Below are positions 1-64,000 of a DNA stretch of 64,000 nucleotides, piece by piece (the stretch's first letter is position 1; each line of letters opens with the position of its first letter). A model generated the notes under the pieces. The model saw only the letters and a list, made by a program, of their open reading frames with translations. It was not told where the DNA came from and did not search any database. The stretch is from positions 22,249,279 to 22,313,278 of the forward strand of contig NC_033621.1 of assembly GCF_001540865.1 (NCBI RefSeq), read 5' to 3'. This stretch comes from Ananas comosus. Taxonomy: Eukaryota; Streptophyta; Magnoliopsida; Poales; Bromeliaceae. Both the position numbers and the translations under genes were made by a program.

Positions 1-259
1 CTCGTTATAGCTGGGTTTCCTACTCTTCTTTTAAGGGATTTTCATCCATGCATTTCTAAAAGCTGGGTGCAAATTGTGCAGGAAAAGTCTATATAACATG
101 TACAAACCCAATTACAAGCTACATATCACCGACTCATTAGGAGTAATTATTCCGCTGTCTATTTTTTTTTTTTCCTTAGAAAAAAATCATAATATAACAG
201 CTACTTTTGTCGCAAGTTTCCTGTTATGTTAACTAGAGCCAATAGGATTGGCGTATGTT

Positions 260-3200
260 TTACCTAGGGTTTATAACAGGCCCCTTGTACAAACCTCTTC
301 GAATGACGAAGCTATCTGGGGGCTGATATTCTTCAAGCCAAGTCACATCGGAGGCATTAATTTCGCTGGGTAAATCACCTTCGACAAAAAGACACTACGT
401 TAGTCGTGCTTTTGAGTTGGAAAAAACCAACCTAAGGACATTTTTGCCCTAGTTGGAGCCACTGAAAAAGTTATGTTCAAGTAGAGTAGTTCAAAAAAGC
501 ACTTCAGCTTTTCATTGAGATCCTCCCGACAGGTTCCAGCTAAAGCTACAACCAAAAGATTCAGCTTCCCACCACAGCAAAAGTCCTAGAACTTCTGCAG
601 GTAAAATAGCTGGATGACGCTTTTCAAAGGAAGGAAGCCACTCTAGAAGCCAGGCCGAACAAGCACTACGGGCTTACTGGCCCGGCCTACAGCATATAGA
701 AAAGTGCTATTTCAACGGAATTGCTAAAAAAAACACAGAAATTATTTCAGCAGAAGCTAAAAATTGAAACTTCTGCTTTGGGGCTCTGGAACCTCATTTT
801 GGCTTCCCATTCCAGCCAAAAGACCGACCTTTTGTTAACCAGAAGCCTGGTTTCTTCTCAAGTACCAAAAGCAATTCCCAAACCCCATGGCAAACAGGCA
901 CTATAGGTGTCCTAAGGAAGTACAGGGAACATTATTTACCAGATTGAGGCTTGCTCGAAGACTTTCTAAAGTAGGAGCAGTGACGTCCGTCTTCTGATGA
1001 GTAAGGAGGAGATAGAATGTCGAAAAGTGCGCAAGGAGTAATGGCTCTGAAACAGTGGATGTTGCCACCGTTTGAAGGATAAAGGATCGTTGCCCCACAT
1101 GGTGCAGACATTTCGCCATCTCGAACTAACTTCGCAGGCCTCGCTGCACATCCCACCAAATATTATTTGAATATAGCATTTTACTGCAAAGTGTATGACA
1201 TGTGAATGAAACACTTAAGCAGAATTAGATAGCCCTTGCATGCCAGAGATAAGGAGTTCAAGAGAATCATGAATATTTGGCAGAATTCCACCATTGTCCC
1301 TTTACCGATCCCTAAATACATAAATGCCCTCCAAAAGTCTAAAATATCATAACACCTCTCATATTGGTAACTAAAATATCATAAATGCCGTTTAAAATAA
1401 GATAAATGACCTCGAAATACCAAAAATTATCATTAAAGAACGTCTAGAAAGGAACTACAAGGGTACTGAGCGGTAAACTTTGTTGAAGAAATGGTAGATA
1501 CAGAAGACTGCTGCAGTAACTTCACAAATTGCACAAGAAGAAAATAAACAATATCCCACTGTGCCTTTGGGAGTGCAAAGAAAAAAAAAGAGAAAATTAA
1601 AAACAAAAAAAAAAAAGAATAGAAAGGAAAAGAAAACTGAAGCTTCCTGTAAGATGAAGGGACTTCAGTCATTCTCCAAAAAGGGTTAGCTGCAAATTTA
1701 TTCTCTAAGGTTTGGACCTGAGTTCAAATCTGTGCTTGTAGTTTCAAATATTGTAGGTCGATGTGGACACAAGCAATAATATTGAAGTGCAATGGATACA
1801 TGCAGTAACAAAGATTAATATGCTGCTATGATATATCTATAATAAAGGAAAACCTAATTAGAAGGAAAAGATAATGCTAACCCTCTGAAGGTTCAATTGG
1901 TCCAGCTACATCTAGCCAATCATATGACATAACATGCAATGAACCATAAAGAAGCTTGCTCAGCACAGTCATTCCAGGATGATTGTGGAGCGGGATAATT
2001 GATGATGGCGGCATGCAAAATATCCCAATCTGCAAAGAATCATGAGCAATACAGCAAATCAGTCATATCCCATAAAACGACTAATTTATAAGTCGGCCTC
2101 TATAAAAGCCCTTAACTAGTGCAACGCCAACAATCTCCATGAATTGGATGACTCCCTAAGTTAAAGGGTATTTATTTTGTAAGAAGTTGCACTTTCGAGG
2201 GGTATATAGGAAAACTCAGATTTTACTGAGGAATATATGGAAATGGGTGATTTTGCACAGATGTGTGTAAATGGCCAAGAGGATGCAGGCCTAGGCACTG
2301 AAGATACAGCAAGTGGTGTTGAGCAAACAAGCAAAGAAATCATAAGGCATACAGAAAAACTCTCGCATTCGTGAATGTGCAAATATTTGATCGGAGGTAA
2401 ATATTGGTTACTCCCATTACGTCCTTGTTTCCCATTCGTTCCGCGTGCTGAACCTTTCCAACTGCGTACAGCTTGAGCTTCTTGTTCAAGACCAACATCG
2501 TAAGGTTTGATATCATCTGAATAAGTTGACAGGAAAATAAAGCATATTAGTATAACATATGTTGTTCATATGGTATCAAAAACCACAGGTCTTTCTTATT
2601 GCTCATGAACTTCAATAATGTAAACACGGAAGAATATGTCTTTCCCTTATTATAATCATCAAAGTCATACTTTCTTTCAGGACTTTGATCACAAATAAAA
2701 GTTGATTAATTGTTATGCTAAAGAGACGAACTCAGAAATCCATCCAGAAGGCCTTAGACGGCCAAATTTAAAACCACAAACAATTAAACCTGCTACTTTA
2801 GAGTTAACTGGAGAGACATGTTAGTATTTTTTTATAAAAAAAAATCAGTAAATTTAATAGCTCAATTAGGTGTAATGAAATCCAGAAATATCGCAAATAA
2901 ATTCAGAAAGTGGTTTAAAGCAAAGGTTAAAGCTAAAAAACCCAAAGTATCGGGTTTACAAGCAAGAACAGTAAAAGATTCTTCTTCGCATAGAATAAGA
3001 TGGTGCAAAACATATTACTGGAAATGATAAATAAAACGTAAGTGCAAATATTGCAAGTGAACTATAATAGTTTTAGCCAAACAGCCAAAAACATAGAAGG
3101 TACAAATTTTGTCCCTAATAGGTGTAAACCTAGGAAGATTGCTCAATGAAGGTAACATATATAATAACAGGGTAGTGCCAGATTTAGTGAGGAGTTTGAT

Positions 3201-3462
3201 TGCCATCATTTCCAAATATATATCAAGAGAGAGAGAGTAGGGCTGCTGTGCTATTAGAGTATAGCAGCTCTTGTACTTCTAACTTCCTAACAATCCATCA
3301 ATTTTGATGGGTGGTTGGGATGAGAGAGAGAAGATAAATTGGAGAGAAATTCAAAGAGAAGAGAAATTGAAACACTCAATTTCTCCTCTCTCTCACCCTT
3401 GATGGATGGTTAGAAAATTAGGAGCACAAGGGTTGCTGTGCTCCTAATAGCATAGTAGCCCT

Positions 3463-3528
<66 letters not shown>

Positions 3529-4711
3529 AAGCCTTGTAATCTTGTTATGACGAAGAAATATGAAGCACATACATTAGAGGTCATAATGCTGTGTGAGACG
3601 AAGGTTCAAGAATTTAATCCAGCACAGGAAGCAACAAACAAAGAAGAGAAGAAAGATTCTATAACTAGACTAGTTCCAGACATTCGTAAAAAAAGATTGC
3701 AGAGCAGTATTCACTAAAGATTTATGACCAACCAAACAGTATTCTAGTTTCCATCCAGACTCCTCTTCTGCACAAATTTGCCCGGACCAGGGACTTTGCA
3801 CCGGTCAATGGTCATTCACAAGACTAGATTAATAATTTACTGGAGCCTTCTAAAATTAGGGCAGTTCTCTACTATTGACATCATAACATATAGGAGAAGG
3901 CTTCAGTAATGGCGAACCATATTGAGAACTCAATCCACTCTTTTACTTACCATATTTACTTCAGCAACAGGGCAGGAACGCTGTTTAACAGCTATCCCAC
4001 ATTATCAAGATAAGGCAAATTTGGTGACAGGACAATCCATCACCAACAGAATGAAGGGAAAAAAAAATTTGTGGAGTCAAGGTGCTGGATTTTATGTATT
4101 AGACTACAACCAAGGAAATGAATAAACACATGCATCTTCAACAATTTTCAAATTAGATCTAGAATATGCAAGCATGAATGTATATTCTAACAAAAATCAC
4201 TGCCAATTGTCAAAGAAACAAAATTGAAAATGATGTTTCTCTGTTCACAATGAAATGTAATGTGGAAACGACAGGTAACTAATTTTCCCCATGAATTGGA
4301 CAACTCCCCAGCTCACAAGAAAGGAATTTTTGTCAAGAGCTACAGTTTTGAACAGTTATAGTGTTATACATGAAAATTAATACTTTCCATGAGTATTCAA
4401 GTAACTAGATGATTTTGCAGGGATTTATATATGCAAGAGAGCCTAGAGCCTAAAATAACTGAATGCTGAACTAGTATTTATAGTGTCAGGAAAGTCACGT
4501 ATATGTATTCAAGTAAATGAATTGAGTTAGTGGAGAAGAAACCAACCACTTAAACTTAAGGTTTTTAGAGAATAAACAACACGAAAAATATTTAAATTAC
4601 AATAATCTCACCTAATATAACACGAACACGCTCAAGAGCTTCCTCAGACACCGGTCCATTAGGAGAGAACGATTCTTTGCAAGCATTGTACAGCTTCCGG
4701 ATTTTGGGCAT
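260..4711 (-). CDS. PCO: Plant cysteine oxidase, PCO4/5 type (5 exons)
   Basis: Exons on the minus strand: 4711-4612, 2516-2353, 2029-1882, 1143-940, 378-260. All junctions are GT/AG, the phases join, and the product is 244 aa. Plant cysteine oxidases use O2 to convert an N-terminal Cys to Cys-sulfinic acid, sending proteins such as group VII ERFs into the Arg/N-degron pathway, so they act as oxygen sensors. Seen: a cupin core with HNHPGMTV giving His103 and His105, and the third iron ligand His167 in GNIHCF. Tyr185 and Cys193 sit where the Tyr-Cys pair of Arabidopsis PCO4 lies. The ending WLEEYQPPD...YKGPVINPR is typical of the PCO4/5 branch. The start was chosen because [12 protein letters not shown] aligns with the family N-terminus and the length fits (Arabidopsis PCO4 is about 241 aa). 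The linker after SYDWL is a few residues shorter than in Arabidopsis. No AG acceptor lies directly before the ATG, so how the 5'UTR joins it is unresolved. Confidence 0.92.
3225..3470. mobile_element. Inverted-repeat MITE in PCO intron 1
   Basis: The left arm (AGTAGGGCTGCTGTGCTATT, then a run ending near CAATCCATCA) is repeated inverted at the right end (TGATGGATGG ... AATAGCATAGTAGCCCTGCT). The element is about 246 bp and lies inside PCO intron 1 (2517-4611). It is bounded by (GA)n on the left and (CT)n(TA)n on the right. The termini resemble the GCTACTATRCT-type elements at 27752, 49925 and 51296. No coding capacity. Confidence 0.7.
3463..3528. repeat. (CT)n(TA)n compound microsatellite
   Basis: A CT dinucleotide run of about 22 units passes directly into a TA run of about 9 units, adjoining the right end of the MITE in PCO intron 1. 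Confidence 0.95.
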
Positions 4712-7050
4712 AGTGCAGTAAAGCAATATTAAAATAAGGAAATACAAACAGACTTATCAGCAACCCAACAATACTCGGGCGCAAGTTTACAAGTCCTAGT
4801 TCACGGTAAATTATCGATCAACTATTGCAAGGTGTCTTGAGATAGAAAAGCCTTGACGACCTGTTTCCATCAACACAAGAAGAGTAAAATAAACATTTTC
4901 GATTGTCAGAAACATATGAATGAATCTAATATTCATATAACGATTGGTTCCTCAAGAATCATTCAACAATTAAGGCGACAAACATCACATGATGGTACAA
5001 GAACAGCATAATATGCCATAAACAAGAAAGATTGCTACAGTAACGAGCCAGAATAAAGTAGTGGTCAGCCGCTCTCATCTCTTCCTCTTCTAATACGGCA
5101 TATTTAGTTAGGGAAGGTTTGGTCTTATAACGGGACTTCCGGACTTGGGATGACTCTCCATTTACAACTGTTTGATCAAGAGAGAATCATCCCAATTTCC
5201 CATTCCAAGGTGGAATGGAAATCATCTTCTTCCCCAATTTTGAATCAGGCCTAGAAGAATGGAGTAGAATCTTACTCTGAGGTGACATTTATTCCACAAA
5301 CAAACGAACTAACGGCATTGGTCATTGACATTCTGAATCCATTTCACACTCCAATTCCACAAGCGAACCAAATATGCCCATACTTACTCATCTTTCAAAC
5401 ACCTCTTCTTTCCTTTTATTTCTCCATTTGTAAAGGCAATACAGCAATACCAGCCCCATTTCCCTCAGATCATTTTTTTTCCCATTTTCTTCTTCTACTT
5501 TGCTCTTTTTTTCTGCACCTGCCACAGTTATCATCTACATGAAGCAGAATTTTTATAAGCACCCTCATCTATTTTTGTTTCCATTTTTAGTTAGTGGAAT
5601 CATTCCTCACATTTACACCGCATGTCTTCTTATCTTTCGCGTATGCCTCTAAGTATTATGACATTTGAGGAAAATTTCTTAAATTGATACCAAAGGTGTA
5701 CAGTTGCAACCCAAAAAGATGTAATAAAATACAATAGTACGCCATGGATACAATAAAGTGGTTGAATATAGATGAGTTAGACTAAATAAGAATAGTTATG
5801 TTAATTCACTGCATGACGGTCCTAGTTGTCTAACCAAGTGAGTCTAACTAGATCATCATCCATCCAGTTTGAGTTAATTACCGAGTCAATAGGCTTAGCT
5901 AGAGTTTGAGTCATATTTCTCATTTTTAAGGTTAAGGTAAACCTTGACTATATTTTAGGTCCAGTTAATATTACATTAAAATAGTCATATTTGCAGAAAA
6001 ATTAAAAGGCCAGTTGAGTTGTTGTGTAGGAACAAAAATTTATTACACAAGTATAAATAAATTATTGTGGCAAAATAGCTTTCTTCTGTAGTATACAGAT
6101 CTAGGAAAATTTAATTGCTTTCATCTGTAGCCATATGCACAAAAAGAGCATGAATAATGCTAGGCCCGCAACTAGTTTACATGTTTAAAGCAGACGGAAC
6201 ATAATTCAAAGTTCAGATAAAATTCATAGCAGAACAACCAACATTGCTTCCACCAACTCTTCCGAGCACATACAACTTTCGTAAGAGGCATTATTCAAAG
6301 ATTCTTGCGTATAATCAAATAAGCACCCTCATAAGTGCCCCCCTTCCACATACGCGCTTTATACTATCTTACCCGTATGCAAACTGCATTCTGCTTTATA
6401 CATACATTGATGAAGCTAAAAAAATGAATAATCAAAATTTTCCTATTTAAGCATCTTCCGTAATCGCTTCCATGACGGAGATAGAGAGCCAACAACTGTA
6501 ATTGTCCTGTTCAAGTGTCTTTAGTAATTACTTTCTTAACACGTGTTAAGCAATCGGAGAGCCTTTTTTTTCCTCAAACAGAAAGCAATAAGATCAAATT
6601 TCCTTCTCCCCATCCCCGTATCTCTATCTCTACCTTCCCCTCCTTTCCTCTCCCCCTTTTCTCCACTTTTCTTCTCTCTATCCACATTATCAACAATTCA
6701 AACTCGCCCTTCAATCAAATAAATGATATTCTTATCCCGTCCACAGCATAAGACACGGATAATACATAAAACAACCATCTCCAGACCACAAAATTCCCCA
6801 TACTACTTCTGATTCTACTATATCTCTACCATTCCTACGCATATACTTCATCTTCTACCCCATCTCCTCACTTTCACTACAATTCCATCAATCAAAATCA
6901 AAGTACATAGCAAACAACAAACAACAGCACATCAAATCAATCTAATCTAAGATCAAAACCATACAAACTACACCGAATTGAGCCAGATAAAGAGAGAAAT
7001 GGATCATACAGTAGATATTATACAGTAATCGGCATAAGGAGGATCGGCGT
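4712..7050. other. Leader/intron region upstream of the PCO start codon
   Basis: No exon with protein similarity is seen. Short open frames at 5282-5542, 6244-6450 and 6515-6751 are low-complexity and pyrimidine-biased. The simplest reading is the long 5'UTR intron of the PCO gene, possibly with a second small leader exon just before 4711. Confidence 0.5.
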
Positions 7051-7052
7051 AC

Positions 7053-7194
7053 CTCACGGGTTAGGGTTTTGCGATGAGGTATACGGATCGAAGGAAGGGG
7101 GAGGAAAGGGCGAATTGGAGCTCGCGGAGATGGGATCCGCGCCGAGGTCGAGCACTATACTGAGCGAGCGAGAGAGAAAGAGAAAAGGAGAGGT

Positions 7195-7228
<34 letters not shown>

Positions 7229-7340
7229 AGGGGGGGATGTTCTGCGGAGTACGACGGCGTGGTGAGTATTTTTGTATCGTCTCCCGAAGTGGTGAGGACT
7301 CTGTCCAGGAAAGGTACTACGTGGACCAGCGCTACCACGT
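7053..7340 (-). promoter_or_regulatory. Probable 5'UTR first exon and core promoter of the PCO gene
   Basis: On the minus strand this stretch is pyrimidine-rich with a (TC)n run, then AAAACCCTAACCC (a telo-box-like word) and a good splice donor GAG|GTACGC, with the exon ending at 7053. This is the usual look of a plant 5'UTR exon followed by a long leader intron; the coding start is 2.3 kb downstream. A TATA-like ATAATATA lies about 60 bp upstream, near 7390. Transcript evidence is needed to fix the cap site and the acceptor. The 94-codon frame in this exon (7338-7054) is low complexity and is not taken as a gene. Confidence 0.5.
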
Positions 7341-8115
7341 CATCCTTAGACCGCCCCAGTAAGAACGAAACACGTGTCCTGCTGAGGTGTATATTATGTT
7401 GTTAGGGAAAAACTCTAGAACCGAACACTGTTGATGTGGTATCCACCACAAATAAAAAAAAAATTTCTATAACTCAACTATTCCATCATAATTTTTTTAA
7501 AATATATATGATTGACCGGAAATAGCTGATGTGTATAAGTGTTATACTGTAAACTTTCTCGTGGTTAAGAGAGGAATGTAAAATTTTTTCCAAAAAAAAA
7601 TCATTCGACATAATATTATCATTTAAATATTGTCATTTTTTTTTCAAAGTGTAATAAAAAAACTATTAAATATGCTTCAAATTTTATATCTATGGTTATT
7701 GTAATCCTATTGATTTGATCTCCATATAACACATAGAATTGGTGAAGTATAATTTTTATATATGGAATTCCGATTTGTAGGTAAGTTATTCTTCTGTTTT
7801 TAGCTATTGCAGACTCTTGTAGCATATTTTGTAAAAAAATTAAATTTTGACTTTGAGAAATAAATATTTTTTATAATAATCTTCTCCTCCCACTGATGTA
7901 AGTATTGGTCAGATTATATTTATGGAATAACATTATACTCTACAACGGTGTCAAATAAGTTTTTTTATTATTTTTTAGATTTTTATTGGATATACGTGCT
8001 TAAAAAAATGAATATTTATGTCGTACAATAAACACTAATAATAGTAGTTTTTATAGTGTAGGAGAAATTGTTGAATTATTTACCAATATACTTTATTAAA
8101 ATATATTCATTACAC
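7341..8115. other. AT-rich intergenic DNA
   Basis: AT-rich spacer upstream of the PCO promoter. No coding pattern, RNA gene or clear terminal repeat was seen. Confidence 0.6.
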
Positions 8116-8286
8116 GGGCCGTCCCTAGAGCAAATAGCAAAGGACTTGGTGGTTGGTACCCGAGGTCCCAAGTTTCAATCCTAATTGATTCACATTTCTA
8201 ACTAAGTTTATTTTTAAATAAAATAAACGAAACGAGCAGCAGACTATCTTATCTCTCTAAAAAAAAATAAAAAATAAATAAAAAAA
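8116..8286 (+). mobile_element. tRNA-type SINE, copy 1
   Basis: Starts GGGCCGTCCCTAGAGCAAAT and ends in an A-rich tail. The flanks ATTCATTACAC (8105-8115) and ATTCAATACAC (8287-8297) are an 11-bp target-site duplication with one mismatch. A box-A-like TAGAGCAAATAG and a decayed box-B-like AGTTTCAATCC indicate RNA polymerase III origin. The body ends AAATAAAATAAACGAA...TATCTCTCT before the A tail, as in the other copies. Confidence 0.85.
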
Positions 8287-8319
8287 ATTCAATACACAAG
8301 AATAACAGTTATTATAGAC

Positions 8320-8690
8320 CGGGTGACATGCAACCGTTACACCTAAGGACTCGGCCGCATGCGACATCCGTACGTGGCAGCGCACGGACGAAAGCGTGGG
8401 AGCGAGGGGGGCCGACTCGCGGTCGCATGCGGACGCTCGCTCGGGGCCCGATCCACCGTCCAACGAACCCCGACGCGATCACCAGCCAACGGTGGAGATC
8501 GAAAGCGGGGTTTGTGCGGTGGATCGGGGCGTTCCCGCATGCGCCACCGTCGCGCGTTGGTCGGCGCCGCTCGCGAGGTGGTGTTAGGTGTAACGGTCTG
8601 CATGTCACGGATGCGAGGCTGACATGTGGGGCCCACCGCGAAGGTCGTGTCACCTTCGTATGTAACCGTTACACCGTAGAGTTTATTTCA
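8320..8690. repeat. GC-rich block with inverted GTGTAACGGT...CATGTCAC repeats
   Basis: A CpG-rich island in AT-rich surroundings. GTGACATGCAACCGTTACAC near 8322 is inverted at 8585-8609 as GTGTAACGGTCTGCATGTCAC, and TGTAACCGTTACACC recurs near 8661. The words GACATGTGGGGCCCACC follow. Related words occur upstream of the aminotransferase (34940-35000) and at 55620-55680. The overlapping open frames on both strands are shadows of high GC. It could be a MITE or a relocated promoter-like island. Confidence 0.55.
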
Positions 8691-8854
8691 CGTGCAAAAT
8701 AGTGTAATGCAAATCACGGGTTGGATCGAGTACTCTGATGATTATCGAGCGTCTTCTTGTTCGTTGTCTCCAAACACAAAAAGATTTTGTAGGGAATTTT
8801 CTTTTTTTTTTTTTGTAATCTACTAATAAATTGGAAAAAAAAAACAAAAAAGCA

Positions 8855-8881
<27 letters not shown>
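8855..8881. repeat. (AAT)n microsatellite
   Basis: About nine AAT units. Confidence 0.9.
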
Positions 8882-8885
<4 letters not shown>

Positions 8886-9489
8886 AATATAAAAGGAGAA
8901 AATTTAAGGTTAATATCATTGATTATTAATTTCAAAAATATTTATGTTTAACAAAGTTATGGTTAACTCTGTCAATTATAAGATTGGGGGTTAATTCCAT
9001 ACTAGAATATAGTTTTTGTTGTTTAAGCAAAGTAATGAGAAAAAGTAGGAAAAACTACACTTTTGGTCCTCAAATTATGAGGTGCGTCTTTAGTTGTCAA
9101 ATTTTAGTTTATAACAATTTTTGACTCGTACTTTCAAAATTATTACAATCAAATTTTGCAACTCAATTTAGTTAACGAAATGCTGATCTATCCCTGATAT
9201 AAGAGCAATGCGACAGTGTTACAATTGATGGTGCAATAATGATTTAGATGCCACATCACTTTCACATCATCAATATAGTACATTTAGTCAATTAAGTTGT
9301 GTTTGTAGGACTTGATTGCAATAATTTAAAAGATTTGGGCTAGAAATTATTACAAATTAAAAGTTTGAGGACCAAAACATCACGCGAGCTATAGTGTGGA
9401 AGACCAAAAGAGTAACTTACCCGAAAAAGTATTAACAAAGTTTTTGCATATGCATGCATGCATGCAAAGCAGATATGGTGATCGAGTGA
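8882..9489. other. Gene-free AT-rich stretch
   Basis: Contains phrases seen elsewhere in the window (cttttggtcctcaaattatgag; compare 16746-16765), so probably decayed repeats. No gene is supported. Confidence 0.5.
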
Positions 9490-9502
9490 AAGTTCTAATC
9501 TT

Positions 9503-9654
9503 TTTTTTTTAGCGATAGGCAGCACGCTATCTTCTTCGTTTATTTCATTTAGAAATAAACTTAACTGAAAATGTGAATCAACAAGAATTCGAACTTGGGT
9601 ATCGGGTACCAACTACCAAGCCCTTTGCCACTTGCTCTAGGGATGGTCGGTTGT
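9503..9654 (-). mobile_element. tRNA-type SINE, copy 2, with perfect 13-bp target duplication
   Basis: Minus-strand insertion: poly(T) on the plus strand at 9503, head ending CTAGGGATGGTCGGTTGT. It is flanked by AAGTTCTAATCTT at 9490-9502 and again at 9655-9667, a perfect 13-bp duplication. On the minus strand the body carries the box-B-like AAGTTCGAATTC. Perfect duplications and an intact tail suggest a young insertion. Confidence 0.93.
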
Positions 9655-9999
9655 AAGTTCTAATCTTGAAGTTATGATGTGCACTACATTTGCAAGGTTG
9701 CACGGTACTGCACTTATGCAGAGGTTGATCAATCAACCACTTGTCTTCTGTAACTGCAGGTCGAGCCACTCGTCCGTGAAACTGCAAACAGCACTTTTCA
9801 GAAAAAATGTGTCTCGCGAATCAATCTTATATTTTAGGTCCCACAAAGCAGCAGAACTTGTCCAAAGTGAAGGAAATGAAGTTGCCTAGTATATACCTTA
9901 ACTAGATATAGAAGAAGGGTTTAAGCCCAATGCCCAAAACCCAAAAGTAGTTGCTCCTTTGGCCCAAATCAATGCCATAGGAAGATGCTTCCTTTGTTT

Positions 10000-10150
10000 T
10001 TTTTTGAGAAAGAGGTAACACGCTACCTGCATCATTCATTAAGTAAATGATTTTAGCTATATAGCGTGAAGCAGCCAAGGTCTCAGAAGGGCGGAAAAAC
10101 GACAAGACAAAGGTTCGCAGAAACAGACTAAAAAAAAAAAGAGACTCAAG
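10000..10150 (-). repeat. Retroposon-like tail fragment
   Basis: A T run followed by GAGAAAGAGGTAACACGCTACC resembles the 3' ends of the local SINE copies, but the remaining sequence differs. It may be the 3' end of a partner LINE or an unrelated retroposon; no coding part remains. Confidence 0.35.
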
Positions 10151-10630
10151 ACCAGGTCCAAACCAAAAGACAGCCGTGCCCCAGCTGCACCTAACATGTG
10201 GATTGATAATAAATATGTTTATGAGTTGTTTCTTTTCTAATCAATTTTGTAAATGAATGACAAAGAATTAATGTGAATCCAGAATCCAAATATTTCATCA
10301 AATCGCGGATTCGATTTCCACCTTCAATAAAAAGAAACGAAACTTGAAATACATCGTTAGCACGCAATAATAATAGTACAATATACTCACTAAAATTCTC
10401 AAGGTGAGGCAAATGTGCACATAACTAATTGCTCCTTTTCCCCCACACAAGTGAGACTATGTATAAATTATTAAGAGAAGCGAATGTCCAAATCAAAAAA
10501 GCAATGTGAGTCTCACTTTACGGCCTTTAGCCGAAAGGGAAGGGATTCTCTCAAATAATTGGCAAAGCATAACAAGGAAAAGATCCCTATCTCCTCTTCC
10601 CCTCCTTATCTTGGTTACAAATTCTCCCCT

Positions 10631-10662
<32 letters not shown>

Positions 10663-10766
10663 TACTTTTTTTTTCACCTCATCTAAATTAGAATCTACTT
10701 TGTTTCTCTTGATTTCTCCTTTTTTTTATTTTCTTTTTTGTGTTTTGTTTCTGCTTTGTCGAAGGA

Positions 10767-10921
10767 ATTTTTTTTTTTTTAGGGATAGATAGCACGTTAC
10801 CCGCTTCGTTTATTTCATTTACAAATAAACTTAGCTGGAAATATGAATCAACTAGGATTCGAACTTGGGTCTCGGATACCAACCACCAAGCCTTTTACCA
10901 CTTGCTTTAGGAACTGTCGGT
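10767..10921 (-). mobile_element. tRNA-type SINE, copy 3
   Basis: Minus-strand copy flanked by TTTGTCGAAGGA at 10755-10766 and 10922-10933 (perfect 12 bp). It carries box-B-like AAGTTCGAATCC and the usual tail region TTTATTTCATTTACAAATAAAC, read here on the plus strand. Confidence 0.92.
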
Positions 10922-11505
10922 TTTGTCGAAGGATTTTAGTATGCTGGTTTATAATAACTACGTACTATAGTTGATTGGACTATTTTTCTTTACACAGAAG
11001 ATTCTGGCTTAATCATTCTACTGAGAAAGTATGATATGCGATATTCTAACCCTTTAAAATAGATTTATCTTATTAGAAACGAAGTCAGGATTCGGATTTG
11101 GAGGAGGAAAATAATATAAGTAATAACTATAGAACTTATACGATCTATAGATCATTTTGAATATACTATTCAATTTTTTAAATTTTGATTTTACTATTCA
11201 ACCTTTTCATTTGTTTAATTTGAGTTAGGCAACGAAATTTTGACTTCAAATTTAAGCTAATTATTTAATTTAATAAATTTATAATTGTAAGAATTGTATG
11301 AAAAATACTAATTAAATATGTAAAGTTAAATGATGTATTCAAATTTTGAGGTCATAGTACTGTTGACTAACTCAAATCAATTAAATGAAAAGATTGAGTA
11401 ACAAAATAAAAAATTTAAAAGGTTGAGTAATCGATTCAAAACGGTACATAATCCGGGTAAATTTTATACGTTTTTGCAAAAAATATATAATATATTTGAC
11501 CTAGG

Positions 11506-11719
11506 CTGGAATACTATCAATAGCACCAAGCGTTTGGTGCTATCAGGTTTTCGGCTCTTGGATTAAAAAACGTACGGTTAGGATGATGTGGGTCCCCTAG
11601 GATTGAGTGAGTTATTAGTTTAATAGTATAATCTAACGGATAAAAATAGTCAAAGGGTTAAATCTAACGGCGGAAAACTTGATAACACCAAATGCATGGT
11701 GCTATTGATAGTATTCCAG
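11506..11719. mobile_element. MITE with CTGGAATACTATCAATAGCACC ends
   Basis: The left end CTGGAATACTATCAATAGCA and the right end TGCTATTGATAGTATTCCAG are perfect inverted repeats around a 214-bp element. The interior shares with elements at 14515, 51296, 51570 and 53177 the words for 'GGTCCCCTAGGATTGAGT' and 'ATAATCTAACGGATAAAAAT'. Confidence 0.85.
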
Positions 11720-12132
11720 GTTTCCAGCCGAACTCAATATATTTACCTTAAAAAAATTACAAAATAAATTGTAATAAAAATTTGATGTAGTAGACACAAG
11801 CTTTTGATAAATAAAAATAAAAATAAAAAAAATAATAATAATAATAATACTTGGGCCCCTAAAATAATAATAATAATAATAATAATACTTGGGCCCCTAA
11901 AATTTAAAACATCAAATATTTACTATCCAATCAGGGGCTTTTATATAATTTGTAAGAAGTTGAGAGGGGCCACAGCCATTGTGGGTTTCTCAATAGCTTC
12001 CTCCCTGTATGTTTATTTAGTACAAAAAAAAAAAATTGACAGGTAGAATGGGACACTCTCTTTATTCTCGTACGATTAATTAATTTTTCAAAAGATTCTA
12101 CCAAACTCTGGAATGAATGATTTTATTACTGA

Positions 12133-12885
12133 GGACCTGTTTGGATGCACAGTAAAAAATTTTTACGAAATTTATAAATTGTAGTTTTGATCCAAATGAA
12201 ATAGAAAATTCTGTAACTCTAAAAAAATTCCACGGATTCAATTTTTAAACTGTTTGGATGCGCATTGTGCAATTTCACGAAATTTCTTTAAATTTTAAAA
12301 TTAAAAGTTAAAATTTTAAATTTCAAAATTTAAATTTTAATGAAATTTAAAATTTGATATGTGAAATATGAAATTTTAAATTTTAAATTTTAAAATTTTA
12401 AAATTTAAAATTTAAAATATAAAAATCTAAATTTAAAATTTTAAAAATAAATTTTAAATTTAAAGTTCAAATTTTGAAATTTGAACTATGAGATTTGAGA
12501 TTTGAAATTTAAAATTTGAAATTTGAAATAAATTAAATTGTAAAATTTAAAATTTAAAATTTGATAGGTGAAATTTGAAATTTGAAATTAAAAATTTGAA
12601 TATAAATTAAATTGTAAAATTTAAAATTTAAAATTTAAAATCTATGTTGAAATTTAAAATCTATATTGAAATTTAAAAGTTAGAACTTGATGCATCTTTG
12701 CCCAAAAATGGTGGAATTCTTTTCCTTTGGTTAGAGTGAATTATATTTTTACTCTATTTTTTGGAGTATAGTTTAACTATGCTTCAAAAGTTACAGTATT
12801 TTTTTTCTCCTAAACGCTTCATAAATTTCCTACCGGTGTAGCATAGTTTAACTATACTACGTTTTTAAGGGTATCCAAACAGGCC
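12133..12885. mobile_element. Non-autonomous element with GGACCTGTTTGGAT ends and an AAATTTAAAATTT core
   Basis: Left end GGACCTGTTTGGATGCAC; right end GGTATCCAAACAGGCC inverted. A 3-bp TGA flanks both sides. The interior 12290-12670 is a degenerate array of A3-4/T3-4 words able to fold on itself at many registers. A second copy with the same left and right subterminal text is at 59362-60482. Confidence 0.75.
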
Positions 12886-13227
12886 TGAATATTCGATTTT
12901 TGTTGGATTGGAATGGATTCACAATAACTCTTAATTTTTTCCCGAATCATTTAAATTAAATATCTATAGGGTGCAACTGCTATTGGGGAAACTATATATT
13001 GTTTGAGTAATTTAATTAGGATAAGCATTATCCTAATATATAGTCAACAGCTTCTTTCTACGGCAACAGCAAATTCGCTTCTCTTTCTAAGGTTTGGAAT
13101 ATTACTTTTGCCTTTTTCTATTTTGGTGTGCAATGTGAAGTTATAGCATAAATGTTAGCTAGCGTATTATAGTTTATTATAAGTTTTTATCCTGAATGTG
13201 TCCTAATGATCCACTATTTGGAGTGTG

Positions 13228-13440
13228 TGTCGAATTGTTGGTGTTAACCATTAATCTCAAAAGCTTGAGCTGTTAGAAATACACAACCAATTCATTTTAA
13301 GCATACAAATACTCGCCCATCCGGCCTCACGCCACTTTAAACATGACTCGGCCTACTCAGTCTCACGCCATTTCGAATATGACTCGGCCCAACATGACCT
13401 TCTGTTACAGGACAGAATGCTGGTCTATTTAAGCCAATAG
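13228..13440 (-). mobile_element. Solo LTR of the miniature LTR (TRIM) family
   Basis: Read on the minus strand this matches the LTRs at 53868-54657: TTGGCTTAAATAGACCAGCA at the start, GGCGTGAG twice, TAACAGCTCAAGCTTTTGAG, and an end in ATTCGACA. It is about 213 bp and more diverged than the 53.9-kb copies, with no second LTR or internal region beside it, so probably an old solo LTR. Confidence 0.8.
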
Positions 13441-14164
13441 TGTGATGTTTGAAACATACTTTAGTGGAGTGCTTTCCAACGAAGCCTCGTTGGGGAGCTC
13501 TCGATTTGCTATCGTGTGTCAGTTTAATCTCTATCCAAAGATTATAATTCTATCATCCAAAATTTGTACCCAAAAAAAAAATTAGGTTTAGTTTTAAAAA
13601 ATATCCGACGAATTTTCGGATGGAGATAAAACTAATACGATAGTAGCAGATTGAGAGCTCATAAACGACTAATGATATGACAAATACCTAGAACGCCACA
13701 AATACTACGCCATGTAAGCATGAAATTAGATTTCTTAAGCAATTAGATTCTCTACATGTTGTTTATAATGTGGGTATCTTTTAATCAAATCGTGGAAGTA
13801 GCCTAAATATATCATCATATGTATTCATCATTTCATTATGGTGTAGTTTTCTATTTGTAGATGGCCTTTGTTTGAGGGGTCTGAGTGCATTTTCATCTTA
13901 AATTTTCGCAAAGTTCCAACCCCATTGTCACGGGTCTAGACCCTCCACTCTCAAAATTCATGCAGTACTAATTTTTCCGATGAAGATCAGGAAACCTTTC
14001 TCTAATTTGCTAGTCTGGACCTGCACATCAATCATTCGAGGACTAAATGCCAGAAAATAAAAACACACAAAAAAAAAGAGAGAGACTTCATAGTGTATGC
14101 AAGCGTACCCATAACGTCACCCTCCTGAGCATACATATTGTATGAAGGATATTATTTCATATTA
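13441..14164. other. Gene-free stretch
   Basis: Nothing beyond AT-rich text and simple repeats; no exon-like frame. Confidence 0.5.
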
Positions 14165-14281
14165 CGCGACCCGTTTCGTTCATTTTTTTTAACAATAAAT
14201 AAACTTAGCTGGTAATATAAACTTGCTAGGCTTCAAATTTTGAACCTCGCCGTCAAACTCTTTGACATTTGTGCTACGGTG
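14165..14281 (-). mobile_element. Diverged SINE copy
   Basis: Shares with the intact copies the text AATAAACTTAGCTGGTAATA, a TTTGAACCTCG region and a head with CTCTTTGACATTTGTGCTACG, in minus orientation. Both ends are decayed. Confidence 0.55.
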
Positions 14282-14409
14282 AAGTTATTACACTATTCAT
14301 CAGTCTTAGAATGCATTTGAGTTGTGAGGCATACTACAACAAGAAAATGATGCCCATTAATTTTTATTCACCAGCACGATATTCTAAAATAATATATATA
14401 AATATAAAT

Positions 14410-14732
14410 AATAACGGATGGAAATGATCAATAGGGTGGATCTAACGACCGAAAACTTATAAATATAAAGAGACTTATACTCGTAAGAGTATAGTAGCCG
14501 AACTCATATATAAGATAGGGCTATTAATGAGTATAGATCATTTTATATTTATAAATTTTTAGTTGTTGGATGAAAGGACGTGCAGTTAAAATGATAGTTG
14601 TCCTCTAAAGTTGAGTAGGTGGTTGGTTAAATAATATAATCTAACGGATGAAAATGATCACTGGGTTGAATCTAACGGTCGAAAATTTATAAATACAGAA
14701 GAACTTATACTCATAACAGTATAGTAACCTGC
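14410..14732. mobile_element. Two adjacent MITE copies (partial, then complete)
   Basis: A partial copy at 14410-14504 ends with ACTCGTAAGAGTATAGTAGC, and a fuller copy at 14515-14732 runs from GGGCTATTAATGAGTATAGA to ACTCATAACAGTATAGTAAC. The shared internal text AACGGATGAAAATGATCA and CTAACGGTCGAAAATTTATA links them to 51296-51820. Confidence 0.7.
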
Positions 14733-14879
14733 AAGATATTGGCATATTTGTTCATTCAATTCGATCCTCCGATTCTGCAATTAATTTCGCTAGTTTGAGT
14801 TTCAAACTCACTTCACCTGAATTTTTCAAGTTTTATGAGATCTATAAAAAGAAAAAAGAAAAAAGAAAAAAACAAAAAC

Positions 14880-15290
14880 AAACATTCTCTTATTCCGATT
14901 ATATTAACCGGATCGAACCGGCCTTTGGACTGGACCACAGCTAACTCGGTCAGACCGGCCTGTCCGGTCCGGTCCGGTCCGGTCTGGTCCGGTTTTTTAA
15001 ACATTGATTAGAACGTTGAAGGAGATACCGACTTTTAAGACCCACCAACATCGGTGCCCTTGTCGTTACTGCGCGGGCCCCACCTTTTTTTGTCCTTATT
15101 CTCTTCGGTCCACGGAGAAATTACTGTCGAGTGGTGCACCACGTCATACCGTGAACGTCACGGTAATGTGCGCACCGTTGCGGGCCTCGTGGACCACTGC
15201 CCCCCTATCAGCTAATAGTGACGTGGTGGACTTGGTTCACCTAACAATCCCCCTTCCGGGTTTACCACGTCATAGATCATAGATGTTGAT
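14880..15290. repeat. GC-rich island with GGTCC pentamer array
   Basis: GGTCCGGTCCGGTCC-type units repeat at 14955-14995 with ACCGG words on both sides. From 15100 to 15280 CACGTCA/GACGTGG and GGGCCC words are frequent. A 92-codon frame exists but has no recognisable domain. Could be a decayed LTR or promoter remnant. Confidence 0.4.
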
Positions 15291-15299
15291 TAATATAAA

Positions 15300-17642
15300 A
15301 TTCTTGTGATTTAGCATATTCTTTATTTTATTATTTTAAAATTTACAAATTTTATTTTTCTAAGTATAAATTATAAATATATCCAACGTACTATAGTTAG
15401 TTGCTTTGTGATTTATAAAATATATCATTTTATTATCATGTTATTTACAAATTATAATGTTTTTCTATTCCGTTAACATTAAATTCATACAATTATACAA
15501 ATAGAAAATCACATAGCACTAATATAAAATTTTTAAACTAAAGAGTCGCAAAGTGATTTTATTTTATTAATAAGTACTTATAAATAACGAAAAAAGAGAG
15601 TAAATTAATCAAATCATTGAAATTCATAAGTGGGCTAGAGATTTTATAAAAAATTGACAAAATTGTATAAATTATTTATCCGCATATGTGTTGTGCGTTT
15701 ACGAAAACTATCAAAATTGGTTGTTTATTGAATAATTCATTCAATTTATACGATTGTATCCCATAATAACTAAGTTTTGCACCCAAATTCACTAATCATT
15801 TAATTTTATGTCCTATTTAATACAATAATAATGTAGATGATTAAAATTAATGTATTTTTTTTTCTACAGTGGATTATTGAGATATAAGCTAAAGTTTAAA
15901 GGAATTTTTTTTAAAAGTTTAACCTTTCTTAATCACTACCATTGGTAGCCGACTCGATAAAATAAGTAACGATATAATTAAGAGACTATAGACCGTAATA
16001 ATAATAATTAAATTTAAATATTTTTGGATAAGTGGTTTATGTTGAAATTTTATAAAAAATTATGATCGTACCTTCTGTCATGATTTTGATTTCTGTACCC
16101 GATTTGTAGACGGTGATTTTCGCTCATGATTCGTCCTCGTTCGCAATCTGCAAGAAAACGAAATGCTTCGAGTCTAATTTCTTTATCTCCGGAGATAAAG
16201 CCGTCACAGACAATTAGATTAGGGTTAGACCAGAACTCTCGTATGTTACATATTTATATATAACTTGATATAAGGATGTTAAATCACGTCCGTCCATCAA
16301 GAACGTGTCCAAATACATCCTAATCGTAAGATCTATAGCATCTTTATAGATCGACTTAAATAGATTCTGTATCTTTATGGATCGTCTTGAATATATCACG
16401 TGGACCATATCCAACAGTTTGAACTAAAAGAGAGTTGAACCATTACATAAAAAGGAGGCATACTTTTTTAAATAAATTATCCATTCTCAATTTTAAAACC
16501 ATATTTTTTATTTTGACTACTACTAAAAGTCTGGTACAACCTTACAAATTTATCAAAAATATGAAGTACTTTGATTATAGTTCATATATAATAGTCTAAA
16601 AAAAGTATTATATAAATTTATTGGCATATTAACAAAACAATCTCTTGATGTAACAACAATGAGATCTAAAGCATTTAACTGTAATTTACTATTATTATTA
16701 CTATTATTAGTTTTTGTTTTATTTTATTTTGACATGGATAAATAACACTTTTGGTCCTCGAACTGTGAGGCTCGGGACACTTTGCCCTCTAAACTTTAAT
16801 TTATTATAATTTTAATTAATTTCTACAGTCGAATTTAGTCGGCAAAATATTTACAAATTATTGATCTCAAAATAATATAAAAATATTACGATTAATGATA
16901 CGATAGTAATTAAAATATTATGTAACTTTTATATTAATAATTTGTCAGTATTTAATCAACTAAATTAGGTTATAAAGTTTGTTTAAAATAATTCAAAATA
17001 TTTAAATAAAAAATTATAGGGACAATTTTTTTATAAATTTCTGAAAAGTTTCTGATTTTTTTATTTATCCATTTTAGAAGATTATTAAAAAAGATCTTTT
17101 TAACATTTCAAGTTATTTTAAACATATCTCTAGAATTAAATTCTATTAGTAAACTATTAGCAGCAGCTATTATCTCTATAAAATTACTATTTTACCCTTT
17201 CAAATATACCCTTGTACCATCACCAATTTTTTTTATTTATCTTTAAATTACGGACAAAAGAGGTATTTTGATTTTTTTAATTTTGACAGATATTTAATTC
17301 ATGTTTAATCTGAGATAATTTAACGGGTGGTAACTGCGGGAGCATTTTTGAATAACGGAGAAATATACGAAGAATATATTTGAAACACAAAAAAGTAAGA
17401 ATAAATCAAATATTTTTCAAAATTTGAAAGAAAATATAGATAATTATTTCAAAATTATAATAAATAAAATTTTAAGAATAAAAAATGCAACTTACTCTTT
17501 TAACTTTTTTGGAATTACTCTTGGGGGCCCCGGACATGCTCCCCATCACTGAACACTGCACAGGTGTCGACATAAATGCATTTTAACCCTACACGACACC
17601 AACCCCACCCAACGGTAACTTCTCATGCCCTTGTTCGTTTTG
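15300..17642. other. AT-rich intergenic stretch
   Basis: No gene or RNA recognised. Scattered repeat phrases; no terminal repeats resolved. Confidence 0.5.
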
Positions 17643-18029
17643 GGTTAATTTCATATAAATTCCTACAAATATAGTGAATTACAAATTTATCCTTATAAAG
17701 TTCAACTTTTATATATTGTCTTTGCCGTTAGAATCCGTTAGAAAACTTTAGTTAACTATAGGTTAAATACTTAACCCTGGTTGATTTATGAGATAACTTG
17801 ATATTTTGGCCCATCTTATATTATACTGTTGTAGCTTTTGAAGGGGCATATTTGTAATGACAAAAATGACATTTTACTTAACATATATACAGTTCTATAA
17901 CAGTAACAAATAAAAAGAATATATTTAAAAATATTATAACTTTTGTAGGAACAACATATGAATATTAAACTTTGTAGAGATATATTTATAATTTATTATG
18001 TTTGTAGGGACCTGTATCCAATTAATCCT
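17643..18029. mobile_element. GGTTAATTTCATATAAATTCC-ended repeat, copy 1
   Basis: The left end GGTTAATTTCATATAAATTC and the right end GGACCTGTATCCAATTAATC are imperfect inverted repeats. Long subterminal arms (AATTACAAATTTATCC / GATATATTTATAATTTA) also pair. The internal text GCCGTTAGAATCCGTTAGAA recurs at 46699-47380 and 49084-49444. Confidence 0.7.
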
Positions 18030-18318
18030 TTTTTTTCATTCTTCATTATTATCCTCCATATTATATTTATTTATTATTATTTTGCATGCATCCAAATTTT
18101 AATAATTAATATTTTTAAAATTAAAAATTTATTATTCACATCGTTACACATCTAATAAACTATTAAGTTTTAATTTTTGAGATTTTTACTGCTTATTATG
18201 GTGTTTTACTATTTTTAGAAAACGGTGTATGAGATGTGTTCATCGTACCCGGTGCAAGAAATGTTTTATTCCCATTCCTTCGTACCCCTTGGAAACAAAA
18301 AAATTTTAAAAAATAAAG

Positions 18319-18780
18319 GTTAATTGCATACTGTTCTATATAAATATATCCAATAGTAAATATATTTTTACAAAATTTAATTTTTTATATTTATTGCTAT
18401 AAATATTTTAACATTTTTAAAAATATAGTTAACGATAGGTAATATACTTAATCCTTAATAGTAAATAAGATAAATTAATCTTTTTATCTCTCTTTTATTA
18501 TTTGTAATGATAGTAAGAAAGAAAATAATTGTTAAAAATTTTAAAAAAAGCATTTCTACATAATTTTAACAGTTGAGATTTTTGAAAAGACATATTTGTA
18601 ATAATAAAAATATTATTTTTCTTATCTTCTATTAAAAAATAAGCAATGTTCTAACTGTAACAAACTAGAGGAGCAAATATAAACATCACTGCACTTTTGC
18701 AAAAATAAATATGAAAAGTTAAATTCTGCCTGAATATATTTGCTATTTGATATGTCTACATAGAGCTATATGAAATCAAC
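18319..18780. mobile_element. GGTTAATT-ended repeat, copy 2 (diverged)
   Basis: Begins GGTTAATTGCATACTGTTCT and ends with ACATAGAGCTATATGAAATC. Internal lines such as TTTTTGAAAAGACATATTTG match the other copies. Confidence 0.6.
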
Positions 18781-18791
18781 AAAAAATAAAA

Positions 18792-19413
18792 GGGTAACTT
18801 CAAATACTACTCCTATGGTTTTATATTTTTTCACTTTAATACTCCATAGTTTAAAATGTATTACTCTAGTACTCTGTGATTTTATTTTTCTCTCTCTGTC
18901 AGCACCTCTGTTAAATCATATACAAAAAACTCCAGATACCTCACATATGATTTAATGAATATTCACTTTAGTACCCTAAGGTTTACCGAATTTTTTACTT
19001 TAATATTCTATGGTTTTAACTTTATCACTGATATAATGAAAAAATTAACATAGAGGATAACGGAAAGAGAAAAACGAAACCATATTTTAAACCACCCCCG
19101 TGGTTTCATACTTTTTATTTTAGTATCAATTTTGTACCCATGGTTTTTTTTTTCTTTTTATTATTTCCTCTACTAATTTTTTTCGTTAAATCAGTGACAA
19201 AGTTAAAACTAAAAGTTTCTAAAGTGTACATTCGATAAGTCTAGGTGGAGTATCTGAAGTTTTTTATATAAAATTTAACGAAATATTAATGAAGGAGCTC
19301 AACGAAAGAAAAAAAGAAAAAAAAAATCACATGGTACTAAATTGATACACTTTAAACCATAAGCTACTAAAGTTAGAAAGAACGAAACCACGGGGTGGTA
19401 TTTGAAGTTCTCC
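18792..19413. mobile_element. 9-bp-TSD inverted-repeat family, diverged copy
   Basis: Ends GGGTAACTTCAAATACTACT and GGTATTTGAAGTTCTCC. Long arms contain 'TTTAGTACC' and 'CCACGGGGTGGTA' words in opposite orientations, as in the copies at 32596, 48246, 50184 and 52532. Flanking A-rich bases do not give a clean target duplication. Confidence 0.65.
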
Positions 19414-19528
19414 ACAAAAAAAAAAGAAAGAGCACACCTGGGAGGGGCATTTTCGTCATAAAACATTCCAACGGCCCAATTCTCTCCCTTCTCCCCCCCC
19501 CCACTCTCTTTCTCTCTCTCCATGGCTC

Positions 19529-19529
<1 letters not shown>

Positions 19530-19570
<41 letters not shown>

Positions 19571-19711
19571 AAAAGAGATAAAAAGAGAACACACATAGAA
19601 AAATGAGAAAAAGGAGGCTACTCAGTGGGTGGCAAGTGTGATGCTCTTTTAATCCCACACACACACCTCTTCTTTTCTTACCAATCACTCTTCTTCTTCT
19701 TCTTCTTCTTC

Positions 19712-19756
<45 letters not shown>
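19530..19756. repeat. (GA)n and (CTT)n(CT)n tracts before the NAT start codon
   Basis: A GA run at 19530-19566 is followed about 150 bp later by CTT (19689-19714) and CT (19715-19756) runs. The GA and CT runs are complementary and could pair if both lie in the leader of the downstream transporter transcript. Confidence 0.85.
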
Positions 19757-19758
<2 letters not shown>

Positions 19759-19955
19759 ACTACAACCTTTCTATAGCCATTATTCATTCTTTCTACTCAA
19801 TCACTTCCTTTCACAAATTGATTCCTTTGTTTTTTTGGGGATATTCCTGATCAAATCTCCACCCAGGTTCTTCTCATCTTATTGAGATACACCCAGCCCA
19901 AAAAGCTCCAGTTTTTCCCTTTTTTGGGGGGTGATTTTGTTATTGTTGGTCAAAT

Positions 19956-22900
19956 ATGTCTGAGTTTAAACCAGAGGAGATCACTCATCCACCCATGGAT
20001 CAGCTCCAAGGCCTGGAGTATTGTATTGACTCCAATCCCTCCTGGGGTGGGTATTTTCATTTTTCTGTATTTGGATTGAGACAAAAAAGGAAAAAAGGCA
20101 AAAAAAAAGAAAAAGAAAAGACTTGATTTTGATTCAAAATTTGTTTTTTTTTTTTTTTTGTTTTATCTGTTGGTTGCAGGAGAAGCTATTGCCCTGGGGT
20201 TTCAACACTACATATTGTCTCTTGGTACTGCTGTGATGATCCCCACTTTGCTTGTTCCCTTAATGGGTGGAAGTGATGTGAGCGTTTGATTTTGATTTAT
20301 TTTTATTTGTTATCTTCTAATTTCACATTAATAGTGACCTTAATAAATTTGTACTCTTATTTTGTACTATTTAGGTTCTATCAATAGATGCATGTGAGTA
20401 CGATTGATAAGGGTTCATTAAATTTGATAAGTGCATAATATAAATATTAAAAATATCTTTTTTTTTTACGGCTTTTGAAAAATAATGATTGTTTCGTTTA
20501 ATTTAATATGATATCAGAACAAGAGATTCTGAGTTCAATCCCGTCAAACAATTGGTTGCTTCAAATTTTTAATTAGGGATTGTTTGTTTGTTTGAATTGT
20601 AGGGTGATAAGGTGAGGGTGTTTCAAACACTGCTGTTTGTGAGTGGAATAAACACATTGCTGCAAACTCTATTCGGAACTCGACTTCCGACCGTCATCGG
20701 CGCCTCCTTCACTTTCGTAGTTCCGATCGTCTCTATAATCCACGACTCCTCGCTAGCCCGAATTCCCGATGACCATGAAGTGAGTGATGAAAACAACAAT
20801 TCAACTTTTTGTTATCGATTGCACCGATTTGTCCCGCACAATTCGATGAACACCCCACCACCAACAATAATAGGTGATTTTACTAGATTCCATTAAAAGA
20901 GTTACAGAATATTCGATCAAGAAATCGTACAGTAGTGGCGGGGTGCGATTACATTTTACTCGTCGTAAATTGACCTAAAAGCTTAATATGTTTATTTGCT
21001 AGCTATGTTGAGTTCCTATTTTTTAAAAAAAATTTAAATTTTTGGTGAGCAGAGGTTTCTTCAAACTATGAGGGCCATACAGGGGGCCCTAATTGTATCT
21101 TCTAGCATTCAGATTATACTTGGTTATAGCCAATTGTGGGGAATTTGCTCCAGGTACAAATCCTAATTTTTTCCCCCTTTTTTTTTCCGCTTGTGTATGA
21201 ATTATGATGCATCTTTTTGGCTTGTTGTATGTATGCCAATGTGGGCCATCCATTAAAGGATCAATTATTACTATTCAAGGGTGCTTATAACCATCCATTT
21301 GATGTGTGTCCATATCTATAAAATTTGCATTTTTGAGACCAAGTTGTTTGAAAGTGACACCTTATTGTTTGTAATTGTCTTTTTTATTTTTTTCATAATG
21401 CGGTGATAATAAAGTGATTAATTAATTAGTTGATGGCAAGGTGATGGTTGTGTATGTGTGCTTCAGATTCTTCAGCCCGCTCGGGATGGTTCCGGTGGTG
21501 GCGTTGGTGGGGTTCGGCCTTTTCGAGAGAGGTTTTCCTGTGGTACCACTTCTAATCTATTTGACTTCGATTTTATGTGCTCGAACAAAAATTGGACCTT
21601 GTTATGTTATTTGTTGTGCTCATTATGTTTTCCTCGTCAATTTCTATTGCATAAAAGGATCGGTTTCATTATTCTCGACTAGCCCCAAAATTTCATTATT
21701 GTTTGTGGTTTAGAGAGTAAATGTTTGAAACATTGTTGTTGAGCTAATTCTTTGTCTTGTTTAGTAAGCGGCACAGTAGATGTTGTGTAATATCTATCAT
21801 GTTTCGTATACTAATGAAATAAATACTAGAGATCGTATATGGGAAGGGATTCAATTCACCATTTGTAAAAGGCTCTAAATCTAATCGATGCGATTAGTTC
21901 TTGGCATTTAACATTTAGAAGAACCATCCGAAAAGCTCGTGCTAAGCTATGAACATCTTTGTATCAGGTTGGGAGATGCGTGGAGATCGGTCTTCCTATG
22001 CTCATCCTATTCGTTGCACTCTCTCAGGTCGATGCCCAAAAAAAAAACTTCAAAATTCGTGTTATTAACACTTAGGAATTTCACCCTAACTCGAAACTAT
22101 CCATTTCTTGTTCTTCCTTTACAGTATCTGAAGCATATACATGCTAGGCATTTGCCCATTTTGGAGAGGTTTTCTCTTATAATCTCCATCACCGTTATCT
22201 GGGCTTACGCTCACATCCTCACCGCGAGCGGTGCGTACAAGCACAGCTCCGTGCATACGCAGATCAACTGCCGCACGGACAGCGCCCACCTAATCTCCTC
22301 TGCCCCCTGGTATGTAAATACCGCTTTATTAGTGCTTCTTCCAGTAGCTCTACTCAGGCAAACATGCATTATATTTTCGAGCATTCAATGAAAATAGCAA
22401 CAAATTACAGGATAAAGATTCCGTACCCGCTGCAGTGGGGTGCTCCGACCTTCGATGCGGGCCACTCTTTCGGGATGATGGCCGCCGTCTTCGTATCCTT
22501 AATAGAGGTAAAGTAAAGAAAGCGCTTATTCTTTTAACTATTCGAAGGCGTTTTTGACTTAGGCCGACCATTTTTGTTTACAGTCGACGGGCGCCTACAA
22601 AGCTGCGGCCCGGCTCTCAAGTGCTACGCCGCCTCCAGCTCATGTCCTTAGCAGAGGCATCGGATGGCAAGTTAGTAATATGTTCATATTCAAGTTTCCA
22701 ATCTCTTTAGTTAGTAAAGTAAGTTTTTCCATTGATGAGTTATTTATACTTTACGAGAACTAATAGGGGATCGGGATCCTGTTGGATGGGCTCTTCGGAA
22801 CCGGGACTGGGTCTACTGTCTCTGTGTAAGTGTTGATGATATTCTCTTCTTCATTCAATACCAGATTAGTCGATTATGACACTACAAATTTCTAATTTAT

Positions 22901-24399
22901 GAGCCGCATATCGGCAAAAACATATATATACATATATATATATAGGGAGAATGTTGGGCTTCTGGGATCGACGAAAGTCGGTAGCCGTCGCGTCGTACAG
23001 ATTTCAGCTGGTTTCATGATCTTCTTCTCCATATTAGGTGAGTTTTCTTTTCACACCAAGCACTTCTTTTTTCCTTTACTTTTGTGTCCTTTTACTCAAT
23101 TACACCTTTATTCTGATAGGGAAATTCGGAGCATTATTTGCGTCTATACCATTCACGATCTTCGCGGCCGTTTATTGCGTTCTATTTGGTATTGTTGGTA
23201 TGTTCAAACAACAAAACAAAGATAATCTTATATCTATTTTCTTTTTGCAAGTTAACTAAATCTATAACTCGTCGTGGTTTTAGCGGCGGTAGGGCTATCC
23301 TTCTTACAATTCACTAACATGAACTCGATGCGCAACCTCTTCATTACCGGCGTCTCGCTCTTCCTCGGCTTGTCGATTCCGGAGTACTTCTTTCGGTACA
23401 CAATGAGTGCTCAGCATGGCCCTGCTCATACAAGAGCTGGATGGGTATGTTCGAAACATAAAATGTCCAATACTCCATTTTTTTTTTCTTTAGCACATTA
23501 AGTTCTTGTGTTTTTTTCGTGAACTAGTTGTTTTATATGGTATCAGAGCAAACAAGCGGATCCTGAAACCAAGCCCTAACAGGACCAACTTTTGTATACA
23601 TAAAAGCCTGTTAAATTTAGTTTCAGGTCCGCGACATAATTCGCCATCTTGTAAAAGCTTAAGCTTTTAAAGAAATCACTCATTCACATATGTATTAGTT
23701 GCTCGTTGTGAAACTAGATAATATATACATGTAACTGCGGGAAAAGGTCTAATGTGATACCTTATATAATTTAAAAAAGTAAAAATGGACTGAACGAACT
23801 ATACACAATTTTGAATCTGCTACCGAAACTTTCAAAATTTAACTTTACTACCCAATCTTTCAACTTCTTTGATTTGAGTCAGCCGAGGACGCTTCAAAAT
23901 TTGAATGTGCCTTTTATTTTTAGTGTAGTTAACATACTTCATGTAATTTTCACGACTATAAATTCGTTTAAGTAATTAGTTTAAATTTCGAAGCCCAAAC
24001 ATAGCTCTCTGACTGAATCAAATCAAACAAATAAGTGAAAGGATGGGTAGTAAAATCTAAATTTTGAAAGTTTGGATAACAGATTGATCAAAATAGTTTA
24101 CAGTTCAGATACCTAAAAAGAGAAAAAAAAAAAAAAAAGAAGAATTCTCAAACCATGTGTATAATAATCCTTTTGAATGCATGCAGTTCAATGACTACAT
24201 CAACACAATCTTCTCGTCCCCGCCGACCGTCGCGTTGATCACCGCCGTCTTTCTCGACAACACCCTCGACGTCAAGGACGCGGCGAGAGACCGAGGGATG
24301 CCGTGGTGGGTCCGGTTCCGGACTTTCAAGGGCGATAGCCGGAACGAGGAGTTCTACACTCTACCCTTCAACCTCAACCGATTTTTCCCTCCATCTTGA
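19956..24399 (+). CDS. NAT: Nucleobase-ascorbate transporter (NAT/NCS2 family), 14 exons
   Basis: Exons: 19956-20046, 20180-20277, 20603-20779, 21053-21153, 21467-21542, 21968-22027, 22125-22309, 22411-22507, 22584-22670, 22767-22825, 22946-23037, 23120-23197, 23284-23444, 24187-24399. All introns are GT/AG, the phases join, and the product is 524 aa, equal to the Arabidopsis NAT1/2 size. The family moves uracil, xanthine and related bases through a membrane domain of about 12-14 helices. Seen: the N-terminal [14 protein letters not shown] typical of plant NATs, the Gln39-His40 pair in the first helix (GFQHY), and the NAT signature region [14 protein letters not shown] at 345-358. The C-terminus [20 protein letters not shown] is typical of the NAT1/2 group. 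Small departures such as GASFTF where relatives have GGSYAF lie next to a substrate helix. Substrate cannot be read from the sequence. Confidence 0.96.
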
Positions 24400-24644
24400 A
24401 TTCAAATTTATATTAGTCTAAAATTTCAAATTTGTTTGAGAATTGGGGGAGGATTAATGGGAAGAGACTCAGAATGTTGAGTAGGGCAAAGTTGTAGTAG
24501 TAGTAGTAGTTAGAACTCAGTACTAGTAGTAGTAGGAGTAGTACATACAATTAGTTCCAGCAAAATTTGTAGGTGGGTTGCTTGGATCTCTACTTGTATG
24601 TATATTTTTTATTATTATTGTTGTTGTTTTTTTTTTTGTTACTC

Positions 24645-24650
24645 AATAAA
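24645..24650 (+). terminator. Candidate poly(A) signal of the NAT gene
   Basis: AATAAA 246 nt after the stop codon, preceded by a T/GTT-rich upstream region. It is the first canonical hexamer downstream. Confidence 0.5.
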
Positions 24651-24659
24651 TTAAACTAA

Positions 24660-25723
24660 TATTTGTTATTTTTTTCCTTCCAATTTTGCCATGCCTCTAT
24701 GCTCTTAAAATGCTTTCTTGGATTCAGTTAATTAACTTTGAAAAAAAAAAAGTGGATTTCGTTTTAGTTTCCTCAAACAAAAAGCGCCTGAATTTTTTTT
24801 TTTTTTTGAAATCAGATTTATTTGACCACCACTGTTTCGACCGGTTGATTGATACGCCTCCTTCAGATATAATGATTGATTTTTTTTTTTTTTATCTGTT
24901 GTTAGAGTAATTTGTTATGGTGTGTTTTAATCTGGTGTGGAATCATATCCTTTTTAAAAAAATTAAGAAGCAACAAAAAGTTTTTAGAATTTTTCTTTTT
25001 GCTGTCAAATTAATCCTGTGATGAATTAGAGTAATTTGTCATCATCCATTGTAAAAGCACATTGTCATTAATTAGTTTTTTTTTTTTTTTTTTTTCCTTG
25101 CCTCTCTCTTCTGATTTTCAAAGTCAACCAACACCCTTTAAGTTCCTAAAATAAAATAAACCTCTCTGTTTTAATCACAATTCACAAATAGGGTATATCC
25201 CTGTTTACTCAAAAAAAGTTCCTAAAATAAATAAATAATTGTAAATATTGAGTTAAAAACAAAAATTCTTTTATTCATATAACATTTTAATTAAAAGATA
25301 AAAAACGATTTTGCCGCTTTTTCTTTCCTTCTGTTCTTCAAGGTGAGTCAAAGCTCCCTAAATTTGTTTAAAAAAATCATAAAGTTTTAGTGAAAAATAC
25401 CAAAAATTCCAAAATTTATACTGAGTTTGAAAGAAATTTACGTTTAAGTTATTTTTTATTTAGAAATCAGGAAAATTTTAGATGAGGATAGATTTACATT
25501 AAGTGAAAGAACGAAAAATTCGAAAACATGTAATAATAATTTTATAGTGAAAAAAGAAAATTTAATTCTAACAAATAATAACAAACTCTCAGGGATTAAA
25601 AATAATTTAAATTTTTTTAAAAAAAATCTAAGATCAAAAAATAATAACTAAAATTATTCAGAAAATNAAAAAAAAAAACTTTTTTTAAAAAAATATAAAT
25701 CAAAAAAAAAAATTTTAAAAAAT
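24660..25723. other. Gene-free AT-rich stretch
   Basis: Homopolymer A and T runs and one undetermined base at 25667. No gene or repeat ends were resolved. Confidence 0.5.
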
Positions 25724-25808
25724 TCCGACCTGCCGGATTCGAACCAGCGACCTAAGGATTTATCTGCACCACTACAGTCCTCCGCTCTGCCAACTGAGCT
25801 AAGGTCGG
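25724..25808 (-). tRNA. tRNA-Tyr(GUA) with intron
   Basis: On the minus strand CCGACCTTAGCTCAGTTGGC opens the acceptor and D arm, with 5' CCGACC pairing with 3' GGTCGG. The anticodon GTA follows GGACT. A short intron of about 12 nt (TGGTGCAGATA region) interrupts the anticodon loop, as in all plant tRNA-Tyr genes. The B box GGTTCGAATCC is perfect, and the discriminator base (25724) is A. No CCA is encoded, as expected for a nuclear gene. Upstream of the gene on the transcribed strand is AT-rich; a T run downstream (minus strand; plus-strand A run at 25708-25714) would stop Pol III. Confidence 0.95.
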
Positions 25809-25901
25809 TTTTATTTTTTTTGTCAAAATAATTAAATATATAAATAAAAGTACTCTATATATGATAAATTATTTACTTTGGAATTGCTCTTATGATTATA
25901 T

Positions 25902-25902
<1 letters not shown>

Positions 25903-25943
<41 letters not shown>
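25903..25943. repeat. (GA)n microsatellite
   Basis: About 20 GA units in the spacer beyond the tRNA. Confidence 0.95.
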
Positions 25944-25945
<2 letters not shown>

Positions 25946-26654
25946 TAATATCCTTAACATGAAAATGGTTAATCATAAGTCCATATTACTCTTTTTTTAC
26001 ATGGTTTATCCACAACGAAAAAAAGGGCAAAATTTGTACAAAATTCATACGAACTATGCGTCATTTTGAGCTGATTATCCAAACAATTCAAAATTTTTAT
26101 TTTACCATCCAATCTTTCAATTTATTTTTTCAGATTTAATTATTATATTTCATACAACTATCGTAACTATAAATTTATTAAAATAAGTAGCTAACTTATA
26201 TTTTAAAATCAAATAAATTGATAAGTTAGATAGCCAACTTAAAATGATAGGGAGACAATGTAAAAGTTCAGTACGATTTTATCAGAAAATTATAATAGTT
26301 TATTGGTATATGCACCCTAATAGATATTCTAAAATATTGTTAATAAGTTAATATTATAATGAATGAAAGAAAGCGTATAAACAAGATATTGGATTTTAAC
26401 ATCTTATATCCTCCACTAGTAGTTAGTTTAGTTTCTAAAAGTTGATGTCATTTCAAGGTTCTTTTTCTTTTTTTTTTCTGGAAAGAAATTTACCTATTTT
26501 GTTTATTAAGAAATATAAAGTGAGCTATAAAGAGGAGGCAACTAGCTAGGACCCTACAAATGGTTAAAGGAGTTGAATAAAAAGAAAGGAAAAAGGATAA
26601 AAACATAAAAGAAAAAAGAAAAATAGGGATGAACAGGAGAGAGATCTTTGTTCA

Positions 26655-26811
26655 TTTTTTTTTTTTTTTTTGAGAGATAAATAGCACACTACTCGCTTCG
26701 TTTATTTCATTTAGAGATAAACTTAGCTGAAAATGTGAATCAACTAGAATTCAAACATGGGACCTCAGTTACCAACTATCAAGTCATTTGCTACTTGCAC
26801 TAGGGACGGTC
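26655..26811 (-). mobile_element. tRNA-type SINE, copy 4
   Basis: Minus-strand copy flanked by GATCTTTGTTCA (26643-26654) and GATCTTAGTTCA (26812-26823), a 12-bp duplication with one mismatch. The head CTAGGGACGGTCGATC and poly(T) on the plus strand match the other copies. Confidence 0.9.
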
Positions 26812-26911
26812 GATCTTAGTTCAATTTTTTAAGGGATAGTGCTGTGACGACCACCTGAGGGTGTTGTATATCCTGCAGGGCCGATCGAAGTTGGATTTAC
26901 AGTCCTGTCCC

Positions 26912-27980
26912 TAGGGGTGGAAACGAGCCGAGCTCGAGCGAGCTTACCTCGGCTCAAATTCGGCTTGAAATTAATTTCGAGCTTAAATTTAAGCTCAAGC
27001 TTGGATTGAAATTAATTCGAGCCAAGCTCGAGCGAGCCTAATTTCGAGTCGAGCGAGCTCGAGCCCTAAACGAGCCGCTTGAAATTCTCAACATCATACG
27101 ATCAATAGTTTAATTTGTATAGAACATTATCTATAATTTGATACAAAAATATGTCAAATAGTTCAAAGTACAAAATAATTATATAAAATATAGTATTATA
27201 ATATGAAAAAAATAATTTATGAGTTGAATATCTAATCTTTTCAGCCTCACATGTCTTTTCTTCCGCCTTCAATCTCCATATTATTCATTTTCATTTATGC
27301 AGTCAAAAATAAATAAATTATATAGATAAATATTAGATTAAACTCTCCAATCATATAGAACAAAAATTAAAATTTTATATGGACAATAATTTTTTACTTT
27401 AAATATTCTGTATATTTTCTCAAGCATACAATTAATAGCAAGGTAGGCAACGGCAGGCATATGCTGTTACTTGGTAATTTTGAGGGCTTTCGGCTTGGCT
27501 GCTTAGGGTGAGAGACAGAAAAAGAGAAAGAGAGAAATATATTAAAAATTTAGAGTTCTGTGAAAGAAAGAAAGAAAGAAAGGAAATATATATAAATTTA
27601 GTGAAATTTTGCTCTTTTATTTGTCTGTTGGCTTTGTTTTTATGGGCCAACAACATTGGCCCAATTTTAACTAAACTCAGATTATTCACTCAGCCTATAT
27701 ATAATTAAAATATATTATATTTATATATTTTTTAATATATATATATATATAGTGTAGAACTACTATGCTATCGAAAATATAGAGGATTTGATGTTTTCGA
27801 ATTTTTAATCCTTTGATTAAGAATTGTATGATAGGGATTATTGCGGTCCCCTAGCGATTAAATTATCCCTAGTATTAATTCAAGAAATATTAAAGGGCTT
27901 GATCTAAGAATCAAAAATCGAAGCACCATATCCTCTATACATTCGATAGCATATAGCTCTACTATATTATATATATATAT

Positions 27981-28025
<45 letters not shown>

Positions 28026-28202
28026 GAGCTTTTCGAGCCTAATTCGAACGAGCCGAGTAATACTCAAGCTCGGCTTGAAATAAATTTTGAGCCTTTTTTT
28101 TTTGTTCAAGCTCGGCTCATTTATTTCGAGTCGAGCTCGAGCGAGCCAAATATCGAGTCGAACGCGAGTTGAACGCGAGCGGCTCGCTCATTTGCCAACC
28201 TA
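26912..28202. mobile_element. hAT-like non-autonomous element with 8-bp target duplication
   Basis: Left terminus TAGGGGTGGAAACGAGCCG; right terminus, inverted, TAGGTTGGCAAATGAGCCG. CCTGTCCC flanks both ends (26904-26911 and 28203-28210), the 8-bp duplication characteristic of hAT elements, and TAGGGRTGGC-type ends are also a hAT hallmark. Both subterminal regions are dense in GAGCTCGAGC/GCTCGAGCGAGC words. The 1291-bp element has no transposase. It hosts another MITE (27752-27965) and a long TA run. Confidence 0.88.
27752..27965. mobile_element. MITE nested in the hAT-like element
   Basis: GTGTAGAACTACTATGCTAT at the left and ATAGCATATAGCTCTACTAT at the right are inverted repeats, embedded in TA dinucleotides. 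Closely similar to 49925-50171. Confidence 0.8.
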
Positions 28203-28211
28203 CCTGTCCCT

Positions 28212-29015
28212 GAAGATGATATATATTGTGCTTCTCGGGCCATATTGGCCGCCGAATGGCCAATATTTTAATGAGCAATTTTTTCCGTAAAAGTTGTAAC
28301 AAATATAAGAAAATACCTTTGCAGAGTAATGCTATACATACATACATATACATATACATACATATTCTACATTATAATTATAGTAGTAAGGAAAATTAAT
28401 TGAAAAAAAAAATGCCAAATCAGTGAATCTAAGAACAATAAAAATTTATATAAAGGCAAAGCATTTTCCAAGCATAAATTGTTAAAGGTACAATTTCTTG
28501 AAGGACCCATATTTGCTTAACTTCACTGTAGGTGTGTTTGGTAAAGCCACTCCACGGAGTTTAGGTGAGGACGAAGTAGCGAGCGCATGAAACTCCGGTG
28601 ATCAAGAATTTAGAGAGTTCGCTCAAATTTGTTCTTTGCTTGGACCCATTTGAAAATTATCTAATATATATTATATATATATATATTATTATTATATATA
28701 TTTTTTATATTTTTTTTTTTTTTTTTACAAAGAGAGAGAAAGATAGCATCTTTTTAAGAAGCAGTTGGGTTTACTAAGAGGTGAAGGATGGAGAAGAGCA
28801 TAACCGAAGAAACGGAACAGAGATGACCAAGTCCAAGTGAAAAAAAAAAAGAAGAGAAATAATCAGAATAATAATTATGAAGATAACTCAGAAAAAACTT
28901 AAATTGCGTTTTTAAGTTCAAAATTGTCTCACAGTTAGCAGTTCATGAAGGAGATCGATTTATTACAATAACAGGAGACTTAACAAGACTCCGCAGATAC
29001 ATAGATCTTCACCTA
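28212..29015. other. Spacer downstream of the aminotransferase gene
   Basis: Holds a TTTGGTAAAGCCACTCCACGG phrase near 28538, typical of one end of a TTTGG-type MITE, and TA runs at 28660-28700. No gene. A candidate AATAAA for the aminotransferase is listed separately. Confidence 0.5.
28959..28964 (-). terminator. Candidate poly(A) signal of the aminotransferase gene
   Basis: AATAAA on the minus strand, 52 nt past the stop codon. Confidence 0.45.
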
Positions 29016-34110
<5,095 letters not shown>

Positions 34111-34367
34111 GGGAGGAGCTTCGGTGGAGGAGGAGGAAGAAGAAGAGGGTGGCGAGGGTACGATCAAATGGCGCACCAGAGTACTTAACCTGCGCACTCC
34201 GCGCACGTTAGCTGCGTCCATCGCCTTTTCTCTTAACCTGCGCCGAGCTACGCGCGTGGTTCGGATTTCGGAGGAGTGTGTGCGTGCGTGTTGTTAAGTG
34301 GTGGCGCCCCCGGTTTCGGTTTATATAAACGGGTTCCGTGGGGTGATGACGTGGCGGGGGATAAGGA

Positions 34368-34880
34368 GGACTTTTTTCGAAAATAATCCCGTGAAAGTTC
34401 GTATTTGTCAAATTAATCCCGTAAAATTTTTATTTGTAAAATTAACCCTCCTTTCGCCACGTGGGCGCCACGTCAGGGATTCCTCAAAAAGGCGGTGAAT
34501 CGTTCACCGTCTTTGTAATTTTTGTTGTAAAAGCGGTGAATGGTTCACCGTCTTTAAAAGACGGTAAACCATTCACCGCCTTTAGTGCAAAATTTTTCTT
34601 TCCGCCCTTTTTCCTTTCCACTCTCTCAAGTTCGCCTTTTCTGTGCCCTCGAGAAGACGGGAAACAATTCACCGTCTTATCAAGGACACCATAAATACGG
34701 TGAACCATTCACCGCCTTCATAACAACATATCAAAAACGGTGAACGATTCACTGTCTTTTTGAGAAATCCCTGACGTGGCGCCCACGTGGCGAGAGGAGG
34801 GTTAGTTTCACAAATAAAAATTTCACAGGGTTAGTTTGGCAAATACGAAATTTTACAGAATTATTTTCGAAAAAAAGTCC
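34368..34880. mobile_element. 513-bp inverted-repeat element in the aminotransferase promoter
   Basis: Ends GGACTTTTTTCGAAAATAAT and ATTNTTTTCGAAAAAAAGTCC-type inverted arms over 100 bp long. GATAAGGA flanks both sides (34360-34367; 34881-34888), an 8-bp duplication. The centre holds repeated short palindromes of the form GGTGAAYSRTTCACCG at 34490-34760. CACGTG occurs within both arms (34458-34463 and 34784-34789). No protein is encoded. It sits 258 bp upstream of the aminotransferase ATG. Confidence 0.85.
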
Positions 34881-34990
34881 GATAAGGACGCTGTTGCGAC
34901 GAGGCGTGGCGTATAAGTTTCAAGCACCGCCGTCTCCCCGGTGTAACGGTTACATGTCACGGGTGTTACACTGACGCGTGGGACCCATAG

Positions 34991-35161
34991 CACGTGGGGT
35001 CAACATTTAGAACAGCTGTCGGTATGACACGTGGACGAGCACGGCACGTGTCACGGGGAGGAGCGGAGGGGTGAGAACGGTGGGCGGAGTTCGTTGGGCG
35101 GGTATTAAAATAACGAGCGCGGTAGCGTACGATGAGTGCACGTGAACGTGGTTGGCACGTG
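34991..35161. promoter_or_regulatory. G-box (CACGTG) cluster upstream of the aminotransferase
   Basis: Five CACGTG palindromes in 171 bp: 34991, 35028, 35045, 35139 and 35156. Two more are in the neighbouring element. CACGTG is the core bound by bZIP and bHLH factors and is part of ABA- and light-responsive elements. Density this high is unlikely by chance in AT-rich spacer DNA, but CpG-rich composition raises the background. It lies 0.9-1.05 kb upstream of the ATG. Confidence 0.6.
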
Positions 35162-36039
35162 CGACGCGGCTAAAGTGAGAGGTTTTGCACCAATACAACA
35201 AGGTCCGTGACATGGACTGTGGAAAAAGTGTCGTTATTCGATCCAAAAAAAATTTTAGAAAAAAAAGAAAAATAATACATATTCGAGTTTCTTAATAAAA
35301 AATAAACGGAAACTCTGATAAGAGTGTATGGTTTGGTATTCAACTGCTACAATCATCTTACAATATTAATTTTATATATTATACAATATTATTGGATAAA
35401 TATATGGCAAATCAACTGTAATGCATATTTCAATCATACTTCTCTATATAGTATAAAAAGAAGAAAACAAGGAACTCAAAACATTTCTTATTTAAAGTAG
35501 TGGGAAATTAACAATTTCCTTTCATCTATTTCAGATTAAATGCACCAATGACCCCAACCTTTTTGCAGGTTTTTATTTTGATCTTGATCTTTTTTTTCTT
35601 ATATTTAAATCGCCAACCTTTAAATTTGGTGCTAATTCGATAATTATTAATAGCGGCTGATGTGTCATTTTCATTTTGATACTAAGCTTGATGCGTTATT
35701 TGCATTGAAGGTCTCAACTCTTCAATGGTCCATATTTACTAATAAGGAAAATTTGATAGAATTAAAAGCTCGGCTCTTACATATAAAGAGTATAAGCATT
35801 TTCACGTTAACATTATCAACAACAGTTGAATTCATTATCTGTTTCTAAGACAAGCGGAAGCACCTGGATAAAATTATCATCACATAACACTAAACTAGTT
35901 GCAAACTCCAACTTCTCCAAAAGAGAGCAAGAAGTGCCAACATTGATATAAGCAGAAGAAAATTCATTTTTATTATTGTAAAGAGGAAATGCTGCTGCTG
36001 CTGCTGCCGCTGCTGCTTCGACTGAAGGAAGAAGTGCTT
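35162..36039. other. Spacer between aminotransferase and hydrolase genes
   Basis: No gene seen; includes the hydrolase 3'UTR. On the minus strand an AATAAA at 35974-35969 is a candidate poly(A) signal for the hydrolase. A (CTG)-rich stretch at 35990-36018 lies just past its stop codon. Confidence 0.5.
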
Positions 36040-39000
36040 TTACTGCTTAAGAAACTTGTCAAACCAGTCACTTGCTTCCTTCACCATCAAACTAGTCATC
36101 TTATGCCCAACCCCAGGCTCTGCTACCATCTACATAAAGAGAAAAAGCATCACTACCAATATATTCTAACTGCTTTCACATGCAAGCATTTGCTTATGTT
36201 AGTCAAGATATTATCTGTCCGACTGATTCCTGTTTCGGCCAGTTGGAGTTTCTACAGAAATGCTGTCTGTTCGAGTCAACTTTGAAGAAGCGTTATTTTG
36301 ATTAAAATCACCTCTAAAAGTTAACGCAGTAAAAGAAGCTTCCCCCACGGTGCCTAATGTGTATTTACTTAAAAGTTTTTCGATTTTGAAGTGGAGAAGT
36401 AATTCTAGAAGCCTGTCAAGTAAGGAAGTACGAAAGTAGTGTGCGAGGAAGGTCAAAGTTCCTCCTTTTGAGCTCATTCACGAACAGAGTAGCTTTCGGG
36501 GTACCAAGAACTCACAGAAAATTAAATGGCTAAAGAGATCTAGTATGTTATGAAGTTTGTTCCTCAATATGTTTTGTGGCTTATACCTTGAAATTTTCAG
36601 GGCAACTGGCCTCATTATAAGCCTCAAGAGCTCGCGAATGAGGACTTTCTAGACCGGCGATTGGACAGCGAGGATCGTCGGCACCTATAATTTCATAAAA
36701 GCAAATCAGCAGCTATTTAACACCACAAGGCACATCAGAAAATTAAAAGAGGAAATGATGCTTTTCAACGCTTCGACTGCAATTAGGAGGGCAACCGGTT
36801 TAGCCCAGTAACTTTTGATATGTTGAATGTATTTAACATATGTCACAATAATACCTCAATAGCCAATATAATCCCTTTTTTTTCATAATGACGCAGGAAT
36901 TATTATGCAGAAGAGGTTGTTAAATTGAAGGAAAGTATCCCTTAAATATCGCTATGTATTATCCCCTTAAACTACAAGTTTTCCATTAATTCGTCTCCTT
37001 CTGTTAGCTAGTGTTCCTTAGGAAACATGTATCAGTTGTAGGTGAAGGAAAGTAAAATGTAGGTTCTAATATTTCAGGAGAGCAATGGGAACTTTGCTGT
37101 TATATTTATAGGGAGGTATCCTGCATACTCCAGAATCTAAACAAGATGAGCTAACAAAGTTAAATTACATAAAAGAAAACTGGTATTCTTGGAAAGTCTT
37201 AGTACCATTCAAAATGAGCAGAGGGCGTGGGGCGATGGCAGGAATTGTGAATGGCGCATCAAACTGTGAGGCTAGACCAGGGGCAATTCGATCCCATACC
37301 TATCAGGAGCAGTTACATAAAGGAATATTTAAATGCCAGATAACTTTATTATGAAAGAGCTGAGAATCAATATAAGATAATGCAACACCTAAGTTTCACC
37401 AAGGGACCTAGAAGAATTGAAGCTCATAATAGATTTGCACTGACCTTCTCAACAACTTCTGTATCAATCACATCTTTTTGCAGATCAATCCGTGCCTCTG
37501 TAATTAATGAAAGAAATGATGATATTTGAAGAATGAACTCTTAAGACTAGTTTGATTTAGTCTACAAGATTCACAGCACAAGATCTATTTGACAATAAAC
37601 TTTGTCATGCGTGATAGTTGCTAAGATAGCTTTTGGTATAACTAGAAGTTGAAATAAGTATCTGCATCCCAAAAGCAAAAGATCCAAATTGAGGCTTTTG
37701 CTTTTGCTATAGTGGCAAGCTGTTGAAGGATATTAATGCTTTTCCGAACATCTAATCAAGCAGCATTTCAGAAGCTCTGGTCTTGCTAAAAAGGCCCTTC
37801 ACAAGTATGAGGATAAATGCCATTGATACATGTTATCAATATTCATGATGAAAAGAAGAAACAATTTAAGCAAAGGAATTGATTGAAAAAAAAAGAAGCA
37901 AGTGGTGAAGAAAACAATTGAACTGGAGACTTTTGCTGACCTTCAAACACAGGTTTTATACTATCAACTCGAGCCTGCCATTTGTTGCTATCCAAAGCCC
38001 ATCGAAAACCCTAATAATTTAGATAGGTAAAGTCAGCTCTATTCTAGACAAATACACAGAAAAGGTCTAATTTATTTTATATTAAAAAAAGATAGGTTCA
38101 ATCAGCAAACCTGAACGCCAATAATAGGAACAACCACAGTATAGCGGGTGTCAGCTGCTGCAGCAAGCCATGCATGCATCCCTGCATTAACAAACTTCCA
38201 TGTTTAAAACCTACTTTTAACTCAGGGTTGCATATGTATCCTTCCAAAATCATCCATTTAGAATTGCATACCTTTGTGAATATGAATTTTCCTATATGCC
38301 CCTCTGAAACTGCACTTTCTTATAATTATACTTATCTTAAATTGGGAGTCATCCAATTGATTTTTTTATTCCAGTAAGTACAGCTTAGTTTTTCATGGAC
38401 ATATATGAAAATTTAAATTTTACAGAGATATACATATGCAAATTATTTAATTCTCGCATGGCATATAAGTAGATATCTATTTTATTTTATGGTGGAATTT
38501 TTCTAAATAAAATATTAGTCAACCTCCAAGTGATTCACCCGTGATCCCAATCTTAACAGGATCGATGTCCTCCCTTTGTACAAGATAGTCGGCCAATTTA
38601 ATCAGGTCCCAGACCTGTGGGTGGCAATCTTATTTGTAAATTGATGTATGATCAACTACATAAGCCAAAATTACATCATGCGTCAATCATATACAACATG
38701 AATGTAAATTACCGTGTCAAAGATGAAAGGCATAGTATCACCATTTTTCCAGGCTGACACAAGAGCCTGTTCATAAACAAACACAGAGATTAAACTTATA
38801 AATTGACCATCAGAGAGACTACATGACCAAACAATCAAATGAAAGGGCTGACTACAAGCGCATGATTAGAATATCGAATGAAATTTCAAAGAGCAGAATA
38901 TATTATTAGCTATTTCTTATCCTTCACGGGAAAGGACTAAGGAGTCCATAATTACATCTTGGTATGTTGTTGAGTTTCTGGCCCTTTCCCCATGGTATCG

Positions 39001-41274
39001 GGAATCGATGGCAATAGCTATATATCCCCTTGAAGCATACGCCTGTATAGTAAAAGTTACGAGATTCAAAAAATAAAATTCTGCACTGTTACATTTAATT
39101 GTTATGCTAAGGCAAAAATACGACAATTCAACGAGCAAAGTACCTCAAGTAATGGTCTCAACCATTCCTTACATTTGTAAGAGCTATGCAAAAACACAAT
39201 AGCTGGCCTTCTTTGGGAACTAGCTTCCTTCATGCTTAAGATTAACACAGGGAGACGACCTTGCTCTCCTTCCTGTGAAAAGACAAACAGAGGGAGAAAA
39301 GGATACAGAATCAAATGAAGTAATCACTATTATATGATAGTTTATTACTTTGGCTTGATTTATCAATATTATTCTTCATAGTTAGTAGGTTATATGCACA
39401 TCAAATATACCGACAGTGCACTAGAAAAAAGCTTCAGAACTATAAAGGTATGGAATAATCTAAGAGAACTGTAAATGGGAAATCCACATAAATAACAAAA
39501 CCTTAGAGGAAAAACATGAGATCCCATTCAACAAGTGTTACGCTGAGATCATATGCCCCTCCTTTGAAGTAGTAGTACTATAGTATCACCTGGAAGTAAA
39601 TAAGGATAGATTTGATAAAACATGGCAGAATAGTTTTGCTACAATCTTGGTCCGTTGGTTAACAAAACAGCATGACTCCAGAAATCGATTCCATGGGCTA
39701 GAGCTTGTAGAGAACCAGTCAGGGTGGACAATAAATTCGATTGTTATTTGCATGCATTCCGTTTACAATCGTATATAACCAGCACAATACATCCCCAGGC
39801 CTTGTTTACTACTGTTGTTATTCTTTTCAACTCAAATTCCGTATAATGGAGTGCACCACCTGGTGGCAGATTGCCTGTATTATAGTCATCCAGGGGACTT
39901 ATTTGGCAACAAAAATATACATGATAACTTTTCTCCACTTCTGTGTTTTTGTTTAAGAGGACACCATCCCATCGAACGGCATCGCAAGGTAATAATCAAT
40001 TACAAGAACAGACAAGTCTATCTGATGGTGCATTCAATCACAAAGAGCTTGCATTTAAAAAAGTGAGGGGGAAAAAACAGCAGTGATTACCAAATGGAGG
40101 GTCTAAAACAACCTCGATTATAGTCTCTGAACATTGGTTATGATATTAATAACATAAAGAATGAAGAAGAAATATAGGTTATGATATCAGTAACTAGTAA
40201 CATACAAAATGAAGAAGAAACATACATTTCAAGCATCAAGGACTACAAACATGAGATTATGGCAATAAGAAGGAAGAAGCACTCATACCTCAGTAATCAA
40301 GTATAAATTTTCCTCCACCAATCTATCCTCGAATCCTTCCACATTTTCCCTCGGACAGGATTCCATTACCTGTAAGAAAGAACATAAGCTCAACCGGGAA
40401 TTGTTTAAGTCTTTAGTATATCAACACTAAGAACTGTACTACGGGCCCGTTTGACTCCTCTTCTGCTTCTGCTTTCAGCAACAACAATCTTAGTAGAGCA
40501 TTTGGTGAACAGAAAAGTCTAGGGCTTCTAAAACCACGTGAGACAGGAATGAGGCTATGAGTCTTAAAAGCAAAAGCTCCAATTTAATATTTTTGATTTT
40601 GCTACAAAAAAGAATCTATTTAGAGTACATTATTAGGTGCTTCTCTTGATAACTAACACTACTCAGACAACACTTTATTAAAATAGGCACTAAGTACGAA
40701 CCTCCCTTGAAACAAGAGCAGTGTTTCCTTGATACATTGGATTCTCCACAGGCTTTCCAAGCTTCACAGAAAGAGGGACTGAAAGAATTACATTACAAAA
40801 AAAAATAGAGAAATAAGTAACGGAAGTCCCCGAAATTTTTGTATAGACACTTTAGTCTCTGAACTTTCATTTATATTACACTTTAACTCCTCCCCATTAC
40901 GAAAAGTAGTATAATTTGTAAGGTAAAATGTATGGAGATCCTCAAAACTATAGCCTATACTGTATAGAGCATTTTGAAATGGGCCCTTCAACTTTTTTTT
41001 TTTTTTTTAAATATTGTTTTTATACTTAGCCAGGTTAAAATTTTATTAACTATTGATTAATCTAGTTTAATTTGCTTAAATTAATTTTAACCAATATCAC
41101 CTAATCCCATAAAAATCAAAAGTTAAGGGTATTAATCAGAGAAATCAAACTTGATGTGGCTACTTCAATATGGCGTATAGGTGAGGTGTCTCCATCCATG
41201 TTTACCCAAAAAATGGAAGAACGGATAATAAAATTAAAAGGTCCAAATCGAAATATCGGAATAGCACAGTTCAC

Positions 41275-41330
<56 letters not shown>

Positions 41331-41490
41331 CTTGGAGGGTTCGTCTCCGACCGAGGAGGGTTTCGATGAGATCGGCTCGGAGCTGGGCGGCGGCGGCGGC
41401 GGCTGCGGCGGCGGCGCCGGAAGAGGCGGAGGAGGCGACGGATGCAGCGCCGGCGGCGGAGGAGACGGCGGCGACGGCGGCGGAGGCCAT
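36040..41490 (-). CDS. Alpha/beta-hydrolase superfamily protein (13 exons)
   Basis: Exons (minus): 41490-41331, 40778-40702, 40369-40289, 39272-39144, 39042-38956, 38766-38713, 38614-38524, 38181-38111, 38010-37941, 37497-37445, 37299-37206, 36684-36587, 36129-36040. Phases join; 384 aa. Seen: FLHSSY as the oxyanion strand region, the nucleophile elbow GESLGG with Ser224, Asp325/326 in NGADDPRCP, and His364 in GVGHKM, so the triad is complete. The body looks like the esterase/dienelactone-hydrolase-like group with bacterial relatives. Substrate is unknown. The first exon encodes an Ala/Ser-rich stretch with a run of ten alanines before QLRADLIETLLGRRRTL, which could be disordered or a weak targeting peptide. 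Intron 1 starts GTCCTCTC directly at a 50-bp (CT)n run. Two CACGTG boxes lie upstream (41608, 41630). Confidence 0.9.
41277..41327. repeat. (GA)n tract at the 5' splice site of hydrolase intron 1
   Basis: About 25 GA units; on the coding strand they read (CT)n starting 3 nt after the GT donor. Confidence 0.95.
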
Positions 41491-41599
41491 TACTCCGGCG
41501 GGGGCGAAGCTTCTACGCAGCTCCTTCGCTCGAGGGGATCGCGGGGGTATTTATAGCTACCGAGGGGGGCGAAGGGGGGGGGGATAAGAAGAGGGTGGG

Positions 41600-41640
41600 G
41601 GCCGAGGCACGTGTCTTCGCAGCGCGGAGCACGTGACGGG
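41600..41640 (-). promoter_or_regulatory. Hydrolase promoter G-boxes and TGGGCCC word
   Basis: CACGTG at 41608-41613 and 41630-41635, followed by GGGTGGGCCCCGCGCG, about 120-160 bp upstream of the ATG. Such TGGGCC (site II-like) words are common in plant housekeeping promoters. No TATA box is obvious. Confidence 0.5.
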
Positions 41641-41649
41641 GTGGGCCCC

Positions 41650-43029
41650 GCGCGAAGCGGAGGAAGCTTCACATTTACGGATAGTCCCTGTACTGTTCCC
41701 ATATTAGTATTTAGTACTTTCTGAAGTCCCCCTACTTTTTATTTGTTAAACGCCGAACCCTAACCTTTCATTTTATTACAATTCTACCCCGCTTTCTCAA
41801 AAATATTTTTTTCAAAAAAAAAAAGAAGAGCATTTACTTATTATTATTTACTGTGACAACTAATTATTTGTGTTTATAAGAAATAGTATCAATTGTTAAT
41901 TGATGAATAGTTATGAACCGTAGTTACGGTTAAAAGTCAGAAGCCATCCTAGATCTAAAATGAAAAACATGTGGGTAAGTAATTGCCTCAGCATTAAATT
42001 GATTTTTTTTTTTTAGTGGCTTATATAAAGCCTACAACTAACGTTACATTATATAAAACAATCGTTATTTTTCTAAAACTATCATAGAACGGTATTTTAA
42101 ATATTTATATTCAACACTTTTCCTCGTATTTGGACTTCAGATAATTTATAAGATTAAGAAGTGGACTTAAATTAAATAAAAGAAAATTTAACGAGACTAG
42201 AAACCTAGCGGGACTCTAACTCGTGATCTCTTGATCTGATACTAATCATACTATGTTATATAATGTGAAACAACTATTTACTTCGAAAGCTTAAAGTTTT
42301 AAAAAACAACAGCTATTTTATATAATTTAACGTAATACTAAAAAAAAATTCTGAATTCGAGTTCCGCCAGGTATTTTGTCTAATTTAATTTTCTCTTATT
42401 TAATTCAAATTTATGTTTTCAGACTATCATAAAATCTCGAACCCAAACACGATGGAGAATGATGATTATAAATATTTAAAACACCATGTTTTGATAGTTT
42501 AAGTTTATGAAATACATCTTAGAACTTAAGACCTCGAATATCAACCATTAAGCCCTTTACCATTTGCACTAGGAATCGTCAGTATTTGTTGAAACTTATT
42601 CGTTTTCATAATAAAGTATTCTGTCAAATTCCAAAAGCTTTACCACCACAGCACTTATAAGATCAACCAAAACTTTTAAAAATAAGTTCAAATTCACAAA
42701 TTGAAGTTTAAAATGTGTGCATAATTTTCTGCTCTGCAACTACCATGGTTCTCAGAAGAAAAAACAAAACAATTATAAACAAACACAAACTATTTATAAG
42801 CATAATAATGACAATGAAACCACAAAACTTCAATAAGTAAACAACTAAAAGTGTTTAACATTTCCTTTCTTTTACAGCAACTACAAAAAGTCTGATCCCA
42901 AAAGCCAAAACCATGAGAGAACAAAAAGTTCCCTCCCAGCTAAACATTAATACATCATCATACATTCTAAAGGAAAGTCCTTCTGATTAGTATACCAAAA
43001 GGTCCAAAAACAAGCATTAAAGTTAAGCC
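41650..43029. other. Spacer between hydrolase and ROP genes
   Basis: No gene. Holds a SINE fragment (42510-42580, minus) and, near 42205-42260, the text CGGGACTCTAACTCGTGATC...GATACTAATCATA. Inverted, this resembles the ATATCAGAGCAAGAGGTT...GAATCCCGC phrase found beside primer-binding sites. Confidence 0.5.
42510..42580 (-). mobile_element. SINE fragment (5' head part)
   Basis: AACTTAAGACCTCGAATATC, CATTAAGCCCTTTACCATTT and GCACTAGGAATCGTC match the head half of the SINE in minus orientation. Confidence 0.6.
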
Positions 43030-46111
<3,082 letters not shown>

Positions 46112-46156
<45 letters not shown>

Positions 46157-46207
46157 AAACTAGTAGTTTCAAAGAGGGAGAGTGTGTGTGTTGTAATGAG
46201 AGGGTAT

Positions 46208-46242
<35 letters not shown>
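46112..46242 (-). promoter_or_regulatory. ROP leader with complementary (TC)n and (GA)n runs
   Basis: On the transcribed strand a TC run (46241-46211) is followed, after about 56 nt, by a GA run (46154-46112) whose last GA merges with the ATG. The two runs could pair into a long stem placed directly before the start codon. That both lie in the mature mRNA is inferred; the cap site is unknown. Confidence 0.6.
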
Positions 46243-46243
<1 letters not shown>

Positions 46244-46381
46244 TGCTATTTAAATCCAAGGCAAGAAACACAAGAGAAACAGTACTTTCTCTCTCTAGAG
46301 AATTGTGTTTTTCTTTTTCAAAAAAAAAAAATTGGTGTGGTGTGGTTGTGGTTGTGGTGGGGCCCTGAGAAGTGAAAAAGA

Positions 46382-46698
46382 CTGCAATGCACCATTTTAC
46401 ATTGCTGATATAATATTTTTAATCAATCAAATTATTTTTTTAGGTTCATCTATCACACTATAACTATTTGAAATGATAGTGAATGGAGAACTTCTCATTA
46501 AAAAAAAGATTTAGAGAGGGAGAGGTCCTATATATTTTAACCTGTGAACAGCAAACTCCTTGTTGATTTATTAAGGATATGACACGTGTGCATGTCAGTC
46601 CAAATTGAATGTGGGTGGTGGGAACAGTTCAAAGCCAGCACGAATTCCGGCGCGGGGGAACACGAAACAAATCTTTTAAAAATAATATATAAAAAAAT
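46382..46698. other. ROP upstream spacer
   Basis: No gene. A GACACGTGTGCATG word near 46579 contains an ACGTG core. Confidence 0.4.
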
Positions 46699-47380
46699 TT
46701 AATTTTAAATATAGCAAATTACAAGTGTATATTTTTAAAAAGTTCAACTTTCTTATATTATATCTATAAAAATTTTAATATTTTCAAATATACTCCAACT
46801 GTTGGTATTTGATAGAAAATTTTAATTAAGTATAGATAAAATACTTAACCCTATAGTCAATTAGGTAACTTAATTTTTTTATCCTTCTTATATTATATTT
46901 TTTTTAATCAAAATTCTAGCAATGAAAATTCTTCTTCTTCTTCCTCTCTCTCCTTTATACTAGTTTCGAATCTGTAACTAGAATTTTTCCATCCCCATTC
47001 ATCCATGACGTATGTTATTTTGTGCATATTGAACACACGTTGTTTCTTCATTCAATTTTTTCTATAATTTTTTTTTATTTCACTCAAAAAAAAATTTAAA
47101 AAAAAAAGATTTGGGAAGAGCATGACCATTAAAAATTTTTTAGGGAGACATTTCTGCACGATTATAGCAGTTGGGATTTTTAGAGGGACATATTTGTGAT
47201 AGTAAAATTGGCATTTCACTTATCTACTATTAAAAAATACACTGTTTCTCTAACGGTAACAAACCAGAAGGACAAATATGAATATTATTGGACTTTTATA
47301 GAAATAATATAAGAAAGTTGAATTTTACAAAGATATGTCTAATTTGTTATGTTTACAGAAAGCTATATGCAATTAATCCT
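46699..47380. mobile_element. GGTTAATT-ended repeat, copy 3
   Basis: Subterminal text GCAAATTACAAGTGTATATT at the left and TGCAATTAATCCTATTTT at the right match copy 1. The middle contains an unrelated stretch (46915-47100), probably a later insertion. Confidence 0.6.
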
Positions 47381-47630
47381 ATTTTAAAAAAAAGAAACAA
47401 AAGGACAAATTGGAGCCTTCAAGGGAAAAAGTTAAAGAAGAGAATCGAGAAGACATCAAATGTTTTCAATGTGGCAACAACAATTTGACTCCTCTTGTGT
47501 TTTATTTTATTTTATTATTTATTTATGTATTTATTTTAGCTTTTGAAAATTGGAAGAGGGAGTTTCTATGGGCTCCATTGTAACGGCTATAAGAAAGTGT
47601 CACCTCGCAGGTTAAAAATTCGAGCAGACG

Positions 47631-47792
47631 ACCGACCGTCCCTAGAGCAAGTGGCAAAGAACTAGATGGTTGGTATCCGAGACCTAAGTTCGAATTCTAG
47701 TTGATTTACATTTCTAGCTAAGTTTATTTTTAAATAAAATAAACGAAGCGGATACCGTGCTACCTATCTCTCTCAAAAAAAAAAAAAAAAAA
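47631..47792 (+). mobile_element. tRNA-type SINE, copy 5
   Basis: Head ACCGACCGTCCCTAGAGCAA, box-A-like TAGAGCAAGTGG, box-B-like AAGTTCGAATTC, and a tail of 18 A. Flanks AGCAGACG and AGCAAACG suggest a short target duplication. Confidence 0.88.
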
Positions 47793-47799
47793 TCTAGCA

Positions 47800-48240
47800 A
47801 ACGCATACACATTTCTCACTCTCGGACAAAAGAATCTTATTAGGATTTGTTTGATCCTCTGTACTACAGTTGTAATTATATATGGAGTCAAATTTGGTAT
47901 TTATTTTTATGCATTTAAATTCGACTGCACAAATAGTCTTAACTGTAACAATTAAAATGACATCTAAATTAATCATAATCTTAATTGCAGCACTTGAAAA
48001 GAGTAATTTTAAACCAAAAAAAAAATCTCTCTCTAAATAATTTTTTAAGAAAAAATTTTGTTTCCTATATAAAAGAAAGAATAAAAATTCGTAAATACAA
48101 CCAAACAAAATATTTATCATTACAGTACTTGTTATTACAGCTAATCAAATAAAATACATATAATTATAATTATTATATTTTTATTTAGAACCAAATATTC
48201 CCTTATTAAGTAACAGATCCACGAGTAACTTCAAAAAAAA
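47800..48240. other. Gene-free stretch
   Basis: AT-rich; no coding frame with recognisable content and no clear repeat ends. Confidence 0.5.
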
Positions 48241-48245
48241 AAAAA

Positions 48246-48676
48246 GGGAAAACTTCAAAAAACCCCCTGTGGTTTCGTACTTTTTCATTTTAGTACCCTA
48301 TGGTTTAAGATGTATCAAGTTAGTACCATGTGGTTTCTCACTTTATCACTTTAGTACCCTGTGGTTTAAAGTGTATCAAGTTAGTACTCTATGGTTTATT
48401 TTTGTATCAAGTTAGTACTATGTGGTTTTATTTTTGTATCAAGTTTGTACCCTGTGATTTTTAAACCACAGTGTACTAAAGTGATAAAGTGCGAAACCAC
48501 AAGGTACTAAATTGATAAAGTGCGAAACCACAAGATACTAACTTGATATACTTTAAACCACAGGATACTAAAGTGAATAAGTGCAAAATCACAGGATACT
48601 AACTTGATACACTTTAAATCATAGAGTACTAAAGTGAGGAAAAGTGAAACTACAAGGGGGTATTTGAAGTTTTTCC
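48246..48676. mobile_element. MULE-like MITE, copy 2 of the 9-bp-TSD family
   Basis: Ends GGGAAAACTTCAAAAAACCC and GGGGGTATTTGAAGTTTTTCC. Both flanks are runs of A, compatible with a 9-bp A duplication. Interior is the same palindromic ladder as 32596-33123. Confidence 0.8.
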
Positions 48677-49083
48677 AAAAAAAAAAATTGCAGTTTCCCT
48701 AGGAGGTAATCCCTTCCTGCATGCACTGGAGTTTTCTAGATCTTCTAATAATTTATATCCAATTACCTAATCATTACACTCTGAAAATAGCTTTTTAATA
48801 AATTTAATTAAAAGTGGCTTGTTGGGAAATAAAAAAAAAAAAAGAAAACGGAAATAATTCACCCTTTTTTCTTAAGTTAGTATTATTTACCATTTTTTTT
48901 CTTTAAAAATAACATGATAAATTATTCACCGTTTTTTTTTTATTTTCTATATAAAATTCTAATAATCAGATAAAAGTTTTAATAAATTATATAAAATCTA
49001 AAGATCAATTTATACAATACTAACAATCAAATAAAAATTTCAGTAATCTACATACAATACTAACAATCTCACAAAAGTACAAA

Positions 49084-49444
49084 ATTCAACTTTCACATCC
49101 TGCCCCTGCAAAAGCTCTGATATTTTCAAATATATCTTTATCGTTAAGATCCGTTAGAAAAAATTAGTTAACTATAGATAAAATACTTAACTCTAGTTAA
49201 TTAATGAGATGAATTGATATTTTTACCTCTCTTCAATTAATAGTTGAGACTTTTGGAGGGACATATTTGTGATGATAAAAAAGTTATTTTACTTATAAAA
49301 TAAACAGTGCTTTAATGATAACAAAGCAGAGAGCCATATTTGAAAATATTATAACTTTTATAGGGATAATATATAAAAGTTGAACTTTGTAGAATATATT
49401 TATAATTCACTATGTTTACATGAATCTGTATGAAGTTAATCCTT
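49084..49444. mobile_element. GGTTAATT-ended repeat, copy 4
   Basis: Left subterminal text CAACTTTCACATCC and GTTAAGATCCGTTAGAAAAA; right GTTGAACTTTGTAGAATATA ... GAAGTTAATCC. Same order as copy 1. Confidence 0.6.
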
Positions 49445-49489
49445 ATAAATAAATAAATCGCTACATATAAAAAAGATGAGAAATGCTAT

Positions 49490-49652
49490 TTATGCATCAA
49501 AAAATAAAATGAAAATCTAGCACCCATTAATCTAATGCTTTAGAAGCCATAAATTTTTTCTCTTTTTGGAGAAAGGTGGCATGCTTTAAAGCCATAAAAT
49601 TTTAATATTAGAAAGTATACTAGATGTACATTTTATTTTTTGATGCATAANT
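49490..49652. mobile_element. Short MITE with TTATGCATCAAAAAATAAAA ends
   Basis: TTATGCATCAAAAAATAAAA at the left is inverted as TTTTATTTTTTGATGCATAA at the right. About 163 bp, with one undetermined base (49651) at the right end. Confidence 0.75.
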
Positions 49653-49895
49653 TTATTTGAGTTAATATTTTATATTAATTATATTTTTTTAATTAATGCT
49701 AATTTTATGCTCATAATAATAATAATCTTAGGATGTATGAATTCTCTTTAATTTTTAATATTTTAAAAAATTGATAAAAAGAAAAATAATATGAACTATT
49801 GGATAAAAAAGTATAAGATTAACATCCATTCTTCGAATATAAAATTAGCATTAATTAAAAAAATATAATTAATATAAAATATTAACTCAAATAAA
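49652..49895. mobile_element. MITE with ~58-bp inverted arms
   Basis: TTTATTTGAGTTAATATTTT at the left and AAAATATTAACTCAAATAAA at the right. The arms stay nearly perfect through TTAATTAATGCTAATTTTAT. A transcript would fold into a long hairpin. Confidence 0.85.
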
Positions 49896-49924
49896 TATAA
49901 TATAAAATTTACGCTTTTTTAAAA

Positions 49925-50171
49925 GTGTAGAGCTACTATGCTATCAGAAGCACAGAGAATTTGATGCTTCCGATTTTTTGATTTTTGAATCAAGAATTGT
50001 ACGGTTGAGATGATTACGGTCTTTCCTATAGTTGAGTAGTATCCTTAGTATTGAGTGATTTCCACAGAATAATATTATTAATCCCCAAATTATAAATAAT
50101 TAATTTAAAGGAGCTAAAAAATTAAAAATATCAAATGCTTTATATTTTCGATAGTACAGTAGTTCCACTCT
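49925..50171. mobile_element. MITE of the GCTACTATGCTATC-ended family
   Basis: GTGTAGAGCTACTATGCTAT at the left; the right end TTTTCGATAGTACAGTAGTT is its imperfect inverse. Directly followed by the element at 50184. Confidence 0.75.
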
Positions 50172-50183
50172 TTTTAAAATATA

Positions 50184-50534
50184 GGGATAACTTCAAAAAA
50201 ATCCCATGTGGTTTCGCACTTTCTCACTTTAGTATCATGTGGTTTAAAGTGTATCAATTTGCCTCCCTGTGGTTTCGTTTTTCTCTTTGTATTATTAATT
50301 TTTTTTTCTTAAATCAATGACAAAGTTAAAATTAAAGGGTACTAAAGTAAATATTAGATAAATCTAGATGGGTATCTGAAGTTTTTTGTATATATAATTT
50401 AACGAAATATTAAGAAAAAAACTGTCGAAAATAAAAAAACAAAACCAAGGGGGGACAAATTGATACACTTTAAACTATGGGGTACTAAAATGAGAAAATG
50501 CGAAACTATAAGGAGTTTTTTTTGAAGTTTTTTC
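50184..50534. mobile_element. MULE-like MITE with perfect 9-bp TSD
   Basis: Ends GGGATAACTTCAAAAAAATC and TTTTGAAGTTTTTTC. TAAAATATA occurs at 50175-50183 and 50535-50543, a perfect 9-bp duplication. 351 bp. Confidence 0.88.
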
Positions 50535-50543
50535 TAAAATATA

Positions 50544-51229
50544 TGGGTGGCGTGGTTCAAAATTGATTTTGAAAATCGAGGAGTGGAAGTGCGTGGAGTG
50601 GTGGGCCCACGCACGAGCCATGCATGCGTGCGAACAAATTACGAAAAATCCCAAATAGCCGTTGGTCGCGCTTCCCGAGGCGTCGTGAAATATTCCAACT
50701 TTGAAACAATAGAATATTTTTCCAAAAACTCAAAAAAAAACAAACAATAGAATAATCGTGCTAATGTACTGCACACGTACCAATCCTTTTAAACTTGTAA
50801 ATATTTTAATGTGGGTAGTTCGAATTAAGCGATTATTACTGTTACATATAATTAATAATTGTCTATACTTGGTGTGTTATCTGGCTGAAGCGAAACAGAT
50901 ATATTTTTCAAAAAAAAAAAAAAACACTAGGAAACTCAGAGTTTAGCGGGCGTCCATATGACTCTAAATCAGTCTACTAAAATTCGGATATTATTGTACC
51001 TTCTCCTACGAGTCTTCAGCAATGCCTTTATTTCTGGTTTGTTTTTTTTTTTCTTTTTTTTCTTTTTTTTGTCTTCTGTGAAGAATCCATACTCCTTCCT
51101 TTTTCTTTTTTTTTTTCTTTGTGTTTTTTTTTTTTTTTCCTACTCCTTTTCTAGAAGTCTGGTTGTTTCACTGTGTAGCCAAATTCACTATCTAATTGAA
51201 TAAAGCGGTCGCATGCTACGAAATTTTCA

Positions 51230-51240
<11 letters not shown>
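50544..51240. other. Gene-free stretch
   Basis: Includes GTGGGCCCACGCACGAGCCA near 50600 (promoter-like GC-rich remnant) and long T runs at 51040-51140. No gene supported. Confidence 0.45.
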
Positions 51241-51297
<57 letters not shown>

Positions 51298-51521
51298 CAG
51301 CTACTATACTTTTATGATTATTGATTTTTTGGTATTCATAATTTTCAGCCGTTAGATCTACCTCGTTAATCATTTTAACATGTTAGATCATACTATTCAA
51401 CCAACAACCCATTCAACCCTAAGAGACTACTATCATCCTAACCTCACATCCCTTTATCCAACGGTCCAAAATTTATAAGTACAAAAGAGTGTATACTCAA
51501 AAGAGTATAGTAGCCCTAGTC

Positions 51522-51572
<51 letters not shown>

Positions 51573-51820
51573 CAGCTACTATACTTTTATGATTATTGGC
51601 TTCCTTATATTCATAAGTTTTTGGCCCTTAGATTTATTTCATTGATCATTTTCATCCGTTAGATGATACTATTCAACCAACTATCCACTCAACCCTAGGG
51701 GATCACTATCATTCTAAGTGAGAACCACTATCATCCTAACCACACATCCTATCAATCAACGGTTAAAAATTTATGAGTACAAGGAAGTCTATACTCATAA
51801 AAGTATAGTAGCCCCAGCCT
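51232..51820. repeat. Tandem pair of (TA)n(GA)n + MITE units
   Basis: (TA)n(GA)n at 51232-51295 followed by a MITE at 51296-51520, then again (TA)n(GA)n at 51523-51570 followed by a MITE at 51570-51820. Both MITEs begin GTCCAGCTACTATACTTTTA and end with AAAGTATAGTAGCCC-like text. The second has an extra partly duplicated ACTATCATCCTAA phrase. Confidence 0.85.
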
Positions 51821-51839
51821 ATATATATATATAAAATTA

Positions 51840-52075
51840 GGCTGGAATACTAATAGTAAAACGCTCTTTTTGCTATCAAGTTTTTAACCCTTGGTTGAAA
51901 AATTATAAGATCAGGATGATATTAGTCAGTTAGAGTTGAGTGGTCCCTCTAGAGTTGAGTGGTCCTCACTGGGTTATAGTATTTAATCTAATGGTTAGAA
52001 ATAATAAAAAGAGTTGATCCAAAGGCTAAAAAACTGATAGCAATAATGGGATTTTGCTACTAATAGTAGCTCAGT
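51840..52075. mobile_element. MITE, GGCTGGAATACTA type
   Basis: Left GGCTGGAATACTAATAGTAA, right TACTAATAGTAGCTC. Interior AGTTGAGTGGTCC and TAATCTAATGGTTAGAAAT link it to 11506-11719. Followed by (CT)n(TA)n. Confidence 0.7.
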
Positions 52076-52468
52076 TTAACTCTCTCTCTCTATATATATA
52101 TATAAATATTTTTATTTAATTTTTATAATATTTTTTATGTAATAATTAAATAATTTTAAACATATTTTATATAGAGCTAAGATCGCTCCATGTAGTAATC
52201 CAAAGCACCGTAATTCACATGGCATTTCTCTGTTTGATTTATTATTGTTAGATAAAGGACATTTTTTAAAATTATTTTAAAAGTAATGCGACAATTCCAC
52301 GGTAGGTAAAAAAGTTGAAAGCAATTGATTGCTTCCTATTGTTCTCACCAATCACTATCTCTACGATTTTTACAAATCTTTTTGTTAATACAATTCTGGT
52401 CATCAAAATTCTACTCACATCTTTTCTTATTTTGAGGTGAAGCTATTATTATAATTTTAAGTGTAAAC

Positions 52469-53152
52469 TTCAAATACCACTCTTGCAGTTTCACATTTTT
52501 TTCATTTTAGTATCATGTGGTTTAAAGTATAGAGAAAACTTCAAAAATCCTCCCGGTGGTTTCGTAGTTTCTCACTTTGCCCCCCTGTGGTTTTAAATGT
52601 ATCAATTTGCCCCCCTGTGGTTTCGTTTTTATTTTTTCGGCAGCTTTTTCGTTAATATTTCATTAAATTATATACAAAAAAACTTCAGATTCCTATCTAA
52701 ATTTATCAAATATTCACTTTAGTACCCTTTAATTTAACTTTATCACTGATTTAAGAAAAAAGATAATGAAATTGATAAGAAAAAGAGAAAAAAGAAACCA
52801 TAGGAGGGCAAATTGATACATTTTAAACCACAGGGGGACAAAGTCAGAAACTACGAAACCACACGGGAGGTTTTTGAAGTTTTTCCTAAAGTATATCAAG
52901 TTAGTGCCCTGTAGTTTCATTTTTATCTTTTCGTCAGCTTTTCTGTTAATATTTCGTTAAATTATATACAAAAAAATTTCAGATATCCTATATAGGTTTG
53001 TCGAATATTCACTTTAATACCCTTCAGCTTTAACTTTGTTACTGATTTAACGAAAAAAATTAGTGAAATCGAATATTCACTTTAAACTATAGGGTAATAA
53101 AGTAAGAAAGTGTGAAACCACATGAATGGTATTTGAAATATTTTCCACTTTT
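52469..53152. mobile_element. Outer member of a nested pair of 9-bp-TSD elements
   Basis: Starts GTAAACTTCAAATACCACTC and ends GGTATTTGAAATATTTTCC. It is interrupted at 52532-52886 by another member; reading across the gap gives continuous family text (TTTAAAGTATA|TCAAGTTAGTGCCC). Confidence 0.8.
52532..52886. mobile_element. Inner nested MULE-like MITE with perfect 9-bp TSD
   Basis: Ends GAGAAAACTTCAAAAATCC and AGGTTTTTGAAGTTTTTCC. TAAAGTATA at 52523-52531 and 52887-52895 is a perfect 9-bp duplication of host element sequence. 355 bp. Confidence 0.92.
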
Positions 53153-53176
53153 AAGCTACAAATCTCATCTATAGAG

Positions 53177-53402
53177 TCCGGCTGTAATGCTTTTACCAGC
53201 ACCAAGCATTTGGTGCTTGTAAATTTTTTACTGTTAGATCTACGCTTTTGATCATTTTCACCCGTTAGATTATACTATTCAACCAACCACCCACTCAACT
53301 TTAGGGGGCCCACATAATTAATCCTAACCGCACATCCCTTAATTTAAGGGTCGAAAACTTACAAGTACCAATGACTTGATATTTTTAAAAGCATAGGAGC
53401 TC
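53177..53402. mobile_element. MITE with TCCGGCTGTAATGC end
   Basis: Subterminal ACCAAGCATTTGGTGCT palindrome, then ATTATACTATTCAACCAACC and AGGGGGCCCACAT; family text shared with 11506 and 51296. Confidence 0.7.
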
Positions 53403-53867
53403 AATTCCTCATCTATAATCAATAGAATTTTATGTTTTTTTTTACTTGCTAATCTCCTTGATAGGTGAAAATCATGCGAAACAACATATTGGCCACATAA
53501 ATTTATCAATATATTATTAGCAAACTATAATGTTTTGAAGTGCCTAAAGCATTTATCATTCAGCTTGCAGTGAGAGACATCTTGCTCGAAATAATATTCG
53601 AATCCTAAGTTATGCTAGCAAAAATAAAAAAAAATAAAAAAAAAGAAAAAGAAAAAGAAAAAGAAAAATTGCCTACCCATCTACAGTTTTTGGGGAAAAA
53701 AAAAATAGTGGAGAGCGCTCCAATAACGCTGCGTTAAGAAGACCCCATTCACGATTTTCTATCAGTTTTGTCCTTATTTAAAGATTATAGTTTTCCCTGT
53801 TAGAATTTTTTATTTTAACATCAAAAGATATTCAACGAATTTTTAATTAGAGGCAAAATTAATGCAT

Positions 53868-54657
53868 TGTTGACTTAAATGGGCCAGCATCCTGTCCTGT
53901 GGCGGGAGGCTATGTGGGCCGAGTCATGTTCGAAATGGCGTGAGGCTGGGTTGAGCCGAGTCATGTTCGAAGTGGCGTGAGGCCAGGTGGGCCCAGTCAC
54001 AATCGAGACCCGTGGGCGCTGTTTCTGTACGCTTTAAGTGAATTGGTTGCGTATTTCTAACAGCTCGAGCATTTGGGATTAATGGTTAGCGTCAGCGATC
54101 CGACACATTGTTGGCTTAAATGGGCAAGCATCCTGCCCTGTGGCGGGAGGCCATGTGGGCCGAGTCATGTTCGAAATGGCGTAAGGCTGAGTTGGGTCGA
54201 GTCATTTTGAAGTGGCGTGAGACCAGGTGGGCCGAGTCACAATCGAGACCCGTGGGCGCTGTTTCTGTACGCTTTAAGTGAATTGGTTGCGTATTTCTAA
54301 CAGCTCGAGCTTTTGGGATTAATGGTTAGCGCCAACGATCCGACAAGTGGTATCAGAGCCAGAGGTCACGGGTTCGATTCCTGCATGCTGCAAATGTGTG
54401 CAGGTGCTGTATGGGGGATTGTCGGCTTAAATGGGCCAGCATCCTGCCCTGTGGCGGGAGGCCATGTGGGCCAAGCCATGTTCGAAATGGCATGAGGCTG
54501 GGTTGGGCCGAGTCATGTTCGAAGTAGTATGAGGCCAGGTGGGCCGAGTCACAATCGAGACCCGTGGGCACTGTTTCTGTACGCTTTAAGTGAATTGGTT
54601 GCGTATTTCTAACAGCTCGAGCTTTTGGGATTAATAGTTAGCGCCAACGATCCGACA
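53868..54657 (+). mobile_element. Miniature LTR retrotransposon array (TRIM): LTR-LTR-internal-LTR
   Basis: LTR1 53868-54105 (238 bp), LTR2 54109-54345 (237 bp), LTR3 54420-54657 (238 bp). Each begins TGTTGRC/TGTCGGC and ends CGATCCGACA. Two bases after LTR2 comes TGGTATCAGAGCCAG (54348-54362), complementary to the 3' end of plant initiator tRNA-Met, so a primer-binding site. TATGGGGGAT just before LTR3 is a minimal polypurine tract. The internal region is 74 bp with no coding capacity. The tandem LTRs suggest unequal recombination. The flanks show no clear 5-bp duplication. Confidence 0.88.
54348..54362 (+). other. tRNA-iMet primer-binding site of the TRIM
   Basis: TGGTATCAGAGCCAG; 15 bases complementary to the initiator tRNA-Met 3' end including CCA. 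Confidence 0.85.
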
Positions 54658-54717
54658 GACAGTGAATTCTGAGCTCTCCTGAAAAGTTTTATCTCATGCT
54701 TAATGAATTTTTTATTA

Positions 54718-55082
54718 GGGTCCGTTTGGTTCAAGGCAAAACTATGAAAAATAATTTTTAATGGAAAAATATTTTTGGTGGAAATTTTTTTTTTACATTT
54801 TATAGTGTTTGAATCGTAGGAAAAAAAATAATTTTCTATCAACATTGGTTTAGTTGGAAGGAAAAAAATTTACATTTATTTTATTTGATGGAAAAAAAAT
54901 AAATGAAAAATTTTTACACAGATCGAGTTTTTATTTTCAACCCGCAAAATGGTAGAAAATGAAAGCTTTAATTTTCTTTCAAAAACGTAAAAATAATTTT
55001 ATACGACAAACCAAACGAATAAAAAAATATTTTTTATATAGAAAATAATTTTTCAATCCGTTTTACGCAGAACCAAAAGAGG
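54718..55082. mobile_element. MITE with GGGTCCGTTTGGTTC end
   Basis: Left GGGTCCGTTTGGTTCAAGGC; right GCAGAACCAAAAGAGG inverted. The interior has opposed AAAATAATTTTT blocks. No coding. Confidence 0.7.
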
Positions 55083-55092
55083 AGTATAAAAC

Positions 55093-55450
55093 TAAGGTAA
55101 ACTTCAAATACCACCCATGTGGTTTCGCACTTTCTCACTTTAGTACCCTGTGGTTTAAAGTGTATCAATTTAATGTCCTGTAGTTTTATTTTTCTCTTTT
55201 CGTCAGCTTTTTCGTTAATATTTCGTTAAATTATATACAAAAAAACTTCATATATCCACTTAGGTTTATCTAATATTCACTATAGTACCCTTTAGTTTGA
55301 ACTTTGTCACTGATTTAAGAAAAAAAAAATAATGGAATTAATAATATAAAGCGAAAAATAAAATCACAGGAAACTAAATTAATACACTTTAAACTATAAG
55401 ATATTAAATTAAAAAAGTGCGAAATCATAGGGGTAATATTTAAAGTTTCC
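55093..55450. mobile_element. 9-bp-TSD family, diverged copy
   Basis: Starts GGTAAACTTCAAATACCACC and ends TAATATTTAAAGTTTCC. Interior TTTAGTACCCTGTGGTTTAA matches the family. No clean target duplication found. Confidence 0.65.
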
Positions 55451-56330
55451 TGAGCTCCTATTTGGGCAATAGTGTGTATCTTCTAGAATTTTGCGAACAC
55501 TAAATGCGGATACCCCCTCATTAAATCAAATAAATTAATGTGGATCCACATCCACCCCCCAACATTAAATTAATTAAATTATTACAGCCATTGTGGGTGA
55601 ACGGTGGGTGAAACCGCTTCGGTGTAACGCTACCATATCACGGTCGCAACACCGACTTGTGGACCCCACACGTCGGATATAGACCCGTTCCACCGAGCGC
55701 CGCCACCTCGTTCGCTGGAATTGGACCGTTGCATGTTTTCTCTCATTTATTATATTTTTTTTAAAAATTCTTTTAAATTATTATGCTTAAATTTTAATTT
55801 AAGATCTAAACATACTACTGATATAAAAATAATATAATATTTTAATCACTATTATTTAATATTAATAATAAATTAATATTTAATTAAAAATATTTAAAAA
55901 AGAGTTCACTTAGAGCTCAATCCACTCATTTTTTAGATTCTGAGCTGATCTAACCACTATTAGAAAATCTGAAAATTAATTTTTAAAAATTATATTATTT
56001 TTTTCTCGTCAGATCATTCACAAACAGATTGCGACTTTGACCCGATTTTGATAGAATAATCAAAGTAATCTATTTGAAAATACAGCTCTTTAGTTGGTCC
56101 GTCTTTTTAGGAGAGTAAAAAAAAGCTCAATCTTTTCTGAGAAGCAGATAGATCGTGTACTTGATAATTCAAAGAATCTGGAGCTCATAATTTTGACCAT
56201 ATGGACTTTCGTGCGTTTCCGCGATGTCATGGCCAACGTGACTCGGCAACTTTAGTTTGTATAAAGATTTAGGTAAGTGCGACGCGAAGTAGCTAATGAG
56301 CTTCGATTACACTACTACTAACAGCCTCAT
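55451..56330. other. Gene-free stretch with a short GC-rich island
   Basis: 55600-55730 repeats the GGTGTAACG...ATCACGG...GGACCCCACACGT words seen near 8600 and 34940; the rest is AT-rich. No gene. Confidence 0.5.
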
Positions 56331-56745
56331 TGTTGGCTTCAAAGAGTTGTATTCTGTCCTGCGGAGATAGATCAAGTTGGATCAAGTTATTTTCGAAATA
56401 GCAGAAGGTTGAGTTGGATCGTTGCCCGACGTGGCGTGAGGCTGGTTGGACTAAGATACAATCGAGATCCGTGGACGTTGTGTATGTACACTTTAAGTGA
56501 ATTATTTATTCATTTTTAACAGCTTGAGCTCGTTTTTGGGATTAATGATTAGCGTTAACGATACGACAAGTGGTTCCAGAGTCAGAGATCATGGATTCTA
56601 TTCCCGCATACTGTGAATTTATCCAGGCGCTGATCAAGCTGTGTTGAGTCATCTTCGAAGTAGCATAAGGCCAGCTAGGCTGAGTCACAATCAAGATACG
56701 TGGATGTGAATGCTGTGTTTATGCACTTTAAGTAAATTAGTTAAG
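56331..56745 (+). mobile_element. Decayed TRIM copy
   Basis: LTR 56331-56568 is 238 bp like the 54-kb copies, beginning TGTTGGCTTCAAAG and ending ATACGACA. AG then TGGTTCCAGAGTCAGAG is a mutated primer-binding site. The second LTR is only partial (about 56639-56745). Confidence 0.8.
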
Positions 56746-57483
56746 TCTCATGGCTTTTGTGAAGGCACAATATGTTATCTGTTAATCGGACTTCTCGAAT
56801 TAAGCCTTTAACGGTGGAAGACGTTATTTGCTCTGATACTACTACTTCTTGCATAATGCAAAATCTAAAATGCATTGGAGAAAAAAACTAAACTACAAAA
56901 TATTAATTAATCAAAACCATTATTAATTATATACTCCTCTAAGCCACCGCATATGCGGTTATTCATTCAACTATAACTATGATAAAGCTACATATGAATT
57001 ACACAGCCATGGTTATTTCGTAATAAAGATACAATCATTGAGTTATCTAGAATAGGATGGAAGTTAATTAAGATAAAGAGTGATAAAGAAAAATAATAAT
57101 AATACAACTTATAATACGAGCTATATTTAAATATAATTAATTATGGTACTAATTATTTTTTATTCAGTTTGTATATTTGAAATATGATGAAAATTGATTA
57201 GTTAAGTTTTAATATCTTTTCATTTAATTTGCACGTTTAAAAATAAAATAAATATTAATTAGTTAAGTAATAATATTTTGTTTACTATCATGATTTTATT
57301 ATTATATTATTATAATTTATGTATAAACATTTAATTAAGTTATTCTAAATTACATTTTTAATTATGTAAGAATATAATTATATCAAATTTGTATTTATTA
57401 TATTATAATTTACTATTTCTCTAGTTATTTATCATATATATATATATATATAATATAATATAGTTTTTTCATCATTACTTTTT
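56746..57483. other. AT-rich gene-free stretch
   Basis: No gene or repeat ends resolved; a TA run at 57434-57452. Confidence 0.5.
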
Positions 57484-57645
57484 GACAAATAAATAACAGA
57501 ACTAAAAAACTTCACTTTTATAATTATAGTAATAAACAGGGAGAGATAAGTACGCTTCATTTAAGACAAATAAATAACAGAACTAAAAAATTTCACTTTT
57601 ATAATTATAGAAATAAACAGGGAGAGATAAGTACGCTTCATTTAA
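57484..57645. repeat. 81-bp tandem duplication
   Basis: Two copies (57484-57564, 57565-57645) beginning GACAAATAAATAACAGAACT, differing at about two positions. Confidence 0.9.
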
Positions 57646-57666
57646 ACTCTTCTCACTTTCGTTAAA

Positions 57667-58720
57667 GGATATGTTTGGTTGTTCGAAAGTGGATGAAGTG
57701 AAAAAAGTCACTTTTGTAAAAGTGACTTTTTAGTTCGATTGTTTGGTTTGCTATAAATTAAAAACATTAAAACTATAATTTTATAATTTTGATTATTAAA
57801 TTATATATAAAGAGATAAAAATATAAAGAAACGGCTTATAATTGCAATTTAAATGAAAAGTTTAATTTAAATTTATATTTAGAATTCAAAATTATATTTT
57901 AAAATTTAAATTTAAAGTTAAATCTGAGTTGAATTTATAATTAAAATTTAAGACATAAATTTAATTTACAATTTGAATTTAAAATTTAAGTTATAATTCA
58001 TAACTAAAATTAAATTTTAAAATAAAAGTTCAACACAAAAATTAGAATATTTATTCAAATTTAAATTCATAATTTGAATTTATAATTTGAATTATATATT
58101 AATTTACTCTTTGATTTTAAATTCTGAATTCAAACATGAATTCACAGTTTGAATTAATATAAATTTAAAATAAAATTTGAGTTTAAACCAATATTCGAAT
58201 TGAACATTTGAATTCATAATTCAAATGAAAATTCAAACTGAAAATCATTACAAATTCAAATTTGAATTTGTACTTGAAAATTTAAATTTTTAATTCAAAT
58301 TCAGTCAATAATTTGAATTTATAGTTGGAACAATTTGAATTCAAAGTTCAAATTGAAGTTCTTAGCTAAAAATAATTTGATTAAAATTTAAATTTTAAAT
58401 TTAAACAAATATAAAATTTTAGAATTCAAAGTGCAAATTGAAGTTCAAATTTAAAGTAAAACTTATCTTTAAAAATAAATTCAAATATCAAAGCTAAGAC
58501 CACATATAACCTCTTAACTAAACTCTCCACTGTTGGTGACTTCTGAATTTTTTGAGCCGAAGTAAAAAAAAAGAGATTTGGTTATAACTCACTTTATCAT
58601 GTCACTTTCGTAAAGTAATTTTTCATATTCATTTTCGCAAACCAAACAACTGATAAGGCGTCAATTTCTAGAAGTATTTGCACTTTTGATGCTTCACTTT
58701 CGGCCAACCAAATATGCCCT
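57667..58720. mobile_element. Large non-autonomous element with GGATATGTTTGGTTG end
   Basis: Left GGATATGTTTGGTTGTTCGA; right CCAACCAAATATGCCCT inverted, with GAAAGTG(A) shared further in. The ~700-bp core is a degenerate array of AAATTTGAATTT words in both orientations. Confidence 0.75.
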
Positions 58721-58723
58721 AAA

Positions 58724-59361
58724 ACGAAAATGTTATTCGTGTAAGTAAAAAAATTGATAGATAATATTCGAGATCCAAAATTTGAAGAGCAGCTTGTCAC
58801 GGACTGAAGCGAAATCGCTTGCCTAGCCTGTGTGGCGCTTGCCTTCTTTCGTGAAGTGAGCAAGCTTATCTCTCTATTTGCTAAGTTAGGACCTACTCGC
58901 CCTCAACTAACAACAAGAGAGAGAGAGTTTGAGAAATATTGCATATTGATAGAATTAAGAGTACAACTGATTTTCCTAAGGAGAGGGTGTGAAAGCCACA
59001 TCCTTATATAGGCAACTCGCCACCCAGACTACAAATAAAAAGACGCCAAGTGGCGTATAACTATAAGGCAAAGAGGGATGCTGCAAGCTCCCAACAGACT
59101 ATAGTCATTGCCCACCTAGAAATTCTAAGAGACAGTTGACCTGTCGGTATTCATATCATCAGTTTTGATATTTGCATAGAAACTTTTAGAACGCCCCAAC
59201 AAAATTTCTAACAGAACGCTCCTTCGAAGATCGAGCCACTATCAAGAAGAAGTCAGCAAAAAATATTTTATCCGTGACAACAACTGCTACACATTTTCCT
59301 CTAGAATCGGCTCACATTTCGATTTTGTTGGACAAAATCTCTCCAAACGTGGGGCCCACTA
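58724..59361. other. Gene-free stretch
   Basis: Mixed-composition spacer; the text at 58960-59250 (internally unique, normal GC) might be a decayed retroelement LTR but no ends were found. Confidence 0.4.
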
Positions 59362-60482
59362 GGCCCTATTTGGATGCATAGTTAAAAAACTTTATAGAAT
59401 TTTTATTCTGTAGTTTTGGTCTAAATAAAATACGGAATCCTGTGACTACAAAAAAATTCCACAGCTTTATTTTTAAGCTGTTTGGATACATATCGTACAA
59501 TTCCACAGGATTTATAACAATTAGATTTTTTAAATTTTGAAATTCAAAATTTAAAAATAAAATTTTAAAAAATTAAAATTCAAAATTTAAAAATAAAATT
59601 TTAAATTTTAAATTTTAAATTTTAAATTTTAAATTTTAAATTTTAAAAATTAAATTAAATTTTATATTTGAAATTTGAAATTTAAAATTTAAAGTTTGAA
59701 ATTTGAAATTTGAAATTTGAAAATTTTAATTTGAAATTCAAAATATAAAATTTGAAATTTAACATTCAAATTTGAAATTCAAAATTTAAAATTTAAATTT
59801 GAAATTTAAAATTCAATTTTAAAAATTAAAATTTTAAATTTTAAATTTCAAATTAAAATTTTAAAATTAGAGGTTCTGATTTTAAATTTAAATTTCAAAA
59901 TTTAAAAGTTAAAATTTAAAATTTAAAATTTAAAATTTANTTATAAATTTACATATTTATAAATTTTAAAAATTTAAAATTTGAAATTTGAAATTTGTGA
60001 AAATTGAAAATTGAAAATTAAAATTAAAATTTCAAATTTCAAATTTCAAATTTTAAATTTGTAAATTTGTAAATTTTTAATTTAAATTTTAAATTTTAAA
60101 TTTAAAAATTTGAAATTCAAAATTAGAAATTAGAAATTTAAAATTTAAAATTTAAAATTTAAAATCAAAATTAAAATTAAATTTTATAATTTTTAAATTT
60201 GAAATATAAAATTTAGATTGAAATTTAAAATTTTATGTTGAAACTTAATATTTAAAACTTGATACATGTTTGGGGTAAGGGAGCCCAAAATGGTAGAATT
60301 TTTTTCCTTTGGTTAGAGTGGATTATAATTTTACTTCATTTTTTAGGATATAGTATAACTATATTTCAAAAATTACGTCATTTTTTTTCTTCTTCTAAAC
60401 ACTTTATAGGATTATTTCTTACCGGTGTATAGCATAGATTAGTTTAACTATGCTACGTTTTTAGGAGTCTCCAAACGGGACC
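59362..60482. mobile_element. Second copy of the GGCCCTATTTGGATGCAT element
   Basis: Left GGCCCTATTTGGATGCATAG, right CTCCAAACGGGACC. Subterminal text (AAATTCCACAG; GGTTAGAGTGGATTATA; TACCGGTGTATAGCATAG) matches the copy at 12133. The AAATTTAAAATTT core (59520-60250) is about twice as long. One N at 59940. Confidence 0.75.
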
Positions 60483-61540
60483 TAAGTTTGGGCCAAGCCA
60501 GGTTCAAACCATAGTGCGACACGCCAAAAGCAAAGGGGCGCGCGCACTCCTTTACGTTCCGTTTCCTTCTTTTCCATCTCACTCGATGGGGATCATTACG
60601 CGGGCGGCCGCATAATACGGCTCGTGCGGATAAAGGAAAGTCGATGGCCGTCGCACGTTAATTGACGGTCCCGCATGCGCCACCGTCTCTTGTGTGGATT
60701 AATCATAAATTTTAAGCGCACCGAGTCCATCACGTCATCCCGTAGACCGCCCAGTTCTCCACCCAATCTTCTCCCTTTCCATTGAATCTCAACTCTTTTT
60801 TAAAAAATTATTTTCTTTCTCTATTTTTATAATTTTATATGATGATTACATATAATAATATATTAGCTATGTTATTTTTATTATATTTAATTGACTTGTA
60901 ATGCAATAGATTGATTTGCAAAGTACTTTCTATAAATACAAAATATACGTATAATTTTTTTAAAAATTATGAAATACTGGTTTTATTGCGCTAAAAATTA
61001 CTACACGTAGAGTAATTTTATAATTCATCTGTAGCATAATACATTTGATTTTTTCTAAAAATTATTTAATTTGAATTGAGTGTATGCATCATAACACGTT
61101 GAATTATACTATACTTAAATTTTTTGCAGAGAACTGAAAAAATATATCTTAAAATTTTAAAATGCATGTAGAATAAAATAAAAAGAAAAATATAATAAAT
61201 TATAGCTTAACATAATTTTACTTTATTATCCAGTAGCTCAAAAAGTTGTCTCAAACTATTTTATGATTTTATTTTTAACTTATCATAATAATTCATTATT
61301 AAAAAGACTAGCAAGACAATATACATTTATAAGTAAATTATAATGTGAGAACGTATAAATTATAAACAAGTAAAATACTAAATTATATCATACCGTAGTC
61401 ATAAAAAAGGATTTTTTTTCTTTTTTTAACTATTAAGTTTAACAACGTATTTTTATAATAACTTGTAAAATAAAATTACATAATAATAGTAAATCAGAAA
61501 AATGCCAGAGGACATAAGAGGCAAATTGGATATTGGTCAC
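60483..61540. other. Spacer upstream of the AAE13 gene
   Basis: 60520-60780 is GC-richer with CGCATGCGCCACCGTC, a word also at 8537; 60790-61500 is AT-rich. No gene seen. Confidence 0.45.
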
Positions 61541-61674
61541 AAACCGTCTCTAGTAAGTGGCAAAGAATTTTATGATCGCTACCCGAAATTCCAAGTTTGA
61601 ATTCTAATTATTATTTCTAAAAGACTAAATGAAGCGGATAACATGCTACCTTTCTATTAAAAGAAAGAAAAAAA
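61541..61674 (+). mobile_element. tRNA-type SINE, copy 6, next to the AAE13 promoter
   Basis: AAACCGTCTCTAGTAAGTGG head and AGTTTGAATTC box-B-like text; tail AAAGAAAGAAAAAAA. Flanks TGGATATTGGTCAC and TGGATATCGGTCCAC form a target duplication with small differences. The 3' end is ~120 bp from the TATA box at 61798. Confidence 0.82.
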
Positions 61675-61797
61675 TGGATATCGGTCCACGATGACGTGGT
61701 GGACCTGGTGCAGGCGCTAGTTTCTCGTAAATCCCCCACGTCACCGCCCTCCCCTCGCCGCAGAGGGGAGCGAAACGCCGCGATGAAGCGCCGCGAG

Positions 61798-61805
61798 TAT
61801 TTAAA
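61798..61805 (+). promoter_or_regulatory. TATA box of the AAE13-type gene
   Basis: TATTTAAA in a GC-rich context (GCGAGTATTTAAACCCCC), 187 bp before the ATG at 61992. Confidence 0.6.
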
Positions 61806-61991
61806 CCCCCTGCCCCCCGCGCGAGAGATTCCTCGGCGCGCGCCGCTAACGTGCGCCGCGGCTCCGCTCCCTCGTCCTCCTCCTCCTCCTCCTCGGCTCC
61901 TGCCAACAAGAACAACGGCGCACGCGATGGTGGTGGGCCCCATCGGCGGCGATTAAATGAGCGAGGACACCGCGCCGATCCGCTCGTTATT

Positions 61992-62059
61992 ATGAGCGCA
62001 TTCAAATGCCCCAACCTCCCCCTCATCCGCTCCTTCTCATATTCATGTGCTCGTGCTCT

Positions 62060-62090
<31 letters not shown>

Positions 62091-62223
62091 GGTGTGAGCT
62101 CCCCCCCCTCGCCCCCTCCCCTAGGGTTTCCTCGGATCCCCCGATCTCCTCCTCGCCCCTTCTCCTGTGAGTTCCCTCCCCCCGCACCTACCCTTTTGCC
62201 CCGATTCTTGCTTGTTTTGCTGG

Positions 62224-62259
<36 letters not shown>

Positions 62260-64000
62260 GCCCGATTAGGGCTCGATCGAGGTGCTTGCGTGGAGTTTGC
62301 GGGGTAGTGGTCGTGGACGCTCGTTTCGTGTTCGGTAAACCTGATTTGTGTTTTGTAGTATGATGGAGGTGAGCTCGAAATTGAGTAGTGGAAGTTGCGG
62401 TGCTTTTAGAATTCGTGGCTGTTTTAGGTGTTTATGATGAAAGTTTTATTGTGTTTTGGCCTTGTTTCTGGAACGAATGGTGGAAATGAGCCCCCGCTCG
62501 AAGTTTAGTACTGGGAAGTTGAGATGCTGCGTATTAGTGTCTGTTTTAGATATCTATGGTGATCTGTTCGACGTTTGGAGCATTATATTGTGATTTGATC
62601 TTGTTTTGAGCAAATGATGCTCTTGCATGCTCAACTGGTAGAAGAGAGCTAAAATTTAAGTAATGGAAGTTGAGTTGATTCGAATTGCTGTGCGTTTACT
62701 GTTTAGTTAGTTATAATGGTTGATTCGTAGTGAGGGGCGGCGCTCAATTGTGCTTTTATCTTACTTTTTTTTAGAAAATATGATGCCGTCGCAATTTAAC
62801 TGAGGGGAGTGAGCTGTAGTTTGCTAGTTTCTAAGTAGACGACATGAAAGATTTGGTTAGAAACACAGCGAGCAAAATATGCCCGGTTTTTCATAGAAAG
62901 AATACATTGGTTAAGACACAGATGTATGCCGAAAGGGATTGGCGTGAACGGCGTCAAGTAACTCATGCAGTATTACAATTATGATTTTCATTATCGGCAT
63001 TAATTTTTGAGAAACTCATTGTCAAAATTATTGTTAGCTGGAAATGTCATTGTTGTGTGTGATCTGATATATTATGTCCTTTTTTTTTGCAATATAGCTG
63101 AGAGTATAGTACCATCTGCTCATACATTCATGGAGGTTGCCAAAGAAGCTCTACGACATGCTTCGGCAAATCATGAACGCACTGCCATAATATCTGACCA
63201 GAAAAGTTACAGTTATGCTCAGATTGTAGCATCTGCTTTGGATATTTCCAACATTTTAAGCAACAAATGGATTGAAAATGTAAGTATAGCTTCCTTCTCC
63301 GTTGTCTATCTCTACATTTGAACAAATGGATAAGCCTGTTAGCTCAAAATGGCCCATTACTGCTGCAAATTAGCAAGTACTATTAATGTTAAATTTTCTG
63401 TAATATGTTTCCCAGTGCCATTTTGGGCCTTTCTCCACCCTTTTTTATTTGTTTATGTTTTCATCTCACCTATTAGCAAATACTCATTTGCATCTGTTTG
63501 TCTTATGTCACCGTAACACCATAAAGAACCCTCTATCATTTTGCTCTTCATTCAAGCTACTCACGCCGGAGAGTTCATAACATTTTCATTTCTGTTCCAC
63601 TCATCTTCTAGATATTTAGTATTTAGTTTTGGCTCAATTCCCATACAGCGACAATGGGGGATATTGTCATCGATGTAGTTTATCTTGTAAATTCTAAGCT
63701 TGTTTCAGCAATGAATAATTTTTGTTTTGTTAAATATCAGCCTAGATATATCATTGCACGCTTATCACTTGGAATATGCTTATGATATATGGTAGTATAT
63801 TATTGATGAATAATTTGATCCGATGGTTTAGATGCATCATAGCTGCGAAGCTGGAAATTCTCCTGTTGAAGACATCAATGGAAAAAGCAGCCTTCATGGG
63901 ACTCGTGTGGGGATTGTGGCTAAACCTTCTCCTGAATTTGTTGCTGGAATCTTAGGAACTTGGCTTTCTGGTGGAGTTGCTGTTCCAATTGCCCTCAGCT
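61992..64000 (+). CDS. AAE13: Malonate-CoA ligase, AAE13 type (5' part; runs off the window)
   Basis: Exons 61992-62166, 63098-63279, 63832 to beyond 64000; phases join and 175 codons are visible. The enzyme is an acyl-activating AMP-binding protein that makes malonyl-CoA from malonate. Seen: SYSYAQIVASALDIS and GTRVGIVAKPSPEFVAGILG-type text, followed by TWLSGGVAVPIALS, all typical of AAE13. The AMP-binding and acyl-binding loops lie outside the window. Exon 1 encodes 58 residues rich in Arg, Ser and Pro with almost no acid, starting MSAFKCPNLPLIRSFSYSCA, a likely mitochondrial presequence. A second Met at residue 70 (63130, MEVAKEAL) matches the cytosolic start of the family. Arabidopsis AAE13 is dual-localised to cytosol and mitochondria by such alternative starts. 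A 33-nt poly(T) lies in intron 1. Confidence 0.9.

What the first reader, a model, noticed from the sequence alone, without database searches (positions are those of the whole stretch)
53868..54657. An extremely small LTR retrotransposon (TRIM) with a 74-bp internal region, arranged as a three-LTR array
Three 237-238 bp LTRs, a 15-nt tRNA-iMet primer-binding site and a minimal purine tract are all readable, yet only 74 bp separate LTR2 and LTR3. Classical TRIMs have internal domains of roughly 100-300 bp; this is close to the lower limit for a replicating element. LTR1 joins LTR2 through only CAT, so the internal domain was lost between them by recombination, or a solo LTR was abutted.
Basis: partly seen in the sequence, partly recalled or inferred. 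Interest (0 to 1): 0.75.

Follow-up and report, generated by a model that had tools for sequence, protein, structure and literature searches.

The report
Wukong-like miniature retrotransposon (TRIM), three-LTR copy
This is one copy of an ordinary, dispersed family of gene-less miniature retrotransposons in a plant genome (probably pineapple), unusual only because two of its end repeats are joined almost directly to each other.

Summary
In detail: LTR1 53868-54105, CAT, LTR2 54109-54345, a 74-bp internal region with a primer-binding site, LTR3 54420-54657. The window's assembly (382 Mb, probably pineapple) has 251 LTR/PBS junctions against 7 for the reversed control. Of 40 stretches fetched first, 34 are plain two-LTR loci; all 34 have a 74-bp gap and 28 an exact 5-bp target duplication. 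In a second batch 12 of 20 such loci do. The short internal region is thus a family trait. It is no size record: maize Wukong TRIMs have 72-bp (PMC4528315) and 67-bp (PMC8003530) internal regions with 230/232-bp LTRs, similar PBS and purine tract, and multi-LTR arrays. No gag-pol partner was seen in 100 fetched stretches, but the dedicated partner search did not complete. The odd part is the LTR1-CAT-LTR2 junction. One intact counterpart (AGTAT) and one truncated one (AGTGATAT) were found. Both intact junction loci lack an outer target duplication and carry only private LTR mutations. They may be fossils of end-joined cDNA, internal deletions, or neighbouring insertions.

The parts
53868..54105 (+). 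LTR1 (238 bp)
   Evidence: 93-94% to LTR2 and LTR3
54106..54108 (+). CAT, the whole spacer of the LTR1-LTR2 junction
   Evidence: one of two matches of the exact LTR-LTR junction pattern in the assembly
54109..54345 (+). LTR2 (237 bp), 5' LTR of the LTR-internal-LTR unit
54346..54419 (+). 74-bp internal region; same length in 34 of 34 plain two-LTR loci of the first batch and 15 of 20 of the second
54348..54362 (+). primer-binding site TGGTATCAGAGCCAG (initiator-Met tRNA type; the complementarity is recalled, the 12-nt core is quoted as a PBS in PMC7215508)
   Evidence: LTR/PBS junction counted 251 times in the assembly, control 7
54409..54419 (+). polypurine tract, damaged (GTATGGGGGAT; GGAGGGGGGAT in 24 of 34 plain two-LTR copies)
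54420..54657 (+). LTR3 (238 bp), 3' LTR
13228..13439 (-). more diverged solo LTR of the same family, flanked on its own strand by CACAC on both sides
56331..56742 (+). old, decayed LTR-internal-truncated LTR copy of the same family (73% identity over the best stretch)

Best explanation
The locus is a member of a dispersed TRIM family of the host plant. Typical copies are non-coding and 550 bp long: a 238-bp LTR, a 74-bp internal region holding only a primer-binding site and a purine tract, and a 238-bp LTR. They are most likely transcribed from the LTR, reverse-transcribed and integrated by proteins supplied in trans by another LTR retrotransposon, probably Ty1-copia as proposed for Wukong. 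Shown here: dispersed copies, a constant internal length, 5-bp target duplications, solo LTRs, tandem arrays. Inferred: the RNA intermediate, mobilisation in trans, the copia partner. The three-LTR form arose at about the time of insertion: by loss of one internal region from an LTR-int-LTR-int-LTR array, from cDNA whose LTR ends had been joined, or by two insertions of similar age. It did not arise by a late duplication.
For: 251 LTR/PBS junctions with up to 2 mismatches, control 7. The DNA search listed 50 matches, 44 of them spanning about 550 bases or more of the query; only 40 of 1814 candidates were scored. 28 of 34 plain two-LTR loci have exact 5-bp target duplications; 6 of 1122 cross-locus pairs match, five of them within three pairs of loci that share flanks and one between L015 and L038. 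Second batch: 12 of 20 exact, 16 of 20 with at most 1 mismatch, cross-locus 0 of 380, gap 74 bp in 15 of 20. LTR-LTR K2P 0.004-0.081, median 0.036, in the 34 loci. 13 of 100 fetched stretches have a second, sometimes partial, internal-region match, i.e. are array-like. No Pfam family at its curated cut-off in 10 of the 11 open frames of 40 aa or more (the eleventh was not searched). 24 of 24 variable columns of the window's LTRs are private to one LTR (8, 7 and 9).
Against: No autonomous partner was found; the dedicated search did not complete. The window array has no outer target duplication, so its own insertion by integrase is not shown. The first 40 stretches were chosen as best matches to the window, which favours copies built like it. 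No transcript evidence was available.
Confidence: 0.93

Rival explanations
1. The LTR1-CAT-LTR2 junction is a fossil of cDNA whose two LTR ends were joined by non-homologous end joining (2-LTR form) and which entered the chromosome without integrase.
For: Two of the three junction spacers (AGTAT in L110, AGTGATAT in L115) begin with the internal region's first bases (AG...), and all three, the window's CAT included, end with its last two (AT). Both intact junction loci (window, L110) lack an outer target duplication (3 of 5 flanking bases differ in each), against 4 of 54 plain two-LTR loci with 3 or more mismatches (Fisher p 0.0097, post hoc, two cases). All variable LTR columns are private in both loci (8/7/9, 5/5), so the junctions are about as old as the insertions. 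LTR-LTR junctions with short indels are called a hallmark of NHEJ of extrachromosomal linear copies in PMC9324142 (passages seen).
Against: Only two intact cases, found with exact or lightly loosened patterns that miss diverged copies. The same leftovers could result from internal deletion. The window spacer starts with C, not AG, and CAT also precedes LTR1. If the window's LTR2-internal-LTR3 is scored as its own insertion, its flanks (CACAT / GACAG) differ at only 2 of 5 bases, and the contrast with plain loci then rests on L110 alone.
Confidence: 0.32
2. The locus inserted as a tandem array (LTR-int-LTR-int-LTR) and lost its first internal region by a small deletion soon afterwards.
For: Such arrays exist in the family: L029 with target duplication ACTTT, L052. 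[quoted passage not shown] The spacer ends in AT like the internal region.
Against: The deletion would have to stop almost exactly at both LTR ends. No outer target duplication remains. CAT is not a simple remnant of the internal region.
Confidence: 0.33
3. LTR1 is an independent solo LTR, or a [CAT-LTR] tandem duplicate, next to a normal LTR2-internal-LTR3 element.
For: CAT precedes both LTR1 and LTR2. Solo LTRs exist (13228-13439; L114 with TAACA on both sides). Equal ages do not exclude two insertions from one source. The 5 bases on either side of LTR2-internal-LTR3 (CACAT / GACAG) agree at 3 of 5, so a decayed target duplication cannot be excluded.
Against: A late duplication predicts mutations shared by LTR1 and LTR2; 0 of 24 variable columns are shared. 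At most 2 mismatches occur in about 10% of random 5-base pairs, so the partial match is weak.
Confidence: 0.3
4. Satellite-like tandem repeat, not a mobile element.
For: Tandem arrays exist (L029, L032, L040, L052).
Against: 34 of the first 40 stretches are plain two-LTR loci, 28 with exact and mostly different 5-bp duplications, on many contigs.
Confidence: 0.01

Closest known systems
Wukong TRIM of maize (PMC4528315: section 11 part 1 and passages seen; PMC8003530: passage seen)
   Same: 532 bp, 230-bp LTRs, 72-bp internal region (67 bp with 232-bp LTRs in the SAT1 insertion), 5-bp target duplications, PBS ATTGGTATCAGAGCCA and purine tract GAGGGGGAGAT, arrays of 3-7 LTRs, no coding capacity
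   Different: LTR sequences not compared (no Wukong sequence at hand); typical copies here are 550 bp with purine tract GGAGGGGGGAT; a direct LTR-LTR junction was not mentioned in the parts seen
Tandemly arrayed TRIMs, e.g. Zma-SMART (PMC4717578, passages seen)
   Same: more than two LTRs in a row; one target duplication around the whole array, as in L029 and L040
   Different: the arrays described there keep internal regions between LTRs; the window has LTR-CAT-LTR
SMART / FRetro129 of grasses (PMC3281118, passages seen)
   Same: gene-less, 5-bp target duplications, solo LTRs
   Different: 85-bp LTRs, 122-bp internal region, 292 bp in all
Cassandra (PMC7215508, PMC10853983, passages seen)
   Same: TRIM with a TGGTATCAGAGC PBS and tandem arrays; similar total length (563-968 bp)
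   Different: Cassandra LTRs carry a 5S rRNA-like stretch; none was found here

Membership tests
TRIM (criteria of PMC4717578, passage seen) | element shorter than 1,500 bp, without gaps | tested here: met
   550-bp unit, 790-bp array; the window's only N are at 25667, 49651, 59940
[quoted passage not shown]
   28 of 34 and 12 of 20 loci with exact 5-bp duplications; cross-locus matches 6 of 1122 and 0 of 380
TRIM (criteria of PMC4717578, passage seen) | no retrotransposon protein | tested here: met
   10 of the 11 open frames of 40 aa or more of the window array: no Pfam family at its cut-off; one zinc-finger model below cut-off, E 0.027
TRIM | PBS and purine tract next to the LTRs | tested here: met
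   PBS 15-mer exact in 24 of 34 and purine tract GGAGGGGGGAT exact in 24 of 34 plain two-LTR copies; the purine tract is damaged in the window copy
TRIM | mobilised in trans by an autonomous LTR retrotransposon | tested here: inconclusive
   no long coding internal region seen in 100 fetched stretches, 40 of which were chosen as LTR-internal-LTR matches; 251 junctions were counted and 100 listed; the partner pattern search did not complete
Wukong family | sequence similarity (80% over 80% of the length, used for subfamilies in PMC4717578) | not testable with these tools
   no Wukong sequence available; only printed lengths, PBS and purine tract were compared
Cassandra | 5S rRNA-like promoter in the LTR | tested here: not met
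   Rfam scan of 53800-54750 at E up to 5: one sub-threshold lncRNA match (E 4.1), no 5S rRNA

The most novel reading that the evidence does not exclude
Direct LTR-LTR junctions in this TRIM family are chromosomal fossils of end-joined (2-LTR) cDNA that entered the genome without integrase. The family would then record a normally invisible side branch of the retrotransposon cycle, and the spacer bases would show what the cDNA ends look like (AG or AGT at the U5 end, AT at the U3 end).
Probability: 0.28. Interest if true: 0.4.

Novelty: new member of a known kind. Interest (0 to 1): 0.2.

Why it matters
It adds a Wukong-like TRIM family, with a copy estimate, divergence and target duplications, for what is probably the pineapple genome, and shows that a 74-bp internal region is a stable family trait. 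The few direct LTR-LTR junctions could help to ask how tandem LTR structures arise, which PMC11899658 (passages seen) leaves open.

Tried and rejected
Rejected: (1) Satellite repeat. (2) A locus-specific deletion making the 74-bp internal region: the gap is 74 bp in 34 of 34 and 15 of 20 plain two-LTR loci. (3) Cassandra: no 5S match. (4) A tRNA gene in the internal region: GGGTTCGATTCC resembles a B box (recalled), but ARAGORN and Rfam report no tRNA there. (5) Late tandem duplication of LTR1/LTR2: no shared private mutations. The LTR tree sets the three window LTRs apart, but 46 of its 81 inner branches are drawn open and its bootstrap had not settled, so it is weak support. (6) L053 as a gag-pol partner: no 3' LTR match within its stretch, but its ten open frames of 60 aa or more do not exceed 94 aa, so I read it as a truncated copy (no domain search on it). 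(7) Of six hits of the loosened LTR-LTR pattern, two are the known loci, three (L113, L114, L116) are chance matches of flanking bases and one (L115) is a junction between truncated LTRs. Led nowhere: a paper search for 2-LTR circles with end joining (0 papers hold all six terms); the 15-mer PBS in papers (one paper, on endogenous caulimovirids, listing seen only). Mended while checking this report: the purine-tract and B-box coordinates, the make-up of the 6 cross-locus matches, and the CACAT / GACAG near-match. The near-match made me raise the neighbouring-insertion rival from 0.25 to 0.3, lower the end-joining and deletion rivals from 0.35 to 0.32 and 0.33, and lower the novel case from 0.3 to 0.28.

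Full report
Observation. The three LTRs, the CAT spacer, the 74-bp internal region and the PBS are present at the stated coordinates. The LTRs differ from each other at 14, 15 and 17 of 237-238 sites, K2P 0.062-0.076. At 1.3e-8 changes per site and year (a recalled rate) this is about 2.4-2.9 million years. The purine tract of this copy, GTATGGGGGAT, differs at two bases from the GGAGGGGGGAT of 24 of 34 plain two-LTR copies.

Host. The window lies in contig C1 of an assembly of 381,958,007 bases in 3,128 contigs. PMC6022998 (passages seen) gives 382,063,720 bp in 3,380 scaffolds for the pineapple F153 sequence it processed. That the host is pineapple is my inference.

Mobile family. The 790-bp query listed 50 matches in the assembly, 44 of them spanning about 550 bases or more of the query, with only 40 of 1,814 candidates scored. 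The 24-base LTR/PBS junction occurs 251 times with at most 2 mismatches, against 7 for the reversed control; 100 places were listed, 74 of them exact. I fetched 40 stretches covering the 50 matches, the window locus included, and 60 more from the junction list: the 52 stretches holding exact junctions not yet fetched, and 8 with one mismatch. In the first 40, 34 loci have two LTRs. In all 34 the gap is 74 bp, and 28 have exact 5-bp target duplications; 3 have one mismatch, 1 two, 2 four. 6 of 1,122 cross-locus pairs match: five within three pairs of loci sharing flanks (L013/L014, L020/L033, L034/L038), one between L015 and L038. Independent insertions are therefore somewhat fewer than 34. The other six loci of that batch have three or more LTR matches: L029 and L040 have exact duplications, L041 one mismatch, and L032, L044 and the window locus (L048) three or more. 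In the second batch 20 of 60 loci have exactly two full LTRs; 12 have exact duplications, 4 one mismatch, 2 two, 2 three or more, and 15 of 20 have a 74-bp gap (the others 46, 68, 71, 72 and 119 bp). The remaining 40 of that batch did not pass the filter of exactly two full LTRs, being truncated, rearranged or array-like. The first batch was chosen by similarity to the window, so its uniformity is partly selected; the second was chosen by the LTR/PBS junction only. The median LTR-LTR K2P of the 34 loci is 0.036, range 0.004-0.081; the lowest value belongs to L015, an array-like locus without a duplication.

Arrays. 13 of the 100 stretches have a second internal-region match, some of them partial: L015, L029, L032, L040, L044 and L050, L052, L055, L056, L074, L079, L093, L101. 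This is a lower bound, because most stretches of the first batch carried only about 100-bp flanks. L029 is a clean LTR-int-LTR-int-LTR with ACTTT on both sides.

The LTR1-LTR2 junction. The exact junction pattern occurs twice in the assembly: the window (CAT) and C5:9513049 (AGTAT, L110), control 0. A loosened pattern gave 6 hits, control 0: these two, three chance flanks, and one junction of truncated LTRs (AGTGATAT, L115). More diverged junctions would be missed, so the count is a lower bound. In the window all 24 variable columns are private to one LTR (8 in LTR1, 7 in LTR2, 9 in LTR3). In L110 all 10 are private, 5 and 5. Ordinary two-LTR loci share only 0-3 rare variants between their own LTRs, so the pattern argues against a late duplication but does not tell one insertion from two of similar age. 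Neither junction locus has an outer target duplication: TGCAT / GACAG in the window and GTTTT / GGGAT in L110, 3 mismatches of 5 in each. 4 of 54 plain two-LTR loci have 3 or more mismatches (Fisher p 0.0097; post hoc, two cases). Against this, the 5 bases beside LTR2-internal-LTR3 taken alone (CACAT / GACAG) differ at only 2, as they do in 3 of those 54 loci, while about 10% of random pairs would do as well. The spacers in L110 and L115 start with the first bases of the internal region, and all three spacers end with AT, its last two bases; 32 of 34 plain copies end their internal region in AT and 33 of 34 start it with AG. End joining of cDNA ends and internal deletion both explain this. PMC9324142 (passages seen) describes LTR-LTR junctions with short indels as products of non-homologous end joining of extrachromosomal linear copies.

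Partner. No gag-pol element was identified. None of the 100 fetched stretches showed a long coding internal region, but the first 40 were chosen as LTR-internal-LTR matches and could hardly reveal one, and I ran no protein-domain search on them. L081 and L098 stop inside the 3' LTR. L053 has no 3' LTR match in its stretch, but its open frames do not exceed 94 aa. The dedicated pattern search did not complete.

Comparison with what is known. TRIMs of this size and build are published. Wukong in maize is 532 bp with 230-bp LTRs and a 72-bp internal region, and 15 of 89 intact elements have three to seven LTRs (PMC4528315, section 11 part 1 of 2). A Wukong copy in SAT1 has 232-bp LTRs, a 67-bp internal region, PBS ATTGGTATCAGAGCCA and PPT GAGGGGGAGAT (PMC8003530, passage). 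Helenus-1_SMo has an 85-bp internal region (PMC10886601, passage). Tandemly arrayed TRIMs were found in 35 of 43 genomes (PMC4717578, passage). Neither 'pineapple' nor 'Ananas' occurs in the main text of PMC4717578. A search for pineapple TRIMs (54 papers, 15 listed) brought the pineapple LTR study PMC6022998; in the passages seen this family was not named. That does not show that it is undescribed.

Verdict. A Wukong-like TRIM family, well supported and ordinary. The direct LTR-LTR junction is the part worth a follow-up.

Noticed in passing
window 42208-42242 (-): A decayed PBS-like stretch matches bases 4-38 of a query starting one base inside the internal region at 80% identity, in a different context; the PBS-adjacent sequence may be shared by other LTR elements.
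   Followed up: partly
window 23538: Another exact TGGTATCAGAGC in a different sequence context, possibly the remnant of an unrelated LTR retrotransposon.
   Followed up: no
window 54370-54381 and the same place in 20 of 34 plain two-LTR copies: GGGTTCGATTCC in the internal region matches a tRNA B-box consensus (recalled); it is exact in 20 of 34 copies. No tRNA is predicted there.
   Followed up: partly
window 52530-53137 and 55099-55448: A repeat with inverted copies of itself lies on both sides of the array and recurs near 18.8-19.4, 32.6-33.1, 48.2-48.7 and 50.2-50.5 kb; it looks like a MITE-type family.
   Followed up: no
L040 (G000:C20:7903520-7906921): Array of about five LTRs with ACCCC on both sides; the LTR ends at its inner LTR/internal junctions read CTAAAA or CCAAAA instead of CCGACA, which suggests spread of a mutation within the array.
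   Followed up: no
window 25724-25808 (-): tRNA-Leu gene.
   Followed up: no
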